From assembly GCA_021819035.1 (NCBI GenBank), contig JAKASL010000003.1:1-64000 (forward strand): a stretch of DNA of 64,000 nucleotides, read 5' to 3'. Shown one piece after another: positions 1 through 64,000 of this stretch (positions are counted from its first letter, which is position 1; every line of letters starts with the position of its first letter). This stretch comes from an archaeon. Its GTDB lineage: Archaea > Thermoproteota > Nitrososphaeria > Nitrososphaerales > Gagatemarchaeaceae. The position numbers and the translations under genes are program-made. A model generated the notes under the pieces. The model saw only the letters and a list, made by a program, of their open reading frames with translations. It was not told where the DNA came from and ran no database searches.

Positions 1-37
1 TGACTATCCACTCCACCTTCACGGGGTCCAGCTTCAT
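1..37 (-). CDS. partial HTH/transposase-like protein, cut by window edge
   Basis: The first bases read on the minus strand as the start of a protein, with ATG at 37-35 followed by K-L-D-P-V-K-V-E-W-I-V. The same frame stays open further upstream (R-Y-R-V-Y before the Met). LDPxKVEWI resembles the opening of helix-turn-helix domains in archaeal transposase or integrase-type proteins. Only a dozen codons are inside the window, so this is a weak call and the true start may lie upstream of position 37. Confidence 0.3.
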   Translation of the reverse strand, partial: MKLDPVKVEWIV

Positions 38-146
38 GTAGACCCGATAGCGTCTTCCCTTGCTCCATACCCACCTAGCCCCTGCACTCTTGGCTAGGGG
101 GTGAACTAATTTCAGGATAACAGAGGGACACTTCGCCCACCCAACA

Positions 147-154
147 CTTTTATC
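147..154 (+). promoter_or_regulatory. TATA box of glgB
   Basis: CTTTTATC lies about 30 bases before the glgB ATG at 183. With the usual archaeal TATA-to-start distance of about 25 bases, transcription would begin around 175-178, giving an almost leaderless mRNA. No strong Shine-Dalgarno sequence stands before the ATG, which fits. Confidence 0.5.
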
Positions 155-182
155 CGCTCTGGGGCTCGTTCCATCATACTGC

Positions 183-2381
183 ATGGATGAGAGGACGTTG
201 AAGGTGTCAGTCACACAGAGCGAGATTGAAAGCATAGTGGACTTCGAGGAGGCAGACCCACACAGGGTGCTGGGGCCCAAGAGGCTGGAGTCAGGTGGGG
301 AGCCGTGCACCTCCGTCAGGGCCTACCTCCCGAGGGCCCGGACCGCCTGGCTCGAGGTGAAGGGTGGAGGCAAGATCGAGATGCAGCGCGTCTCGGGCTC
401 AGGGTTCTTCGAAGGAGGTCCGGTCGGGCGCGAGTACAAGCTGGGGTACGAGGACGGGAGCGGGCATCCCGTGGTCCGCGCTGACCCGTACTCCTTCCCG
501 CCTACCCTCGGGGAGACCGACCTGTACCTGATGGGGGAAGGGAAGTACTACGGCGCCTTCGAGAAGATGGGAGCCCACCTCACGAGCGTCGGCGGGGTCC
601 CGGGGGTCAGCTTCGCCGTCTGGGCCCCCAACGCCCGGAGCGTGGCTGTGGTGGGGGACTTCAACCACTGGACCGTCGGGGAGAACCCCATGAGGTCCAT
701 GGGGAGCTCCGGGGTGTGGGAGCTGTTCGTCCCGGGCCTGGAGGAGGGAGAGGTGTACAAGTACGCGATAAAGAACAGGGAGACGGGGGGCGTGAAGGAG
801 AAGGCGGACCCCTATGCGTTCGCGATGGAGGTCAGGCCCAGGACCGGCTCCGTGGTCGCCGACTTGGAGAAGCACGCCTGGTCCGACAGAGGGTGGATGG
901 AGGGGCAGAGGAAGCAGCAGCTCGCCCGCCCGATGTCCATCTACGAGGTCCACGCCGCCTCCTGGAAGAGGGGCGAAGGGGGGAGGACCCTCACCTATGG
1001 GGAGCTCGCGAGGGAGCTGGTCCCCTACGTGAAGCAGATGGGGTTCACCCACGTCGAGCTGATGCCCGTGATGGAGCACCCCCTCGACGACTCGTGGGGG
1101 TATCAGGTGGGGAGCTACTTCGCGCCTACGTCCAGGCACGGGACCCCCGCGGAGTTCATGGCGTTCGTCGACGAATGCCACATGAACGGCATCGGCGTCA
1201 TCCTCGACTGGGTCCCCGCCCACTTCCCCAAGGACGACTACAGCCTGGGGCTCTTCGACGGGACACACCTCTACGAGCACGCGGACCCGCGCCTCGGGGT
1301 CCACCCCGATTGGGGGACGTACATATTCAACTACGGGAGGAACGAGGTGAGGTCGTTCCTGGCGTCGAACGCCCTCTTCTGGCTGGAGAAGTACCACGCG
1401 GACGGGCTCCGGATGGACGCCGTCGCATCCATGGTGTATCTCGACTACTCCAGGAAGGACGGAGAATGGTTCCCCAACCGCAACGGCGGGAGAGAGAACC
1501 TCGAGGCCGTGGCCTTCCTCCGGGAGACGGCCGACGTCGTGCACTCGAGGTCCCCCGGCGCCGTCCTGGTCGCCGAGGAGTCGACGGCGTGGCCCGGGGT
1601 CACCGCCCCGTCCGGGGCGGGAGGGCTCGGCTTCGACCTCAAGTGGAACATGGGTTGGATGCACGACACGCTCGACTACTTCTCGAAGGACCCGGTCTAC
1701 AGGAAACACCACCACAACCAGCTCACATTCAGCCTCTGGTACGCCTTCAGCGAGAGGTTCGTCCTCGTCCTCTCCCACGACGAGGTGGTGTACGGCAAAG
1801 GGTCCATGCTGAGCAAGATGCCAGGGGACGAGTGGCAGAAGTTCGCCAACCTCAGGCTCTGCTACGGATACATGTTCGCCCATCCAGGGAAGAAGCTCCT
1901 CTTCATGGGCGACGAGGCAGGGCAGGCGGGGGAGTGGGACTTCCGGGGCGCAGCCGACCTAGACGGAGGGGGGCGCTTCCGCGACGGGCTCCGCAGGTAC
2001 GTCAAAGACCTCAACAGGGCATACAAGGAAGAAGAGCCCCTTCACTCGCTGGACTTCCAAGAGGAGGGGTTCGAGTGGCTGGACTTCCAGGACTACGAGA
2101 ACTCTGTGATAAGCTTCGTGAGGAAGGGGCGCGGGGGAGGGATGGTGATGGTCGTCTGCAACATGACCCCTGTCCCGAGGCACGGGTACAGGATCGGGGT
2201 CCCCAGGAGGGGGAGGTACGAGGAAATCCTGAACAGCGACGCCGAGGCTTACGGGGGGAGCGGGGCAGGGAACATGGGGGGAGCTGACTCGGAGCCGACC
2301 CCGATGCACGGCCGGGCGGACTCACTCGCCCTCACCCTCCCACCCCTCGGAGCCCTCTACCTGAGGGTCCCGGGGAGATAG
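183..2381 (+). CDS. glgB: 1,4-alpha-glucan branching enzyme
   Basis: A 732-residue GH13 branching enzyme that makes alpha-1,6 branches in glycogen-like alpha-glucan in the cytoplasm. The N-terminal region contains a CBM48-like segment (FAVWAPNARSVAVVGDFNHW, about residues 140-160), followed by the (beta/alpha)8 domain. The three catalytic acids are visible: Asp in GLRMDAV (about 411), Glu in VAEEST (about 465) and Asp in LSHDEVVYGK (about 532). The length fits the two-N-domain GlgB type. The ATG is preceded by a TATA box, and glgE follows 4 bases after the TAG stop, so the two are probably one operon. GlgB would branch the linear chains that GlgE elongates. I am confident it is not TreZ: HVELMPVMEHP and the C-terminal domain are GlgB-like. 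Confidence 0.94.
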   Translation: MDERTLKVSVTQSEIESIVDFEEADPHRVLGPKRLESGGEPCTSVRAYLPRARTAWLEVKGGGKIEMQRVSGSGFFEGGPVGREYKLGYEDGSGHPVVRADPYSFPPTLGETDLYLMGEGKYYGAFEKMGAHLTSVGGVPGVSFAVWAPNARSVAVVGDFNHWTVGENPMRSMGSSGVWELFVPGLEEGEVYKYAIKNRETGGVKEKADPYAFAMEVRPRTGSVVADLEKHAWSDRGWMEGQRKQQLARPMSIYEVHAASWKRGEGGRTLTYGELARELVPYVKQMGFTHVELMPVMEHPLDDSWGYQVGSYFAPTSRHGTPAEFMAFVDECHMNGIGVILDWVPAHFPKDDYSLGLFDGTHLYEHADPRLGVHPDWGTYIFNYGRNEVRSFLASNALFWLEKYHADGLRMDAVASMVYLDYSRKDGEWFPNRNGGRENLEAVAFLRETADVVHSRSPGAVLVAEESTAWPGVTAPSGAGGLGFDLKWNMGWMHDTLDYFSKDPVYRKHHHNQLTFSLWYAFSERFVLVLSHDEVVYGKGSMLSKMPGDEWQKFANLRLCYGYMFAHPGKKLLFMGDEAGQAGEWDFRGAADLDGGGRFRDGLRRYVKDLNRAYKEEEPLHSLDFQEEGFEWLDFQDYENSVISFVRKGRGGGMVMVVCNMTPVPRHGYRIGVPRRGRYEEILNSDAEAYGGSGAGNMGGADSEPTPMHGRADSLALTLPPLGALYLRVPGR

Positions 2382-2385
2382 AGCG

Positions 2386-4353
2386 ATGCCAGACAGGGAC
2401 CCCGCCGCGGGGGACGGGTGGGTCGCGGTCGAGGACGTGTACCCACAGGTCGACTGCGGCAGATTCCCCGTCAAGAGAGTGGTCGGTGAGACGTTAGAGG
2501 TGTGGGCGGACGCATTCAAGCCTGGGCACGACTCCATCGGGGTCGCGGTCCAGTTGAAGGGGCCGGGTCAGGATGTATGGTCCGAGCTCCCCATGGAGCT
2601 CTTCGCAAATGACAGGTGGGTCGCAAGGGTACGGTTGGCGGACCTCGGACTGGTGCGGTACCGGGTTACTGCGTGGACCGACAGGTTCGGGACCATGCTC
2701 CGGGGCCTGGAGAAGTGGGCCGCAGCCGGGGAAGACGTCGGCCCAGAAAAGCGCGCACTCGCGGCGCTGGTGGAAGAGGCGGCCTCGGGGGCCACCGGGG
2801 ACGAGCCGGGCGAGCTCCGAGGCTTCGCACGCGAGATCAGGGAAGCTCCGGGAGGAGAGGAAGCGGCGGCCGCTGCGAGGTCGCCTAGGCTCTCTCTGCT
2901 CATGTGGAAGTTCTCCCCCCGGAAAGACGCGACGAGCTCCCCCGACCTCTCCGTCGTCGTGGACCGGCCGGAGGCGGAGTTCGCGTCGTGGTACGAGATG
3001 TTCCCCCGCTCGCAGGGGAAGGCGCCTGGGGATGGGTCCACCTTCCGCGAGTGCGAGGCGCGGATCCACGACATCTCGTCGATGGGGTTCGACGTCCTCT
3101 ACCTGCCGCCCATCCACCCTATAGGCAGGACCAACAGGAGAGGCCCCAACAACACCCCTGACCCCGGACCCGGGGACCCGGGGAGCCCGTGGGCCATCGG
3201 GAGCGAGGACGGCGGGCACGATGCGGTGGACCCCGGGCTCGGGACCATCGAAGACTTCAGGCATCTCGTGGCTGAGGCCGGGCGGGCCGGGATGGAGGTC
3301 GCGCTGGACCTTGCCTTCCAGTGCTCCCCAGACCACCCGTACGTGGAGTCTCACCCTGAGTGGTTCTACCACAGGGAGGACGGGTCGATCAGGTACGCGG
3401 AGAACCCGCCCAAGAAGTACCGCGACATCTATCCGCTCGCCTTCGACGGGCCGGCCTGGCGGGGGCTCTGGGAGGAGATGAAGCGGGTGACGCTCTTCTG
3501 GGTGTCAAAGGGGGTCCGCACCTTCAGGGTTGACAACCCCCATACCAAGCCCACCAGGTTCTGGGAGTGGCTCATCGCAGAGGTCAAGAGAGACCACCCC
3601 GACGTGATATTCCTCGCTGAAGCGTTCACCGCCCCGAAGCCGATGAAGCGCCTTTCGAAGTCAGGGTTCACGCAGTCCTACACATACTTCACCTGGAAGA
3701 ATACGAAGCCAGAGCTGGAGGAGTTTCTCAGGGAGTTCGTCCTCTCCGAGACGGCAGAGTACTACAGAGGTAACTTCTTCGCCAACACCCCCGACATCCT
3801 CCACGCCTACCTCCAGAAAGGCGGAAGGGCGGCGTTCAAGGTACGCCTCGCGCTGGCCGCGACCCTCTCCCCTCTGTACGGGATATACAGCGGCTTCGAG
3901 CTCTGCGAGAGCACCCCGAGGGAGGAGGGGTCGGAAGAGTACCTGGACTCGGAGAAGTACCAGTACAAAGCGAGGGACTGGGACTCGCCTGGGAACATCA
4001 AGGGCTACATCACGAAGGTGAACCGCATCCGCAAGGATAACCCGGCCCTCCGCCTCAGGAGGAACCTGAGGCTTCTCCCAGCGGAAGACGACTCGGTCTT
4101 CTTCTATGCGAAGTGGACTCCCGACCGCAGCAACATCGTCGCCGTCGCAGCCAATCTCGACCCACACTCCGCCCGGGTCTCCAGGGTCGCCGTCCCCGCG
4201 GGGGAGCTGGGTCTGGGCTCCAAGTACGCCGCCAAGGAGCTCATCGGAGGCGCGTCGTACACATGGGAAGGGGAAGGGGCGACTGTGTCCCTCGACCCGC
4301 AGGTCGAGCCGGTCCAGATATTCAGCCTCGGGCCGGAGGCTCGGTCGAGCTGA
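2386..4353 (+). CDS. glgE: alpha-1,4-glucan:maltose-1-phosphate maltosyltransferase
   Basis: A 655-residue GH13_3 enzyme that transfers maltose from maltose-1-phosphate to the end of an alpha-1,4-glucan. Visible family marks are the N-terminal beta domain opening VYPQVDCGRFPVKR, the loop YLPPIHPIGRTNRRGPNN, the nucleophile Asp in FRVDNPHTKP (about residue 383) and the acid Glu in FLAEAFTAPK (about 412). Its substrate would come from the maltokinase half of the TreS-Mak protein at 9162-12533. It follows glgB with a 4-base gap. Its 3' end overlaps the 3' end of the opposing treY by 32 bases. GlgE is best known from Actinobacteria and other bacteria, so an archaeal copy suggests past transfer. 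Confidence 0.92.
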   Translation: MPDRDPAAGDGWVAVEDVYPQVDCGRFPVKRVVGETLEVWADAFKPGHDSIGVAVQLKGPGQDVWSELPMELFANDRWVARVRLADLGLVRYRVTAWTDRFGTMLRGLEKWAAAGEDVGPEKRALAALVEEAASGATGDEPGELRGFAREIREAPGGEEAAAAARSPRLSLLMWKFSPRKDATSSPDLSVVVDRPEAEFASWYEMFPRSQGKAPGDGSTFRECEARIHDISSMGFDVLYLPPIHPIGRTNRRGPNNTPDPGPGDPGSPWAIGSEDGGHDAVDPGLGTIEDFRHLVAEAGRAGMEVALDLAFQCSPDHPYVESHPEWFYHREDGSIRYAENPPKKYRDIYPLAFDGPAWRGLWEEMKRVTLFWVSKGVRTFRVDNPHTKPTRFWEWLIAEVKRDHPDVIFLAEAFTAPKPMKRLSKSGFTQSYTYFTWKNTKPELEEFLREFVLSETAEYYRGNFFANTPDILHAYLQKGGRAAFKVRLALAATLSPLYGIYSGFELCESTPREEGSEEYLDSEKYQYKARDWDSPGNIKGYITKVNRIRKDNPALRLRRNLRLLPAEDDSVFFYAKWTPDRSNIVAVAANLDPHSARVSRVAVPAGELGLGSKYAAKELIGGASYTWEGEGATVSLDPQVEPVQIFSLGPEARSS

Positions 4354-7087
4354 GCAGAGCCACAGGGAACCTGGAGAAGACATCGGCGGCACGGAGAAGC
4401 CGCTCCCCCCCTGATTCGGCCGGCGCCAGGACCCTGCCTGTGAAGACGTCTTCGTAGGAGCGCGGACCGCGCCCAGGGAGGACGAGTCCCGTCCCCTGCC
4501 AGCTCCGTCCCCCGCACGGGAGCACGCCAGGGGCGCAAAGCTCCGTGAACAGCCGGGGGGCGCAGACCACGCACTCAGAGCCACGCCCCCTCCTGACGAA
4601 GGCCAGGATGTTCCGCGCCTTCCGCCCCGTCCCCCTCACAGGCACATACCGCCCGGTGGCGAACAGCAAACCGTTCCCCCTCCTGTAGCGGAGTGCGAGA
4701 GCGGTGACGTACATCTTGGCCGTCCCGCTGCGGAGTCCCAATGCTGACTCCTCGGCCGCCTTCTCCAGCCCCTTGCGAGAGATAGCGGAGTCAATCGATT
4801 CGAGCATCCTCCTGCGGGCCCCGAAGTCGACGGGGCGCCTGTTATCAGGGTCGACCAGGCTGTAGTCGAGGCTCTCGTTCCCCTGGTATACGTCTGGCAC
4901 CCCAGGAGCGGTGATCTTCACCAGCGCCTGGGTGAGCGAGTTCAGGGCTCCGTACCATTCCACGTCTCTCTCGAACTCGGCGAAGTCGGCAAGAAACGGG
5001 GACCGTTTGCGGAGCACCCCGCGGATGAACCGCTCCGTCAGCTTCTCATACCCTCGTGAAGGGCGGGCCCAGTTGGTCTGCTCCCGTTCTTCCCGCACAG
5101 CCTTCGTCATGTAGTCGACGAGCCTCCGGGAGAAGGCGGGCGTCCCCCCGCCGTCCGGGGGCCAGGCCCCCACCAGAGTCTGATAGAACAAGTACTCGTC
5201 CCTTGGTGTGGGGGCGGGCCTCCCTCTGAACGTCCCCCTCACTGGGGCTGAGAGGGAGTGCCACGTCTCGATAGCATCCTCCCATCTGCCCGGGATCTCC
5301 GACAGGACGCTGATCCGCGCCCTCACGTCCTCGCTTCGCTTCGTGTCGTGGGTGGAGGTGGTGTTCATTGTCCCCGGCCAGTCCCTGGCCCTGTCGCGGC
5401 ACTTCCTGTGGAACCCCTTCGGCCCCGTCCCGAAGGTGGAGGGGTCCCCTCCGACCTCGTTTAGTGACGCAAGGCGGACGAACCTGTAGAGCGCAGTGTC
5501 CTCCTCCCCCTTCACCGCCACCGCCGCTGTGAACTGCTGGAAGCGCAGCACGAATTCGAGCGCCGCCGCGCGCCCCTCCGCGCCCAGCGTCTCGGTCCCC
5601 TTCAGGAGCAAGGCGTCCTTCACCCTCATCACCGCCCACTTCGGGACGCCGTCGCCTACTGCCCTGGCCGCGGCACGGCTGACCCTGCGCCGGGCGTGCC
5701 CTCTGACGGCGCGGGTCCTCGGAGACGTATACGTCCGGTACCCGTCGAAGTTCGATGCGACCCCCCTGACTGCCTCTTCTATGACGCCTTGGTCTGCGCC
5801 CCGGGCGGTGGAGGCGATGAGCAGCCTGGCGAGCCTCCCCGACTCGCTGCGCATGGTGTCCATGGCGAGCAGCTTCCCGGCCCTCACATCGGAGAGGTAC
5901 CCCTCGCTGTCCCCCGTGAAGCGCCTGTAGACCGCGTCGACCGCGCCCTCGTTCGCTTCGTCAACCAGGACGAGGTTCATCGCGTTGAGGAAGTCGTACC
6001 CGGTCGTCCCGGTGACGTCCCACTCCTTTGGGAGCCTCCGGCCTGTCATCAGTATCTTCTCGGCCAACGTGTATGCGCCACCGGTCGCGGCGGAGAGGCG
6101 GCGGAAGTAAGCCGCGGGGTCCCTCAGGCCGTCGGCGTGGTCGACCCTGACGCCCATAGCCTCACCTGACCGGAGGAGCGATGCGACCAGCCTGTGGGTC
6201 TTTTCGAAGACGGCGGGGTCTTCCACGCGGAGGGCCACGAGCTCGTTGACGTTCAGGAACCTGCGGTAGTTTATCCTTGTGTCAGCCTCCGTCCACTTCT
6301 CGAGGGCGTAGTGCTGCTTCGACAGGACGCGGGCCAGACGACGGGCCGGGACGACGAACCCGCGGGCACCAGCCCTGCTGAGCGCGGTCTCCTTGCGCGT
6401 CGCCGCGGCGAGCCTGGCCTTCAGGGCGCGGGGAGCGGAGCGGCTCCCCCGCAGGGCGCCAGGGGAGGGAATCTGGAGGAGGGCATCCAGCCGAGAGATG
6501 GCATGCCGGAGGCGGGCGGGGAGGACGACAGACTCGAGAGACGCGACGACGTCCGCGTAAGATTCGGCGGCGAGGGGGAGCTGAATTCCATCGACGAGCA
6601 GGGAGAAGGGACGATCCCCGCCGACGGCGATGCGTATCAACCCCTTCGACTCCGCCTGCCTCAGGGAGCAGCCGAGGACTGGAAGGAGGACCTTCCCCTT
6701 CAAGGCCTGGTCCGAGGGGTCCCAGTCGACGTCGAACATCCTGCTGAACCGCGAGCTCTCCCCTTCTTCGAGCACGTCCATCCAGTAGGGGTTCTCGTGG
6801 GACGCGCTCATGTGGTTCGGGACTATGTCTAGCAGGAGGCCCATCCCCCGCTCCTTGAGGCGGGCCGACAAAGACGCAAGCCCCTCCGACCCCCCGAGCT
6901 CTGGGTTCACCGCCGAATGGTCTGTGACGTCGTAGCAGTGGGCGCTCCCCCTCTTCGCCTTGAGCAAGGGTGAACAATAGAGGGTCTGGACCCCAAGGGA
7001 GCTTAGATACGGGACGAGCTTCTCGGCCTCGGAGAAAGGGAACCCACGGTTAAGTTGGAGGCGGTAGGTCGACCCGGGGGTCTTCAT
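4322..7087 (-). CDS. treY: maltooligosyl trehalose synthase
   Basis: A 921-residue GH13_26 enzyme that isomerises the reducing end of malto-oligosaccharides into a terminal alpha,alpha-1,1 trehalose unit. The N-terminus STYRLQLNRGFPF is diagnostic, followed by LDIVPNHMSASHENPYW, the nucleophile Asp in VRVDHADGLRDP and Glu in TLAEKIL. The C-terminal part carries GVPDVYQGNE and DPDNRRPVDF, as in all TreY. The length is somewhat above the usual 700-850 residues. The ATG overlaps the stop of the upstream treX (7084-7087), so both are translationally coupled in a treS-treX-treY operon. TreZ, the normal partner that releases trehalose, is not in the window. Confidence 0.93.
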   Translation of the reverse strand: MKTPGSTYRLQLNRGFPFSEAEKLVPYLSSLGVQTLYCSPLLKAKRGSAHCYDVTDHSAVNPELGGSEGLASLSARLKERGMGLLLDIVPNHMSASHENPYWMDVLEEGESSRFSRMFDVDWDPSDQALKGKVLLPVLGCSLRQAESKGLIRIAVGGDRPFSLLVDGIQLPLAAESYADVVASLESVVLPARLRHAISRLDALLQIPSPGALRGSRSAPRALKARLAAATRKETALSRAGARGFVVPARRLARVLSKQHYALEKWTEADTRINYRRFLNVNELVALRVEDPAVFEKTHRLVASLLRSGEAMGVRVDHADGLRDPAAYFRRLSAATGGAYTLAEKILMTGRRLPKEWDVTGTTGYDFLNAMNLVLVDEANEGAVDAVYRRFTGDSEGYLSDVRAGKLLAMDTMRSESGRLARLLIASTARGADQGVIEEAVRGVASNFDGYRTYTSPRTRAVRGHARRRVSRAAARAVGDGVPKWAVMRVKDALLLKGTETLGAEGRAAALEFVLRFQQFTAAVAVKGEEDTALYRFVRLASLNEVGGDPSTFGTGPKGFHRKCRDRARDWPGTMNTTSTHDTKRSEDVRARISVLSEIPGRWEDAIETWHSLSAPVRGTFRGRPAPTPRDEYLFYQTLVGAWPPDGGGTPAFSRRLVDYMTKAVREEREQTNWARPSRGYEKLTERFIRGVLRKRSPFLADFAEFERDVEWYGALNSLTQALVKITAPGVPDVYQGNESLDYSLVDPDNRRPVDFGARRRMLESIDSAISRKGLEKAAEESALGLRSGTAKMYVTALALRYRRGNGLLFATGRYVPVRGTGRKARNILAFVRRGRGSECVVCAPRLFTELCAPGVLPCGGRSWQGTGLVLPGRGPRSYEDVFTGRVLAPAESGGERLLRAADVFSRFPVALLSSTEPPARG

Positions 7088-9165
7088 CTCTGGGAGCTCC
7101 GGAACAGCTGGAACGACCTGCCGTAGACGACGGCGTCACCCCTCCAGCGCCGTGGCTCGGACGGGAAGCCTTCAGGGACCGAGGTGTCGAGGAGGACCTC
7201 CCACCCTTGCTCTGTCGGCGGGAGCGAGAAAGTCACGTCCCCTGGGGACCCGTTCAGGACCATCAGGAAGTCTCGCACCGAGGGGGGGTCTTCGGCGAGC
7301 AGCATCCCGACCGAGCGCTCCCTTGTGCCGTGCCAGTCATCCGTCGTCATCTCGCGTCCGTCGGGCCTGAGCCAGGCGATGTCCTTCCGTCCGTCACCGC
7401 CATGGGCGCCCCTGAAGAACTCTTCCCTCCTGAAGACAGGGCTGCTCCGTCGTATCTCAACCGTACGCTTCGCGAACCGCATGAGGGCCAGGTCCATGGG
7501 ACCCTCTCTCCAGTCAACCCAGCTCGTCTCGCTGTCCTGGCAGTAGGCGTTGTTGTTGCCCCCCTGGGTCCTCCCGAACTCGTCCCCTCCGAGGATCATC
7601 GGGACCCCCTGGGCGAGGAGGAGGGTCCCAAGGATGTTCATTGACTGCCTCCGCCTCATGGCGACGATCATCGGGTCCGAGGTCGGCCCCTCCACCCCGC
7701 AGTTCCACGAGAGGTTGTTCGACCAGCCGTCCCGGTTCTTCTCGCCGTTCGCCTCGTTATGCTTCTCGTTGTAGCTCAGCAGGTCCCTGAGGGTGAAACC
7801 GTCGTGGCAGGTGACGAAGGTCACCCCTGCAGTCGGCCCGCGGTCCCCCCTGGTGTAGAGGTCGCTGGACCCCGCCAGCCTCGTCGCCACCTCCGCCAGG
7901 GGGACGTGGTCCCCTCTCCAGTAGCCCCTGACGGTGTCCCTGAACCTCCCGTTCCATTCCGACCACGGCGGGGGGAACATCCCCTGGAGGTCTCCTCCTC
8001 TTCCGAGGTCCCACGGCTCGGCTATCAGCTTGCGCTTCGAAAGGACGGGGTCCTGGTGTATCGCCTGGAGGAGCGGGCTGAACAGGTCTACCTCGTGGTC
8101 GGGGCGGGCGAGGACGGGGGCGAGGTCGAACCTGAACCCGTCGACGTGGGCGTCTAGCGCCCAGTATCTGAGGCTGTCCATTATCATCTTCACGACGAAG
8201 GGGTGCCCGGTGTTCAGGGTGTTCCCGGTCCCGGTGAAGTCGGTGTAGGCAGCAGGATGGTTCCTCTGCAGCTTGTAGTATGCCCTGTTGTCCAGCCCCC
8301 TGAAGCCCAGGGTCGGGCCATACTGGTTCCCTTCCGCTGTGTGGTTGTAGACCACGTCGAGGATGACCTCTATCCCGGCCGAGTGGAGCTCCTTCACCAT
8401 GGACTTGAACTCGGTTACTTCCCCCCCGGGCTCACTTGCCCTTGAGTAGCGTCCGTCGGGGGCGAAGAACCCGATGGTGTTGTACCCCCAGTAGTTGGTG
8501 AGCCCCCTCTCCACCAAGAACCTGTTGTCGACGTGCTGGTGGACGGGGAGGAGCTCCACCGCGGTGACACCCAGGTCCTTCAGGTGAGCGACGGTCCCTG
8601 GGGACGACAGCCCCGAGTAGGTCCCCCTCTTCACCGATTCGACGTCCTCCCTGAGCTTGGTGTACCCCTTCACGTGGGCCTCGTAGATCACCGTGTCCCT
8701 CCACGGGGTCCGGGGGAGCCTGTCGCCCTCCCAGTCGTAGGACGGGTCGACGACCACCCCTTTGAGCGCGAAGGGCGAGGAGTCCCTGGGGTCGAAAGAC
8801 GACCCCCCCTGTGGGTCCTCAAGCTGGTATCCGAAGAGGGAGTCGTCCCATCTCAGGGGACCGGCGACGGCCCTAGCGTAGGGGTCAAGGAGCGCCTTGT
8901 TCTTGTTGAACCTGTGCCCCTCTGCAGGGTTGTAGGGGCCGTCTACGGAGAGCGCGTAGAGCTGACCGGGGCCCACCCCCGGAGCCTTCCCTCTCCATAT
9001 GAACCCCCCGGACCGGGCGAGGGGGAGCCTCTCTTTTGGAGTCGCCCGGGGGGAGTCGAAGAGCAGTACGTCCACCGAGGTGGCGTCGGCTGAGAAGACA
9101 GCGAACTCTGTCCCGGTCCCATCCCAGGTCGCACCGAAGTCGGGGGGACCATCGGTCCCAGTCAA
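7084..9165 (-). CDS. treX: glycogen debranching enzyme (isoamylase type)
   Basis: A 693-residue GlgX/TreX-type GH13_11 enzyme hydrolysing alpha-1,6 branches to supply linear chains. It opens with a CBM48-like domain (GTEFAVFSADATSVDVLLFD, about residues 15-35). Catalytic acids lie in VDGFRFDLAPVL (Asp), LIAEPWDLG (Glu) and VTCHDGFTLRDL (Asp). The signature YNEKHNEANGEKNRDG is typical of the family. It overlaps treY by 4 bases and treS-mak by 4 bases (9162-9165), placing it in the middle of a tightly coupled operon. TreX is the name used when linked to treY; glgX would be equally valid. Confidence 0.93.
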   Translation of the reverse strand: MTGTDGPPDFGATWDGTGTEFAVFSADATSVDVLLFDSPRATPKERLPLARSGGFIWRGKAPGVGPGQLYALSVDGPYNPAEGHRFNKNKALLDPYARAVAGPLRWDDSLFGYQLEDPQGGSSFDPRDSSPFALKGVVVDPSYDWEGDRLPRTPWRDTVIYEAHVKGYTKLREDVESVKRGTYSGLSSPGTVAHLKDLGVTAVELLPVHQHVDNRFLVERGLTNYWGYNTIGFFAPDGRYSRASEPGGEVTEFKSMVKELHSAGIEVILDVVYNHTAEGNQYGPTLGFRGLDNRAYYKLQRNHPAAYTDFTGTGNTLNTGHPFVVKMIMDSLRYWALDAHVDGFRFDLAPVLARPDHEVDLFSPLLQAIHQDPVLSKRKLIAEPWDLGRGGDLQGMFPPPWSEWNGRFRDTVRGYWRGDHVPLAEVATRLAGSSDLYTRGDRGPTAGVTFVTCHDGFTLRDLLSYNEKHNEANGEKNRDGWSNNLSWNCGVEGPTSDPMIVAMRRRQSMNILGTLLLAQGVPMILGGDEFGRTQGGNNNAYCQDSETSWVDWREGPMDLALMRFAKRTVEIRRSSPVFRREEFFRGAHGGDGRKDIAWLRPDGREMTTDDWHGTRERSVGMLLAEDPPSVRDFLMVLNGSPGDVTFSLPPTEQGWEVLLDTSVPEGFPSEPRRWRGDAVVYGRSFQLFRSSQR

Positions 9166-12100
9166 GGCCCGGAGCTGGGCGGGGCGGGTATCTTATTCCC
9201 CAGCACTTCCTCTATCCCGACCAGGGGGACCCCGACCCAGTCCGGCCTGGAGTTGAGCTCGTACACGAGCTCATAGAGCGCCTTTTCAAGCAGGTAGGCT
9301 CTCAGCATCGCCTCAAGGGCCTTGTCGTCCGACGGGACGAGCCTGCTCCCGCCGAGCTCGGCGAGGTACGCCTCGAGAAACGACGAGGCGACCGCGAGGT
9401 ACCAGACCCTGGCCCACTCCCACATCTTCGGGTGCTGTGCGTACTGCCGCGCCCCCTGGTTCGCGAGTAGGTTGGAGACCGCCGCGTAGTGGAAGGAGCG
9501 GAGCATCCCGGCGACGTCCCTGAGGGGCGACCTCTTCAGCCTCCGCTCCCCCAGGGGACGGGCAGGCTCGCCTTCGTAGTCCACGATGACGAAGTCCTTC
9601 CCGGTGAAGAGCACCTGCCCCAGGTGGTAGTCCCCGTGGATTCTGCACCGGAGGGCGTCCGTCCTGAGGACCCTTATCTTCTCGAAGGTCAAGAAGACCT
9701 CCTCCTTCCGGGAGAGGACTGCTGAAAGCCGCCCCGCCAGCGCGGGGTCCCCGAGCTTCGCCCTCGACAGGATTTGCACGCTCCTATGGGCGGCGGAGAG
9801 CATCGACTGCGCGAGGGAGGTCAGGCCGAGGTAGCCGAAGGGTTCGGGGGCGAAGTCGGGGTCCCCCGGGTCTGACGCGAGCGCCTTGTGGAACTCGGCG
9901 GTCCTCTTTCCGAGGAGCCTCACGTTGTCCCTGAAGAGGGGGCCTGTCACTTCGAAGAGCTTGTCGAGGGACCGCCCGCGGGCGAGCTGGACGGCCGAAC
10001 CTGACGAGGCCAGGGCGCCGAGGAGGGCGCCGTACTGCCCCTGCGAAGCCTTCTCTGCGAAGTCCTCGAATTGCGTGGTGAAGAGCTTCCAGGCGTCCCC
10101 TTCGTTCCTGACGAACGACTCGGCGACGGCTACCACGACCGGGTCCCTTTCCTCCTGCTGGTACTCGACGTGCCCGAGGAACGCCGGGGTGTAGGGGAAC
10201 CCGCGGGCGGTGAGGAATCCCCCAAGCTCCACTTCGGGCTGGACCCCTTCCTCTACCCGCCTCAGGAGCTTCAGCACCACCCCTTCCCCGGCGACGAAGC
10301 TGTTGTTGCTCTGCTCCGCGCCCAGGGGCCTGAACTCAGAAGTGGCGGGGGGGACAGGCACCGCTTTCTTCAGGGTAGGGCCGGGGACGAACACGAACCG
10401 CCCGCTAGCCCCCCTGGCGACCCTCTTGACGTAGAGCCCGTGCATGAAGGCGGAGGCGAGCTCAGGATAGGACCCCGCGTCGAAGAGGGTCCCTCTCCCA
10501 TCCTTCGACTGGACCTTGGCGATGGCCCTCGGGCGGCCGTGCTCCGGGAGCTTCGAGAACTCGTCGTCCGGCATCAGCCCCAGCGGCACCGAATATGTTT
10601 CTGGCAGCCCCTCGGCGTACGCGACGTCGACAAGCGCCTCGGCCAGCCAGGAGCGCTGGCCCTGTCGTATCTCCACGGCGTCTCGGATGGAGACGGCGTC
10701 GACCCTCCGCGACTTCCCCCCGAACCACCTCGCCCCGCTGAGAAGAGAGGGAAGGACAGACGCCTCCATGGTCCGCTTGTGCCACCCCCAGAAGAGCTCT
10801 CCCTCCCCGCGCTGGACCTCGAGCTGGATCGCCTGCTCGGCTGGGGCGTCCGCTGGGCGCACCTTCTCAGTAAGGGAGAAGACGTAGTAGCCGTATGCGC
10901 CCAAGGTGAGCCTGTAGGGAGCCCTCCCGACGTCAGGGAACGTGCTCCCCCCCACGACCTCGGTGGGCTGGTCGCCTTCGAACGCCGCAAGGTCGAGGTC
11001 GACGGACTGCGGCTTCCTGGAGAGGTTCGCCACCACCAGCATGCTCTCGCTCCCGTACCGCCTCACGAATGCCAGGACCTTCTCGCTCTCGGCGCGGACG
11101 AACTCGGTCGATCCGCGGCCGAACGCCCTGTGCTGCTTCCTCAGGTATATCACCCTCCTGAACCACCAGAGGAGGGACGAAGGGTCCGCCTCCTGGTTCT
11201 CCACGTTGACCACCTCGTAGTGGAAGCGCGGTTCGATGACTACTGGGAGGTAGAGCCTCTGCGGGTTGGTCCTCGAAAACCCGGCGTTCATGTCCGCGTT
11301 CCACTGCATCGGAGTCCGCACTCCGTTCCGGTCCCCGAGGTAGATGTTGTCCCCCATCCCTATCTCGTCCCCGTAGTAAATCACCGGGGTCCCTGGGAGG
11401 GTGAAGAGTAGTATGTTCATCAGCTCGATCTTACGCCTGTCGTTCCCGAGCAGCGGGGCGAGCCGGCGCCTGATTCCGAGGTTCAGTCGGGCCTGCTTGT
11501 CGTGGGCGTATGCCCTGTACATGTAGTCCCGTTCTTCATCCGTCACCATCTCCAGCGTCAGCTCGTCGTGGTTCCTGAGGAATATCCCCCACTGGCACCC
11601 TTCCGGTATGGGGGGCGTATCCTCGAGGATGTCCACTATGGGGAACCGGTCCTCCATCTGGATGGCCATGAACATCCTAGGCATCAGGGGGAAGTGGAAA
11701 GCCATGTTGCATTCGTCCCCATCACCGAAGTACCGGGCGGCGTCTGACGGCCACTGGTTCGCCTCGGCCAGGAGCATCCTCCCCTTGAAATTCGAGTCCA
11801 TGTGGGCGCGCATCTTCTTGAGGAACCCGTGGGTCTCGGGGAGGTTCTCGCAGTTGGTCCCCTCCCTCTCGTACAGATAAGGGACGGCGTCCAGCCGGAG
11901 CCCGTCGACCCCGAGCTTGAGCCAAAAGTCCATTACGTCGATGACGGCTTTCTGGACGTCAGGGCTGTCGAAGTTCAGGTCGGGCTGGTGGCTGTAGAAC
12001 CGGTGCCAGTAGTACGCCTTCGCCACCTGGTCCCAGGTCCAGTTGGAGGTCTCGCTGTCCTTGAAGATCACCCTCGCCTCGGCGTACTTCCTCGGGTCTT

Positions 12101-12533
12101 CCGTCCAGACGTAGAAGTCCCTCTCCCGTGAGCCCGGAGGGGCCCTCCTCGCCCTCTGGAACCAGTCGTGCCTGTCCGAGGTGTGGTTGATGACGAGCTC
12201 GGTGATGACGCGGATCCCCCGCCTGTGCGCTTCCTGGAGGAAGTTCCGGAAGTCCGCCATGTCTCCGTATGCCTTGTACACCCCGAGGTAGTCCGAGATG
12301 TCATAGCCGTCGTCTTTGAGAGGGGAGGGGTAGAACGGGAGGAGCCATACGGCCGTTACCCCCAGGTCGCGGAGGTAGTCGAGCTTCGAAGTGAGCCCCC
12401 TCACGTCCCCTATGCCGTCGGACGCGCTGTCGCGGAACGCCTTCACGTGGACTTCGTATATCACAGCGTCCTTGTACCAGGTCGACTCCAGGTCCCCTTC
12501 GCCCCTCCCCATGCCCCCACCGCCGTCTGTCAT
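9162..12533 (-). CDS. treS-mak: trehalose synthase / maltokinase fusion
   Basis: A 1123-residue bifunctional protein. Residues 1 to about 560 are TreS (GH13_16), which interconverts maltose and trehalose: SDYLGVYKAYGDMADF, nucleophile Asp in DGLRLDAVPYLYEREGT, Glu in LLAEANQWPS and Asp in RNHDELTLEMV. From about residue 600 follows maltokinase, which phosphorylates maltose with ATP: GARWFGGKSR near its start, FVAGEGVVLKLLRR, the catalytic loop CRIHGDYHLGQVL and VDYEGEP. The product maltose-1-phosphate feeds GlgE, encoded on the opposite strand in the same cluster. It is the first gene of the treS-treX-treY operon. No convincing TATA box is seen before 12533. Confidence 0.93.
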   Translation of the reverse strand: MTDGGGGMGRGEGDLESTWYKDAVIYEVHVKAFRDSASDGIGDVRGLTSKLDYLRDLGVTAVWLLPFYPSPLKDDGYDISDYLGVYKAYGDMADFRNFLQEAHRRGIRVITELVINHTSDRHDWFQRARRAPPGSRERDFYVWTEDPRKYAEARVIFKDSETSNWTWDQVAKAYYWHRFYSHQPDLNFDSPDVQKAVIDVMDFWLKLGVDGLRLDAVPYLYEREGTNCENLPETHGFLKKMRAHMDSNFKGRMLLAEANQWPSDAARYFGDGDECNMAFHFPLMPRMFMAIQMEDRFPIVDILEDTPPIPEGCQWGIFLRNHDELTLEMVTDEERDYMYRAYAHDKQARLNLGIRRRLAPLLGNDRRKIELMNILLFTLPGTPVIYYGDEIGMGDNIYLGDRNGVRTPMQWNADMNAGFSRTNPQRLYLPVVIEPRFHYEVVNVENQEADPSSLLWWFRRVIYLRKQHRAFGRGSTEFVRAESEKVLAFVRRYGSESMLVVANLSRKPQSVDLDLAAFEGDQPTEVVGGSTFPDVGRAPYRLTLGAYGYYVFSLTEKVRPADAPAEQAIQLEVQRGEGELFWGWHKRTMEASVLPSLLSGARWFGGKSRRVDAVSIRDAVEIRQGQRSWLAEALVDVAYAEGLPETYSVPLGLMPDDEFSKLPEHGRPRAIAKVQSKDGRGTLFDAGSYPELASAFMHGLYVKRVARGASGRFVFVPGPTLKKAVPVPPATSEFRPLGAEQSNNSFVAGEGVVLKLLRRVEEGVQPEVELGGFLTARGFPYTPAFLGHVEYQQEERDPVVVAVAESFVRNEGDAWKLFTTQFEDFAEKASQGQYGALLGALASSGSAVQLARGRSLDKLFEVTGPLFRDNVRLLGKRTAEFHKALASDPGDPDFAPEPFGYLGLTSLAQSMLSAAHRSVQILSRAKLGDPALAGRLSAVLSRKEEVFLTFEKIRVLRTDALRCRIHGDYHLGQVLFTGKDFVIVDYEGEPARPLGERRLKRSPLRDVAGMLRSFHYAAVSNLLANQGARQYAQHPKMWEWARVWYLAVASSFLEAYLAELGGSRLVPSDDKALEAMLRAYLLEKALYELVYELNSRPDWVGVPLVGIEEVLGNKIPAPPSSGP

Positions 12534-13569
12534 CGCAGATAAGCCTGGGGATGAGCAATGATGAGCTCGGCGGGAGGGGAGGACAACCGCGGCCTCACCT
12601 CAGCTAGGCTACCGCACAGATGAGGTTGGAGAATTGGAGCAACGGGGGTGCCGAATCGAGCATCCCGCTGCGCGGGGACCAGACCCCCCGGCCCTGAGCG
12701 GGGGTGGACCCGCCTGCGAAGGCGGGGCGTAGTACACTCGCGCACCCTCCATAAGCCGGGTCGAGGTGGGCAGGTGCTCCGCCACGGATAGTGGAGGAAC
12801 CCGTGCGGTTCGTCCGGCGGTCCAGGGCGTAGGATGCTCCTGCGTGACGCTTGTGGCGAAAGGAATCCCCGGGCACGTCTCGCATCCACCCTGTGACCTG
12901 TGTCGGCGTAGACCTCGTCCGAATCCCGAGGGAGGTGCCTTCCGCGGTGTCCCCACTTTCTTTTTTGGGTCTTCGTCCTATGATGAGCGTCTTCTGTGGG
13001 AGATAAAAACCAGACGACGTCCGCCGCCTGTCCGAACGGGAGCGCGCCGACTCCATCTGACAGAGGCTTGTCGCATCAAACCACACCCGTGCTCTCTGCG
13101 CCGCGGACCTCGACTGCATCCGTGCTGACTGATTGCGTGGCGAAGCAGCACTCCCCTGTCCCCTCAGGTGCACGCGTGGTGCCTGTACCGCGCAGGACTG
13201 AGCCCTGTCTCGGCCGCAGCGGAGGCGAACGCACTCGACGCGCGAGAAGCCTGGGTTCAGAGGCGAGGAACTGAAGAGGGGCTTTCGAATGTGGGCGTTC
13301 GCGGTTGGATTGTGCAGTCTCCGTGGGGGCCGGGGTCGGAGGGCCAAGTCAAGTGGCTCGGATCGATGCGGCTGATGCCCGAGGGGCGCCCTCACGCGGC
13401 CGCATAACCGGGTGGCACCGCGTCGGGGGAGCCATTCCGCGCCTCGCACAGGTCGTCAGCGTGCTCGACACTCATGCTCCAGTCTAGGCGCGTGCACGCA
13501 GCCATCGATCCCCTAGTCTTCGACCAGGCATCGAGGCGGGTCATTACTAGATTTTGAGCACTGTCGCTC
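12534..13569. other. 1 kb without a recognisable gene; possible structured RNA
   Basis: No reading frame here resembles a protein. The part from about 12600 to 12970 is GC-rich with several strong hairpins (for example CCCGCTGCGCGGG near 12664 and CCGCCTGCGAAGGCGG near 12710). On the minus strand a TATA-like GTTTTTATCT lies at 13002-13010, about 25 bases before a possible start near 12980. On the plus strand a T-rich run at 12957-12966 could terminate a transcript. The minus-strand text GACCCGGCTTAT at 12752-12763 recalls the 3' end of RNase P RNA, but the required GGAAAGTCC and ACAGAA elements were not found, so I do not assign a class. The rest (13010-13569) shows nothing clear. Confidence 0.35.
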
Positions 13570-14187
13570 TTACGAGGGCGCGGTCTGAAGGCTGACTGCG
13601 GCGGTTATCGCGCTCTGGATCGTCGTTCCGAGATTGAGGCCGCTCGTCACAATCGTCCCCGACGGGCTGACGAGGTACCATATGTCGAGGTCTGCCTGAG
13701 GGTTGTAGGTGTAGGTTGCTCCCTGGGAGGTGTCAGCGAAGAGCCAGCCTTGATGGCTCCCCGCCCCGCCTGCATACTGGCTCGCGAACTGGGTCATGGT
13801 CGGTCCCGCGTAGCCGAGGTCGTTGTAGTCTTCGACGGTCAGCAGGGTGACCCCGGCCGAGCTGAGCTGGGAGTAGTATTGCGATGCGATGAGGGGCGCA
13901 GTCTCCTGGCAACCCGGGCACCAGGTAGCCACTATCCACACGAGGACGGCGTGGCCCTGGAGACTGCTTAGCGACGTGGACGTTCCGTTAGTCAGATAGA
14001 CGGGCATGCTCGGCGCCTTGTCCCCCGCGTTGATGCCGATGGTTCCTGCGGTGTTTGCCGGCTGTTGGTGACCGTAGAACGCGTATGCACCGACGCCCGC
14101 CGCGGCGAGCACGACGAGCACTCCGATCGAAAAGAGAAGCAGCTTCCTCTTGCTTCCGCTCCGCCGCCCTGGCTTCCGGTTCGTCAC
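13570..14187 (-). CDS. membrane-anchored TlpA-like thioredoxin
   Basis: A 205-residue protein with a short basic N-terminus, one membrane anchor (about residues 18-38), and an extracytoplasmic thioredoxin-fold domain of the TlpA/ResA type. The active-site motif is ATWCPGCQETAP, a CPGC redox pair, preceded by INAGDKAPSMPVYLTNG, typical of TlpA. I chose the GTG at 14187, which overlaps the TGA of the upstream gene (GTGA). The frame stays open further, but that part is the antisense-like continuation inside the neighbour. Position downstream of Cys-rich membrane proteins and a merA relic suggests a role in thiol or metal chemistry at the cell surface; that is inference. Confidence 0.75.
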   Translation of the reverse strand: MTNRKPGRRSGSKRKLLLFSIGVLVVLAAAGVGAYAFYGHQQPANTAGTIGINAGDKAPSMPVYLTNGTSTSLSSLQGHAVLVWIVATWCPGCQETAPLIASQYYSQLSSAGVTLLTVEDYNDLGYAGPTMTQFASQYAGGAGSHQGWLFADTSQGATYTYNPQADLDIWYLVSPSGTIVTSGLNLGTTIQSAITAAVSLQTAPS

Positions 14188-14723
14188 TGTGACATCCCCC
14201 TCTTCCCCACGTCGCAGCAGGCGGTGATGCTCCGGCTCAAGTAGTGGACAGAGACGAGTAGGAGCGCGACCGAGAGCGCGTAGAAGTACTGCGAATTGAA
14301 CTCGAAGAACGCCTGGAGCCGAGGGGATATCTCGTAGAGGACCGGCGTCGAAGCCCCGGTCATAGCTATGAGGCTCGGTATCAGAGGGGTGCAGCATAGG
14401 CCGTTCACCAGGCTGGCGATGACAGAACCTGCAGTGACCCCTTTGACGGACGATGCCCGGGTCATGAAGGCATAGACGTTCAGCGTGGCGACCAGGCTCA
14501 GGAGTACACCGAAGGTTATAGCGAAGGCAGTCTCAACGGGGGTTATGAATCGGATGGCATAAGGGACGAGCCCTCCGAGTGGGAGCGAGGGGAGGAGGAA
14601 CAGGTAGAGTACCGAGATGGAAACCGAGAGAGAAAGGAAGAGGACGAGGTATGCCTTCCCGGCGAACGCGGTTTCGACCGCGAATCGCTCATAGTGGAGT
14701 CGACCGTGGCGGCCAGTATTCAA
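14184..14723 (-). CDS. polytopic membrane protein with Cys-Cys motifs
   Basis: A 179-residue protein with four to five hydrophobic segments and two vicinal cysteine pairs: GLCCTPLIPSL in a membrane segment and ITACCDVGKRG near the C-terminus. It is coupled to the TlpA-like gene by a 4-base overlap and follows the MerT-like gene at 14803-15093. No family is recognised. CC motifs in membrane helices are typical of mercury and other soft-metal transporters, so a metal-handling role is possible. The start at 14723 is one of several candidates. Confidence 0.6.
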   Translation of the reverse strand: MNTGRHGRLHYERFAVETAFAGKAYLVLFLSLSVSISVLYLFLLPSLPLGGLVPYAIRFITPVETAFAITFGVLLSLVATLNVYAFMTRASSVKGVTAGSVIASLVNGLCCTPLIPSLIAMTGASTPVLYEISPRLQAFFEFNSQYFYALSVALLLVSVHYLSRSITACCDVGKRGMSQ

Positions 14724-14802
14724 TCTAGCTCGACCCCCATTGGAAGCAGATTCGATTCATTTGCAGCGATCATCTTCATTTTCGCGTTTCATCTGTGAAG
14801 TC

Positions 14803-15093
14803 CTACCTCTGCCTGTGCGCCTCACCCGCCGCGCGACCCTCGACCGCTGCCGCCAACGCAACAACGGCCGCTGCGCCAGCGAAGAGCGGCCAGTACCTCC
14901 CCGCGACGACCGAGATGGACGCGAGCCCGCCTGCGACCGCGACCAGGATTGGCAGGCCGCAGCAAGCTGCTATCGCTACTAGCGCGAAGGCCCGTGCCCC
15001 GGGAGTTGAGCGGGACACCGGGAACCCACCCGCGTCCTCGCGGGCGTGGAACCCTAGCACGCCGACGCTGCTTTGATTTCTCAAGCCCGACAA
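14803..15093 (-). CDS. MerT-like small membrane protein
   Basis: A 96-residue protein with two membrane segments. The first contains AACCGLPILVAVAG, closely resembling the Hg(II)-binding CCGLP segment of MerT-type mercuric transporters; the second is WPLFAGAAAVVALAAAV. The start is TTG at 15093, just downstream of the merA relic. MerT normally has three helices and about 116 residues, so this is a shortened or divergent relative. The gene sits in an ArsR-regulated operon whose other members include a deleted mercuric reductase, supporting a mercury-resistance origin. Confidence 0.55.
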   Translation of the reverse strand: MSGLRNQSSVGVLGFHAREDAGGFPVSRSTPGARAFALVAIAACCGLPILVAVAGGLASISVVAGRYWPLFAGAAAVVALAAAVEGRAAGEAHRQR

Positions 15094-15108
15094 GGAGACG
15101 AATCCCTC

Positions 15109-15237
15109 CTACTCCACGCAGCAGCTCGTCTTCTCCACGCCCGTATAGAACGACTGCGCGCGGAGCTTGGCCGCCCCACTCGCCTCGGCGAAGGCGGCTG
15201 AGCCCTGTCCGACCACCACGAGGTCGATGAAGCTCAC
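15109..15237 (-). pseudogene. merA: mercuric reductase relic (N- and C-terminus joined)
   Basis: A 42-codon frame (GTG at 15237, TAG at 15109-15111) beginning S-F-I-D-L-V-V-V-G-Q-G-S-A-A-F-A-E-A, matching the FAD-binding GxGSAAFAA start of MerA. It ends K-L-R-A-Q-S-F-Y-T-G-V-E-K-T-S-C-C-V-E, matching the C-terminal KLAAQTFxKDVxKLSCC of MerA with its metal-binding Cys pair. Roughly 400 central residues are missing, and the two ends are joined in frame. It begins 6 bases after the arsR stop and is followed by the MerT-like gene. It cannot be an active reductase; whether the small CC peptide is still made is unknown. Confidence 0.65.
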
Positions 15238-15243
15238 GACGAC

Positions 15244-15582
15244 CTACCTCTCCAGGGCGTCACAGGTGAGGAGGTTCGTTGCGTATTTCCTAAGGTGCTC
15301 ATCTGCCGTCTTCAGGAGCGGCAATGTCGTCCCTTCGTTGATCGAGTAGATCTTGGACTTCCCTTCTCGGCTCGAATTTACCAGCCCGCAGAACGCAAGG
15401 CACCTGAGGTTGTGCGAGACATGCGTCTGCTCCATCCCCAGCTCGCCACAGATCTGAGTGACGTTCATCATCCCCTTTTCTCTCAGCAGGTTCAGAATCT
15501 GCATCCTTGCCGGGTTGGCCAAGGCTTGGAAGAGCAGCGCCTGTGGCTTGGCAGGGAGTATTTCAAGTGTCATGGTTATCAT
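15244..15582 (-). CDS. ArsR-family winged-helix repressor
   Basis: A 112-residue regulator. FQALANPARMQILNLLREKGMMNVTQIC is followed by a recognition helix around MEQTHVSHNLRCLAFCGLV, the classic ArsR/SmtB wHTH. Cysteines at GELGMEQ-side (ICGEL), LRCLAFC and LLTCDALER could bind a metal. Two ATGs are possible, at 15582 and 15573; the TATA box at 15598-15606 puts transcription start near 15573-15578, favouring the second ATG and a leaderless mRNA. It leads an operon with the merA relic, the MerT-like protein and the TlpA-like protein, and probably autoregulates it through the ATGACAT repeats upstream. Confidence 0.85.
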   Translation of the reverse strand: MITMTLEILPAKPQALLFQALANPARMQILNLLREKGMMNVTQICGELGMEQTHVSHNLRCLAFCGLVNSSREGKSKIYSINEGTTLPLLKTADEHLRKYATNLLTCDALER

Positions 15583-15606
15583 ATGACATTGAATGACATA
15601 TAAGCC
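15583..15606 (-). promoter_or_regulatory. TATA box and ATGACAT operator of the arsR operon
   Basis: Two ATGACAT repeats on the plus strand (15583-15589 and 15593-15599) are separated by three bases and also form an imperfect inverted repeat. They overlap a minus-strand TATA box (GCTTATAT, around 15598-15605) and lie directly before the arsR start. Repressor binding here would block TBP/TFB; that reading is inference. Confidence 0.5.
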
Positions 15607-15745
15607 TTGCTAAGAGACAGGTGACGCAGCTTGGGCCGCGGCAAAGGGCGACAGCGCGAAATGTTCGTACGATCGTCATCAGAATTTTCATGCGGACGCG
15701 GACGAAAGAGCGAGGCACGGCTTGGGAGCGCCCTGCATTCCCAGG

Positions 15746-16780
15746 CTAGATGGGATACTCGCCGCAGGTCGTGCAGAAGGTCGCGGCGTCGGGGACGTTG
15801 GACCCGCACGCAGGGCAGGCACGCCGGCTTAGGTCGAGCGGCCGAGGCGGCCCGTGGATCCGCCTGTAGATCTCATAGTATGCGAGCTGCTCCTTGTCTC
15901 TGATCCTGACCCCGTCTCGTTCGATGTACCCCTTCCTTTTCGCTCCGAACTCCGCGTCCTTGACGCGCTGCGCGTACCAGCCTTGCAACGCCGCGGTCCC
16001 GGAGCCTTGTTCGATGGGGGTCTTCGTCCTCCACGTTATAGCCTCGGGGAGCATCCCTTCGAAGGCTACCCGGAGGACGTACTTCCCGAAGAGTTCGCCT
16101 GCCCCGTCTCTCCTGCCCACGAGGCAAGGATACCTGATCCGGTGCATGGCAAACTCCTTCAACCCCCCCTGCAGGAAGGGGAGACGAGCCGCGATACTGA
16201 GAGATTCGGCGAGCGGTACCGAAGAGAAGTGCATCACACGCCAGAGGTGGACGAGCGCTTCCTTCGCCTGCGCCTCCGGGAGCCTGAATATGAAACTGTA
16301 GCCGGCGAAGAGCTCGTCTGCGGCGTCCCCTGTCATCACCGCGCGGAAGCCGTCTGCCTGGGCCCTCCGGAGCCCGATGAACGTCGCCACGCTGTTCCTG
16401 ACCTCCATGGGGTCGAATGACTTCAGGACGCCTATGACGTCGGGGAGAGCCCCTTCGACCTCGTCGACGCCGACACCCAGTATCTCATGCCTTAGGCCCA
16501 GCCTACCGGCGATGAGCTTCGAGTACTCGAGGTCCGGCGAAGGAGCGCCCTTCAAGACTACCGTGTAGGCCTTCAGGCCCCCCCCTCCACGAGGGAACGT
16601 CGAAGCGACCGTCGCGACTATGCTCGTATCGAGGCCCCCCGAGAGGAGTATCGAATCACCGAGCGTCTCTTTCACAGCCGAGTAGACCATCCTCTTCAGC
16701 TCAGAGGCCGTGGCGTTGAAGCCCTCAAGTTCAGACGGAGGGCCAGCGAGGACATCCTCAGCTCCGGTTCGTCCGGTCAA
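15746..16780 (-). CDS. asparagine synthase-like PP-loop protein with zinc ribbon
   Basis: A 344-residue protein containing only the synthetase half of AsnB: the ATP-binding PP-loop LLSGGLDTSIVAT (about residues 45-57), LEYSKLIAGRLGLRHEI, and the MTGDAADELFAGY motif. The N-terminal glutaminase domain of AsnB is absent. Residues 320-343 form a zinc ribbon (CPACGSNVPDAATFCTTCG). It starts with TTG at 16780, 11 bases after the DUF4430 gene. A cytoplasmic adenylating amide- or thio-transfer reaction is expected; the substrate is unknown. Linkage to an ECF transporter component suggests a vitamin or cofactor as target (inference). Confidence 0.8.
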   Translation of the reverse strand: MTGRTGAEDVLAGPPSELEGFNATASELKRMVYSAVKETLGDSILLSGGLDTSIVATVASTFPRGGGGLKAYTVVLKGAPSPDLEYSKLIAGRLGLRHEILGVGVDEVEGALPDVIGVLKSFDPMEVRNSVATFIGLRRAQADGFRAVMTGDAADELFAGYSFIFRLPEAQAKEALVHLWRVMHFSSVPLAESLSIAARLPFLQGGLKEFAMHRIRYPCLVGRRDGAGELFGKYVLRVAFEGMLPEAITWRTKTPIEQGSGTAALQGWYAQRVKDAEFGAKRKGYIERDGVRIRDKEQLAYYEIYRRIHGPPRPLDLSRRACPACGSNVPDAATFCTTCGEYPI

Positions 16781-16791
16781 GTTAGATGGCC

Positions 16792-17478
16792 CTACGGGAG
16801 CGGACAGGCAGGGAGGTAACTAGCGTTTTCAGGGCAGTACACCCACGCGAAGTTGGTGCCGTTTAGCATGGGTATGTCGTCGGCACCGACCTGCGCGACC
16901 TGCCAAGAACTCGTCTTGTTGTAGGTGAGGAGGAACCAGAAGTCCGCGCTGGTGTCTGCCACCCCATCTATCCCCGTCACGAAGTGTTCCCCGTACTGAG
17001 GGTACCAGGTCGCCTGGACTCGCCCATCCAAGAAGACAAGCGTCGCTACATACCCGTTCCACCCAGGTTGGGCGTTCGTGTCGTTGTACCAGATTCTGGT
17101 GCCGTTGCCGAAGTCGACGAGCATGTGGACTTCGTAGGCCAGCGTCCCGCTTCCTCTAGCCTTTGCGAGGGACTGATATGTGCTCCAAAGCGACGCGAGG
17201 GCGAGGCTTGCTTCGTGGTAAGCAGGGGTGCTGGTGTTCAGGCCGGCCACCGCCCCCGCTAGGAGAGAGAGGGTCTCGTTGTATCCGTCCAGGCTCTCGT
17301 TGAAAGACCCCGAGAGGGCCTTATAGCTGGCGAGGGCGGCGTCGAGCTCGGCCGTGTGCTGCTGGTTCAGAGTCGACGCCTGCTGGTCCTGATAATAATA
17401 GTACACACCGGCGCTTGAGACGACGAGCATCGCCGCGACAAGCACCGCTATCACTCCGTAGAGAGTCCTGGCCTGCAC
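16792..17478 (-). CDS. membrane-anchored DUF4430-like extracellular protein
   Basis: A 228-residue protein with an N-terminal membrane anchor (LYGVIAVLVAAMLVVSSAGV), a spacer rich in Ala, Ser and Leu that may form a coiled coil (about residues 35-100), and a C-terminal domain with VHMLVDFGNGTRIWYNDT and WNGYVATLVFLDG. This domain resembles DUF4430, the family related to the C-terminal domain of transcobalamin and intrinsic factor, often encoded beside ECF S-components. The GTG at 17478 lies 2 bases after the S-component stop, so they are cotranscribed. A ligand-capturing role outside the membrane is inferred. Longer upstream frames only overlap the S-component gene in another frame and are not used. 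Confidence 0.6.
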   Translation of the reverse strand: MQARTLYGVIAVLVAAMLVVSSAGVYYYYQDQQASTLNQQHTAELDAALASYKALSGSFNESLDGYNETLSLLAGAVAGLNTSTPAYHEASLALASLWSTYQSLAKARGSGTLAYEVHMLVDFGNGTRIWYNDTNAQPGWNGYVATLVFLDGRVQATWYPQYGEHFVTGIDGVADTSADFWFLLTYNKTSSWQVAQVGADDIPMLNGTNFAWVYCPENASYLPACPLP

Positions 17479-17480
17479 GG

Positions 17481-18080
17481 CTACTCTCTCCCCTCGCTGC
17501 GGAAGGTCCCCGTCCCTCTCGCAACGCTCTGCGGCCCCCTCATGGCCACCATCCGCCATGACAGCGCGATGACCCCCGGGGCCAGCAGGGAACCGAGCGC
17601 GAAGTCGCTTATCTCGTGTGCGATCATGAACGGGATCCCGTAGACCTCGTACGCGAGGAGAGACGGGACTGATGTCGCGCCTGCGAGCAGCCCGGTAGCG
17701 AGGTTGGTCTCGAAGTCCCAGGCGAACGCGCAGATGGACAGGATGGCGCCGAAGAATAGGTTCCGTATAGAAAGAGGCCCCGTCCGGTCCGAGTACTTCC
17801 ATATGCGCGAGGCGCCATAGCCTGCGAGGGCGAACAGCAGCTCCCCCCCGACGAGGAACGGTAGGATGGCCCCGGCCATCCCGAACGGGCTGACGAATCC
17901 CCATATGGTCTCCGAGAGCACGGCTACCGAAGCGCCTACCCTGAGGCCGAACACGAAGGAGGCTACGAAGACCAGGGTGTCGAGAAGCTTGACGTCGACG
18001 TACGGCGCCAGGACGAAGTCGGAGCCGACGATGGCCGAAGTGAAGACAGCCACCATCGCGACCTGGAGTGATTTCTGCAT
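17481..18080 (-). CDS. ECF transporter S-component-like membrane protein
   Basis: A 199-residue protein with about six hydrophobic segments, beginning MQKSLQVAMVAVFTSAIVGSDFVL. It contains the FGLRVGASVAVLSETIWGFVSPFG pattern seen in energy-coupling-factor substrate-binding (S) subunits. The partner genes downstream are a DUF4430 extracellular protein and a PP-loop protein. Together they suggest uptake and processing of a cofactor, possibly cobalamin or a relative. No EcfA or EcfT gene is present in the window, so a shared module elsewhere would be needed. Confidence 0.65.
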   Translation of the reverse strand: MQKSLQVAMVAVFTSAIVGSDFVLAPYVDVKLLDTLVFVASFVFGLRVGASVAVLSETIWGFVSPFGMAGAILPFLVGGELLFALAGYGASRIWKYSDRTGPLSIRNLFFGAILSICAFAWDFETNLATGLLAGATSVPSLLAYEVYGIPFMIAHEISDFALGSLLAPGVIALSWRMVAMRGPQSVARGTGTFRSEGRE

Positions 18081-18138
18081 GCGTCGCTGGATGGTTTATC
18101 CAGCCATGATTTAAGGTGTGCGGGACGTCTGATCGCCT

Positions 18139-18681
18139 ATGGCCATCCCGCCTGCTCAGCATGGAGGAAGGGAGAGCCGTGGCTGGTTGGCGCGCGGAAC
18201 CGTCCTAGGCCACGTAGCCCGGGGGAACCTCCAATGGAGGGACACCGTCCCCGGGACCGAGGGGCTGGCGATCTTCGTCGGGCCGCAAGCATACATCTCG
18301 CCGAGGTAGTACGAGTCCACTGTCGGGACAAGCGAGGTTGTGCCCACCTAGAACTACATCGCAATACACGCGAGGGGTCCCGTCAGCTTCTTCACCGACG
18401 AGTCGAGGCTTCTCGGCCTCATCACCAGGCTCACCGAGAAGTTCGAGGAGGGGGAGGGGTCGCCGTGGCGGGTCTCGGAAGCCCCCGCGGAATATCTGGC
18501 CAGGGAGCTGAAGGCAATAGTGGGTTTCGAAATCAGCGTCTCCTCGCTCGAAGGCAAGTGGAAGCTCGGGCAGAACATGCCCCCAGGGGACAGGCTCGGC
18601 GTCGTAGCCGGTCTTAGGTCCAGGGCGGCGGGGGACGACCTCGAGCTTGCGAGCGAAATGTCAAGGGAGAAAGGCCGCTAG
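18139..18681 (+). pseudogene. PaiB-family FMN-binding regulator with two in-frame amber codons
   Basis: The frame reads GTVLGHVARGN, then LAIFVGPQAYISPR-stop-YEST, then VVPT-stop-NYIAIHARGP, then KAIVGFEISVSSLEGKWKLGQN, ending at TAG 18679-18681. This is the PaiB (FMN-binding negative regulator) family. Both internal TAGs (18307-18309 and 18349-18351) stand where the family has a conserved Trp (ISPxWY and VPTWNY). About 45 N-terminal residues of the family are also missing. The remaining codons are well preserved, so the decay looks recent. Other Trp in the frame use TGG, and TAG is an ordinary stop elsewhere in the window, so recoding is unlikely. Confidence 0.75.
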
Positions 18682-18686
18682 CTCCC

Positions 18687-19094
18687 CTACCTGAGGAACA
18701 TCGAGAAGGCGTAGAGGGGGACCGCGGCGTAGACCAGCTCGTGCATGAACAGCCACTTCCCCCGCCCCTTGAGCGCGTAGTCCATGGCCATGTCCATGAT
18801 GAGACAGTCGACAGCGACCAGGCTCGTCCCAGCCAGTCCTGTCCAGAGCACGCTCCATACGATGTGCACGTATCCTGCGAGCAGCAGCACGGACACCACG
18901 AAGTACGCGAACGGGACCGCGCGGTAGAGGAAGCTCCTGTGGTGCAGCCTGTGCCCCAACACGAAGAAGGGCGTGGCGACCCCGCGCCTGAACATAGCGT
19001 CCCCGAACCTGTTCAGAGCCACCGCGATCGCCATGGTGGCTATGAACCCCAGCGTCAAGCCGATGTAGAAGTTCCCATAGGTGCTGAAGACCAA
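18687..19094 (-). CDS. membrane protein with GHRLHH motif
   Basis: A 135-residue protein with four hydrophobic segments and a histidine-rich motif GHRLHHRSFLYR between the second and third. A second polar patch, VDCLIMDMAMD, follows. The spacing of histidines recalls membrane di-iron hydroxylases or desaturases, but only one histidine box is obvious, so function is unassigned. The start ATG at 19094 lies about 45 bases from the palindromic TATA element at 19132-19148. It converges on the PaiB pseudogene. Confidence 0.6.
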   Translation of the reverse strand: MVFSTYGNFYIGLTLGFIATMAIAVALNRFGDAMFRRGVATPFFVLGHRLHHRSFLYRAVPFAYFVVSVLLLAGYVHIVWSVLWTGLAGTSLVAVDCLIMDMAMDYALKGRGKWLFMHELVYAAVPLYAFSMFLR

Positions 19095-19131
19095 TGCGTT
19101 CGCCTCCCTGCTGCACTACCACCGTCCAATG

Positions 19132-19148
19132 CAGTTTTATAAAAACTG
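19132..19148. promoter_or_regulatory. bidirectional TATA element
   Basis: CAGTTTTATAAAAACTG is a near-perfect palindrome containing a TATA box readable on both strands. It lies about 40 bases before the minus-strand gene at 18687-19094 and about 135 bases before the plus-strand gene at 19282, giving the latter an untranslated leader that contains the hairpin CCGCCCTAGGGCGG near 19174. Confidence 0.5.
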
Positions 19149-19281
19149 CGACCGGGTGACCGTGGCCCTAATCCGCCCTAGGGCGGGCTTCTGGAGGCGT
19201 TCAAAGCCTTAGATTCAAATCACCCGCGCTCCCCAAAGGCATGCATGACAAGAGCACAGACGTCTGAGGAGGCGCACTGAG

Positions 19282-19620
19282 GTGGCGGCCGGGCCTCAAC
19301 AGCGCACCCCCGGAAAGGCCCTCAGGTCCGTAGTCGAGGCGATGGAGAGGGCCGTGGTCACGACCCAGAAGTCCATCGGGAAGGCGACCCCGGTGATACA
19401 GAAGTCACTGGACCGCTCATTGGAGGCTGCTGGGACTGCCTTCGCCCGGACGATGGAGACGATAGACGGCGCGACGGCCGGAGACCAGGCGAAGTTTTTC
19501 AGGGCGTACCGGAAGCTCCTGGAAGGGCAGCTGGACTACGTCGACTCTAGGATACGGGCCCTCGACGAGAAGCGGCCGCCATCTCCCGTCCCGCAGGCGG
19601 CGCTGGACACCGAGCCTTAG
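19282..19620 (+). CDS. hypothetical helical protein
   Basis: A 112-residue protein starting with GTG after a GAGG-type ribosome site (gaggcgcactgag). The body is alternately charged and helical (VVEAMERAVVTTQKSIGK, KFFRAYRKLLEGQLDYVDSRI), with no membrane segment, signal or cysteine. The last codons are Pro-rich. It converges on gatE, overlapping its stop by 4 bases. I do not recognise a family. Confidence 0.55.
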   Translation: MAAGPQQRTPGKALRSVVEAMERAVVTTQKSIGKATPVIQKSLDRSLEAAGTAFARTMETIDGATAGDQAKFFRAYRKLLEGQLDYVDSRIRALDEKRPPSPVPQAALDTEP

Positions 19621-21494
19621 TCCGGGGCTCGCAAGAAGCTGGCTATCTTCTCCCTCAACAGGCGCGCCACGAGGGCTCCGTCGACTTTGCCCCGAAGTTC
19701 CTTCATAGCGTCCCCCATGAGCGGCGAGAAAGCGGCGTCACCCTTCTCTCTTATGAGCGCCGCCCGCCTCGACACAAGCCCGTCAAGGATAACGGCCAGG
19801 CGAGCCTCGTCGACGCGCTCCAGTCCCAGCGCCCCAGCTGCCTGCTCGACCGTCATCCCCTTCTCCCAGGCTGCCTTCAGGACGTCAGGGACCGCCTCCT
19901 TCGCCACCGCTCCCGAGGCGACTGCCTCTAGGGCCCGGGCGAGTGCCGTGGGGGCGTAGCCCGACTCGGCGACCCCCTCCCTCGACAGCCTCGCGGGGAG
20001 GTCGACGAGGACCGAAGCGATGAAGGAAGGCTCGATCTTGAGGCGCCCGGCTAGCTCCTCGAACCTCTCTATCTCGTCAGTGTCGTAGAGCTTGAGGGCC
20101 AAGTCCCCGCTGAGAGACCGTTCCCGCTCCAGGCGCGCGACCCTCGACCGCCAGTCTTCGGGCGTCTCCCGCAATATCTCGGCCTCCTCTGCCTCGGTGA
20201 CAGTGATGTCTGGGATGTCGGTCTCCGGGTACATCCTCTGCGAGCCGGCTCTGGGGCGCATATACCTGGTCTCCCCTCCGTCAGTCGGGGCTCTGGTCTC
20301 AGCCGGGACGCCGTCGACGCAGGCCGCAAGCCGGGCCACCAGGAGGAGGACGACCCTGTCCACCGCATCCGCCCTCCCCGCGACTATAACGAGGGCATCC
20401 TCCCTGCCACACCCGAGCGCCCCCCTGAGCGAGGCCTCCTCGACCCGCTGGATGCCCTGCTTCTCGAACTCGTCTGAATGGATCACCCCTCCGACGCCGT
20501 TCGCCCTCGCCACCTCCGCCAGCTCCTTCCCCAGGCGCACCCTGGGCTCCGGCTCCCAGCCCAGAAGCCCCCCGAGCCCAGTGGCGGCTATGCAGACAGC
20601 CTTAGCCCCACCCGAGAGGAGCCTGGACACCACCGGCGACGCCGAGCCCCGCAGGACCCCGGTGACGTCGGCATGGGTGCAGGCCACCTTCCTCACCCCC
20701 TTCCCCCGGAGCTCCTCCGCGACCCTTCTCAGCATCGACTGCCTCCGACGCTCGTACTCGACCACCTTGGGGAGCAGGTTGAGCTTCTGGACCCCCTTCA
20801 CCTCCACGACGTTCCCACCCCCCAGCGAGACGTTCATGTCCTGGCGTATGGTCCCGAGCCCTCTGGCCGCCTTCCCCGTCGAACGCAGGGCCCTCCCGAG
20901 GTGGAGCGCTACCCGCCCGACGAGGTCGGGCTCCCCGTCGACCGGCTCCAGGGCTATCTCTACCAAGGGGACCCCGAGGCGGTCGAGGCCCCAGTGGCGC
21001 GAGGCGTCGTCCTCGCCGAGGATCCGGGCGGCGTCCTCCTCCAGCGTGACGGTCTGGACCCCTACCCTGACGCCGTCCACGTCGAACGACCCCCCCAGCC
21101 CGACCACCGCGGTCCGCTGGAACCCGGTGGTGTTCGAGCCGTCGATGACTATCTTCCTCATGACGTGCACCTCCCCCATGAGGCGGGAGCCGAGGGTGGC
21201 AGCGATCAGCAGGGAGTCGCGGAGCGCCTCCCGGCTCAGAGGGTGGGGGGGCTCTTCGTCCGCCTCCACGAGGCAGGAGGACTCCGGGCTCCAGAAGTAG
21301 AGGTTTGACCTCCCTTTCGCGAACTCGAACACTGCCGCGGGGTCCACGTGCCCCGTCTCGCTCTGGGCGGGCCTTAGCCTCCTCTCGAACTTTCCGGGGA
21401 ACTCTTCGGTCTTCACCGTCGGGCAGGCGCAGAACAGCTTGGTGCTGGAGGCCAGCTGCTGGTGTATCTCAAGGCCCACGAGGAGTCTTTCCAT
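19617..21494 (-). CDS. gatE: glutamyl-tRNA(Gln) amidotransferase subunit E
   Basis: A 625-residue archaeal GatE, which with GatD converts Glu-tRNA(Gln) to Gln-tRNA(Gln). Visible marks are the start MERLLVGLEIHQQLASSTKLFC, the GatB/E core FQRTAVVGLGG with DGSNTTGF, the glycine-rich GTIRQDMNVSLGGG, and the C-terminal tRNA-binding YqeY-like domain (about residues 510-620). A GAD-like insert, as in archaeal AspRS, lies in the middle. I chose ATG 21494 because homologues begin at MExLxVGLEIHQQL; the open frame upstream belongs to the gatD region. It follows gatD after 11 bases, as in other archaea. Confidence 0.95.
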   Translation of the reverse strand: MERLLVGLEIHQQLASSTKLFCACPTVKTEEFPGKFERRLRPAQSETGHVDPAAVFEFAKGRSNLYFWSPESSCLVEADEEPPHPLSREALRDSLLIAATLGSRLMGEVHVMRKIVIDGSNTTGFQRTAVVGLGGSFDVDGVRVGVQTVTLEEDAARILGEDDASRHWGLDRLGVPLVEIALEPVDGEPDLVGRVALHLGRALRSTGKAARGLGTIRQDMNVSLGGGNVVEVKGVQKLNLLPKVVEYERRRQSMLRRVAEELRGKGVRKVACTHADVTGVLRGSASPVVSRLLSGGAKAVCIAATGLGGLLGWEPEPRVRLGKELAEVARANGVGGVIHSDEFEKQGIQRVEEASLRGALGCGREDALVIVAGRADAVDRVVLLLVARLAACVDGVPAETRAPTDGGETRYMRPRAGSQRMYPETDIPDITVTEAEEAEILRETPEDWRSRVARLERERSLSGDLALKLYDTDEIERFEELAGRLKIEPSFIASVLVDLPARLSREGVAESGYAPTALARALEAVASGAVAKEAVPDVLKAAWEKGMTVEQAAGALGLERVDEARLAVILDGLVSRRAALIREKGDAAFSPLMGDAMKELRGKVDGALVARLLREKIASFLRAPD

Positions 21495-21505
21495 CCGCTC
21501 CCCGC

Positions 21506-22816
21506 CTACCCTGGAAAGGTGCGGGCGGTGGTCTCCCCCGCCAGCTCTTCGGCCATCAGCTTCCTCGCCTTCTCCCCCCTGGCCCCGGTCCCCAGGACCC
21601 ACATCGCCTTCGCCAGGGCGGTCTCGGGGAGCATGTCCCCAAGGGGAAGGACCCCCATGTGGATCAGGTCTCTACCTGTGTCATAGACGCTGAGGTCGGT
21701 CCTCCCCCTGATGCACTGCGACGTCATGCACGCCACCCCCCCAGACCTTATGAACGACCTCAGCTCCTTGGCGACCTCCTTGCTCACGTGGCCGAGGCCC
21801 GTCCCCTCCATGATTATGATTTTCGCGCCTGACCTCCTCGCGGCCCTCACCAGCGCGCCAGGCATCGACGGGTAGAACTTCAAGAGAGCCGCCCTTCCGT
21901 CGAACCTCAGGCTCGGCTCGAACTCGCGTCCCCTCGGAGGCAGCCCGTCCGCGACGTGCTCCAGCCCGCCCCTCCCCCAAACTGCCGCGAGGGGGACGTC
22001 CACCGACTCGAAGGCGTCTCTCCTGCTGGTGTGGTTCTTCCTCACCCTGGTCCCGCGGTGCAGGGCGATCCTGTCGTCGCTTTCCCCCAGGTGCATGGCG
22101 ACGTAGACCCCGGAGAAGTTAGCGGTGCCGGCCACGCTCACCGCTGCGATCAGGTTGAGGGGGGCGTCTGACGACGGCCTGTCAGGGGACCGCTGGGCTC
22201 CGACCAGTATCACCGGGATGGGGACCCCCGCCAGGGCGAAGCTCAGGGCAGCAGCGGTGTAGCCAAGGGTGTCCGTCCCGTGGGTTATCACCACGCCGTC
22301 CGCACCTTCCCCCACCGCCTTGGCTACCCTGCCCGCCAGTTTCGTCCAATGGGCGGGGGTGACGTTCTCGCTCATTATGTCGAACATTATCTCGGGGTCG
22401 ACCCTGGCGACCTGCGACAGCTCCGGGACCAAGGAGCGAAGCTCCTCGGACGTCACAGCGGGCCTGACAGCCCCGGTCCGGTAGTCGATCCTGCTGGCTA
22501 TGGTCCCGCCGGTGCCAATCACCAGCACCCTCGGGAGCCCCTCGGGAGGCTCCGGCGAGGGAGGGGCCGAAAACGAGGGCTTCTCCCCCTTGGCCGAGAC
22601 ACTGACCTCTGAGATGTCTTCCAAGCTCAGGCCGACGTTGTATCCTGACTTCAGCTTGAGCACGACGTGCTCGCCGTCGCCGTAGAGATATCTTGGGACC
22701 AGGGTCCCTGCGACCGCCCCCCAAGGGGTCCTTACCTCGAGCACGTCGCCGACCGCGGCCCCGGCCTTTTCGAGGAGCCGGAGGGCGGCGCCCTTGTAGC
22801 CCGAGAGGTCGCCCAT
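21506..22816 (-). CDS. gatD: glutamyl-tRNA(Gln) amidotransferase subunit D
   Basis: A 436-residue asparaginase-like subunit that releases ammonia from glutamine or asparagine for GatE. After an N-terminal SH3-like GatD-specific domain (about residues 1-80), the amidohydrolase shows the catalytic Thr in VIGTGGTIASRIDYRTGAV, the second set VVITHGTDTLGYTA and the Lys in RVRKNHTSRRDAFES. It is cotranscribed with gatE. The length fits archaeal GatD. Confidence 0.95.
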   Translation of the reverse strand: MGDLSGYKGAALRLLEKAGAAVGDVLEVRTPWGAVAGTLVPRYLYGDGEHVVLKLKSGYNVGLSLEDISEVSVSAKGEKPSFSAPPSPEPPEGLPRVLVIGTGGTIASRIDYRTGAVRPAVTSEELRSLVPELSQVARVDPEIMFDIMSENVTPAHWTKLAGRVAKAVGEGADGVVITHGTDTLGYTAAALSFALAGVPIPVILVGAQRSPDRPSSDAPLNLIAAVSVAGTANFSGVYVAMHLGESDDRIALHRGTRVRKNHTSRRDAFESVDVPLAAVWGRGGLEHVADGLPPRGREFEPSLRFDGRAALLKFYPSMPGALVRAARRSGAKIIIMEGTGLGHVSKEVAKELRSFIRSGGVACMTSQCIRGRTDLSVYDTGRDLIHMGVLPLGDMLPETALAKAMWVLGTGARGEKARKLMAEELAGETTARTFPG

Positions 22817-22850
22817 GCGAACGCTGCCGCCCCCCTTCGGTCTTAAAGGG

Positions 22851-24440
22851 TTAGCGAAGCGGCTTCGACATGTATGGGCCCTCCCTCTCGAAGCCGAGCC
22901 CCCGGTAGTACCCCCTGGTCCCGACGGCGCTGGTGACTAGGAGCTTCCTCGCGCCGAAGGCGGACGCTGCCACTTCTTCTGCCCGTCTCATCAGGGCGGC
23001 GCCGAGCCCGCGATGCTGCCAGGCTCCGTCGTCACGCCCCCCGAGCCTGACCGCCCTCCCGTAGACCCGCAGCTCCCTGACCACCGCAGCCCCCGCCATC
23101 TCCTTCCTGTGGGCCCTGGCTGACGGAGCGCGAAGCCTGACGAAACCGGCGATGACCCCCGACCTCTCCAACTCAAAGGAGCCGAACGCCTCTTCACCCT
23201 CCGAAGCCGTGTACTTGGCCTGTCTGAACTCGAGGCCGTCGTCCTCGATGTCCCCTGGGCCTTTCAAGGCGACCTCCCTGCACCTGATGCATCTGCACGA
23301 CACCCCTTTCTCCTCTGCCTTCCTCAGGACGAGCTGCCTCAGGTTGCCGTCCCTGACCCCGCCTGCTATCTCGTCGGCTGGAATCTCCCTCTGTATCCTC
23401 ATTATCCTGTGCCATGGCGGGACGAACCTCTTCATCTCGCTGAGGAGCTCCACCACGGTCTCCAGGCCGTATGGGACGTAGCGCCCGGCTTCGAACTGGC
23501 GTGCCAGGGCGGTCCCTGGCACCACAAGGGTCGGATAGAGCTTGGACATGTCAGGCATGAGCGTCTCGTCTTCGAAGAGCCTGCGCAGGTCGGCCAGGTC
23601 CTGCTCCGGGGTCGCCCCTGGGAGCCCGGGCATCATGTGGGCCGTCACCTTGAGCCCTGCGTCCTTTGCCACCTGGAATGCCCTGGCTGTGTCCTCGGCG
23701 GTGTGCCCCCTGTTGCTCTTCGCCAGCACCTCATCGCGCAGGCTCTGGACCCCTACCTCGAGCCTGGTGATGCCATAGCTCAACATTAGGTCGACGTCCC
23801 TGGGCCTGCACCAGTCTGGCTTCGACTCCAGGGTCAGGCCGACGCATCTGCTCTCCGCAGACTCGTTGAGGGCCTGCGCGGCGTTCAGGGTCGCGGACAC
23901 CGACCCGTTGAGCCCGTCGTAGACCCCTTTGACGAACCGTCTCTGGTAATCTTCGTCGACGGCGATGAACGTCCCCCCTTCGATGATCGTCTCCACCTTG
24001 CTTGTCTCATGGCCGTTGGCGCTGTACTTCGCCAGGCACCTCCTCACCTGGAGGAAGGGGTCGAACTCGGCCGAGAGCGCCGACTTCATCCCAGGGCTGC
24101 GTGGGAGGTAGGACTGCGGCGTCCCGAGTCTGGGGCCCCCTGGGCAGAACACGCATGTCCCGTGCGGGCATGCAAACGGCGCGGAAAACGCGGTTACGAC
24201 CACGATGCCGGACGCGCTCCGCCTCGGATGGACCCTGAGGAGCGCCTGGAGCCCCTCCGCCTTGTCGCCGGGGAGATTCGTGATGATATCTGAGTTGGAC
24301 GGATACCTGTCCAGGCCATAGAGGGAGGCGGCACGCTTCTTCGCCTTCTCCAGGCCTTCCCTCGAACGCACTTCCCCCTTTGATATGAGCTCCGCTAAGT
24401 AGGATACCGCGTCCTTGATACCGAGCCCCTGCTCTGTCAC
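22851..24440 (-). CDS. elp3: tRNA uridine(34) acetyltransferase, Elp3 family
   Basis: A 529-residue radical-SAM/GNAT enzyme that starts cm5U-type modification of the wobble uridine. The [4Fe-4S] cysteines are in FACPHGTCVFCPGGP, the SAM domain continues through GLTLESKPDWC and MMPGLPG, a zinc/linker CRCIRC follows, and the C-terminal acetyltransferase carries WQHRGLGAALMRRAEE. I chose the GTG at 24440, which overlaps the TGA of the eS30 gene (GTGA) and gives M-T-E-Q-G-L-G. The frame continues upstream to an ATG at 24578, but those codons are the eS30 gene read in the wrong frame. Confidence 0.93.
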   Translation of the reverse strand: MTEQGLGIKDAVSYLAELISKGEVRSREGLEKAKKRAASLYGLDRYPSNSDIITNLPGDKAEGLQALLRVHPRRSASGIVVVTAFSAPFACPHGTCVFCPGGPRLGTPQSYLPRSPGMKSALSAEFDPFLQVRRCLAKYSANGHETSKVETIIEGGTFIAVDEDYQRRFVKGVYDGLNGSVSATLNAAQALNESAESRCVGLTLESKPDWCRPRDVDLMLSYGITRLEVGVQSLRDEVLAKSNRGHTAEDTARAFQVAKDAGLKVTAHMMPGLPGATPEQDLADLRRLFEDETLMPDMSKLYPTLVVPGTALARQFEAGRYVPYGLETVVELLSEMKRFVPPWHRIMRIQREIPADEIAGGVRDGNLRQLVLRKAEEKGVSCRCIRCREVALKGPGDIEDDGLEFRQAKYTASEGEEAFGSFELERSGVIAGFVRLRAPSARAHRKEMAGAAVVRELRVYGRAVRLGGRDDGAWQHRGLGAALMRRAEEVAASAFGARKLLVTSAVGTRGYYRGLGFEREGPYMSKPLR

Positions 24441-24624
24441 TGGCGCATCCAGTTCTGGCCGGGCTTCCGCTTCAGGGTGAAGCGCTTCTCGTAGGTCCGC
24501 TTGTTCCTTACCTTGGGGATCTTGCCGGCCTTTTCCTTCCCTTCGAGCTTTGGAGTCTGACTTCGGACTCGAGGCCACCTTCAGGGTGTTTGCCCGCCTT
24601 GGTCAGTGATCCGTGAGTTGGCGT
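24437..24624 (-). CDS. rps30e: 30S ribosomal protein eS30, interrupted by a 20-base predicted intron
   Basis: Two segments in different frames match archaeal eS30: PTHGSLTKAGK (24621-24590) and VRSQTPKLEGKEKAGKIPK onward to KRKPGQNWMRQ, ending at TGA 24437-24439. Removing 24570-24589 joins them as AGK-VRSQTPK and gives a complete 55-residue protein of normal length. The excised piece sits between the two cut positions of a bulge-helix-bulge motif, so splicing is likely rather than decay. The codon at the expected Met is ACG (24624-24622), preceded by a strong GGAGGAGG 9 bases earlier and by a TATA box. The gene overlaps elp3 by 4 bases. eS30 belongs to the small subunit near the A site and is mainly a TACK/Asgard/eukaryote protein. 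Confidence 0.85.
24570..24589 (-). other. predicted 20-base BHB intron in eS30 mRNA
   Basis: In the mRNA the order is: helix CTGAC (24606-24602) with GTCAG (24561-24557), helix GGC (24598-24596) with GTC (24568-24566), central 4-bp helix GGGC (24595-24592) with GCCT (24575-24572), inner hairpin CACC-CTGAA-GGTG. The two 3-base bulges are AAA (24591-24589) and CGA (24571-24569). Cutting after the second base of each, as the archaeal splicing endonuclease does, releases exactly 24570-24589 and restores the reading frame. Confidence 0.8.
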
Positions 24625-24666
24625 GTTTTTGCACCTCCTCCTTCCTTGCTGAGGCGCCTGACCGCT

Positions 24667-24674
24667 CTATATAG
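24667..24674 (-). promoter_or_regulatory. TATA box of the eS30-elp3 operon
   Basis: CTATATAG on the minus strand predicts transcription start near 24645. The leader of about 20 bases contains GGAGGAGG at 24641-24634, well spaced for the ACG codon at 24624 and for no other in-frame start codon. Confidence 0.6.
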
Positions 24675-24908
24675 TCTTAGCTCGGCGTCGGCGGGCAGAA
24701 GTCTGCCACAGGGCCGGACCTCTGGGTCGAAGCACATCCTACCGCGGAGCTCACCGAAAACCCCCGGCGCCGAGAGCTCGGCGAGTGTGTCATCGGGAGA
24801 ACGGGGCTTGCGCCAGGGAAGCGCGAGATTTCAGGACAGACGCTCCATTGGTCGCGGTGCCAATCCGAGCCTTAATAACGAACTTTGGTTCGGCGATGAC
24901 CTGTTCTG

Positions 24909-25142
24909 ATGAAAGCCGTCAACTGGGTGGCTGCTCTCGTCTCCTGGGCCTTCGGGGTGTGGGGCGTCTTCGCGTGGTTCACCGAGAGCACCGCGGCCCC
25001 GATGATCGCCAATGCCTCGGCCCGGGACGCGCTCGTGTCGAGAGCTGACCTCCTCCTCGCGGTCGGCGCGGCAGGGATGGCGCTCAACGTGGCGTTCCTT
25101 GCCCGCGGGGAGCTGGAGTCAAGGAGGGCCGAAGAGCTGTGA
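24909..25142 (+). CDS. small two-helix membrane protein
   Basis: A 77-residue protein with two membrane segments (WVAALVSWAFGVWGVFAWF and LLLAVGAAGMALNVAFLA) and a charged C-terminus (RGELESRRAEEL). A TATA-like CTTAATAA lies about 30 bases before the ATG. It overlaps the next gene by 4 bases (GTGA), so the two small membrane proteins are probably made together. Unknown function. Confidence 0.6.
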   Translation: MKAVNWVAALVSWAFGVWGVFAWFTESTAAPMIANASARDALVSRADLLLAVGAAGMALNVAFLARGELESRRAEEL

Positions 25143-25483
25143 CCCGGAGGGCGAAGGCTGCGCGGACGGAAGGGCCAGAGCGCCTGAAGCCGCTGCTCGT
25201 CCCTATCGCCGCCGTCCGCGGTCCTCGCAGAGGCATAGGGGTAGCCGCCGTGGTCGCAGTCGAGTTGTGGATGCTGGCTGTCGCCGGGATCGCTGCGGCG
25301 ATTTACGAGTCAGGGGTCGAGACGTACTGGTGCGGCGTCCAGCAGCCAAGGGTAGACGGGTTGCTGGTCCTCGCGTGCGTCATCACCGAGCGGGCGGCTG
25401 GCACGTTCATTCTGATCGGGGTTGCCGGCGCCTTGGCGGCGCTGGTCGCTTCGGTGATGACCAAGCTCCAGACCGCCTATTGA
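25139..25483 (+). CDS. small membrane protein
   Basis: A 114-residue protein starting with GTG, with a basic N-terminus (TRRAKAARTEGPERLKP) and two hydrophobic segments (GVAAVVAVELWMLAVAGIAAAIY and AAGTFILIGVAGALAALVASV). A pair of cysteines (YWCGVQQ, VLACVI) flanks the region between them. It is coupled to the preceding small membrane protein. Unrecognised. Confidence 0.5.
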   Translation: MTRRAKAARTEGPERLKPLLVPIAAVRGPRRGIGVAAVVAVELWMLAVAGIAAAIYESGVETYWCGVQQPRVDGLLVLACVITERAAGTFILIGVAGALAALVASVMTKLQTAY

Positions 25484-25573
25484 GCATCCTCGGGCATACG
25501 CCGGGCCTCCCGCCCAGGTCGGTAACTTCGGGACCGTTACCCCGGGTGGCGCCTTTCAGCTCTCTGTTGGAAC

Positions 25574-26611
25574 ATGCCAGCTCGTCGGGCCCAAAGGCAG
25601 GCACGCCGTGGGGGGCGCACAAGCTACGCGTTGCGCTTCCAGACATCACCACCGCTGAAACCCTTTAATGGAGTGAAGCGCGAGCTGCCACCAGATTTGT
25701 CAGGCGCTGAGACCCCAGAGACCCAAGACATTGAAGCGCTCAGGCAGAGGAGCATCGCGGCGGCCGAGGACGCCATCCGACTGGCTTCGTCCCGCCCTGA
25801 CCTCCACCTAGTGCAGGCGATACAGGCTCTGGACGACACAGACAAGTTCCTGAACATCACCGCCACCAGGGCCTCCGAGTGGTATGGGCTGCACTTCCCC
25901 GAGTTGTCCCAGATGGTCCAGGACAACGTGGCGCTATGCAAGATTATCTTTGAGATCGGAGGGAGAGGGTCGTACTCCCCGGAAGCCCTGTCAGGGAGAG
26001 GGTTCACCGAAAAGAAGGTCGCGGCCATGATGGAAGCAAGGGACAGGTCCAAGGGAGGCGAGATCTCCGAGGGCGACCTCGCAAAGGTGAAGTCGCTCGG
26101 GGCGCTCGCGGTCCAGCTCAGCGCGCTGAGGGGGGTACTGAACGACTATGTGGAATCTCAGATGAAGAAGACGGCCCCCAACGTGGCGGAGGTGGCCGGC
26201 GCGACCATCGGCGCCCGGCTGATGGCGAAGGCCGGCGGCCTCGACAGGCTCGCTATACTCCCCGCGAGCACGATCCAGATCCTCGGGGCTGAGAAGGCGC
26301 TCTTCAGGTCGCTGAGGACGGGGGCAAGGCCCCCTAAGCACGGGATACTTTTCCAGCACCAGGCCGTCCACACGGCCCCCAAGTGGCAGCGGGGGAAGAT
26401 AGCGAGGACCCTGGCCAACAAGATAGCCATCGCCGCCAGGGTGGACTACTACCGGGGGTCCGAGGACGCGACGATCAAAGCAGGGCTAGACAGGAGGCTG
26501 GAGGGGATAAGGGAGCGGTACAAGGAGCCCCCGCAGCGCAAGCCTGAACGAAGGGACAGGCCGAGGAGGGACGGCCGTCCCCCAAGGCGAGAGAAGTTCA
26601 GAAGGCGATGA
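25574..26611 (+). CDS. nop5: C/D box RNP core protein Nop5
   Basis: Archaeal Nop56/58 homologue, scaffold of the C/D sRNP that guides 2'-O-methylation, binding fibrillarin with its N-terminal part and the L7Ae-sRNA with the Nop domain. The coiled coil lies around LGALAVQLSALRGVLNDYVESQM. The Nop domain is clear in TIGARLMAKAGGLDRLA and RPPKHGILFQHQAVHTAPKW. The tail is Lys/Arg-rich. The start is uncertain: the ATG at 25574 gives 345 residues with a poorly conserved extension, while the GTG at 25673 or TTG at 25697, near a TTTAAT box at 25664, may be the real start. It overlaps the fibrillarin gene by 4 bases. Confidence 0.9.
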   Translation: MPARRAQRQARRGGRTSYALRFQTSPPLKPFNGVKRELPPDLSGAETPETQDIEALRQRSIAAAEDAIRLASSRPDLHLVQAIQALDDTDKFLNITATRASEWYGLHFPELSQMVQDNVALCKIIFEIGGRGSYSPEALSGRGFTEKKVAAMMEARDRSKGGEISEGDLAKVKSLGALAVQLSALRGVLNDYVESQMKKTAPNVAEVAGATIGARLMAKAGGLDRLAILPASTIQILGAEKALFRSLRTGARPPKHGILFQHQAVHTAPKWQRGKIARTLANKIAIAARVDYYRGSEDATIKAGLDRRLEGIRERYKEPPQRKPERRDRPRRDGRPPRREKFRRR

Positions 26612-27267
26612 GCCGCCTCCTCAGGGAGGAGAGGCTCGGAAGGACCGCGTTGCTCACCCAGAACCTCGCCCCTGGGAAGCGGGTCTACAACGAGGACCTC
26701 GTGCGGAGGGGAGGGGCCGAGTACAGGACGTGGGACCCATTCAGGAGCAAGCTTGCGGCCGCGATAATCAAGGGGCTCCCGGACACGGTAGTAGCGGAGG
26801 GGACCAAGGTGCTCTACCTCGGGGCTTCGACCGGCACCACCGTCTCGCACGTCTCTGACCTGGTGGGACCTGGGGGGATGGTGATCGGGGTGGAGTTCTC
26901 CCCCCGGGTAGCAAGGGAGTTCGTCGAGCGGGTCGCAAGAGAGAGGAAGAACGTCATCCCCTACGTCGCCGACGCCAGGGACCCCTCGAAGTATTCCGTA
27001 GCCAGGGTGGACTTGGTGTACTGCGACATAGCCCAGCCAGACCAGACCGAGATTGCCATCGCGAACTGCACGGCCATGCTGAAGCCGGGGGGGACGCTCC
27101 TTCTAGTGGTGAAGGCAAGGAGTATTGACGTGCTGAAGGACCCGGAGAAGGTGTTCAAGGATGAGAAGGGGAAGCTGGAGGGGAGAGGGTTCGAGGTGCT
27201 GAAGGTGTTCGAGCTCAGCCCCTTCGAAAAGGACCATGCCTTGATTCACGCCTTAGCCCCTAGGTAG
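26608..27267 (+). CDS. flpA: fibrillarin-like rRNA/tRNA 2'-O-methyltransferase
   Basis: A 219-residue archaeal fibrillarin, the SAM-dependent catalytic subunit of C/D sRNPs. The motif I region VLYLGASTGTTVSHVSDLVGP and the downstream VYCDIAQPDQTEIAIAN and LLLVVKARSID are characteristic. The ATG overlaps the nop5 stop (ATGA), the usual archaeal nop5-flpA pairing, so the two subunits are made in step. Confidence 0.95.
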   Translation: MSRLLREERLGRTALLTQNLAPGKRVYNEDLVRRGGAEYRTWDPFRSKLAAAIIKGLPDTVVAEGTKVLYLGASTGTTVSHVSDLVGPGGMVIGVEFSPRVAREFVERVARERKNVIPYVADARDPSKYSVARVDLVYCDIAQPDQTEIAIANCTAMLKPGGTLLLVVKARSIDVLKDPEKVFKDEKGKLEGRGFEVLKVFELSPFEKDHALIHALAPR

Positions 27268-27858
27268 TCACAGGTCGCACGCTAGGTCTGGCCCGGGCCG
27301 GAAGAAATGCACACCGATTCTGAGGTGCTACCAGCTTCATAACCTCATCCGACAGCATAAAGGTATGAGTGGGGCTACTCCCATCAGAGACGGGGTGATC
27401 CAAATCCTAGGAGAGGACGGGTGGCTGACGATTATCTAGGATGCTGGGGTAAGTAGACGCTTAGCAGGGAGAACCATGCCCGTTAGATTGAACAGAGCCT
27501 CCGCACGTTATGGAACGATGCCAGGGTCCATCGGAACCTGGCCGAAGAGGGCCGACAGACTCGAACGGTCACGACGTGGACCCCGCCAGTATCGAACAGT
27601 GGTCATGTGAGGCGGCGGGCCAGGAAAGAAAGTGGACGGAGATTCGGCATACTCCTGTTGCGGGCACTACCGGACTCGATCCCCGCGGACGGACATGGGG
27701 GCGTAACAGCCCCCCGCCGCCGCCTTGCACTCGTCGATCCGTATTGCCTGGGGCCTGCGTCGGCTCAATGCTCGCTTTGCCCTGAGGCCCCCCGAACTCC
27801 GAGACGAATCTGTGGCTAGCAGCGCCCCGGACAGCATCCCTTAGTTCGATGCTGGGAG
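27268..27858. other. 590 bases without an intact gene
   Basis: No conserved frame crosses this stretch. A short frame at 27364-27438 reads M-S-G-A-T-P-I-R-D-G-V-I-Q-I-L-G-E-D-G-W-L-T-I-I and then a stop; just beyond, the same frame reads D-A-G-V-S-R-R-L. Together this faintly recalls a decayed winged-helix domain. A sequence resembling the att-like repeats (GGGCCGGAAG) occurs at 27296-27305. Otherwise nothing is seen. Confidence 0.3.
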
Positions 27859-28536
27859 TCACGCCCCCTTCGCCTCGGGCCGCCTCTGAATTGAAGCCCG
27901 GTACCTCGACCAGGACCTCCAGCTCTTCCTCACGAAACGAGGGAGTGGGGCCCCTGTCTTCAACCACTCCGCGAAGAATGACACCGTCGCGGGGTCCGAC
28001 GGATAGCCAGACCCGAAGTCCCCGTGCTCTCTCTTAAGGAGGGCCACCTGCCTGTCCCTCTCTACCTTCGCTACGATGGACGCCGCGGAGACGACTGTGA
28101 AGTCCCTGTCCGCCTTGTGCGTCGCCTTCACCTTGCACCTCGACCTGAGGTTCCCTGATACGTCCCTCGCGAACCTCTCTGGGAAAACGTCCGAAGCGTC
28201 CACGATCACACTCCCCACCTCCAGCTGGTCGACGACCCGAGCGAAGTAGACGGCCTCGAGGTAGTTCAGCTTCCTCAGCCTCTCGCCGCGGAAGACCACG
28301 GCGTCAATCTCGGCCGGGGGAATGCTAGCCCAGCAGACCTTTTCGGCTGCCTTGAAGATCTCAGGGTAGAGGGACTCGCGCTTCCTGGGGGAAAGCTTCT
28401 TGGAGTCCCTCACCCCCAGCTCCTTCAGGCGCCTGACCCCGGAAGGGGACGCAGACACGCCCGCTACCACCAGGGACCCGAGCAGGCACCCCCTCCCCGC
28501 TTCGTCCACCCCTCCGATGACTTTCCCCCCAGTCAA
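27859..28536 (-). CDS. rnhB: ribonuclease HII
   Basis: A 225-residue archaeal RNase HII, which cuts RNA in RNA/DNA hybrids during replication and repair. The active-site acids are in IGGVDEAGRGCLLG (Asp, Glu), VIVDASDV (Asp) and HKADRDFTVVSAASIVAK (Asp). The start ATG at 28536 overlaps the stop of the THEP1 gene by 4 bases. Confidence 0.95.
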   Translation of the reverse strand: MTGGKVIGGVDEAGRGCLLGSLVVAGVSASPSGVRRLKELGVRDSKKLSPRKRESLYPEIFKAAEKVCWASIPPAEIDAVVFRGERLRKLNYLEAVYFARVVDQLEVGSVIVDASDVFPERFARDVSGNLRSRCKVKATHKADRDFTVVSAASIVAKVERDRQVALLKREHGDFGSGYPSDPATVSFFAEWLKTGAPLPRFVRKSWRSWSRYRASIQRRPEAKGA

Positions 28537-29081
28537 GCCTTCGGCCCCCCGGCGGCGGCCAGCAGCGCTGATGCGAGCGCCTCTGTGGCGTCGTCCCTGT
28601 TCTCGACTGTGAGGGAGAAGACCTGCTCGGCGCCGGTCCGCAGCTCGTTGAGCAGGTCGTCCTCGAGTCTCTCATGCGCCACAGCGAGGATGGGCTTGCC
28701 GGAAGCGACGCACTTCCTGACAGCCCTCCTGAAGTCTGGGCTGACCAGTTCCATGGGCCCCACCTCGTCGACCACTATAAGCTCGGATGACGACGCAGCC
28801 GCTTCGAGCCCTGCCGCCCCAACAGACGCTAGGTCTGAGAGGTTGACCCTGTACCTCCCGACCCTGGGGCCGAACCTCGACCCGACCGACGCGAGCACCC
28901 CCGTCCTCCCGGTCGTGAGGTCGGTCACGCCGAACCCTGTCCTTGCGCCCCCCGACCTTACCTCCGAGGTGGTGCACCCCCCCACGATTACCCCGGCGCT
29001 CTTCAGTCTGCGGATCACCTTGGAGACCAGGGTGGACTTCCCCACCCCCGGCGGTCCGGTCACGAGATAGATCTTCGACAA
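28533..29081 (-). CDS. THEP1-family nucleoside-triphosphatase
   Basis: A 182-residue P-loop NTPase of the THEP1/NTPase family (human NTPCR homologue). The P-loop GPPGVGKSTLVSKV and Walker B ELIVVDEVGPMEL are followed by FRRAVRKC and ILAVAHER, as in the family. I chose TTG 29081, which has GGAGG just upstream and gives the family's normal length starting L-S-K-I-Y-L-V-T-G-P-P. The longer frame to 29417 runs antisense into the trm1 gene and is not credible. Coupled to rnhB. Confidence 0.88.
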   Translation of the reverse strand: MSKIYLVTGPPGVGKSTLVSKVIRRLKSAGVIVGGCTTSEVRSGGARTGFGVTDLTTGRTGVLASVGSRFGPRVGRYRVNLSDLASVGAAGLEAAASSSELIVVDEVGPMELVSPDFRRAVRKCVASGKPILAVAHERLEDDLLNELRTGAEQVFSLTVENRDDATEALASALLAAAGGPKA

Positions 29082-29160
29082 CCCCCGGTCCTCCCTTCTC
29101 GGGCTACATGAAGTTAGCAGCGGGCTGGAATCGTTTAACACAGGGGGCGGCGCGCCCGAC

Positions 29161-30315
29161 ATGTTGAAGTTCGTCCGCCACGTCGAGGGCGAGACCACCC
29201 TCCTCGTCCCCAGGGAGAGCGTCACGGTCGACCCGCCCCCCACTTCGCCAGTCTTCTTCAACCCGGCGGCGTCCCTCAACCGCGACATCACGGTCGCCTT
29301 GGCTGCCGCCGGCGGCGGGAGGACGTTCTGCGACTCGACGGCAGGGGTCGGAGCGCGGGGGGTGCGGGTGGCCAAGGAGGTGGAAGGGGTGTCGTCTGTC
29401 ACTCTGGTAGACTTCAACGACGCCGCGCTCCGGGGTGGGGAAAGGTCCGCCAGGCTGAACCGGGTCTCAGGGAGGTGCTCCTTCGTCCTGTCAGAGACGA
29501 ACGCGTTCTTGGCTTCGCGGTTCGGGAGGGACGAGAGGTTCGACTACGTCGACGTGGACCCCTTCGGCACCCCGATACGCCACGTCCAGGCTGCCCTTGC
29601 CGCCACGTCCGACGGGGGGGTGTTGTCTCTGACGGCCACCGATACAGCGGTCCTCTGCGGGGTGCAAGATCAGACATGCATGAGGAGATACGGCGGGTCC
29701 CCGCTAAACAACCACTTCCATCACGAGACGGGAATCAGGGTGTTGCTGGGGACGGTCGCCAGGCTAGGCGCGATGCTGGACATAGGGGCTGAGCCTGTGG
29801 CCGCCCACTCCTCGAGGCACTACCTGAGGGTGTTCGTCCGGGTCAGGGCAGGGGCGTCGAAGGCCGACGCCGCGCTGAAGGGCATAGGCCACCTCTCCTG
29901 GTGCCCGCACTGCGGCGAAGCGTCGAGCGGTGTAGACCCATCGCCTGCGTGCTTCAGCTGCGGGAAGAACGCGAGAGTGGCAGGACCGCTGTGGGTCGGG
30001 AAGGTCGCCGAGGAGGAGACGGTGCGCGCTGCGGCCGGAGTGGCGGAGGAGAAGGGGCTGGCCAGGGCCGGGGACGCCATGAGGTCCCTTGCCGGGGTGG
30101 ACAGGTTCCCCCCGTGGAGTTTCAGCCTCGAGCGCGTATGCTCCGCGCTGAAGGTGCCTTCGGTCCCCGAGGACATGGTGTACCGGGCCCTGGTCCAGTC
30201 GGGGCACGCCGCTGCGCGGACGCCTTTCGAGAAGACAGGGCTGAAGACGGACGCAGGCTACGCTGAGGTTGTGGACGCGGTCAGAGCGGCGGCGCGCTCA
30301 GGCTCGGGCCCCTGA
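29161..30315 (+). CDS. trm1: tRNA (guanine(26)-N2)-dimethyltransferase
   Basis: A 384-residue Trm1, which makes m2,2G26 in tRNAs. SAM-binding CDSTAGVGARGVRVA (about residues 58-72), catalytic motif DYVDVDPFGTPIRHV and the Trm1-specific TDTAVLCG and MRRYGG are present. The C-terminal domain carries a Cys cluster (WCPHCGEA, CFSCGKN). ATG at 29161, with a TTTAAC box around 29131 as a likely TATA element. It diverges from the THEP1-rnhB operon. Confidence 0.95.
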   Translation: MLKFVRHVEGETTLLVPRESVTVDPPPTSPVFFNPAASLNRDITVALAAAGGGRTFCDSTAGVGARGVRVAKEVEGVSSVTLVDFNDAALRGGERSARLNRVSGRCSFVLSETNAFLASRFGRDERFDYVDVDPFGTPIRHVQAALAATSDGGVLSLTATDTAVLCGVQDQTCMRRYGGSPLNNHFHHETGIRVLLGTVARLGAMLDIGAEPVAAHSSRHYLRVFVRVRAGASKADAALKGIGHLSWCPHCGEASSGVDPSPACFSCGKNARVAGPLWVGKVAEEETVRAAAGVAEEKGLARAGDAMRSLAGVDRFPPWSFSLERVCSALKVPSVPEDMVYRALVQSGHAAARTPFEKTGLKTDAGYAEVVDAVRAAARSGSGP

Positions 30316-30323
30316 GTCTGGCG

Positions 30324-30920
30324 TCAACGATTCATCCCCTCGCACAGGTAATACAGCTCGGAGGCGGCGCTCCTGCTGGCCGCAGGCTTGATCACCCTGA
30401 CCGACCTGAACATCCTCCGGAACTCGTCCCGGACCTCCTGGGAGCGCTCCCCCTCGAAGAGCTTGCAGTAGACGCGGCCTCCGTCCTTCAGGAGGGTGCG
30501 GGACAGCTCGAGGACCCGCAGGGTGAGGTCGACCTGCCTCGTCTGGTCCAGCTCCCAGACCCCTGTGACAGAGGGGGCGAGGTCGGAGAGGACGACGTCG
30601 GCCTTCCCCCCCAGGGCCTGGGATACCTTGTCTGCTACGGCGGGGTCGTGCGCGTCCATCTTGATGGCGACCACGTTCTTCTCCTTCAGCCGGATGGGGC
30701 TCAGGTCCACCCCCACCACCACCCCGTCCTCCCCCACGAGGGAGGAAGCCACCTGGAGCCACCCCCCTGGGGCCGCGCCGAAGTCGGCGACCCTGTCCCC
30801 CGGTCTGATGAACCCGTAGCGCTCGTTGGCTTCTATCAGCTTGAACGCGGCCCTGCTCTTGTACCCTTGCTCTCGTGCCAGACGCCGGTAGAGGTCCCGG
30901 CGCGCCTCGCTCAGCCTCAT
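30324..30920 (-). CDS. rlmE: 23S rRNA 2'-O-ribose U2552 methyltransferase
   Basis: A 198-residue RrmJ/FtsJ-type methyltransferase. It starts MRLSEARRDLYRRLAREQGY with SRAAFKL, the SAM site VADFGAAPGGWLQV, and the catalytic K-D-K-E set in YKSRAAFK, VVLSDLAPSVTG, VYCKLFEG and the C-terminal Glu. Last gene of the gar1-tfb-RPC34-cdd-rlmE operon; its ATG overlaps the cdd stop by 4 bases. Confidence 0.93.
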   Translation of the reverse strand: MRLSEARRDLYRRLAREQGYKSRAAFKLIEANERYGFIRPGDRVADFGAAPGGWLQVASSLVGEDGVVVGVDLSPIRLKEKNVVAIKMDAHDPAVADKVSQALGGKADVVLSDLAPSVTGVWELDQTRQVDLTLRVLELSRTLLKDGGRVYCKLFEGERSQEVRDEFRRMFRSVRVIKPAASRSAASELYYLCEGMNR

Positions 30921-31324
30921 GTCTTTGCCAGTTCGGGTGGTTTGAACGCGGCCGGGAGGAGGGACCGGGCTGTTGCGTCTGCGGAGAAGCCGTCGACCCC
31001 GCGCATCATCACTGCCATATCAGGGTTGAACTCGACCATGACCTGCCTGCAGGCGCCGCAGGGCCTTGTGAACTGCTCCGACTTGCCGACCACGGCGAGG
31101 GCGAGAATCCTGTCTGCCCCCTCCGAGACTGCCTTGAAAATGGCCGCTCGCTCTGCGCAGCAGGACAGGCCGTAGGAAGCGTTCTCCACGTTCGCGCCCG
31201 TGTATACGCGCCCGTCCGCGGTCAGGACCGCCGCCCCGATCTTGACCCCCGAGTAGGGGGAGTAAGCGTGTTCGCGGGCCTTCCTGGCCGCGTCCACTAG
31301 CCGTGCCTTGTCTGCCTCCGTCAT
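30917..31324 (-). CDS. cdd: cytidine deaminase
   Basis: A 135-residue tetrameric-type cytidine deaminase converting (deoxy)cytidine to uridine. The zinc-binding and catalytic motifs are TGANVENASYGLSCCAERAAIF (Cys-Ala-Glu) and RPCGACRQVM (Cys-x-x-Cys). It lies 9 bases after the RPC34-like gene in the same operon. Confidence 0.94.
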   Translation of the reverse strand: MTEADKARLVDAARKAREHAYSPYSGVKIGAAVLTADGRVYTGANVENASYGLSCCAERAAIFKAVSEGADRILALAVVGKSEQFTRPCGACRQVMVEFNPDMAVMMRGVDGFSADATARSLLPAAFKPPELAKT

Positions 31325-31333
31325 TCCCGGGGC

Positions 31334-31828
31334 CTACCTGGCCGGGGCCGGTTCGGGGCTCGGCGCCCCCGCCCGCGACGCCATAGCCTCCTGGACCACC
31401 CATGGCCCTATCCATGGGCAGATGTATGGGCTGACCTCCCCCTCGATGGAGCACTTCGGCTCGTACTGGCAGACTATGCAGGGGGCCTTCTCGATGGAGG
31501 CCATATCGGTCGGGAACCGCAAGGGCGTCAGCTTGTATGTCCAGCGCCCTTCTTCGAGGACCTTCACCCTCCCTATCAGCCCCCTCCTCTCGAGCCTTAT
31601 GGCCAGCCTTGACCCGTCCCTGCTGGTGAGGCCGAGCTCCTTCCATATCTCGCTCTGCAGGACCCCGTCCCGCCCACGTTCGACCACGAGCTTGTAGACC
31701 CTGGAGGTGAGGTCCACCAACTCCTCCTCGGTCCGCTCCACCGGCTTCTCCGGCTCTGCGCCATCCTTCTGGCGCCCCTTCGCCTGTCTCTTGGGCTTAT
31801 CCTTGGCTGTTTGTTTCTTTTGTTTCAT
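31334..31828 (-). CDS. RPC34/hRPC39-like winged-helix Fe-S protein
   Basis: A 164-residue protein with a Lys-rich N-terminus (KQKKQTAKDKPKRQAKGRQK), a winged helix (LVDLTSRVYKLVVERG, LQSEIWKELGLTSRDGSR) and a C-terminal four-Cys cluster in KAPCIVCQYEPKCSIEG and SPYICPW. This arrangement matches the archaeal homologue of RNA polymerase III subunit RPC34 known from Crenarchaeota and Thaumarchaeota, where the cysteines hold a [4Fe-4S] cluster. I chose ATG 31828, which overlaps the tfb stop; the longer frame runs inside tfb. Being cotranscribed with TFB supports a role in transcription initiation. Confidence 0.7.
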   Translation of the reverse strand: MKQKKQTAKDKPKRQAKGRQKDGAEPEKPVERTEEELVDLTSRVYKLVVERGRDGVLQSEIWKELGLTSRDGSRLAIRLERRGLIGRVKVLEEGRWTYKLTPLRFPTDMASIEKAPCIVCQYEPKCSIEGEVSPYICPWIGPWVVQEAMASRAGAPSPEPAPAR

Positions 31829-32772
31829 TTTGACTGCATGAACTCCTGTCTTATCACGTAGTTGTCGAGTATCTCCCTGCAACGGTTCCTGACGGTCACC
31901 TCGGTGACCTCAGCGAACTCGGCTACCTCCCTCTGCGGCAGGTGCGCCCCCACCATGACGGAGGACAGGTAGACGTATGCGGCGGCGAGCCCGGCCGGCG
32001 CCTTCCCGCTGGAGATCCGCGAGTCGCTCGTCTTGCGGGACAGGGTCAATGCCAGATGCTCGACCCTTGAGTCTATCTTGGCGACGTTGACAAGCTTAGA
32101 GATGTACTTCTCCACCGACGGCGGAGGGACGTACTCCTTCTCGACCTCTTTCAGGACCAGCCTGAAATAGCGGGCGACGCTCCCCTTCTCCATCCCCGAC
32201 GCCCTGGCCACCTCCTTGAGGGTGCGGGACACACCGCACTTCCTGCAAGCCAGGTACACCGTCGCCGCTGTCATCCCGAGTATCGACTTGCTTTTGGCCA
32301 CCTTCTTCTTGGCTGAGACCCTGTATATCTGGGCGGCCGTCTCGGCCACGTTGTCAGGGAGGTTCAGGGCGTCGCAGAGTTCGCTGATCCTCGAGAGGAC
32401 GTTGGAAAGACCCCTCTCCTCGCTGTTTATCGTCCTGGACCTGCTCTGCCACTTCCTCATCTTCTCCACGGTCGCCCTCATCGCGGGGTCGAGGTACTTC
32501 CCGTGGGAGTCGCGCATGGTCCGCCCTATCTCTGTGGTGAGCCCGTAGTCATGGAGCGCCAGGGTCGTGGGGGCGCCGACCCTCACACGCTTGTTCTTCT
32601 CCTCGAGGTCCATGGCCTTCCACTCGGGCCCGGAGTCCGCCGGGGCCAGGGTGACATAGCCGCAGGTCGGACAGACCTGCTCCCCCTTCTCGGAGTCTCC
32701 GATCAACCTGTTGCCGCAGACCGGACAGGCGTTCGTGAAACCCTCGTCACGGCTGGTGCTCCAGACGCTCAT
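31825..32772 (-). CDS. tfb: transcription initiation factor TFB
   Basis: A 315-residue archaeal TFIIB. The N-terminal zinc ribbon is C16-x2-C19 and C34-x2-C37 (ACPVCGNRL, VCPTCGYV), followed by the B-reader/linker and two cyclin folds: residues about 115-205 (ILGMTAATVYLACRKCG) and 215-305 (PAGLAAAYVYLSSVMVG), ending in the recognition helix EVTVRNRCREIL. It is encoded 3 bases after gar1. Confidence 0.96.
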   Translation of the reverse strand: MSVWSTSRDEGFTNACPVCGNRLIGDSEKGEQVCPTCGYVTLAPADSGPEWKAMDLEEKNKRVRVGAPTTLALHDYGLTTEIGRTMRDSHGKYLDPAMRATVEKMRKWQSRSRTINSEERGLSNVLSRISELCDALNLPDNVAETAAQIYRVSAKKKVAKSKSILGMTAATVYLACRKCGVSRTLKEVARASGMEKGSVARYFRLVLKEVEKEYVPPPSVEKYISKLVNVAKIDSRVEHLALTLSRKTSDSRISSGKAPAGLAAAYVYLSSVMVGAHLPQREVAEFAEVTEVTVRNRCREILDNYVIRQEFMQSK

Positions 32773-32775
32773 GGT

Positions 32776-32994
32776 TCACTCCGCGAAGGCCGGCTCCCCC
32801 GGTCTGCCAGCGCGGCTGCTGGCCGGAATCAACGACGCGTAGGGGGATTTCACCGGCCCGATAAGCTCGCCGACCCTCCCCAGCTTCCTCTTCCCCTCGT
32901 CGAACAGAAAGGCGCCCGGCCTGACTTCCTTCGTGAGGCGGACCACTAGTCTGCCACTCTTGGCCCTATGAATGACTGTGCCCACCTGATACAA
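32776..32994 (-). CDS. gar1: H/ACA RNP protein Gar1
   Basis: A 72-residue Gar1-like protein of the H/ACA pseudouridylation complex. IGxVxxPYAS is present as LIGPVKSPYASLIPA, and GAFLFDEGKRKLGRVGELIG forms the small beta barrel. The ATG at 32994 lies 27-32 bases from the TATA box at 33021-33026, predicting a leaderless mRNA. It heads the tfb operon, a common archaeal arrangement. Confidence 0.85.
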   Translation of the reverse strand: MYQVGTVIHRAKSGRLVVRLTKEVRPGAFLFDEGKRKLGRVGELIGPVKSPYASLIPASSRAGRPGEPAFAE

Positions 32995-33020
32995 GTGAGA
33001 GGAATGGCCCCCTTCTTGCC

Positions 33021-33026
33021 TTTAAA
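33021..33026 (-). promoter_or_regulatory. TATA box of the gar1-tfb operon
   Basis: TTTAAA on the minus strand, placed so that transcription would start at or next to the gar1 ATG (32994). Confidence 0.55.
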
Positions 33027-33201
33027 CGTTGAGGGGGGCGAAACCTTGGGCCGTCGACCGAGGTCCCCTATCGGAGTCAGAGCGACCTCCGATTCCGCGG
33101 AGGTGACCGGGCGAGTCGGGGAAATCCCCCTGGGGCGCGCAGGCGGGAGAACGGGTCGCGCCATGGCGACTCGAGTCTCCCCTGGACCAGGGACCGGCTA
33201 C

Positions 33202-33522
33202 TTACTTCTTGCGGGGCTGCTGCGCCTGGCGGCGCTGCGCCATCCCCCTGACTGTAGCCAGCTCCTTCGCGACCTTCAGGAGCAGCGCCTGCTTCGGCCC
33301 CGCCTTCGCAATCGACACGTACCCCGACTCCCTGGCAGCCCTGGAAGGGAAGCGCGCCGCCTGAGGCTGAGGCTGCAGGTTGAGCCGCCGGCAGGCTTCT
33401 CCGAGCTCCGAGAGGGCAGGGGCCCTCGTTGCTGAGCTCAGGGGGACCTTGCGTCCCTCTCTGCGCTTGAGCTCGGAGTCGAAGTAATCCAGCCAGAGGA
33501 TGTATCGGTCGTACTCTTTCAT
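33202..33522 (-). CDS. srp19: signal recognition particle protein SRP19
   Basis: A 106-residue SRP19, which binds helices 6 and 8 of 7S RNA. It begins KEYDRYILWLDYFDSELKRREGRKVPLS, the family hallmark, followed by SGYVSIAKAGPKQALLLKVA. The basic tail is QRRQAQQPRKK. The start overlaps the eS8 stop by 4 bases. The SRP RNA gene itself was not found in the window. Confidence 0.92.
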   Translation of the reverse strand: MKEYDRYILWLDYFDSELKRREGRKVPLSSATRAPALSELGEACRRLNLQPQPQAARFPSRAARESGYVSIAKAGPKQALLLKVAKELATVRGMAQRRQAQQPRKK

Positions 33523-33905
33523 TTCTTCCGCAAGAGGACGGCGTTCACCACGCCGTCAGCTGTCGGACGTGACGTGACCACTGCCTCCCCGGCCTCGGTG
33601 TCTAGCACGGCGCCCTTGGTGATTACCCCTCGCCTCTCGTAGTCTCTGTTGGCAGGGCTCTTCTTTACCCTGAGTATCCTCGATTTCGTCGATTTCCCCG
33701 ACCCGTCGGATACGTTAGCGTGGTCTGCGAATATCACGGCGGTGGAAGCGGCCCCTCCGCGGCGCCTGCTCACCCTCGTCGACTCCTCGCCCACCAGAGG
33801 CTCGACGGCATATCCGTCCTTCTCGTAGGCCATCCTCCCCCTGTGGGGCCTCGACCTCCCCCCGGTCGGCTTCCGCTTGGTGAGGTTCTCGATCGGGCGC
33901 GTCAT
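33519..33905 (-). CDS. rps8e: 30S ribosomal protein eS8
   Basis: A 128-residue archaeal eS8. The N-terminus NLTKRKPTGGRSRPHRGR and RRGGAASTAV..A, SRILRVKKSPANRDYERRGVI and ITKGAVLDTEAGEAVVTSRP follow the family pattern. It precedes and overlaps srp19 and follows scpB after about 70 bases. Confidence 0.93.
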   Translation of the reverse strand: MTRPIENLTKRKPTGGRSRPHRGRMAYEKDGYAVEPLVGEESTRVSRRRGGAASTAVIFADHANVSDGSGKSTKSRILRVKKSPANRDYERRGVITKGAVLDTEAGEAVVTSRPTADGVVNAVLLRKK

Positions 33906-33978
33906 AGCTTTCTGGCCGCCGCCTCTCCGAGGCTTGTGTTAAGCGTATCGGAGCGCGACAGCTCCGGACGGGGGGCCT

Positions 33979-34521
33979 CTACCTCAGCGTCAAGGTCCGG
34001 CTCTCGAGCTGCCTCTTCATGGTCGGGACGTCGCTGCTGAGCCCGAAGTATTCGGCGAACCTTGCGGTGGTCTTGTAGGCCTTGCTCCTCCCCTGTCTTT
34101 CGCCGGCGATGAATCCGACCCCCTCGAGCTCCTTCAGGTGCTGATAGACGGTAGAGCTCCGCCTGAGGACGAGCTCCGAAGTGGTGATCGGCTGGAAGAA
34201 CGCGATGAAAGAAAGGGTCCGGAGCGCTGCCTTGGAGAGTAGGGGTCGCGTCGCGAACTTCCTCGCGGTCTGAGTGTACTTAGCCCTCAGCTGCATGGCA
34301 AAGCGCGGCCCGGAGTATTCCACCACCTCCACCGCCTGGAGCGCACCGTTGACCGCCTTCGCGATATCCCTGACTATCGACGCGGCTTTCCGTTCCGACG
34401 CCGTCCCGGCTACACGGGCTATCTCCTCCACCGACAGCGGCCTCCCGGCCGCGTAGAGCGCGGCTTCGACCTTGGCGACCATCTCCTTCGGGTACGTTCC
34501 GGCCCCGTCTTCGCTACTCAA
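33979..34521 (-). CDS. scpB: condensin subunit ScpB
   Basis: A 180-residue ScpB with two winged helices (VEAALYAAGRPLSVEEIARVAG; LSKAALRTLSFIAFFQPITTSEL). It binds the ScpA centre in the SMC-kleisin complex that organises and segregates the chromosome. It overlaps scpA by 8 bases. Confidence 0.9.
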   Translation of the reverse strand: MSSEDGAGTYPKEMVAKVEAALYAAGRPLSVEEIARVAGTASERKAASIVRDIAKAVNGALQAVEVVEYSGPRFAMQLRAKYTQTARKFATRPLLSKAALRTLSFIAFFQPITTSELVLRRSSTVYQHLKELEGVGFIAGERQGRSKAYKTTARFAEYFGLSSDVPTMKRQLESRTLTLR

Positions 34522-35176
34522 GCTGGCCCACCGATACCACCAGCGCGTCCTGGTCGGACTCCTCTTGGTTGATCACCACTTCGCCGTCGTTGGCAGCGAA
34601 CAGGAGGAGGATGAAGACGCGGGCGGCGTCGAGGGGAGGGAGGCCTTTGAGGAGGTCGGAGAGGAGCGCCCTCCCGGTCGCCCTCAGCCTCTCCACAAGG
34701 ATCTTCCTGAACTCGGAGAGGAGCGCCTGGATGGATACGACGTAGTTTTCAAAGTCCGGGGGCGGGAGGTCCGCGATGGCGAGCGGGTTCTGGTCCTCCT
34801 TCTCGTCCCTGACGACTATGTCCTGCAGGATTCGGCCGAGCTCGTCGAACAGCTCGTCTATGTTTGTTGAGTAGATCTCGTACCTGAAAGGCATCACTAT
34901 GAGCTGCGGCGGCTCCGAGGCCCCGACCAGCCTGCGCTGCATCCTGAGCTTCTCGAACAGGAACAGCGTCTCCACCTTGAGCCTGTAGATGGTCGCAGAG
35001 GACAGGGCTGCGGTCCCCGCAGCGCGCATATCGATGAGGTCTGTCTGCGATATGGCCTTCAGGAACATGTCCAGGAGCTCTGAGAGGTTGATCTCCCATG
35101 GGCTCTTGCGCTTCGCGAGCGAGGGGTCGATCAGGACGTTGAGCGGAGGGCGCCCGAGGAGGGCGGAGCTAGGCAC
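34514..35176 (-). CDS. scpA: condensin kleisin subunit ScpA
   Basis: A 220-residue kleisin. The N-terminal SMC-neck-binding part is PWEINLSELLDMFLKAI, preceded by the leader SLAKRKS, and the C-terminal winged helix is RVFILLLFAANDGEVVINQEE. Start GTG at 35176 overlaps the smc stop by 8 bases. smc, scpA and scpB form a tight operon. Confidence 0.9.
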   Translation of the reverse strand: MPSSALLGRPPLNVLIDPSLAKRKSPWEINLSELLDMFLKAISQTDLIDMRAAGTAALSSATIYRLKVETLFLFEKLRMQRRLVGASEPPQLIVMPFRYEIYSTNIDELFDELGRILQDIVVRDEKEDQNPLAIADLPPPDFENYVVSIQALLSEFRKILVERLRATGRALLSDLLKGLPPLDAARVFILLLFAANDGEVVINQEESDQDALVVSVGQLE

Positions 35177-38100
35177 TCCTCGGCACCTCGGCTGGTTTGT
35201 AGTGGACCACCCTCGAGGTCCCCCCAGCGGAGTAGACCCCGTATGTCATGTCGCTCTCCGCCACGAAGACGTCCCTGAGCGTGATGGCGATTATCTGCGC
35301 CTCGGCAGACTTCTCCTTCAGGAACTTCGCTAGGCTTCTCGAGTTGACCGCGTCCAGCGGGGCGTCAATCTCGTCGAAGAGATAGAACGGGTGGGTCTGG
35401 ACTGCCTGCATAGCGAGTATGAGCGACACCCCTGTCACCGCCCTCTGGCCACCGCTGTGCTGGGACGACTCGCGGAGCCCGTTCCCGAAGTCGGCGCGCA
35501 TGAATATCCCACCGGCGAGGATCTCGTCAGGGTTCTCGAGGTCGAGCTGGGCCCTCCCCCCGGTCAGCTTCGCGAAGATTGAGCTGAACCCGTTCCCGAC
35601 CTTCTCGAAGGCTGACATGAACACCTTCCTCTTCTCAGCCTCCACGCTCTCGATGAAAGCTATGATCGAGTTCCGCTCGCTCTCGAGCTCGTTGTGCCTG
35701 ACGGAGAGGTTCTTGTAGCTCAGGTACATCTCTGTATACTGCCTGTCGGCCCCCCTGTTCACCGAGCCGGAGGCTCCCTGGTACTCCTGCTGCAGCTCCG
35801 CCAGGAGGGACTCGCACGAGTCGAAGTACTCGAGCTCCTCAGCGTATCCGAGCATCCTCAGGCTCCCGAGCGCCTCTTCTATCTTCTCCTGGGTCGTCGA
35901 CGCCTGCCCCGCGAGGGCGAACACGTCCTTCTGGTGACCCGCCACGGACCTGGATACGGCGTCCCTCTCCTCCTTCAGCCGCTTCGCCTTCGCATCGAAC
36001 TCGTCCAGGACCGGCTGGCTCCGCTTGGACGACTCCATCAGCTTCGATATCTGGTCCTCGAGCGTCTTCTTCTGCTCCGCCAGCTCCCTGATCCTGCGGG
36101 GCGCCTCCCTCGCGAACTGCTTGTTCGACTGCAGGTCCTCCGTGGCGTTGGCAAGGTCAAGCTGGTTCTCCTCCAGGGCCCGCAGGAGCACGTTCTCCAG
36201 GTTCGCCTTTTCCCTGGTCAGGGTGAGGTTGATGTCCTGGATGCGGTTCCTGATTGCATCTATCTCGTCTGAGACCGACTTCTTCTCTGCGTCGAGCTCG
36301 GCGAGGTGCCCCTCCAGGCCGAGGGCCTGGGAGCCGGCGACTACCTGCTGGAGGGAGGCAATCCCCTTCGCGATTGACTCCTTCCTGTCGGCGTTGGCCT
36401 TGAGCCTCTCCTCCAGCCTGGCAACTACTCCGGCCTGCTTCTCATACTCCGCGTTCATGGCCTTGTAGATGCTCCTGTACCTCTTGGCCATCCGCGCTAT
36501 GGTAGTCGCCTCCGCCTTCAGGCTGGTGGTTGTGACGATCTTCTTGATCCGCTCCTTCATCATCGAGCGGGAACCTGACTCCAGCGAGTTTAGCTCGGAT
36601 CTCCTCCTCTCAATGGCCCCCTTGAGGGCTCCGACGGCGTCCTCGACCTCGCTGATCCCCTCGATGTTCTCCAACCCCTCCATCAGGTTGACCATAAGCT
36701 CCTGGTAGCCGTAGCTGAACGCCCTCCCGCCTGGCTCGAAGGTCTCCCCCGCCTCCGTAACGGCCCTGACCCCTTCTGAAGCCATGATGTACCCGATGGC
36801 CTCTGTCTCGACCAGGACCGAGTCCCCTGCGAGGAAGTTGACCAGACCATCGAACTCCCCCTCGCACTTTATCACATCGGAGAGCGGGCCGATAACCCCG
36901 GCCGACTTGTCCACGTCGGCTGCCTTGCATGACTCTACTTCGCTGAGCGGGATGACGGAGAAGCTCTTCGCCTTCAGCGACTTCGCCGCCTTGATTAGAT
37001 GGGTCATGGACTTCAGGTCCTGGACGATGAACGCACCGAGCCACTTCCCCATCACAGCGTTGACAGCCTTGGAGTACTGCTGCGGATACTTCACTATCTG
37101 GCCCAGCCTCCCGACGTAGCCCGGGACGCCGCCCTGGTCGCAGAAGTCCTGGAGCTTCAGCTGCCCGCTCCTCTCCCCCGCAAGGCTTTCTGAGAGGTGC
37201 CTGAACGCCTCTTCCTTCGACATCTCCGCCGACGCCTTCTCCAGTATCTTCGAGGCGCCCTGGATGGAGTCCACAAGCATCTCCCTCTTCTTCTCCTCCC
37301 CCGACAGGGTCTCGTCGAGGGTGCTGAGCTCCTTCGTGGAGGAGTCGTAGAGCCCGAAGAGCTCCTTGGTGTTCGCCTCCAGCTTCCCCAGGACCTCGGA
37401 GTACCCGTCGACCCTGAGCTTCAGCTCATCCAGGCGCTTCCGCTCCGCGCCCAGGCTGGCGCTGGTGGCGTTGATGGCCATCTCCACCTGGGTCTGCTTC
37501 TGGGTGAGGTCGGTCAGCTTCGCCTGCACCCTCGCAGTGAGCCTCCCCTTCTTCTCGATGGTCCCCCTCAGCTCCTCCCCGGCGCGGAAGAACTCCTTCA
37601 GCCTCTGCGCGAGCTCGGCGTGCTTGGCGTCGAGCTTCTCCATGTCTGCCGTCAGCTGCCTCACCGTCGAGGAGGCGGCGTTGACCTCCTTCTGCTTCTC
37701 AGATACGACCTGCTTCAGCTGCGGCACCGTCTCCCCCTCTAGCTCGGCGACGTTCCCCTCGGCCGTCTTGTAGTCAGACTCCAAGGTCTCGAGCTCGTTC
37801 CTGAGCTCGGCGAGCTGGAACTGCAGCTCGACGTGGCTCGCTCCCCCTCCCTGGATGACCTCCACGATGAACTTCGTCTTGTCGCTCTCGACCTGGGATA
37901 TGCGGCTCTCCAGCTCGACCAGCCTCGCCCCCAGGTCCGCGAGCTTCCCGTTGAGCTCCTGCTCCTGCGACCTGATGTCTGCGAGCCTCCCCTTCAGGTC
38001 GGTCACCCTCTTCGAGGTGATCACCGCGTTGAGCCAGTTTATCTGGGACTCGAGCAGGTCATACCTGACCATCTCGGTCCTCTGGGAGTCGAGCGACTCG

Positions 38101-38729
38101 AGGGTGCTCTTCATCTCGCCGATGCGCGCCATGGCCACCTCGAGCCTCTGGTCGGCCTGGCTGAGCTGCCTCTGGGCTTCTGACTTCCGCTCGTCGAACT
38201 TTGATATGCCGACGACGCTCTCGATTACCTTCCTCTTCTCCTCAGGCGTCAGGTCCGCCATCCTCGTAGCAGCCCCCTGGGCAACGATGTTGAACCCCCC
38301 CGGCGCCAGCCCGGCCAGGTCTATGATCTCAGTGATCGCGCTCCTGGTGCTCTTTCTCCCGTTGAGGTAGTAGCTGTTCTCGCCGTCTTCCCTGAGCTCC
38401 CTCGTGATGGTGACCAGGTCTGAATCCACCGGTATTGCCCTGTCGGAGTTCTCGAACTGTAGTGTGACCCTGCAGGCGTTGGGCTTCCCCGCGCCGGGCG
38501 AGTCCTCTTTCCTCGGGTCGTAGATCAGACCGGACAGCCTCCCGTTCGCCGCCCTCAGCGCCTTCGGCGAGTTCTCGCCGATGGTGAACGCGATGGCGTC
38601 TGCGAGGTTAGACTTTCCGCTGCCGTTAGGCCCGGTGATGACGGTGAACCCTCGCTCGAAGTTCACGACCACGGTCCGAGGGCCGGAAGACTTGAAGCCG
38701 CGCATCTCCAGCCTTCGAATATACGTCAC
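35169..38729 (-). CDS. smc: chromosome condensation ATPase SMC
   Basis: A 1186-residue SMC: Walker A TGPNGSGKSNLADAIAFTIG near residue 35, long coiled coils, a hinge around residues 530-660 (GVPGYVGRLGQIVKYP), the return coil, then the ABC signature SGGQRAVTGVSLILAM and Walker B YLFDEIDAPLD. I chose GTG 38729 (M-T-Y-I-R-R-L-E-M-R-G-F-K-S), which matches SMC N-termini and lies behind a TATA box. The open frame upstream to 38948 is not conserved. Confidence 0.95.
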   Translation of the reverse strand: MTYIRRLEMRGFKSSGPRTVVVNFERGFTVITGPNGSGKSNLADAIAFTIGENSPKALRAANGRLSGLIYDPRKEDSPGAGKPNACRVTLQFENSDRAIPVDSDLVTITRELREDGENSYYLNGRKSTRSAITEIIDLAGLAPGGFNIVAQGAATRMADLTPEEKRKVIESVVGISKFDERKSEAQRQLSQADQRLEVAMARIGEMKSTLESLDSQRTEMVRYDLLESQINWLNAVITSKRVTDLKGRLADIRSQEQELNGKLADLGARLVELESRISQVESDKTKFIVEVIQGGGASHVELQFQLAELRNELETLESDYKTAEGNVAELEGETVPQLKQVVSEKQKEVNAASSTVRQLTADMEKLDAKHAELAQRLKEFFRAGEELRGTIEKKGRLTARVQAKLTDLTQKQTQVEMAINATSASLGAERKRLDELKLRVDGYSEVLGKLEANTKELFGLYDSSTKELSTLDETLSGEEKKREMLVDSIQGASKILEKASAEMSKEEAFRHLSESLAGERSGQLKLQDFCDQGGVPGYVGRLGQIVKYPQQYSKAVNAVMGKWLGAFIVQDLKSMTHLIKAAKSLKAKSFSVIPLSEVESCKAADVDKSAGVIGPLSDVIKCEGEFDGLVNFLAGDSVLVETEAIGYIMASEGVRAVTEAGETFEPGGRAFSYGYQELMVNLMEGLENIEGISEVEDAVGALKGAIERRRSELNSLESGSRSMMKERIKKIVTTTSLKAEATTIARMAKRYRSIYKAMNAEYEKQAGVVARLEERLKANADRKESIAKGIASLQQVVAGSQALGLEGHLAELDAEKKSVSDEIDAIRNRIQDINLTLTREKANLENVLLRALEENQLDLANATEDLQSNKQFAREAPRRIRELAEQKKTLEDQISKLMESSKRSQPVLDEFDAKAKRLKEERDAVSRSVAGHQKDVFALAGQASTTQEKIEEALGSLRMLGYAEELEYFDSCESLLAELQQEYQGASGSVNRGADRQYTEMYLSYKNLSVRHNELESERNSIIAFIESVEAEKRKVFMSAFEKVGNGFSSIFAKLTGGRAQLDLENPDEILAGGIFMRADFGNGLRESSQHSGGQRAVTGVSLILAMQAVQTHPFYLFDEIDAPLDAVNSRSLAKFLKEKSAEAQIIAITLRDVFVAESDMTYGVYSAGGTSRVVHYKPAEVPRSA

Positions 38730-38767
38730 AGGAAGATTTGCCCCGACTATAGGACAGGTTCGACAGT

Positions 38768-38776
38768 GGATATAAG
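38768..38776 (-). promoter_or_regulatory. TATA box of the smc operon
   Basis: CTTATATCC on the minus strand; predicted transcription start near 38746, leaving a leader of about 17 bases before the smc GTG. Confidence 0.55.
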
Positions 38777-39016
38777 GGAATCGGAGCCTGATTCGTCGTG
38801 ATAGGTCAGACCTCGACCGCCGCCGAAGGGCGGTTTTTCTGAGCGAGCGCCCATCGAAAGAGGAGGCGGCCATGATGGGTTGTTTTAGGCTCTTTTTCAT
38901 CCGAAAGTCAAGATTCCAACTCTGGCAGCCGGCAGGCGCTCTATTCAAGCCGTCTGGAAGGGCCCGTATCGGGTCGACGGGAAGACAGTAATAATGCGGG
39001 GCGCCACCCGGGGCCG

Positions 39017-40057
39017 TTGACGGTGTTTTCTCGCAGACGCAAGAGGGTCCTCGCGCTGGCCAAGCGGGAGCAGGCGGTGGCGTTCACGGCGCCCAACCTG
39101 TTCTATCTGACGGACTTCTTCGGCGGGGGAGCGGCGGTGGTCCAACCAGACAAGACGGTGGTCGTTACCACCCCATTGGAAGCAGACAGGGCCATGGAGA
39201 CATGCAAGGAAGCGGAGGTCGTGGTGGTCAAGAGATGGAAGGACGTCCAGCTCGAGATAGAGAGGCAGCTCGGAGGGGGGAAGGCGGTGACAGACCAGCG
39301 CGGGGTCGACTCCGCGAAGATAAAAGCGAAGCCGGAGCTCTTCCTCGAGGCGCGGAGGTTCAAAGACGAGCCGGAGCTCGAGCGGATTCGTAAAGCCTGT
39401 GCCAAGACGGACAAGACGTACGAGACACTTGAGAGCGTCCTTAGACCAGGCAAGACTGAGTGGGAGCTGGCGGCTGAGGTGATGAAGACAGCGCTGGAGG
39501 AGGGACTCACCCCATCCAACTCTGACTCGTCGCTGGGGCCGATCATCATAGCGTCCGGCCCCCACGGAGCCTACGGCCACTCTGAGCTGTCTGGGAGGGA
39601 GGTGAAGCGCGGCGACTTCGTCGTGGCCGACCTTTTCTTCAGATATGAAGGGTACAACTCCGACGAGACGAGGACCTTCGCCGTCGGGAGCGTCACCTCA
39701 GAGATGAAGAAGGCCTACGCCGTGGTGAAGGAGGCCCAGCAGGCAGCCATCGAAGCCGTTAGGGACGGGGTGGCGTGCGGCGCTGTGCACGACGCCGCTG
39801 TGGGCGTCCTCCGCAAGCACAGGATGGACAGGTACCTGAACCACAGCGTTGGGCACGGCGTCGGCATCGACATACACGAGTCTCCGGGGATATTCCACGG
39901 GAGCGAGGTAAAGCTCGGGAAGAACGACGTCATCACAGACGAACCTGGCGTTTACTTCGTCGGGAAGTACGGGATCAGGATAGAAGACACCCTCAGGGTC
40001 GGCAAAAGCGCCGAGCTCCTCACCAGGTTCACCAAGGAACTGGTCACCTGCGGCTAG
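39017..40057 (+). CDS. M24 family Xaa-Pro aminopeptidase-like metallopeptidase
   Basis: A 346-residue creatinase/prolidase-fold protein. The N-terminal domain (residues 1-125) contains NLFYLTDFFGGGAAVV. The catalytic pita-bread domain carries the five metal ligands: Asp in VVADLFF, Asp in YNSDETRTFAVG, His in HSVGHGVGIDIHES, Glu in TDEPGVYF and Glu in GIRIEDTLRV. TTG at 39017 or GTG at 39023 are possible starts. It probably removes N-terminal residues before proline; exact substrate unknown. Its end overlaps the converging pantoate kinase gene. Confidence 0.9.
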   Translation: MTVFSRRRKRVLALAKREQAVAFTAPNLFYLTDFFGGGAAVVQPDKTVVVTTPLEADRAMETCKEAEVVVVKRWKDVQLEIERQLGGGKAVTDQRGVDSAKIKAKPELFLEARRFKDEPELERIRKACAKTDKTYETLESVLRPGKTEWELAAEVMKTALEEGLTPSNSDSSLGPIIIASGPHGAYGHSELSGREVKRGDFVVADLFFRYEGYNSDETRTFAVGSVTSEMKKAYAVVKEAQQAAIEAVRDGVACGAVHDAAVGVLRKHRMDRYLNHSVGHGVGIDIHESPGIFHGSEVKLGKNDVITDEPGVYFVGKYGIRIEDTLRVGKSAELLTRFTKELVTCG

Positions 40058-40970
40058 CGCCTACAAGGCCGGCCTTCTGAGCGCCCACGTCGAAGACGTC
40101 CACCCTCACCCCAGGGCCGAACCGTCGCAGCGCGGTTGATACCCTGTCCGCCCCTTCCGCATCCGTGACGCAGTGCACGGAATACCCGATCATGTTCTGG
40201 CTCGCGTACTTCGCCCCCGCAGCCTTGGCTGCGGCGATGAGCTTCTTCACCTCAGGGGACTCGAGGCCGAGCCCCTTCGAGAATCGCTCCCCCTCCGAGG
40301 CGAGGACGTCCAAGGTCGGCTCCGCCAGGAACGCGGACAAGGACGAGCGCCCCAGCGAGTTGATCCTGTAGCTGACGGCCCTGGAGGAGAGGGCGTCCTT
40401 CTTGTCGAAAGAGGCGATGTATCCGGTGACTATTCTCGTCCGGGCGGGGACGTCCACGGCGACGAAGCGCGACTCCCCGGGCTCCCCGGGGACAGTTATG
40501 GCGCCCGCACCCACGAAGTCGTACACCACAGACACGGTCCCCAGCCCGGTCTGTTCGATGACCTCTGCCCTGTGGGCGGAGAGGGCGAGGACCCGCTTCG
40601 GCTCATGTATGCCGGCTGCTTCGGCAGCCGCATAGACTGCCGACGTTGCCGCCGCAGCGCTCGACCCGAACCCGCCCCCTATGGGGGTGTCCACCGTCTG
40701 GTCGATGCGTAGGGAGATGCCTGCCTTCCCTGACGCAGCCAGGAGGAGCTCGACGGCCCTGCGGGTGGTGCGGGCGTCATAGGACGCGTCCCCGTTCACA
40801 ACGGTCGTGACCCCGCCCCCCTCTGCCGCTTCTGCGCTTGAGACGGTCCCCTTCGAGAGGATGTACCCCCCACCGGTGGCTCCGAGGGCTTCCCCTGAGG
40901 CACCGTAACTGACCTCGAAGAAGTTGGTTATCGCCGAAGGCGCGAAGGCGACGGAGGGGTTAGGCCGCAG
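40044..40970 (-). CDS. archaeal pantoate kinase (GHMP family), no standard start codon
   Basis: GHMP kinase phosphorylating pantoate in the archaeal CoA pathway. The N-terminal AFAPSAITNFFEVSYGASG and ATGGGYILSKGT, the ATP loop PIGGGFGSSAAAATSAVYAA and TGLGTVSVVYDF fit the family. The conserved N-terminus extends upstream of the first GTG (40799) to about 40950, but the frame then meets a stop at about 41018-41020 without any ATG, GTG or TTG. CTG at 40970 (L-R-P-N-P-S-V-A-F) is the only plausible start and gives 308 residues, the family size. It overlaps the stop of the membrane protein gene upstream. Confidence 0.85.
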   Translation of the reverse strand: MRPNPSVAFAPSAITNFFEVSYGASGEALGATGGGYILSKGTVSSAEAAEGGGVTTVVNGDASYDARTTRRAVELLLAASGKAGISLRIDQTVDTPIGGGFGSSAAAATSAVYAAAEAAGIHEPKRVLALSAHRAEVIEQTGLGTVSVVYDFVGAGAITVPGEPGESRFVAVDVPARTRIVTGYIASFDKKDALSSRAVSYRINSLGRSSLSAFLAEPTLDVLASEGERFSKGLGLESPEVKKLIAAAKAAGAKYASQNMIGYSVHCVTDAEGADRVSTALRRFGPGVRVDVFDVGAQKAGLVGASRR

Positions 40971-41754
40971 TCCTGGTCGCCCCCAGCCCCTTCCCTGTGA
41001 GGAGGCTCGCCAGGGGACCGAAGATCACCACGGCCACGCCAGCAATCGCGAAGTAGGTGGCCAGTCCGGGCCACCCGCTGAGGGTCGATGGCGCCAGGAG
41101 GAATATCGCACCCCCGAACCCGACGAAGACCAAAGAGAAGACCAAGGACCAGGCCATCTGCCTCCTCCCGACCCCTGACCAGTCCGGGACGTATCTGAGC
41201 ATCTTAGAGCGCCCGATTATGGGGCTCGTGGCCCTGACGAGTGCCGGGACGCCGATGAGTACCGCGGGTATCGCGGTCATGTCCCAGTAGACAGTGAAGC
41301 CCAAGATGAGGCTGACCGACGGGAGGGGGGCCAGCCACCAGAGCAGGGCCCCGGCCGTGAAGTTGCCAAGGGTTAGGAAGCAGACGGTGGCTGCCACGAA
41401 CGACGACCATGACCTGTACTTCTTTACGAAGACCGCGAGGAGCAAGGTGGCGACGAAGTTCGCGGGGGCACCGACCGTCAGCGCGAAGAAGGGGGTCGTG
41501 GCGCCGAGCGGGACCAAGAAGAACAGGTCGCCAAGGAAGGATCCTATCCCAGCGCCCAGGGCCGCCGGGATGGCGTCCGATGTGACAGCGAAGTACACGG
41601 GGATGAACGACGCGATGAACAACTGACCTACCCCCCAAGGGGTGCGTATGTAGGCCGTGATCCCCTTGGCCAGAGCGAAGAGGGCAGCCGAGACGGCTAT
41701 GACGCTGACCTGAGCCGTGACGCTTGCTCTGGGTGGTCCCAGGGTGGTCGCCAT
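40960..41754 (-). CDS. multi-pass membrane protein, ECF S-component-like
   Basis: A 264-residue protein with about seven hydrophobic segments. The first half (TPWGVGQLFIASFIPVYFA, AALGAGIGSFLGDLFFLVPLG, VGAPANFVATLLLAVFVKK) resembles S-components or related substrate-specific membrane proteins. It overlaps the pantoate kinase gene by 11 bases, suggesting a link to CoA precursors (pantoate or pantothenate uptake), which is inference. A TATA-like GAAATACG at 41777-41784 on the minus strand makes a leaderless mRNA from ATG 41754 likely. Confidence 0.65.
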   Translation of the reverse strand: MATTLGPPRASVTAQVSVIAVSAALFALAKGITAYIRTPWGVGQLFIASFIPVYFAVTSDAIPAALGAGIGSFLGDLFFLVPLGATTPFFALTVGAPANFVATLLLAVFVKKYRSWSSFVAATVCFLTLGNFTAGALLWWLAPLPSVSLILGFTVYWDMTAIPAVLIGVPALVRATSPIIGRSKMLRYVPDWSGVGRRQMAWSLVFSLVFVGFGGAIFLLAPSTLSGWPGLATYFAIAGVAVVIFGPLASLLTGKGLGATRTAA

Positions 41755-41788
41755 TCCCTCCGAGTCCGAAGCCTTCGTATTTCAGCGT

Positions 41789-41809
41789 GGTCTATAGTAA
41801 CTATAGACC
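41789..41809. promoter_or_regulatory. perfect 21-bp palindrome between divergent genes
   Basis: Arms GGTCTATAGT (41789-41798) and ACTATAGACC (41800-41809) flank one A. It stands directly upstream of the presumed TATA box of the minus-strand membrane protein gene and about 90 bases before the TATA box of htrA. This is the form of a dimeric repressor or activator site; the regulator is unknown. Confidence 0.6.
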
Positions 41810-41925
41810 TCTCTATGACATGCCGCACGACCAGGCGCCTTGCGGCGAGACCTGCGAAAGATTCGGCATTGATTCGGGAACGATTCCGGAAATCGAGTAA
41901 ATACGAGAAGCGCAGGCACGCACAT

Positions 41926-43140
41926 GTGGAAGTCGAGGCGCCTCGTCCGAAGTGGCGGCTGACCGCCGTGTTGATAGCCGCTCTGCTCGCTGTCTCCTTT
42001 GTAGCCTACTACGAGGCGACCAGCAGCCATGGTCAGGCTCCGCAGCTGAGCAGCCTCCAGGCGGAGGTTGCGAGCCTCAAGGCCGCCAACCAAGCGCTCG
42101 AGAACCAGCTCGCCGCGGCCTCGGGCCAGTCGAACCAGTCTTTCTCCGGGGCGGAAGAGCTTTATGCGAACCTCAGCGTCAGCGTGGTGACCATCCAGAG
42201 CTATGCGCTGGTGACCCAGAACAGCTTCTTCGGGCAGATCTCTTCGCTCGAGAGCGTGCAGGGCTCGGGGTTCGTCATCGAGTACCAGGGCGCCCCCTAC
42301 ATCGTCACCAACAACCACGTGATCAGCGGGGACACCAACATCACCGTCACATTCTCCGACGGCAACTCCTACCCTGCCCAGGTCAAGGGGACCGACCCGT
42401 ACAGGGACCTCGCGGTCCTGCAAGCCATCGCCCCTGCAAGCGAGTTCCACCCCGTGGGAATCCTTGGATCCCCCGACGCCGTGGCGGTTGGGGAACAGGT
42501 GTACGCCATCGGGAGCCCTCTGGGGCTCTCCGGGTCGATGACCGAGGGGATTGTGAGCCAGACAGGGAGGACCATCACCGAGTCGACGACAGGGGTGACC
42601 ATCCCTGACGTGATACAGTTCAGCGCCGCCATCAACCCAGGCAACTCGGGCGGGCCCCTGCTGAACTCTTTCGGCGAGGTCGTAGGGATCACCACAGCCG
42701 CGGTGACCAGCTCACAGGGCCTGGGGTTCGCCATACCTGCCAGCACAATATCACGCGAGCTCCCGTCGCTGGTGACCACCGGGAACTACACCCTCCACCC
42801 GTACCTGGGGATATCGGCCAGCGCGGACATGACTTATCAGCTCGCCCAGGCCATCGGCTCGAACGTGACCTACGGCGTCCTGGTAGAGTCGGTGGCGGCA
42901 GGCGGCCCCGCGGCCCAGGCAGGGCTCATCGGAGGGACGCGGACCATTACAGTGGAGGGGACCACCTACCAGATAGGAGGCGACGTCATAGTCTCGGTCA
43001 ACGGCACCAAGGTGACAGGGACCGACGCGCTCAACGCCTGGCTTGAGGTGAACGCCCTGCCAGGCCAGACCGTGCAGCTGGGCGTGATACACGCAGGCGC
43101 ACCTGAAACAATCAGTGTTCAAGTTGGCGCTCTCCCATAG
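41926..43140 (+). CDS. membrane-anchored HtrA/DegP-like serine protease
   Basis: A trypsin-fold S1C protease with one N-terminal membrane anchor (WRLTAVLIAALLAVSFVAYY), a coiled-coil spacer and the catalytic triad His in TNNHVISG (about residue 131), Asp in DPYRDLAVLQ (about 161) and Ser in NPGNSGGPLLN (about 241). A C-terminal PDZ domain (about residues 305-400) follows. I place the start at GTG 41926 because a TATA box (GTAAATAC, 41897-41904) sits the right distance away for a leaderless mRNA. The frame is open back to ATG 41815. It degrades or refolds damaged exported proteins on the outer face of the membrane. Confidence 0.88.
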   Translation: MEVEAPRPKWRLTAVLIAALLAVSFVAYYEATSSHGQAPQLSSLQAEVASLKAANQALENQLAAASGQSNQSFSGAEELYANLSVSVVTIQSYALVTQNSFFGQISSLESVQGSGFVIEYQGAPYIVTNNHVISGDTNITVTFSDGNSYPAQVKGTDPYRDLAVLQAIAPASEFHPVGILGSPDAVAVGEQVYAIGSPLGLSGSMTEGIVSQTGRTITESTTGVTIPDVIQFSAAINPGNSGGPLLNSFGEVVGITTAAVTSSQGLGFAIPASTISRELPSLVTTGNYTLHPYLGISASADMTYQLAQAIGSNVTYGVLVESVAAGGPAAQAGLIGGTRTITVEGTTYQIGGDVIVSVNGTKVTGTDALNAWLEVNALPGQTVQLGVIHAGAPETISVQVGALP

Positions 43141-43246
43141 CATACCCGCTAGTGGCGGAGAGGGGGCAGCGGCCCGCCAGCCCTCCCGCGCAGCCACCGG
43201 AGGCACGATACTGTTATTGCGACCGGCCTACGGCGAGTCAGTCGCG

Positions 43247-43546
43247 TTGGACCCGTTCGAGCGTCTACTCTGGTGGCTGTTCGCGGGGAGCACCGGGGCA
43301 CCCACCAGGGCCGTGGTCCTGAGAGCCGTCAAGGAAGAACCCAGGAATGCCCAACAGCTGTCACGGGCCCTCGGCCTGGACTACACGACGGTCCGCCACC
43401 ACCTCAGGGTGCTCGCAGACAACCGCATCGTAGTGACCGAGGGGGAGACATATGGGAAGCTCTACTTCGTCTCAGACGCCATGGAGGCCCATTGGTCCGC
43501 GCTGGAGGCAATACTCGAGAAGTCAGGGGCGAGGAGAAAGGGATGA
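43247..43546 (+). CDS. winged-helix transcription regulator
   Basis: About 99 residues from TTG 43247 (M-D-P-F-E-R-L-L-W-W-L-F-A-G-S), an N-terminus common in archaeal ArsR-like regulators that control adjacent membrane proteins. The wHTH reads TRAVVLRAVKEEPRNAQQLSRALG with recognition helix TTVRHHLRVLADN. The frame is open to 43115 but the extra codons overlap the htrA end and are not conserved. The stop overlaps the start of the next gene (ATGA). Confidence 0.75.
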   Translation: MDPFERLLWWLFAGSTGAPTRAVVLRAVKEEPRNAQQLSRALGLDYTTVRHHLRVLADNRIVVTEGETYGKLYFVSDAMEAHWSALEAILEKSGARRKG

Positions 43547-43995
43547 CCGAGCGGCCCCCGCCCCCCGAAGCCGCCGGGAAGAAGAGAGGGCCTTCGAAGG
43601 TCCTTGTGCCTGTTGTGCTGATTGTAGGCGCGCTCCTCGGGTTCGCCCTGTCGGCCTACGTCCCCCTCCCTTACGAGGCAGGGCCATTCGGCTTCCAGTT
43701 CTACTTCCAGCTCAGGAACCTGATGGTGGTGCACACCATCCTGTCCACGGTCAGCATCGCCCTGCTGGTAACCATAGTCGCCGTGTACGCCCAGATATAC
43801 GCCCAGACGAAAGCCAGGTTCAGCCTGGGCATCCTCGTGGTGATGTTCGCGCTCCTCTTCCAGTCGGTCTTCCAGTACCCCCTCCTGCTCGGGTACGTAG
43901 GGACTTTCTCCGAGGTGTTCGGGCCCTACTTCTCGGCGGCGGACATCTTCACCGTGGTGGCGTACACGATACTCCTCTACCTGAGCCTCGAGTGA
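43543..43995 (+). CDS. membrane protein linked to a wHTH regulator
   Basis: A 150-residue protein with a Pro/Lys-rich N-terminus and about four membrane segments (VLVPVVLIVGALLGFALSAYV, LMVVHTILSTVSIALLVTIVAVY, LGILVVMFALLFQSVFQYPLLLGYV, FTVVAYTILLYLSLE). It is translationally coupled to the winged-helix gene before it, the usual two-gene arrangement for membrane-sensed regulation in archaea. Function unknown. Confidence 0.65.
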   Translation: MTERPPPPEAAGKKRGPSKVLVPVVLIVGALLGFALSAYVPLPYEAGPFGFQFYFQLRNLMVVHTILSTVSIALLVTIVAVYAQIYAQTKARFSLGILVVMFALLFQSVFQYPLLLGYVGTFSEVFGPYFSAADIFTVVAYTILLYLSLE

Positions 43996-44365
43996 GCCGG
44001 AAGAGGAAGGGCCGGCGAAACCGGTCCGAGCAGGCCTGGAATGGTCGACTGCCAGCGGTTCGCGCGGAGGACATCCCGGCCTCCAGGACACGCCCGCCCT
44101 GGTCTCCTTCAGATGGCCATTGACGAGCTCTTCCCCGGTACTGGCAGGGAGGGTGCGCGGCTGCTCGCGTTCGGTGTATACTCTTCGGCGAGCCGCGAAG
44201 TCCCACCGGCTCCAAGAGGTATATACGCCAGCGGTCGCGTCGTCCTGGCGCGCTTGGCTCCCCTCAGACGCGCCTACGGCTTGGCTGCTGGATTCCCTTT
44301 GCCCATGCCCTCGGGAAGGGACGTTCCTCCGCGGATGTCGGACACCGGCGCGTCGGAATCTAGGG
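43996..44365. other. 370 bases without a recognisable gene
   Basis: No conserved frame. Two TATA-like sequences in opposite orientation (GTGTATACTCTT at 44176 and AAGAGGTATATACG at 44213) form an imperfect inverted repeat and may be promoters. From here on the base composition and gene density change toward the island. Confidence 0.3.
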
Positions 44366-44596
44366 CTAGGCCGCCTTGTCCCATATCTCACGGACATCCC
44401 GCAGCGCACCGAGGGTTCTCTCTTCTTCCTCGCCGCTCATCTTCCATGGACCGATGAACAGGCAAGGCCATCTCCTGTTAGGGAGTCCCCCGGCTACCCC
44501 GCCGATGAGCACCGGTCTGCTTCTCTCTGCTCGGAGGCCGCCTGCGATCCGACTGACGGCCCCGTGAGCTATCTCGCCCACCTTGACGGTCGCCAT
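44366..44596 (-). CDS. short hypothetical protein
   Basis: A 76-codon frame, ATG at 44596, reading with plausible composition (KVGEIAHGAVSRIAGGLR, PVLIGGVAGGLPNRRWPCLF, EEEERTLGALRDVREIW). It begins beside a CAAATATG run. No family is recognised, and the region around it is otherwise decayed, so it may not be expressed. Confidence 0.3.
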   Translation of the reverse strand: MATVKVGEIAHGAVSRIAGGLRAERSRPVLIGGVAGGLPNRRWPCLFIGPWKMSGEEEERTLGALRDVREIWDKAA

Positions 44597-44708
44597 ATTT
44601 GCAAGAGACTCGGGCGCTCTATGGCTGCATTACCGCTTCCATCTCGAAACCTGGGAGACCACGATACAGACTACGTTGAACGGAGCTCGTCTTGAGGTGT
44701 CTAGACGC

Positions 44709-44725
44709 TGGCCGGAAGGGACTCG
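44709..44725. repeat. att-like repeat copy 1 (tRNA 3'-end-like)
   Basis: TGGCCGGAAGGGACTCG. Read on the minus strand it resembles the T-arm and acceptor end of a tRNA. It stands at the core-to-island boundary, next to the frameshifted nucleotidyltransferase gene. Confidence 0.4.
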
Positions 44726-44815
44726 CAAGTCTGTGCTTGTGGGACCTAGCATTCCTCCTGCTTAGGACGAACTGTAAGCTACCACCGTAGGTTCCCGCGC
44801 GTGCATTTGATAACA

Positions 44816-45561
44816 CTATGGTGGAAGACCTGACAGAGCAGAGCTGAAACTGACAGGAGTTGCTCGTTGGTCTTTGGCTTCTCTGTAGAATGAGGTGGAA
44901 ACATCCTCTAGTGAGTTCATCACCTCTTTCGTTTTCGCCTGCTTCATTCCAGCGCCGGTCAAGAGGGTACTCGTGAACCTCGGCGCGTATCCCTGGGAAC
45001 TCCGATTGAGCAGATCCTTCTCGGTCAGGACCGCCTTCCTTCGCAATGAAGAGTGGACGAGAGCTGCCTCGAGGGCCACAGGAGGCGAATGGATCTGAAA
45101 GTTGGTCCAGTTCTTCGACCGGTAGGCATTACGAACCCTGCCCAAGTCCTCGACCATTTCCTCGAGGCCTACACGAACAGCGTTCCTCCAGCAGACAATC
45201 GGGAGATCCTCCGACTTCCTCTTCAACCTGCGAAAGCTGCCAGATGGGTCATGAATGACCCGCATCGACTTCAATGAACCCACCACCAAAGGGAGCACGT
45301 AATTTGGAGAAGTGAGCTTCTTCAACCAGTCTCCTTCAGTCTTGCAGCGACCGAGAACAGACCACCGCGAAGGACGAGTCGGTGAGTAGGTATTCTTCCG
45401 GCGTGTTTCACGAGTACGTTGAAATCGATGTCAGAGTTCTCTGCGTCGGCTTCTCTTCCGACTGACCCTGTGATGCCCGCCGCCAATACCTCCTTTTTGT
45501 ACTTCTTGAGAATCCGCTCAGTGACTAGAAGACAAGCGTCCCAGCGCTGTTGGTGACTCAT
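44816..45561 (-). pseudogene. nucleotidyltransferase-domain protein, frameshifted
   Basis: The first part (ATG 45561 to TGA 45322) carries the Pol-beta-type nucleotidyltransferase motif GITGSVGREADAENSDIDFNVLV. The second part (from TTG 45325 to 44816) is its C-terminal continuation, LKKLTSPNYVLPLVVGSLKSM and GLEEMVEDLGRVRNAYRS. The two join around E-T-(W)-L-K-K-L: one base lost near 45323-45328 (ACTGGTTG instead of a Trp codon) explains the break. The overlap TTGA could also allow coupled translation into two proteins. Possible role: an archaeal nucleotidyltransferase or toxin-antitoxin-type enzyme. Confidence 0.6.
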
Positions 45562-45690
45562 GGCGTGCTTCCAGGAGGAACGTTCGAAGCCTCAGATACA
45601 TCAATGCATCGTCGTCAAACAGCTTGCGGCTTCTTTCCGAAGGATACAAAGAGCGGTGGGTCATTCTGGACTCGCTGAGAATCGCCTGAT

Positions 45691-46413
45691 TTGGACATCA
45701 TTCATCAAACAGAATTCGCTCTGAGGTTATTTCAGAAATGGGCCGGAAGTGATTCGTCAAGTTTCCACGACCAAAAACCAGGCTCAAACCTGTGGCCTGA
45801 CAAGGATTCGGGTCGGCTTGGATTCGAATGCTTTGCTCCTGACGCCCTCCAGCGCAAGACAGCCGACCAGTGGATAAGGCAGGAAGTGCTGGAAACCCCG
45901 AGATTTCGTAGGCGGCGCCAGACCGCGTTAGATGTTATATTCTCGGACCATGTGATAGACGGGCAGTCATATACCTTGGCTGAAGAAATCAAGTACCCTT
46001 CGCTCGACCAAGTCTCGAGGCTCTACGACCGCACTGTCGATGAGACGGGAGGTGAACGAGGCTATCTCAACAAGTCGAATCTGGAGTATCTGCTGGACAC
46101 CGTCAGGGACGTCGGCGAGAGGCTTCCCAGACGGCAGGCCATCATCAAGAAGGCGGGATTCTTGCTGTACAATGTAATCATCGTGCATCCGTTCCTCAAT
46201 GGCAACAAGAGAACCGCATTCGGCCTGATGGAAGTGTTTCTTGAATCGAACGGCTACAAGGTCACCCTTGATACCACGGAAGGCTTCGAATTTCTTGTCG
46301 GAGTCGGCGCTGGACGAGTCTCTGAAGGCGAGGTTGAGGACTGGATAGCAAGGCATTTAACGGAGCTGAGGGAGAAAGGAGAAGAAGATGGCCCAGAAAC
46401 TGAGAATAGCTAA
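45691..46413 (+). CDS. Fic/Doc-family protein
   Basis: A 240-residue protein with the Fic motif HPFLNGNKRTAFGLME (about residues 166-181), placing it in the Fic/Doc family that AMPylates or phosphorylates target proteins. Before it, LDQVSRLYDRTVDETGGERG resembles the Doc N-terminal helix. The N-terminal 100 residues are not from the core family. The start is TTG at 45691; no ATG or GTG is available in frame before the Fic core. Codons 17-48 have a decayed copy at 48169-48258. A 37-codon frame overlaps its 3' end and may encode a regulator. Confidence 0.75.
   Translation: MDIIHQTEFALRLFQKWAGSDSSSFHDQKPGSNLWPDKDSGRLGFECFAPDALQRKTADQWIRQEVLETPRFRRRRQTALDVIFSDHVIDGQSYTLAEEIKYPSLDQVSRLYDRTVDETGGERGYLNKSNLEYLLDTVRDVGERLPRRQAIIKKAGFLLYNVIIVHPFLNGNKRTAFGLMEVFLESNGYKVTLDTTEGFEFLVGVGAGRVSEGEVEDWIARHLTELREKGEEDGPETENS
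45739..45760. repeat. att-like repeat copy 2
   Basis: TGGGCCGGAAGTGATTCGTC lies inside the 5' part of the Fic gene. It continues into an 80-base segment repeated at 48169-48258. Confidence 0.4.
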
Positions 46414-46501
46414 GGAGATACCCGGCAGAGAATTCGATAGGTTGGCAGAGACTATCATACGGGACAACAAAGAGCTGCTCGAAAGGCTAGCGAAAGTATA
46501 A
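46388..46501 (+). CDS. 37-residue protein overlapping the Fic gene
   Basis: ATG 46388 to TAA 46499-46501, overlapping the last 26 bases of the Fic gene in another frame and preceded by a purine-rich AGAAGGAGAAGAAG. The product is a single charged helix (KLRIAKEIPGREFDRLAETI, RDNKELLERLAKV). Small Fic/Doc toxins usually travel with short antitoxins, so this could be one; there is no recognised family match. Confidence 0.4.
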   Translation: MAQKLRIAKEIPGREFDRLAETIIRDNKELLERLAKV

Positions 46502-46553
46502 GCCCCTTTCTGCGTCATCCTAGTGAACGGAGTTCATTCTGAGTTAATCAATC

Positions 46554-46572
46554 TGGGCCGGAAGGGACGCAG
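46554..46572. repeat. att-like repeat copy 3
   Basis: TGGGCCGGAAGGGACGCAG, followed without gap by the second repeat (46571-46594). The 40-base combination recurs at 49709-49748. Confidence 0.45.
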
Positions 46573-46594
46573 TCAATCGATCAAGCGAATCCTA
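46571..46594. repeat. AAGCGAATCC repeat copy 1
   Basis: Ends in CGATCAAGCGAATCCT. It aligns with 49725-49748, and its end with 61889-61912 and 63472-63491. Confidence 0.4.
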
Positions 46595-46961
46595 CCTCTT
46601 ACAGGCAGAGAGAGCCCAGGTCGACTACCACCTTGCCCAAGACCCAGTTGATGCCCTCCACGGGGGTGATGGACGAACCACTGCACAGTGGCACGCGTGT
46701 ACTGAACAACCAGAACGGGAATGAGAGGTCAAATCTGATTGCGGCGCGCGACACTAGGGCCTGACTTGCGGCCTCACACTGCCGCGCGCTCACTTGAATA
46801 GAACGCTCATGAGGTTGCTTCCAAGAATCGACTTGTTCTGAGAGGCGGTGATAACTTCCTGACTACGGCCATCGAGCGACATCAAGCGCCAGTATCGTGG
46901 CTCTCTGTCTCACACTGACGACAAGACCTATCAAGCCTTCCGGCTCTTAATCACCAAAGGG

Positions 46962-48113
46962 TTGGAGGAGCCAGTCATGCCCGATCTCCATGAGGGCCAG
47001 AGGGACACTGTTCGTATCATCATGGCGATGATTATGATTAAACTGGCATCACTGGCTTTCATTCATGCAGTGGTGGGAGGGAGCATCCTTGAACAACTCT
47101 CTACCAAGTGGGATTCTGTTTACTATGTTGGCATCGCTCAAAATGGGTATTCGGCGGGTAGCGTCACGGCCAACTATGCCTTCGCCCCTGGATACCCTTC
47201 ACTGATATGGCTGGCGAGCCTAGCAGTAGGGAACGACCTCCTGTCAGCCGCCATCGTCTCGAACGTCTTTTCTGTGCTGGCCGTACTGGCGTTCTACCGC
47301 CTATCCAGGATGTATTTTGGCCCGCTTGGCTCGCTATGCGCGTCCTTGGCCTTCGGCTTCTTTCCGACCTTCGTGACCTACGGCCTGGTGTCGTACAGCG
47401 AACCCGTATACCTCTTCTTCGCAATATTGGCGGTCTACTTCTTTCTGAATGCGAGATACTTCTACACGGGAGTCACTTCCAGTCTAGCCGTTCTTTCAGG
47501 TTACGCCAGCCTCCTCATCGCCCCTATCTTCCTGTCGATCATCATCCTGAGGCTGATTCTTCCGCGATTCAAACCACTCCAACCGCCCCCTGCGGGGCTC
47601 CACGAAACAGAAAGCAAAGCGGGGAGGCTTTCGAACTATAGGTTTGTCTGGCTCTTCATGCCACTTGTAGCCTTCGGACTATGGATGTACTTCCTCGATG
47701 TTAGGTCTGGGGAGTTGTTCTCCCTGTTTGCGGCTCAAGCGCCCTGGGGAACTGGGATAGCGAACCCAATAGCTCAATTCCAAGCTTTCTTTACTGGAAT
47801 ATTCGCGACACAAGGAAACCCCGTTCAGCAGTTGCTGCTCAGATATCCCTACACCCTCTCCTTTTTCGCTCTTGTTTATCCTCTGTGGAAAATTGACAAG
47901 GCACTTTCCCTTTACTCGTCAGCGTTCATGCTCTTCGTCCTCAGCCTGGTCGGAACGGCCTATATGTCTGGCCCTAGGCTGATGCTCTCAGCCTGGCCGG
48001 TGTTGCTGGTCTTCGGTAGAGCAAAGAAGGAATACATCATTCCCGTGCTAATCCTGTTTGCCGCAGTATCGCTGCAGAGCACCTATGCCCAACTGACGAG
48101 TTTTTGGACTTGA
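46962..48113 (+). CDS. GT-C type mannosyltransferase (PIG-V-like)
   Basis: A 383-residue protein with eight to ten membrane segments. The first extracytoplasmic loop has KWDSVYYVGIAQNGY and NYAFAPGYPSLIW, and a later loop has VSYSEPVYLFF; these are hallmarks of the PIG-V/PIG-M-like glycosyltransferase group that uses polyprenyl-phosphate sugars outside the membrane. The likely job is adding a sugar to a lipid or surface glycan. ATG 46962 or ATG 46977 are both possible. It stands alone in the island. Confidence 0.7.
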   Translation: MEEPVMPDLHEGQRDTVRIIMAMIMIKLASLAFIHAVVGGSILEQLSTKWDSVYYVGIAQNGYSAGSVTANYAFAPGYPSLIWLASLAVGNDLLSAAIVSNVFSVLAVLAFYRLSRMYFGPLGSLCASLAFGFFPTFVTYGLVSYSEPVYLFFAILAVYFFLNARYFYTGVTSSLAVLSGYASLLIAPIFLSIIILRLILPRFKPLQPPPAGLHETESKAGRLSNYRFVWLFMPLVAFGLWMYFLDVRSGELFSLFAAQAPWGTGIANPIAQFQAFFTGIFATQGNPVQQLLLRYPYTLSFFALVYPLWKIDKALSLYSSAFMLFVLSLVGTAYMSGPRLMLSAWPVLLVFGRAKKEYIIPVLILFAAVSLQSTYAQLTSFWT

Positions 48114-48446
48114 CACCTATTCAGATATTCAACTCGCCAATGCGCTTACCCTGTCGAGCATCCAGGTGAGCCGGAAGAGATTCGTCAAGTTTCCACGGCC
48201 AAAAGCCAGGCCCAAACCTGTGGCCTGCCAAGGGTTCGGGTCTGACGTGGTTCGAACGTTTGGCCTAATCCACTCTGCGAGAGGTTAATGAAAGCTGGCT
48301 GGTTCAGGCCACGACGACGGCCCTCAAGTCGCTCGTCTCGGGGATGCGGCAAGGCGACCCTTCAACCCGACTATGGTAATGCCCACAAGCTCCCCCTTCC
48401 CCGTCCTCAAGACGACGCCTTCGCCAGGCGGAGATCGTTCTGAACC
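48114..48446. other. 333 bases without a gene, with a decayed Fic 5' copy
   Basis: The segment 48167-48258 matches 45739-45830 at most positions and then diverges to a stop. Beyond it nothing is recognised. Confidence 0.4.
48167..48258 (+). repeat. att-like repeat copy 4 and duplicate of the Fic gene 5' part
   Basis: Begins TGAGCCGGAAGAGATTCGTC and continues with about 80 bases nearly identical to the Fic gene. In the corresponding frame it reads A-G-R-D-S-S-S-F-H-G-Q-K-P-G-P-N-L-W-P and then W-F-E-R-L-A and a stop. Differences fall at all codon positions, so it looks like a decayed copy. Confidence 0.5.
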
Positions 48447-49412
48447 TCAAGGCGTCGTGGATGCCAGCGGGGTCAGGCCAGGTATGTTCGTCTGGGTTAT
48501 CCAAATGTTCAAGGGTGCAAGGGAGGCGTTGGTTGCGGGAATACTATACAAGATTGGGAATCCCACACTCGTGTAGACATACACGTCGAAGGCAGACCCC
48601 GGAGCTTGATACGGATAGAGCGTGACATCATACGTGTGACCATTGAGGACAAGCGTCGTGTCGGAAGCGGCAGCGGGCACCATTCCTAAGATGGAGATAG
48701 GGAGCAATGTGGGGGCTACGCGGATGTCATACCAGTTCGTCGTGTTGGTTACGAAGGAACCGGAGCATTGGTACGAGCATGGAGCGATGCTGCTCGTCTG
48801 GTTGGTGAAATACATCATCTCAACGTCTGTCGAGTTGAAATTCTCGACCTGCAGCCTCACGTTCCACCCTGCGGTCTCCGTGCATCGTGGACATCCAGAA
48901 TTATTCGCGGGTAACGTGTAGTTATTGCTGCCTGCATAGAGCGCGTAGGCGCCTTTGAAGAGCCAGGATGGACGGAGGCCGTTGGCGGACAGCTCGCTGT
49001 TCAGCCCGGCGATCTGTTCCTGCTGGTAGACCGCGACTCCAGCCAGGACGACCAAGCCGATCAAAAGGACAGCCAATAGAGGTCTTGTCCAATCGGTCCG
49101 CCTGAGCGAAGTCCTAGCCTTTGCTGCGATTTGTCCTGAGCCGGTGGTCGTAGTGTTGAGGACCCTCATGGCCTCCCTTCCTTCATCCGTGAGGGCGTAA
49201 ACTCCATCAGACGTGGTGCCCACCAGACCAGTGAGCTTCCGGAGATGGAATTGGAGATGGCCGCTGCTCTCGACGCCCACCTCCCTCTTTAACTCGGCAA
49301 ATCCCAAGGGCTTTCGCTCCAGGGCCCTCAGGATCTGGACGCGCGCAGGATGCCCAAGGGCTTCGAAGAGCTCCGCCCTCGACGCGTCGAACTGGCTCTC
49401 CCGTTCTGCCAT
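48447..49412 (-). CDS. membrane-spanning winged-helix regulator with external domain
   Basis: A 321-residue one-component regulator. The N-terminal ArsR-like wHTH is LFEALGHPARVQILRALERK and SGHLQFHLRKLTGLV (residues 10-85). One membrane segment follows (PLLAVLLIGLVVLAGVAVYQQ, about 112-132). The C-terminal 185 residues lie outside and carry many N-glycosylation sequons and four Cys (CPRC, PCSYQC), probably disulfides. It could read an external signal and act directly on DNA. ATG at 49412; the gene is not coupled to another. Confidence 0.75.
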   Translation of the reverse strand: MAERESQFDASRAELFEALGHPARVQILRALERKPLGFAELKREVGVESSGHLQFHLRKLTGLVGTTSDGVYALTDEGREAMRVLNTTTTGSGQIAAKARTSLRRTDWTRPLLAVLLIGLVVLAGVAVYQQEQIAGLNSELSANGLRPSWLFKGAYALYAGSNNYTLPANNSGCPRCTETAGWNVRLQVENFNSTDVEMMYFTNQTSSIAPCSYQCSGSFVTNTTNWYDIRVAPTLLPISILGMVPAAASDTTLVLNGHTYDVTLYPYQAPGSAFDVYVYTSVGFPILYSIPATNASLAPLNIWITQTNIPGLTPLASTTP

Positions 49413-49708
49413 ATCCTTCGCCAGAGGATGGGAGGAGGGGTGTAGTTAATGCCTCTTTCCTAGACAGGTTCGCAGTGTCAAGCGGAGGATGGTCTACAAG
49501 GGTAGACTTTCGTGAATTGTTAGCTGGTGAGCCACCAGCGGTAGTCTTCGAACCGCTCATGGCATCCGTGTGTCAGAGCATTCGTGCAGATGCACGTGTC
49601 CCCGCGGGGGTCAGGGGTTCGAGACCCTCTGTTTTGGAGGGTCCGGGAACGAAGCTTGATTTGAGTGTCAGACAGTCAATAGGAGTTGGTTCTGAGGCAT
49701 TTGACAGC

Positions 49709-49727
49709 TGGGCCGGAAGGGATGCAG
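49709..49727. repeat. att-like repeat copy 5
   Basis: TGGGCCGGAAGGGATGCAG; same 40-base arrangement as 46554-46594. Confidence 0.45.
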
Positions 49728-49748
49728 TTAATTGTTTAAGCGAATCCT
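49725..49748. repeat. AAGCGAATCC repeat copy 2
   Basis: Contains AATTGTTTAAGCGAATCCT. Related copies are at 46571, 61889 and 63472. Confidence 0.4.
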
Positions 49749-49932
49749 GGGAGCGATAGGCTCGTGTCTACTCTTAGTTGTGGTTGTGCCATGTTACGCC
49801 GGTGTATGCAATTGAACGGCTTTGCAATATCTCCTACCGAAGGCAACTTTGTAATCTGATTCTGAGCATAGTGCTCAAAGTGTTATCCGCTCAACTCTTC
49901 CACCCGCTCAACTCGAACCCTCTTGAACTTGG

Positions 49933-50571
49933 CTATGGCCGTACCTGATTTTGGACGCTGGCAGAATTCGAAGCTGGCAAGTTGGGTGCGTCCTGGGTCA
50001 ACCCGTTGAATTCTCTTAGAAGCTGAAGCAAGATTTCCCCTTGCTTCGTGAGGCGGTAGATTTTGACCTTGCCAAAGGCGTCGCTCTCGTTGATTAGTCC
50101 GTATCTGCATAGTAGGATAACATGGTAGTTTACGGCTTTCCAATCGAGTCCAAGCTCTTGGGCAAGTTGCATCCTATCCTTCGGCCTCGACAGCGAGTCA
50201 AGGAGGCTCATTCTCGTCTTTGCCCCCTTCATCTTTAGGAAGAGGTCGAAAATATCCGAGTCAAAGCCGAGCGTTTCCCAGCGTGTTCTCATCTTCCCTC
50301 TCCATGTCCAAACACCCCCTACCAGCAACCAACTGGATGCTGAAAGCGTCAGAGAGTTACTCAATATGAACTGGTAAACGGGGTCTGTGGATGAAATCAG
50401 TGAAAGAAGGCCGGCTTGAAACCCGGAGCCTTGGGAAGAAACTAACCCCGTGTTGCCGAAAAGAAACAAGAGGTGTACGGTCAGAAAGAATGTATTAACG
50501 ATGGCGAGCGCGAAGGTTATCGCAAGTAGCAGCGATGCCCGAGACATCGATCGAAAGTTGATTTGGTTCAT
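49933..50571 (-). CDS. membrane-anchored winged-helix regulator
   Basis: A 212-residue protein with two N-terminal membrane segments (ASLLLAITFALAIVNTFFLTV; LTLSASSWLLVGGVWTW) enclosing a short external loop, then a cytoplasmic wHTH (SLLDSLSRPKDRMQLAQELG, WKAVNYHVILLCRYGL) and a C-terminal tail. It diverges from the secreted-protein genes at 50718-52400 and may control them; that is inference from position. Confidence 0.7.
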   Translation of the reverse strand: MNQINFRSMSRASLLLAITFALAIVNTFFLTVHLLFLFGNTGLVSSQGSGFQAGLLSLISSTDPVYQFILSNSLTLSASSWLLVGGVWTWRGKMRTRWETLGFDSDIFDLFLKMKGAKTRMSLLDSLSRPKDRMQLAQELGLDWKAVNYHVILLCRYGLINESDAFGKVKIYRLTKQGEILLQLLREFNGLTQDAPNLPASNSASVQNQVRP

Positions 50572-50717
50572 ATGTAATTTTTAGTTGTCAGTGCCCTCTT
50601 ATGCCATCAATAGAAATCCTCTAAAGAAATTCGTGAGACATCCAAAACAACTAAACACATACCTAAATACTTTGTTCCGAGCGCTGGGAATAAAGCCTAA
50701 GTTGGCGTCCCGTTCTA

Positions 50718-51149
50718 ATGACGATGATTATTTTGGCACCTCAGCGGGGTGTTGAGGTCTTCTCGATATTCGCGGTGATTCTCATTGGGATGACTATTTT
50801 CAGTGCCAACCTCATTCAAAGAAGTTCGGCAACACAGCTCCAAAGTAATTCTGCCAGTCTACCCGCGGGGTATCCGGGAAACCAAGAGGTTTCTACGCTC
50901 GGTAATTCTCTGGTCCCAATGATCGAGAATAATTCTCAGTTCAGGTCTCTCGCGGATGGGATTCCATACCATATCAGCCCGTACTCCAGCTTCGGATTCT
51001 CCCGGGGTCCAGACACACCCTCAATAGTAACAATCGTCTTCTTTTCGCCGAACCTTAGTGGTCAGATCGAGGTCGATGTCTTGACGTCAAACCACACCAT
51101 CCAGCACATGTACTTTGACAACGTGACTCTTTCAGGCTTCAGAGGCTGA
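50718..51149 (+). CDS. secreted protein similar only to the N-terminal part of the next gene product
   Basis: A 143-residue protein with a signal anchor (VFSIFAVILIGMTIFSANL). Residues 47-141 align with residues 50-144 of the product of 51153-52400: GYPGN..STLGNSLVPMIENNSQF against GYPGD..TSWGNALVPLIEGSAQF, and LADGIPYHISPYSSFGFS against LADGLQYHVDPYSSFGYT. It stops where the catalytic-like domain would begin. The TATA-like CTAAATAC at 50661 is about 55 bases before the ATG. Three bases separate it from the longer paralog. Confidence 0.7.
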   Translation: MTMIILAPQRGVEVFSIFAVILIGMTIFSANLIQRSSATQLQSNSASLPAGYPGNQEVSTLGNSLVPMIENNSQFRSLADGIPYHISPYSSFGFSRGPDTPSIVTIVFFSPNLSGQIEVDVLTSNHTIQHMYFDNVTLSGFRG

Positions 51150-51152
51150 AAA

Positions 51153-52400
51153 ATGATCTCGAGAAACTACAAAACATCCGGAACAAAGAAGCCCTGGTCG
51201 ATAATCGCCATCTTGATCTTGCTCTCCGTGCCTCTGGGACTGGTTGTACACCCGGTTGGAGCTCAGCAACCATCCGTGTCCGCAAACCTGAATGCGGGTT
51301 TGGGACCGGGATATCCAGGGGATGCGAACATAACCTCTTGGGGAAACGCCTTGGTCCCCCTCATCGAGGGGTCTGCCCAATTCAAGGAACTCGCGGATGG
51401 GCTTCAGTACCATGTCGACCCTTACAGTAGCTTTGGTTATACTTGGGGAGCCACATCATCGCCAATCGAAACTGTCGTTCTCTATTCACTAGGTGGGAAC
51501 TCGGCGATAGTCGCTAATGTATATCACGACAACAATTCCATCCAAAGTTTGTACTTCGAGAACAACCTGAAATCCGGCTTCAATATGACCAATGGCAAAG
51601 CGAGCGCGAATTACGGTGGCTACTCTGCACAATATTGCACTTACGAAATTTTCGGGGTTTGCACATCGACTACGAACGTAGTCGAAGCATATGGCAATGT
51701 CCAAGTTCCCAACACAATTTCAACGTCTCTGGGGGCGAGTAAAGACGGGGCCTGTTGCGCCTTTGCTGAATGGACCGGTGTTGCGAATAACACCAACAGC
51801 AATCCCACGGCTTTCCTTACCCAAGGCGGAATCCTCTGGGCAGGCGGATATTTGACGCCCCCATCAGTGGCTAACAGCTACAACATGTCATTGTTTGTAG
51901 AGTCTTTGGGTCCAGGAGGAAGCTTTACGCCGTTGTCTCCACCAAGCTGGATAACCGGTCCAGGTCAGACAATAACGATGACGACTACCATCACAGGGAA
52001 TGCGCAGTGTGGGACAAACGGTCCAGCAGGGGACCAGTGGTCCGAAGAGTGGACTGTTGGGTCGAATTACAAGACGCAATACATTGCTTGTCGCGAAGTT
52101 GGCAGCATGACTTATGGGTGGTACATCTTCGAGTCACCTGCGAACAACTCGCAATGCACTTCTGGCTATTACGATAGTGGTAGCTACTTGTGTCAGATTC
52201 CAAAATTCTCTCAAAGCGGCAGTGCGATAAGTTTCACTGGCAACATCTGTGATCCGAGCGGTCCTTGCGAGAACATTAACATCAACTCGAACCCCATCCA
52301 GGCGTACTACGTAGACCAAAGCACTCAGAACACAAACACTGGCACGATTGCAGCCAGTGGTAATGCATGGACTGAAGGGTGGATAAGCAGCACACAATAG
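51153..52400 (+). CDS. secreted protein, candidate G1-type (eqolisin-like) peptidase
   Basis: A 415-residue exported protein: signal peptide (WSIIAILILLSVPLGLVVHPVGA, cleavage near residue 37), a putative prodomain to about residue 145, then a beta-rich domain. That domain has AEWTGVANNTNSNPTAFLTQGG, comparable to the WxGI...LLQ(T/A)G motif with the catalytic Gln of glutamic peptidases, QWSEEWTVG, and YGWYIFESP, comparable to the AEWIxE motif with the catalytic Glu. Six Cys in the second half suggest disulfides. If correct it is an acid-type secreted peptidase. The family link rests on short motifs only. Confidence 0.5.
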   Translation: MISRNYKTSGTKKPWSIIAILILLSVPLGLVVHPVGAQQPSVSANLNAGLGPGYPGDANITSWGNALVPLIEGSAQFKELADGLQYHVDPYSSFGYTWGATSSPIETVVLYSLGGNSAIVANVYHDNNSIQSLYFENNLKSGFNMTNGKASANYGGYSAQYCTYEIFGVCTSTTNVVEAYGNVQVPNTISTSLGASKDGACCAFAEWTGVANNTNSNPTAFLTQGGILWAGGYLTPPSVANSYNMSLFVESLGPGGSFTPLSPPSWITGPGQTITMTTTITGNAQCGTNGPAGDQWSEEWTVGSNYKTQYIACREVGSMTYGWYIFESPANNSQCTSGYYDSGSYLCQIPKFSQSGSAISFTGNICDPSGPCENININSNPIQAYYVDQSTQNTNTGTIAASGNAWTEGWISSTQ

Positions 52401-53220
52401 TTGTTCCGCCCCATGGTATCGAACGCAACTCACGGCAGATAATTCGTGTCCGAATTTCGAGAATCCCTTGTACCAGGGGCCATTTCAGTGGCATCCATAG
52501 CTTTCCTCCTGTTTGCTCTGTGATTCCCTTCGTGTTGAACTTTGGTCGTAGCGGAAGCGGATTCTTGGTGGCCTGTCCTCCTTTCGCGAGTCTGGATGGC
52601 GACAACTTTCACCTATTCGTTGTTCCATTTGGGAGCGTCATGCACCTTTCAAACAAGGTACCAGACTAATTTGGTCTTCGCAGGGGCAGGGGATGTCGCC
52701 ACATCTGCAATAGCTTTCGTGCTCCCAATGGGCGTAATAGTCACCTTCCTGTTTCGGCGTAACACGCGCGACTAGAGGCTGCTCGTACGATTCATGCATG
52801 CTCGTGTTATGTGACTCATTGGCGAAAGAGCGCCGAAGTATAACCCGTTACCCTGTCGAAAACCAAGGCAGCACGTATTTTTCTCCCTTGGAGTGTATCG
52901 TCTGAGTCTTATCCTCCATTTGCCAATTGGAGCCCAATCCTCTCCCCCCTCCCTGGCGAGCCTGCACCAGCCGACACCCCCCGAGCGAGCGGAGCGAGCG
53001 AGGGCCCCGCTTCGAGGCGGGGTGAGGGCGAAGGACGAGCGGAGGAGCAAAGAGGGGGGAGGGAGCCCCGTAGCGAAGCGGAGGGGCGGAAGGCCGTGAG
53101 GAGCGAAGGAGCGAAGCGACAGAGCGACGGACACGGCGAGCGAAGCGAGGGGGTGAATTTGCTCCGAAGCGAAGTCCGAGCCCGAAGGGTGTAGGCTGGT
53201 GCGGGCGAGCCTTCATCCGG
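52401..53220. other. 820 bases without a clear gene; decayed coding text and a repeat-rich block
   Basis: 52401-52775 contains short hydrophobic stretches in shifting frames (VASIAFLLFAL then stop; IAFVLPMGVIVTFLFRR then stop), looking like the worn C-terminal parts of exported proteins. 52955-53211 is a purine-rich block of GAGCGAAG-type repeats framed by an inverted repeat. Nothing else is recognised. Confidence 0.4.
52955..53211. repeat. purine-rich GAGCGAAG block bounded by 25-bp inverted repeats
   Basis: The left arm (52955-52979, core CCTGCACCAGCCGACACC) and right arm (53187-53211, core GGTGTAGGCTGGTGCGGG) match at 21 of 25 positions when inverted. Between them the plus strand is almost all purine plus C, built from variants of GAGCGA and AAGCGA. 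The right arm ends 10 bases before the integrase stop codon. It may be a small mobile or recombination-related element. Confidence 0.5.
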
Positions 53221-54510
53221 TCAGAAGGGAACCTTGACTATCGCCTCACTGTCCGGCAATGAGGCGACGTATTCGTATCCCTGACCGATGTACGACTTTA
53301 CATCTTGGATTGGTATGACCTTCTGCCTGGAACCGTTGTTAGCCATCATTCCAGCGAGTCTCTGCCTTACCAGGCTTTGAAGCTCCTCGTTGCTCATCTC
53401 GTCCAGGTTCATCTTCTCGATATCCTCCTTCTGGAAGCCCGCCACAAGTAAGAACTGCTCGTTGAAGGTGTGCTTGATCTGCTCCTCGTTCGCAGACTCT
53501 GCCTTAGTAGATAGAAGTGGCTCGCACTTCCCGTAAGCCTCCCTCATCTCCTCTATCATGGTGGGTGGGAGCCTGCCTTTGTTGGTCGAATACCTGGCCT
53601 CTATGTCCCCTTTGTGCCCCATCAGGAATTGAAGATACGGGTGGGAGATCAGGCCCTTCGACTCGGCGATGATCATCCCCGTGTCGCAATAGGCTCTGAG
53701 GACATATGGCCTCCACGAGAAACCCGCTTTCACAATCGCCTCCTTGATGTCCCTCGTTACCAGGGCGGTTCTCAAGAACTGGTTCTTCTTCACGCCTCTC
53801 GGGTCGAATGCAAGAAGCGGGCTCTGGGGCGTAAGCTTCTCTCCTGATTTTGCCCTTTCCTGAATGTACTCTTGGATGTAGGTGATAGCTTCGCTCCCCA
53901 CGAACGTGAAGTATGGATGCCTAGCCTTACTCAAGGCTCGTCTCACAAGGAGAATTGCAGGACCCTTCTCAAATCCGATGCCACGGCTAGATATCTTCGC
54001 CTCCGTGAAGTCTCCCAGCCTAATCCCGTCAGTTCCCAAGTAATCGCCTAGACTCTCAGGCCTCAAACCGCTGAACGCTAATGATGCGATGGATACCCTT
54101 CCTCGTGGAGACGCCATCCTGACAATTCTTGAGAGTTCATCCTTGCTCGGAACCCTCTCGTTGGCGATTGTGGGTGTATCCGAGCTCCCTTTGATGTTCA
54201 CTTTGAGCTTTGCGTCCAGATTGTTGTAGGAAGTCCAAGATAGGATTACCTTCTTGAATCGCTCGATGTAGGAGCCTGCCTTGCCGTCTTTCTCCATCCT
54301 CCTGACGAAGTCAGTAAAGCCGTCCCGGAAATTCTTGGATGGTGCCTCCTTTAGGATTGTCTTTGGGGTCGTCTTCAGGAGGCCGCAGTACAGCCCTAGA
54401 GTTCTGAGGTAGACGGTCGCGGTTATGACAGACTTCGCTTCGAGGTTCTCGTACCATCTCCTGACGTCCTGATCTTCGAGGAGGTGCTTGTACTTGCTTC
54501 CGGCTGGCAT
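53221..54510 (-). CDS. archaeal tyrosine recombinase (integrase)
   Basis: A 429-residue phage-integrase-fold recombinase. Box I Arg is in LAFSGLRPESLG (about residue 149); box II is the archaeal type VLRAYCDTGM (about 270) with GHKGDIEARYSTNKG, supplying the His and the nucleophile Tyr (about 297-307). The C-terminal 100 residues form a helical tail ending VASLPDSEAIVKVPF. Its ATG is leaderless relative to a TATA box at 54534-54542. It is intact and probably moves or moved the surrounding island; att-like repeat copy 6 lies 50 bases beyond its start. Confidence 0.85.
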   Translation of the reverse strand: MPAGSKYKHLLEDQDVRRWYENLEAKSVITATVYLRTLGLYCGLLKTTPKTILKEAPSKNFRDGFTDFVRRMEKDGKAGSYIERFKKVILSWTSYNNLDAKLKVNIKGSSDTPTIANERVPSKDELSRIVRMASPRGRVSIASLAFSGLRPESLGDYLGTDGIRLGDFTEAKISSRGIGFEKGPAILLVRRALSKARHPYFTFVGSEAITYIQEYIQERAKSGEKLTPQSPLLAFDPRGVKKNQFLRTALVTRDIKEAIVKAGFSWRPYVLRAYCDTGMIIAESKGLISHPYLQFLMGHKGDIEARYSTNKGRLPPTMIEEMREAYGKCEPLLSTKAESANEEQIKHTFNEQFLLVAGFQKEDIEKMNLDEMSNEELQSLVRQRLAGMMANNGSRQKVIPIQDVKSYIGQGYEYVASLPDSEAIVKVPF

Positions 54511-54524
54511 AACTATGTGTTATG
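54508..54524. promoter_or_regulatory. operator-like palindrome at the integrase start
   Basis: CATAACTATGTGTTATG has 6-base inverted arms, the left one covering the integrase ATG. It lies between the TATA box (TTTATTA on the minus strand, about 54534-54540) and the start codon, so a bound protein would block initiation. Confidence 0.5.
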
Positions 54525-54561
54525 AAGGCGTTCTAATAAAGGATTCTCTTAATAGTCTAAG

Positions 54562-54582
54562 TGGGCCGGAAGGGATTCAAAC
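54562..54582. repeat. att-like repeat copy 6
   Basis: TGGGCCGGAAGGGATTCAAA. Minus-strand reading resembles a tRNA 3' end (T-loop TTTGAAT then CCC and CCGGCCCA). It is immediately upstream of the integrase gene, the expected place for an attachment site. Confidence 0.5.
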
Positions 54583-54740
54583 TCCACAGGGTCTCCTTTT
54601 CTCGGCCCGGAATTCATTTACGGGTCCCAGTGAGTTCGTCCCCTTTGAGCATACCATGGTAATGCTTTGGTGCGGATAGGACCTAGGTGGGCTACCGTGC
54701 GACGTGACAACTTGGGCCCCGTGTTTCCGACTAGACTGGC

Positions 54741-55235
54741 CTATTGTCTTGCATCAGGCAGAATGATTTTCCTTCGTCTAGCGAAGACAGACAACAAGGC
54801 TACCCCAGTGAGACCGACAACGAAGACTGCCGCGCCGGATAGAGCTTGGTCGGGAGGCGTCCCTCCTTCAGTCAAGGAATAAGTGACTGCTGGAGCCGTG
54901 CCTGCCCTCGTTAGGAATCCGATCTCGTAGTACCCCCGCGTAGGAATGGCGAAAGTCACGATGTCTTTCTGAACGACCGAAACGTTGACTATCGGAGGCA
55001 AGCTCGTCAGATTCGCGTTTAGCTGGGAGACGATGAGAAACGAGCTTCCGTTGAGCGATGCTACGCTAACCGAGGCAGTCGTTGGTACGAGGAGGTAGAT
55101 GCTCGGCGAGATGTTTGGCGGAGCCTCGGCAGGGCTGGTGGTACCAGCGGTTCCCCCTCCGGTGAGTTGCGACCCTATCAGCAGGCCGAACCCCACAATG
55201 GCTACGGCCGTCATGGCCCTCGTCCTGATCTTCAA
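54741..55235 (-). CDS. exported protein with C-terminal membrane anchor
   Basis: A 164-residue protein with an N-terminal hydrophobic segment (AMTAVAIVGFGLLIGSQL), an external beta-rich domain (ASVSVASLNGSSFLIVSQL) and a C-terminal anchor AAVFVVGLTGVALLSVFARRR. It overlaps the permease gene by 4 bases and is the last gene of the ABC cassette. Confidence 0.65.
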   Translation of the reverse strand: MKIRTRAMTAVAIVGFGLLIGSQLTGGGTAGTTSPAEAPPNISPSIYLLVPTTASVSVASLNGSSFLIVSQLNANLTSLPPIVNVSVVQKDIVTFAIPTRGYYEIGFLTRAGTAPAVTYSLTEGGTPPDQALSGAAVFVVGLTGVALLSVFARRRKIILPDARQ

Positions 55236-56020
55236 TCCAGGTCGGCCCTCACAAAAAGAACCACGCTAACTAGAAAGAGGACAACAGCGCCGACTGCTCT
55301 GTAGATGAGCACGAGATAATCGGTCGTAGTCGGGGCAGACGCCAGAGCCTGGGATGCTGGCCTGTACAGCAACTCAAAGGTGTAGGTTGACAGGCCGTTG
55401 GCGAAGAGGTAGTCTCCGTATCCCAGGTGCAAAAAGTCTGGAATCGTTGCGGACCCGAGTGGAAAGTAACCTGCGCTGAGCAGAGTGAAGACGAGGAATG
55501 TGAGCAAAGAAATGGTGGTCCTCCTCAGCCCGAAGGAGATGGCCATCACCAACGAGTTGAGGAAGGCGAGGAGCACGAGCTGCTCCCCGACCATAAAGAG
55601 GAAGGCGAAGCTCGGGCCCTCCCCCCAGATGGTATATGCACCCAAGTTGGGGAAGTATCCGAGATAGAGGAAGAACGCGATGAAGTCGAAGATGAGGGCG
55701 AACACGGCGAAGACCACAAAGACCGAAGTCCACTTTAGCAGCACGTACTTCGCCCTAGAGACACGGAGGGAGAGGAACTGCTGTGCCACCTGGCCCCTCT
55801 CAAGAGCAAAGGAGTAGCTCATGGCACCTCCTATCGCAACAAACATCAGAATCAATATAATCAGTTTCCAGGTAAGTTCGGCGAACACAATCGTGGTGTC
55901 CAAACCAAGAGAGTAGAGGGATGATACTAATACTACGCCAATAAAGAGGACGAGTTCAGGGAAAGGCTCCACGAAGTCGTTCTTGTAGGTCCATCTGAGG
56001 ACTTTTCGGAAGTCACCCAG
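55232..56020 (-). CDS. ABC-2 type permease, start codon uncertain
   Basis: About 262 residues with six membrane segments, of the ABC-2 permease type (ELVLFIGVVLVSSLYSLG, LTWKLIILILMFVAIGGAMSY, SRAKYVLLKWTSVFVVFAVFA, LFLVSVVLFVRADLD). Conserved-looking text FRKVLRWTYKNDFVEPFPE lies upstream of the first GTG (55972). The frame continues to an ATG at 56068 that overlaps the ATPase stop, but is broken by TAA at 56030-56032. CTG 56020, downstream of GGAGGT at 56032-56037, is my best guess for the start. Confidence 0.7.
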   Translation of the reverse strand: MGDFRKVLRWTYKNDFVEPFPELVLFIGVVLVSSLYSLGLDTTIVFAELTWKLIILILMFVAIGGAMSYSFALERGQVAQQFLSLRVSRAKYVLLKWTSVFVVFAVFALIFDFIAFFLYLGYFPNLGAYTIWGEGPSFAFLFMVGEQLVLLAFLNSLVMAISFGLRRTTISLLTFLVFTLLSAGYFPLGSATIPDFLHLGYGDYLFANGLSTYTFELLYRPASQALASAPTTTDYLVLIYRAVGAVVLFLVSVVLFVRADLD

Positions 56021-56064
56021 TTCCTGTCGTTACCTCCATTTGATATTTCCTACCCTGTCCCGTT

Positions 56065-56970
56065 TCATGCAATTGCCTCGGCATAGAGTTCGCTGGCTGA
56101 CTTCGGCTTCACCTGGATGGAACGCACCTCGGCGCCGACGGCGACAGCGATCTTGTGTACGACATCGACATCGGTTGATCCTCTTGTCTCCAACTCTGCA
56201 TGGCCGTCGCGGACTTCGGCCCTGACGGCCACGCCTGAGCGCAGGGCCTCGGCGGCCAAGAGTGAAGAGTAGTCTGACTCGACTATTAACCTCGCAGAGC
56301 CGGCAGAGAGGTCCTTGATCATCCCTGACATCACGACTTTGCCAAGTCGCATGACGCACATCCAGTCTGCGACATCCTCGAAGTCTGCCGGTGTGTGGGA
56401 GGCGATGATGAACGACGTGCCTCCTCCTGCCAGCTCCCCTATCAAACCGGAGACGGACCTCCTTGTCGGTGCGTCCAGGTTAGCCGTTGGCTCATCCCAG
56501 AGGACTACCTCAGGCCTCGATATGATTGATGTCCCCAGGCCCATCTTCTGGGTCATCCCGCTCGAGTACCCGCCTATGGCCTTGTGGAGAAAGGCGATCA
56601 TGTCTAGCCTCTGGGCAATCTTCCCGGCCCAATCGGCGTCCCTCTTGGAAGATGCCCATTCAAGCAACTCGACCCCATCTAGATAAGCCGGATAGCCTGG
56701 CTTGTCAAGCATGAAACCCATTCTTGCCCTCGCGGCTTCGACCCCTCTTCGCCATCCCCTCCTGTCGCTAGAACGCAACTCTTTAGTTCCGAGGGTCAGA
56801 GTACCCTTCTGTGGATAGGTCACCCCTGCGATGACGTTGATGAGCGTGCTCTTGCCAGAGCCGTTGGTCCCAAGGACCAGGTTGACACGTCCGCGGAAGT
56901 CGAGCGATACATCGTCCAGAGCCAAAGTTGACCCGAATTTCTTCGTAATGCTCCTCACAGAAATTTGCAT
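56065..56970 (-). CDS. ABC transporter ATP-binding protein
   Basis: A 301-residue ATPase: Walker A LGTNGSGKSTLINV (about 34-47), signature YSSGMTQKMGLG (about 134-145), Walker B VVLWDEPTANL (about 155-165), switch His in IIASHTPADF. The C-terminal 80 residues are typical of drug/peptide-export or immunity-type ATPases. It pairs with the permease next to it and follows two exported-protein genes in the same orientation, suggesting export of, or protection against, one of their products (inference). Confidence 0.88.
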   Translation of the reverse strand: MQISVRSITKKFGSTLALDDVSLDFRGRVNLVLGTNGSGKSTLINVIAGVTYPQKGTLTLGTKELRSSDRRGWRRGVEAARARMGFMLDKPGYPAYLDGVELLEWASSKRDADWAGKIAQRLDMIAFLHKAIGGYSSGMTQKMGLGTSIISRPEVVLWDEPTANLDAPTRRSVSGLIGELAGGGTSFIIASHTPADFEDVADWMCVMRLGKVVMSGMIKDLSAGSARLIVESDYSSLLAAEALRSGVAVRAEVRDGHAELETRGSTDVDVVHKIAVAVGAEVRSIQVKPKSASELYAEAIA

Positions 56971-56984
56971 TGTTGTAATCCTCG

Positions 56985-58064
56985 CTATACCTTGGATTTC
57001 CTGACCTTCAAAATCGCCAGTGCAGAGATCGCTCCTGCCGAGACCACAATAAGCGCGACGGTATAGTAGAACAAATCTGGGTTCGAATTAGGCTGGGTTT
57101 GGCTTTCTACAGGGGCCAAAAGAATGTTTGTAGAAGTGAGCACGAACGACGCATCCCCAGTGTAGAAGAAATCACCTAGCGCCGTTCCAAAGGATACATA
57201 CCTGCAATCTGATAGCCCTCCGTTCTTGACGTTACATACTGTCTGCCGTATCGGGTATTCTGGTCCGCTCATGTAAAGAGCAAGGCCAGTGTAGTAGTCA
57301 TAGTAGCCCGAGGGTCCCAGGCCGGAAACCTCGTTCGGATGGTTCAAGTTAACTAAACTGATGTTCTCCCAGGCATACCGGTAATTTGAAGGGGAGTATC
57401 CTAGAGTGGTGGGAGTAACAAAGTAGGTGTTGTAAGGAGGCTGGACCTCTGACCCCGAGACATATATGGGGGTGCCGCCGAACGAGGTCTTGGGAGACGC
57501 GCTGATGTTTCCGACACTGTCGATTCTTGAACCTCCGACGAACACCGACCCCAAGTAGAGTTGTCCCTGAACCAGCAATGGCGGTGCCCAGAAATTGAGC
57601 CTTCCCTGCGGCTGTCCGTCAACATAGGACTCTCCGTTAGTAACGTTCACCGAGACTCGGACCGAATTGTGGAAATTGAATGTCGTGCACAACGTTTGAC
57701 CATCACTGTATTCGCATCCAGACGACTCGAAGGAGACGTTCAATTCGGCCATCTCTCCAGTCCGACTCAAGACGGTCCATGTCATGTTGGCGGTGCCGGT
57801 CGCAGGGGGCCAAGCTTCGGTATGGAGGCTCGAAGGAGGAGGAGCCACACCAAGTAGAACTGTCCCGTTGTTCAGCACGTGTGCAGGTGGTTCTCCCACA
57901 GACGAATACTGATAGGTGGCGAAAGCGCCGGGAACCAACCATGGATATCCCGAGGCATTAACAACTGTAGCACCGTAAGTCAGGTTAGGAATAATAGATA
58001 ATCCGAGGAGAAACGAAACAACAAAAATGAAGGATAGCATCCGAGGTCGAACCGTGGAGGCCAA
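56985..58064 (-). CDS. large exported glycoprotein with C-terminal anchor
   Basis: A 359-residue protein with a signal peptide (MLSFIFVVSFLLGLSIIPNLTYG), a long external part rich in Asn-x-Ser/Thr sequons and Tyr, and a C-terminal anchor (LFYYTVALIVVSAGAISALAIL) ending KVRKSKV. No domain is recognised. It lies 14 bases before the ATPase gene and 3 bases after the small exported protein gene, so all belong to one operon. Confidence 0.65.
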   Translation of the reverse strand: MASTVRPRMLSFIFVVSFLLGLSIIPNLTYGATVVNASGYPWLVPGAFATYQYSSVGEPPAHVLNNGTVLLGVAPPPSSLHTEAWPPATGTANMTWTVLSRTGEMAELNVSFESSGCEYSDGQTLCTTFNFHNSVRVSVNVTNGESYVDGQPQGRLNFWAPPLLVQGQLYLGSVFVGGSRIDSVGNISASPKTSFGGTPIYVSGSEVQPPYNTYFVTPTTLGYSPSNYRYAWENISLVNLNHPNEVSGLGPSGYYDYYTGLALYMSGPEYPIRQTVCNVKNGGLSDCRYVSFGTALGDFFYTGDASFVLTSTNILLAPVESQTQPNSNPDLFYYTVALIVVSAGAISALAILKVRKSKV

Positions 58065-58067
58065 CTC

Positions 58068-58547
58068 TCAGGGCGCCGAGGCGCTTGTGCTGGCTACACA
58101 TGTGCTGCTAGAGCCGGGACAGTTGCCGCTCCACGCGTATTCGTCTACAGTGACGCCACCGCTGTGAGCAGTGAAGCTGTAAGATCCCGTTGTATTGAGA
58201 GAGAAGTTGTACGAGTATTCCCCATAACAGACTGTGCTGTAGACGGCCTGGCCCCCTTGGAAGTCGTTCACGTTAGTAAGTGATTCCCCAGTGCCACATA
58301 TCGTTAGTGTCCCACTGGTAGTGTATGTCCGGCCCGACGAAGCGTACCATTCTACCTGACTCGAAGTATTTGTAGCACAGGTATACGCAAACGCTTTGAC
58401 GGTCATTGATCCGTCGCTGCTGGTATTGGAGGTGCTTTGATACAGAAAACAGGAATTAGGAGATGATGACGCGGCCAAGGCCAGAGGCATCGACGCAATG
58501 AAGGCAAACGCAGCACACAAAGCAAGCGCTAGGAGTTTTCTTTGCAT
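58068..58547 (-). CDS. small exported Cys-containing protein
   Basis: A 159-residue protein with a clear signal peptide (KLLALALCAAFAFIASMPLALA, cleavage about residue 26). The mature part is beta-rich, Ser/Thr-heavy and has seven Cys (CFLYQ, YTC, TICGTG, TVCYG, GNCPG, TCVAS), probably disulfides. No membrane anchor. First gene of the ABC cassette operon with its own TATA box; a secreted effector or toxin is possible but not shown. Confidence 0.6.
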   Translation of the reverse strand: MQRKLLALALCAAFAFIASMPLALAASSSPNSCFLYQSTSNTSSDGSMTVKAFAYTCATNTSSQVEWYASSGRTYTTSGTLTICGTGESLTNVNDFQGGQAVYSTVCYGEYSYNFSLNTTGSYSFTAHSGGVTVDEYAWSGNCPGSSSTCVASTSASAP

Positions 58548-58570
58548 CGTACTGCTGTAGTTTCGCTTCG

Positions 58571-58580
58571 GAATATATTA
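58571..58580 (-). promoter_or_regulatory. TATA box of the ABC/exported-protein operon
   Basis: TAATATATTC on the minus strand; predicted transcription start next to the ATG at 58547, giving a leaderless mRNA. Confidence 0.55.
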
Positions 58581-58591
58581 CTGACGCAGCT

Positions 58592-59212
58592 TTAGTACGT
58601 ATCAAATGTACGTCGTTCTGGTTCTCGAATAGATATCTCGGTCAGGCGAGTATCGTCCTCTGGCTGAAATAACCCAATGGTTCTCGAGCCGCTTTCCAAA
58701 AACAGCTTCCCTTTGGCTGTCAGAATATACTTCCTCCCCTCTCGTGAGGAGTCGACCCCGACCAGGCTAGCGGTAATCATCTGTTCGAGGCATATCTTGG
58801 CTGTGCTGAAGTTGACCCTAGTGAGGAGGGCCAAGTCAGTGACAGCTAGTGGTCCGGCGCTAAGCTGCTTTGCAATCTCAATACATATCAGCATGCGTGA
58901 CCTTCGCAATCGATAGTCTTCATACAGAACTCCTTCAGACTCTTCGCTAATCGCCTGTCTAAGCTGTTGAAATCCACCATCACTGGAATGGTAGCCCACG
59001 GGTTCTGTGTTCGTAGCCGTGAACACAATCTGCGGGAGCGTTCTACTTTGCGAGGTCTGCACACTTGCAAATGTACTCATGCTGTCTTGGTTTGAAGGCT
59101 GTACCAATTGTGTAATGGGGATGGTGCTTCCCGCAAGACCGATCACGGCGAACAATTCAAGAGACAGTGAAAGAAGCCTGACGATGTCGTCTGACCTAGT
59201 TCTTCGCTTCAA
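58592..59212 (-). CDS. membrane-anchored winged-helix regulator
   Basis: A 206-residue protein with one N-terminal membrane segment (IVRLLSLSLELFAVIGLAGS), an external region (residues 30-75), and a cytoplasmic wHTH at residues 105-180 (MLICIEIAKQLSAGPLAVTD, NFSTAKICLEQMITASLVG). TTG at 59212 is the likely start. It lies directly upstream of, and in the same direction as, the ABC cassette, which it may control. A TTATAGC element around 59255 could be its TATA box. Confidence 0.65.
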   Translation of the reverse strand: MKRRTRSDDIVRLLSLSLELFAVIGLAGSTIPITQLVQPSNQDSMSTFASVQTSQSRTLPQIVFTATNTEPVGYHSSDGGFQQLRQAISEESEGVLYEDYRLRRSRMLICIEIAKQLSAGPLAVTDLALLTRVNFSTAKICLEQMITASLVGVDSSREGRKYILTAKGKLFLESGSRTIGLFQPEDDTRLTEISIREPERRTFDTY

Positions 59213-59415
59213 GCGACGGTCGTTTATTCTGTGACCAAACCCACTTTTTACTGTTGCTATAATCGCGGGTGTGGGACAAAACTCGTCTCGTCATCCTCTC
59301 CTGATGTGTGCATCTTCGGTTATTCAACTGCTGCATCATGAAACGGACGCAATCTTGTCGGCACGCCCGCACCTCCAGGATTAAGTCTGGATCTCCTTCT
59401 CCCCTTCCGTCTGGC

Positions 59416-59772
59416 ATGGTCGTCAAGGACGAAGACATCCGGAGCAGGCTGAAGGAGACAGACGATCACATCCGGAAAGAGCACATCGAGAGCCACCCGA
59501 AGAAGGAGAGAGACTGGAGGACATACGAGCAGCGTTTCGCCAGGAGGATAAAGGAGGCCATGAAGGCAGTCGGCCCGATGGTCCACGAAGCCGTCTCCGC
59601 CATCATTACCGAGCCCAAGACAGGGAGGCCTGACGCGTTGACCCTGGAGCAGAAGGTGAAGCTCCTCCTGATCAAGCAGCTGGTGGGAGAGTCGAACAGG
59701 ATGTACGCCAACATGCTCGACGTCTTCTCCATGGTGTCTGGCATCGACGTCCCCTACAAGACGCATACGTAG
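59416..59772 (+). pseudogene. truncated transposase (N-terminal fragment)
   Basis: 118 codons from ATG 59416, reading like the N-terminal part of archaeal transposases: RTYEQRFARRIKEAMKAVG, HEAVSAII, RPDALTLEQKVKLLLIKQLVGESNR and MLDVFSMVSGIDVPYKT, then a stop. In full-length relatives YKTVERLYSD and the DDE domain would follow. The catalytic part is gone, so this is a remnant. Confidence 0.6.
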
Positions 59773-60046
59773 ACGGTGAGGCTGGCTCTCCGCCTTTCTC
59801 TTGCCGCCGTAAGAGCTTACGGTGCTGCTGCTATTAACCTACCTGGCACCTTTGAGCTGCGAAGTGAGTTGTTGCAGGCGGTGGCTCTGCATTGACTTCG
59901 CATACGCATACCGACGCTCGAAGGTGTAATTTGACGATCGTGCGATTGCAGAGCTACGTTGCCACACTCGATGTGAGAAAGCTCGAAGGCTCAGTCTTGT
60001 CGGTAATGGTCCTGCCTGCAGTTGCTTCGCGTCAATCAACCCGGCA

Positions 60047-61630
60047 CTAGGCTTCTGTGGTGACACCTCCTTCGTTTGTCATCGTCGCCGAAGGGGAGAG
60101 GTAGGAGAGCTTCCTCTCCGTGAGGCGCTCGTCCTCCCACTTCCAGCGCTGCCTTGTAATGAGCATGTGGTAGAGCATCCTGTTCAGCTTCTTCATGGTC
60201 ATGACGTGGGCGTGCCCCGGGCCGCTCCTCTCCTTCACTGACTGGTAGTAGCGTTTGATTTCGGGATTGCGGCGCGCCACGTTGTCGACCATCACGCCGA
60301 GGAGCCATCTGGCGACCGAGGGCCCTTCCTTTGACATCCTTCCTCTCCTCCTGACGTTGGCGCTGTCCTTGCTGACCGGGATGATGCCGAGGAAGCTCGC
60401 CACGTGGTCGAATGACGGGAAGCGGTGAGGGTCTCCGATGTACCTGCCGAGCTTGTTCCTGGTGCACCTGCCCCGGAGGGGACAGGAGGAGCACGCTCCG
60501 GTACTGTATAGCCTGCCACGGTTCTTCCACCTCCCCTTCCAGAAGCCCATCACCTGATTGGCAGGGCAGATGTATACTTCCCTGAGAGGGTCGTATGGGA
60601 GTCTCTGAGAATAGAATTCAGGATCTGGTACCCCGAGAGCCTTGTTCAGCATGGTCTCGTCCGGTATAGAGAAGTAGGTCGTTATCCCGTTCTCCTCGCA
60701 TTCCTTCAGCTCCCTCCCGGTGCAGAATCCCTTGTCCGCCGTGACGTCGAGCCTCTCCACTTCGAGGGTCCCCTTCGCTTCCTAGGCCATCCTCGCGAGC
60801 TGGCTCCTGTCGTTGGGTTCGTTCGTGACGTCGTAGTCTACCACGAGGTGGTTCTTCGAGTCCACCGCAGACTCGACGTTGTAGCAGACGTCCAGCTTCT
60901 GGCTGTCGGCCTTCATCAGCCTGCTGTCAGGGTCGGTGAGAGAGACCTCCCTCTGTCCCGTCTCCTTCATCAGGTTCTGAGCCCTGATGTACTCTTGCCT
61001 CCGCTCATCGAGCTTGCCGATCTTCTCCTTTAGGCCGTCGGCCTTCGCACCGCCACTACTGCCCACCGATTCAGACCTGTCGTCTTCTTCCATCTCTTCC
61101 AGGTATTGGGCTATCTTCTCCTCGACGTGCTTCAACCTCTCCGCGAGCGTCTTCCCGTTGAGGTTCCTCTTGGTGGAGTTGACCGCCTTGAACTTGCTCC
61201 CGTCTATGGCTACCAGCTCAGCGCCGAAGAGGTCTAACGACCTGCAGAGGTAGACGAACTCCTTGAAGACAGGCTTGATGCAGTCGATGTTGTCCTTCCG
61301 GAAGTCTGCTATGGTCTTGAAGTCTGGTGCCAGCTTCTTCATCAGCCACATCACCTCCACGTTCCTCTGGCATTCCCTCTCCAGCTTCCTGCTCGACCTG
61401 ATCTGGTTCAGGTAGCCGTAGACGTAGAGCTTCAGCAGGTCGGAGGGGTCGTACGGCGGCCTCCCCGTCTCCTCTGGCTCGACGCGCCTGAACCCGAGCT
61501 TTTTCAGGTCGAGGCCGTCGACGAAGGCATCCACGAACCTGACAGGGTTCTCCTCGTCGACGTAGTCGTCGAGAACGTCTGGGAGGAGGATGACCTGCTC
61601 CCTTGACAACCCCCCGATGTGCTCCGTCAT
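60047..61630 (-). pseudogene. IS1182-family transposase with in-frame amber codon
   Basis: The N-terminal part (61630-60785) begins MTEHIGGLSREQVILLPDVL and has GRPPYDPSDLLKLYVYGYLN, LAPDFKTIADFRKDN and AIDGSKFKAVN, the DDE features of IS1182. After TAG (60782-60784) the same frame continues with E-A-K-G-T-L-E-V-E-R-L-D-V-T-A-D-K-G-F and CSSCPLRGRCTRNKLGR to the TGA-type end at 60047. The family normally has a sense codon at the TAG. The total of 528 codons is the normal length, so one point mutation broke the gene. Confidence 0.75.
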
Positions 61631-61637
61631 CTCTTCA

Positions 61638-61817
61638 CTACTCCTCCTCTTCCCATCTCTCGTCGGTTATGACAAGGTACGCAGTCCTTCCAAGGAACTC
61701 CTTCGGGCAGGTTACCTTCGCACCGGTGCCGTGAGGCGTGACCCTCCTCTTGACAAACCCGAGGATCCCGTTCAGCCTCAGCTCCCTCGTGACCTCCAGC
61801 TTCACCTTTCTAGGCAT
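61638..61817 (-). CDS. DUF2080 transposon-encoded small protein
   Basis: A 59-residue protein, ATG 61817 to TAG 61638, beginning P-R-K-V-K-L-E-V-T-R-E-L and containing VKRRVTPHGTGAKVTCPKEF and GRTAYLVITDE. The HGxxAKVxxPKxxxGR core is typical of DUF2080 proteins that accompany archaeal insertion sequences and resemble AbrB/SpoVT-like DNA-binding folds. It precedes the transposase by 7 bases. A role in controlling transposition through the palindrome before its ATG is plausible. Confidence 0.65.
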   Translation of the reverse strand: MPRKVKLEVTRELRLNGILGFVKRRVTPHGTGAKVTCPKEFLGRTAYLVITDERWEEEE

Positions 61818-61836
61818 ATTGCTCTAATAGAGCAAT
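61818..61836. promoter_or_regulatory. 19-bp perfect palindrome before the DUF2080 ATG
   Basis: ATTGCTCTA and TAGAGCAAT flank one A, touching the start codon at 61817 and lying just downstream of the TATA-like box at 61842-61850. It looks like an autoregulatory operator. Confidence 0.5.
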
Positions 61837-61888
61837 TGACTATTTATGCTGGGGCCTATGCCAAGCGAACGATGGAAGGGTTTTCACA

Positions 61889-61912
61889 CAGTCTGTCATT
61901 TAAGCGAATCTG
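61889..61912. repeat. AAGCGAATCC repeat copy 3
   Basis: Contains CATTTAAGCGAATCTG; similar to 49725-49748 in its second half. It lies about 50 bases before the promoter of the next secreted-protein gene. Confidence 0.35.
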
Positions 61913-61964
61913 TCTAGGAGACCAGAAAACCTCTTAAGATTGTTCACACGCGAATTCTGTCGCG

Positions 61965-63026
61965 TTGCCTAACGCTGGACGGATGAATAGGAGGCTAGGA
62001 CGAACAACGTTCAGAAGAAATCTGGTACTGAGTGTGTTTTCGATTGCTATGTTAGTCAGCTTAACGCTCGCAGGCTCTCCCGTGGCCGCGTCAACCTCTG
62101 TAGCGAGTGTGACGGCTTGGCATCAGCTCATGCTAGACAGCTCCTCTGGACTGCCAGGATGTTACTACGCCACATTTCCAAGCCCCGCCTGGCAGGTTGG
62201 CAGGTGCTCCACCCCAACCGGGATGATTCCGGCAAATATCGGTGCCCAGTACGGAGACGAAGCGGCCAGCACGACTGGCACAATTGGAGATTCCAGTGGG
62301 ACTTTTCCTTCTGAGACAAACTTCACTTCTGAGACAGACAATATATTAGGATCTGATTATTTTTCATTGCAGGCCAACTCAAACATATTCAGCACGACCT
62401 GCGGCTCTTTCTTCAACTGTACGGGTCAACCTGTGACAGGTTGGGAACAGTTCTTGGCCCAAAGCGGGAAGTTCGGCAGGGTGAGAGTTGTTATCGAATA
62501 CTGGTTGGTCAACTACACAGCGCCCGGCAGTGGAAACGAATACTGTCCGAGTGGTGATGTGCCCGGCGGAGGAACCGCCTGGCAATCTGCCGGATATAGT
62601 TGCACCGCCTTCAGTGCTGTATATTCCCCAGAACCTACGGCTCAATCACCCGCCTATCTAAATGACATGGGCTTGGGTGGATCGGCTAATCTCCAGTCGT
62701 CTGGGCATGACAGCGTCGTCTATTGCTTCACAACTAGTTGCTATGAAGTTAACGTCAACGACACAGTGATTTATCTGTACAAACACTGGCAGGTTTCAGA
62801 GTTCAACGTCCTAGGCTTCGGAGATGGGAGCGAAGCGATTTTCAACTCTGGCTTCTCCCTCATGGTAAAAAACCAACTCTATAACGGCAATAACGGGCCA
62901 ATAACAACATCTTGCGACCATATTGTTCCAAGTCACACGGCGGAGACGAACAATCTAAACCTAGGAGCATGCACTGCCACGAATTCCAAGACAGGCACGT
63001 ACATCACATTCTCTGAGTCGGATTAG
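61965..63026 (+). CDS. secreted protein of unknown family
   Basis: A 353-residue exported protein with a signal peptide (LSVFSIAMLVSLTLAGSPVAA). The mature part has GLPGCYYATFPSPAWQVGRC, GWEQFLAQSGKFGRVRVVIEYWLVNY and many Cys, likely disulfides. Similar GCFxAxYP and YWLxNY patterns occur in secreted proteins of soil bacteria and archaea whose function I do not know. TTG 61965 or ATG 61983 may be the start; a CTCTTAAGA element around 61930 could be the TATA box. Confidence 0.65.
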   Translation: MPNAGRMNRRLGRTTFRRNLVLSVFSIAMLVSLTLAGSPVAASTSVASVTAWHQLMLDSSSGLPGCYYATFPSPAWQVGRCSTPTGMIPANIGAQYGDEAASTTGTIGDSSGTFPSETNFTSETDNILGSDYFSLQANSNIFSTTCGSFFNCTGQPVTGWEQFLAQSGKFGRVRVVIEYWLVNYTAPGSGNEYCPSGDVPGGGTAWQSAGYSCTAFSAVYSPEPTAQSPAYLNDMGLGGSANLQSSGHDSVVYCFTTSCYEVNVNDTVIYLYKHWQVSEFNVLGFGDGSEAIFNSGFSLMVKNQLYNGNNGPITTSCDHIVPSHTAETNNLNLGACTATNSKTGTYITFSESD

Positions 63027-63029
63027 TTC

Positions 63030-63275
63030 ATGAAACGAAAATACAAGATGGCCGTACTTGGACTACTGGTATTGATTGCTGCCGCTGTTTTCCTGTTCGC
63101 ACCAGTCGTCTACATCTTATCACTACACAGTGGCGCCTCCTTCGTACGTGCGTCTTATCCGGTTTATGTGTCACTGGGATGCAAAACCATTGGATTTGGC
63201 ACAATCTATTCCCCCCAGTACGGAATCGCTTTGGCTTGTTCAGTGCGGAATGCACCTTGGATTCTATCTGCGTGA
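63030..63275 (+). CDS. small membrane protein
   Basis: An 81-residue protein with an N-terminal membrane segment (YKMAVLGLLVLIAAAVFLFAP) and an external C-terminal part with two Cys (SLGCKTIG, ALACSV). It starts 3 bases after the secreted-protein gene and is probably cotranscribed. Confidence 0.55.
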   Translation: MKRKYKMAVLGLLVLIAAAVFLFAPVVYILSLHSGASFVRASYPVYVSLGCKTIGFGTIYSPQYGIALACSVRNAPWILSA

Positions 63276-63471
63276 GAATCTCTTGGCCAAGGAATCAAGC
63301 CGATTAAACGCAGAATCCCAATAAGGTAAGATTCCGAGTGGAGCGCCCTGCTAGGGAATCTTCTTACCTTGGGGGTCATGGGCAAAAACCCGCGGGTATG
63401 AAGACCCCTTAGCAATGTATCTCAATCACATTTCGTAACGTTGTGAAGAGAACTGAATTATGCCCAAGCCT

Positions 63472-63491
63472 CAGTTAATTAAGCGAATACC
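63472..63491. repeat. AAGCGAATCC repeat copy 4
   Basis: CAGTTAATTAAGCGAATACC, a shorter version of 49725-49748 with the same ends. Confidence 0.35.
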
Positions 63492-63566
63492 GTCATGAGA
63501 CTGCTTTGCTCGTCCGCAAGGCCGAGAGAATCACTCGTTTTCCGCCAATTCGGCGACGGCCTACTT

Positions 63567-63950
63567 TCACCCCCCTATATTGGGTGTGCGAGCGCCAACT
63601 TCATGCGATTTCGTTCTGGACTTCGTTGCAAGAACCAAGGACACCGATATCACAACGAAAGCAACTCCTGCGGCTAGAATTGTAAGGACAACAGGTCCGT
63701 AATGGATAGCATTCATCCATGACTGGTAGTACGCCGGCGCAACACAGCCATGACAAATACGGTTGCTAGGCAAAATGTGCTGAATGTAACCAAAGGAAGC
63801 GCCGAACAAGAAGACGTTCGAGATTACCCCGATAACCAGTAGGATGGATCCGATACTTAGAAGGATAGCCCGGAGCCTTGTCATTAGCATTTTCGAATCA
63901 CTCTTATCACGTCCCCGAGCTGCTCTTCCATGTTTCGGTAAACTGTCCAT
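63567..63950 (-). CDS. two-helix membrane protein
   Basis: A 127-residue protein with a basic N-terminus, two membrane segments (AILLSIGSILLVIGVISNVFLF and YGPVVLTILAAGVAFVVISVSLVLA) and an external loop with RICHGCVAPAYYQSW, a CxxC pair. The start may be ATG 63950 or a later Met near residue 21. Unrecognised family. Confidence 0.55.
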   Translation of the reverse strand: MDSLPKHGRAARGRDKSDSKMLMTRLRAILLSIGSILLVIGVISNVFLFGASFGYIQHILPSNRICHGCVAPAYYQSWMNAIHYGPVVLTILAAGVAFVVISVSLVLATKSRTKSHEVGARTPNIGG

Positions 63951-64000
63951 AATACGCGCCCCCTCCGCCTGGAACCTGAGAACCTTGGGTCACAGTACTC

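Follow-up and report, generated by a model that had tools for sequence, protein, structure and literature searches.

The eS30 gene (rps30e) of the archaeal genome studied here lies on the minus strand (24624-24437) of the window, the 64,000-nucleotide stretch of DNA that was analysed as a whole, and carries an insertion of 20 nt at 24589-24570 that breaks the frame. The gene begins with an ACG codon, and its stop codon overlaps the GTG start of elp3, forming a GTGA. The features of the locus are as follows.

24632-24638, minus strand: Shine-Dalgarno-like GGAGGTG, 7 nt before the ACG start, recognized by eye
24590-24624, minus strand: exon 1 of eS30, with the ACG start at 24624-24622, coding (M)PTHGSLTKAG and the first two bases of Lys12
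24592-24595, minus strand: 5′ strand of the central helix, GGGC, exonic
24589-24591, minus strand: 5′ bulge AAA, with the predicted cut between 24590 and 24589
24570-24589, minus strand: 20-nt intron A, ACACCCTGAAGGTGGCCTCG, in phase 2
24576-24588, minus strand: inner hairpin CACC-CTGAA-GGTG, of which all 4 pairs show changes on both sides in relatives
24572-24575, minus strand: 3′ strand of the central helix, GCCT, intronic
24569-24571, minus strand: 3′ bulge CGA, with the predicted cut between 24570 and 24569
24437-24569, minus strand: exon 2 of eS30 (VRSQTPK onward), with the stop TGA at 24439-24437
22851-24440, minus strand: elp3 (NCBIfam TIGR01211, 592.5 bits), with its GTG start at 24440-24438

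Cutting after the second base of each 3-nt bulge removes exactly these 20 nt and restores a 55-residue eS30, which scores 47.8 bits against Pfam Ribosomal_S30 (cut-off 27), whereas exon 2 alone scores 22.2 bits. The spliced protein also passes the NCBIfam S30e model, although narrowly (76.0 bits, cut-off 75), and its best matches among solved structures are eS30 chains. A search of the assembly (1.67 Mb, 3 contigs, 88% complete) found one eS30 match only, at this place. The bulge-helix-bulge (BHB) is as described in the earlier note, with an outer helix GGC/GTC, a central helix GGGC/GCCT containing one G.U pair, the bulges AA^A and CG^A, and the inner helix CACC/GGTG, while the additional CTGAC/GTCAG helix exists here but is poorly conserved (77.3% of cells paired). 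The description is corrected in three respects: the gene is on the minus strand, its start codon is ACG, and the intron, of which the note knew no example this small, is not the smallest known, as cbf5 introns are 16-44 bp (PMC2738675).

The bare motif is not rare, and alone would prove little. Strict BHBs of 14-40 nt number 28 on the plus and 45 on the minus strand of the window, against 33, 34 and 40 in three 50-nt-block shuffles of the plus strand; with a length of exactly 20 nt there are 0 (plus) and 4 (minus), one of the 4 being this site, against 2, 1 and 2 in the shuffles, i.e. about 3 per 100,000 positions. The local folding energy is also unremarkable (z -0.99 and -1.06), and the ideal BHB scores -14.9 against a minimum free energy (MFE) of -16.2 kcal/mol, namely 1.3 kcal/mol above it, with outer-pair probabilities in the ensemble of only 0.08-0.28. 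Among 11 intron-A sequences folded, the MFE structure holds the central plus inner helix exactly in 5, in a shifted register in 3, this genome among them, and not at all or only in part in 3. What exceeds chance is the exact coincidence of the two cut sites with the ends of a frame-breaking insert in a conserved gene, whose removal restores the frame, together with recurrence and covariation in relatives. A scan of the window for other BHBs that would join two reading frames was uninformative, because long chance frames in this G+C-rich sequence give many false gains.

To determine whether the insertion recurs, we first surveyed 61 genomes, namely this one plus 60 relatives, and found 11 eS30 matches that began at model residue 11 or 12, this one among them. 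A profile built from spliced eS30 then gave a match in 31 of 46 genomes of the family, which we take to be Gagatemarchaeaceae (formerly Thaumarchaeota group I.1c; PMC10640624), as one contig of the family (53,892 bases, match at 35927-36085) coincides with PLUF01000027.1 of 'Candidatus Gagatemarchaeum stordalenia'. Reading the DNA of all 31 showed that 11 carry intron A only (19-20 nt), 10 carry a different upstream intron only, termed intron B (31, 32 or 46 nt), 6 carry both and 4 carry neither, so that A occurs in 17 and B in 16 of the 31. Intron B sits 16 nt upstream of intron A (spliced distance), and its 46-nt form, in one genome, is expanded by TCG-type repeats inside the hairpin loop without effect on the spliced product. 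Excision of A after the second bulge base, and of B at AGTC^A...^TCAC, gives PTHGSLTKAGKVR behind the start codon in all 27 intron-bearing genes in silico. In an order-wide sample of 200 genomes of at least 85% completeness, 188 had a match. Of the 15 family genomes without an eS30 match, 14 also gave no Elp3 match at E 1e-30 and the 15th only a piece at a contig end; missing sequence is therefore the simpler reading, although loss of the gene is not excluded.

Both the recurrence and the covariation that the earlier note had asked for were found. For intron A (17 genomes, 15 distinct rows), the central, inner and adjacent outer helices are 100% paired; the central and inner helices pair in 115 of 115 cells, 27 of which are changed on both sides, and 0 of 500 shuffles were as high on cells paired, double changes and covariation score, while slid controls were 42-58% paired. 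However, the number of pairs with a double change (5) and the number of pair types (11) did not exceed shuffles (198/500 and 392/500), and these are pair counts on a named structure, with which the single-sequence folds agree only in part. The third base of the exonic Gly codon is G, C or T in 8, 4 and 3 rows, and its intronic partner is C, G and G accordingly. For intron B (16 genomes, 14 distinct rows), the central helix is 100% and the inner stem 92.1% paired, with a more distant exon-exon helix at 88.6%; one central pair, formed between exon 1 and the intron, is A-U in 7 rows and G-C in 7, and 15 cells are changed on both sides overall, with 0 of 500 shuffles as high. Intron B has only one pair beside its 3′ bulge by reading of the alignment, not the outer helix of at least two pairs of a canonical BHB, and hence is a relaxed form; of 4 intron-B sequences folded, the BHB core is the MFE structure in 1 and the centroid in one more. 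As the rows are related and the structures came from the same sequences on which covariation was counted, these counts lean in favor. The spliced gene is under purifying selection, with a median dN of 0.072 and a median dS of 1.17 over 148 usable pairs of 153 from 18 genomes, and exon 1 has a median dN of 0 over 113 usable pairs.

The genes for the processing enzymes are present. Six of six genomes tested, five of the family and one of another family, carry two PF01974 splicing-endonuclease genes. In this genome one product (185 aa) aligns best with the catalytic-type chains 3p1z and 3ajv and keeps the Tyr, His and Lys that probably form the active site, whereas the other (181 aa) has Ala in the place of the His of 1a79. 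This fits an (alpha-beta)2 enzyme, a kind that can also cut relaxed BHBs, with an exception noted (PMC6379350), as intron B would need. One RtcB match is also present in this genome. Of its 26 tRNA matches, 15 are 90 nt or longer, some of them of kinds with long variable arms, and a heuristic search found in several of them BHB candidates of 15-32 nt with the same 3-4-3 geometry whose removal leaves a tRNA-like sequence, for example Val 16 nt, Arg 15 and 17 nt, and Pro 22 and 32 nt, although some other candidates are doubtful. Several candidates lie at non-canonical places (variable loop, D loop), and that of tRNA-Val (GGCGAA^...CGCCAT^GGTC) has an exon context resembling that of eS30 intron A. 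In contrast to these short tRNA introns, the host of intron A is an mRNA, and one strand of its central helix is constrained by codons. Among other genes examined, cbf5 gave a match over the cut-off in one open frame without stops in 4 of 4 genomes, and eS25 and eS26 are likewise uninterrupted in 4 of 4, an apparent internal stop in eS26 proving on reading of the DNA to be the C-terminal stop.

Based on these findings, we propose, with high confidence although splicing is inferred without RNA data, that the insertion is a protein-spliced BHB intron in the pre-mRNA of ribosomal protein eS30. The pre-mRNA would fold locally so that exon 1 (GGGC), the intron and exon 2 (GTC) form a bulge-helix-bulge; the heteromeric splicing endonuclease, comprising a catalytic alpha and a structural beta subunit, would cut between bases 2 and 3 of each bulge; and an RtcB-type ligase would join the exons, so that G-AA|A-V becomes G-K-V-R and a full-length eS30 is translated. 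The second, independent intron B of relatives would be handled the same way. The insertion, its geometry, the frame restoration, the covariation, the purifying selection on the split gene and the presence of the enzymes' genes are established here, whereas cleavage, ligation and translation of the spliced mRNA are inferred.

Other readings appear unlikely. Translational bypassing or programmed frameshifting, in which the ribosome skips the insert on unspliced mRNA with the help of the hairpin, could be considered since the insert is short, hairpin-forming and interrupts a translated gene. However, inserts of 19, 20, 31, 32 and 46 nt at two sites, both used in 6 genes, would need several kinds of hop, the conserved feature is the shape of the splicing endonuclease's substrate with covarying exon-intron pairs, and genes for the enzyme are present. 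That the cell uses a truncated eS30 made from exon 2 alone, with the 5′ part as a leader structure, is also improbable: exon 2 alone still matches the family weakly, below the cut-off, but no ATG, GTG or TTG lies in its frame between the intron's stop and the conserved core, so exon 2 is unlikely to be translated alone. A decaying gene or an assembly error, which the ACG start and broken frame suggest at first sight, is the least likely, since 27 of 31 family genomes with eS30 have an insert and an otherwise intact gene, dN is far below dS, no other eS30 match exists in the 88%-complete assembly, ACG is shared by 15 genes, and intron A recurs in 17 genomes, among them records of differently named metagenome-assembled genomes. 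Group I or II introns and inteins do not fit inserts of 19-46 nt, every length of which shifts the frame, although no search for such introns was run.

The closest known system is the cbf5 pre-mRNA intron of Desulfurococcales and Sulfolobales (Watanabe 2002; Yokobori 2009, PMC2738675), for which lineage-specific loss has been described. The introns reported here sit in a different gene and a different lineage (Thaumarchaeota), at two sites that are both occupied in 6 genes, and intron A is a canonical BHB, whereas most cbf5 introns are said to be unconventional. In Haloferax volcanii, the HVO_1309 mRNA is processed by the splicing endonuclease at a BHB in the 5′ UTR (PMC7714728), while here the introns interrupt the coding sequence and shift the frame. 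Besides that case, the only BHB intron reported in an archaeal mRNA by 2020 was that of cbf5 (PMC7714728), and archaeal pre-mRNA introns were likewise confined to cbf5 homologs in PMC4810243; unproven putative introns of 12 bp have been mentioned in a rudivirus (PMC2738675). No report of an eS30 intron was found in a search limited to open-access literature, which is not proof of absence. eS30 would be a second such gene, in another lineage, with two intron sites that come and go among relatives. On an Elp3 tree of 29 rows, from which two sequences were left out as too short and one more was dropped, parsimony needs at least 9 changes for A and 5 for B, so the introns are gained, lost or exchanged often. 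This makes gain, loss and possible reverse splicing of protein-spliced introns testable in a natural series, and it also warns that gene prediction which ignores introns will miss or truncate such genes.

The start codons of the eS30 genes divide with intron B. All 15 genes without B start with ACG, and all 16 with B start with ATG (10) or TTG (6), never both an ACG start and intron B and never neither; but the tree yields only 3 independent well-supported pairs (p 0.25), so a functional link is only a suggestion, and shared descent or exchange of the 5′ end is not excluded. An Elp3 match follows eS30 in all 31 family genomes, and in 13 of the 20 same-genus genes it begins at the GTG of a GTGA that overlaps the eS30 stop, so unspliced eS30 might also affect elp3 translation. 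Speculatively, and with a low likelihood in our estimation, the eS30 introns could be a control device, in which weak initiation and splicing may be interchangeable brakes on eS30 and on elp3. In this view, the introns may have come from short tRNA introns inserted at a tRNA-like exon sequence (GG..AA^.GTC), although the sequences of intron A and tRNA-Val, aligned with MAFFT and compared by eye, are too short to judge such an origin, and it would be, to our knowledge, the first archaeal mRNA with two introns.

Among 80 loci, some of them of the same family, the codon at the expected eS30 start is ATG in 51, ACG in 10 (8 of the family and 2 outside), TTG in 8, GTG in 4, GTA in 2, ATC in 2 and CTG in 1, and was not found in 2, which appears to us unusually many non-AUG starts for a ribosomal protein. 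The two GTA and two ATC loci could have odd starts or further unrecognized splicing, and in the two ATC loci an in-frame TGA lies upstream with two codons between.
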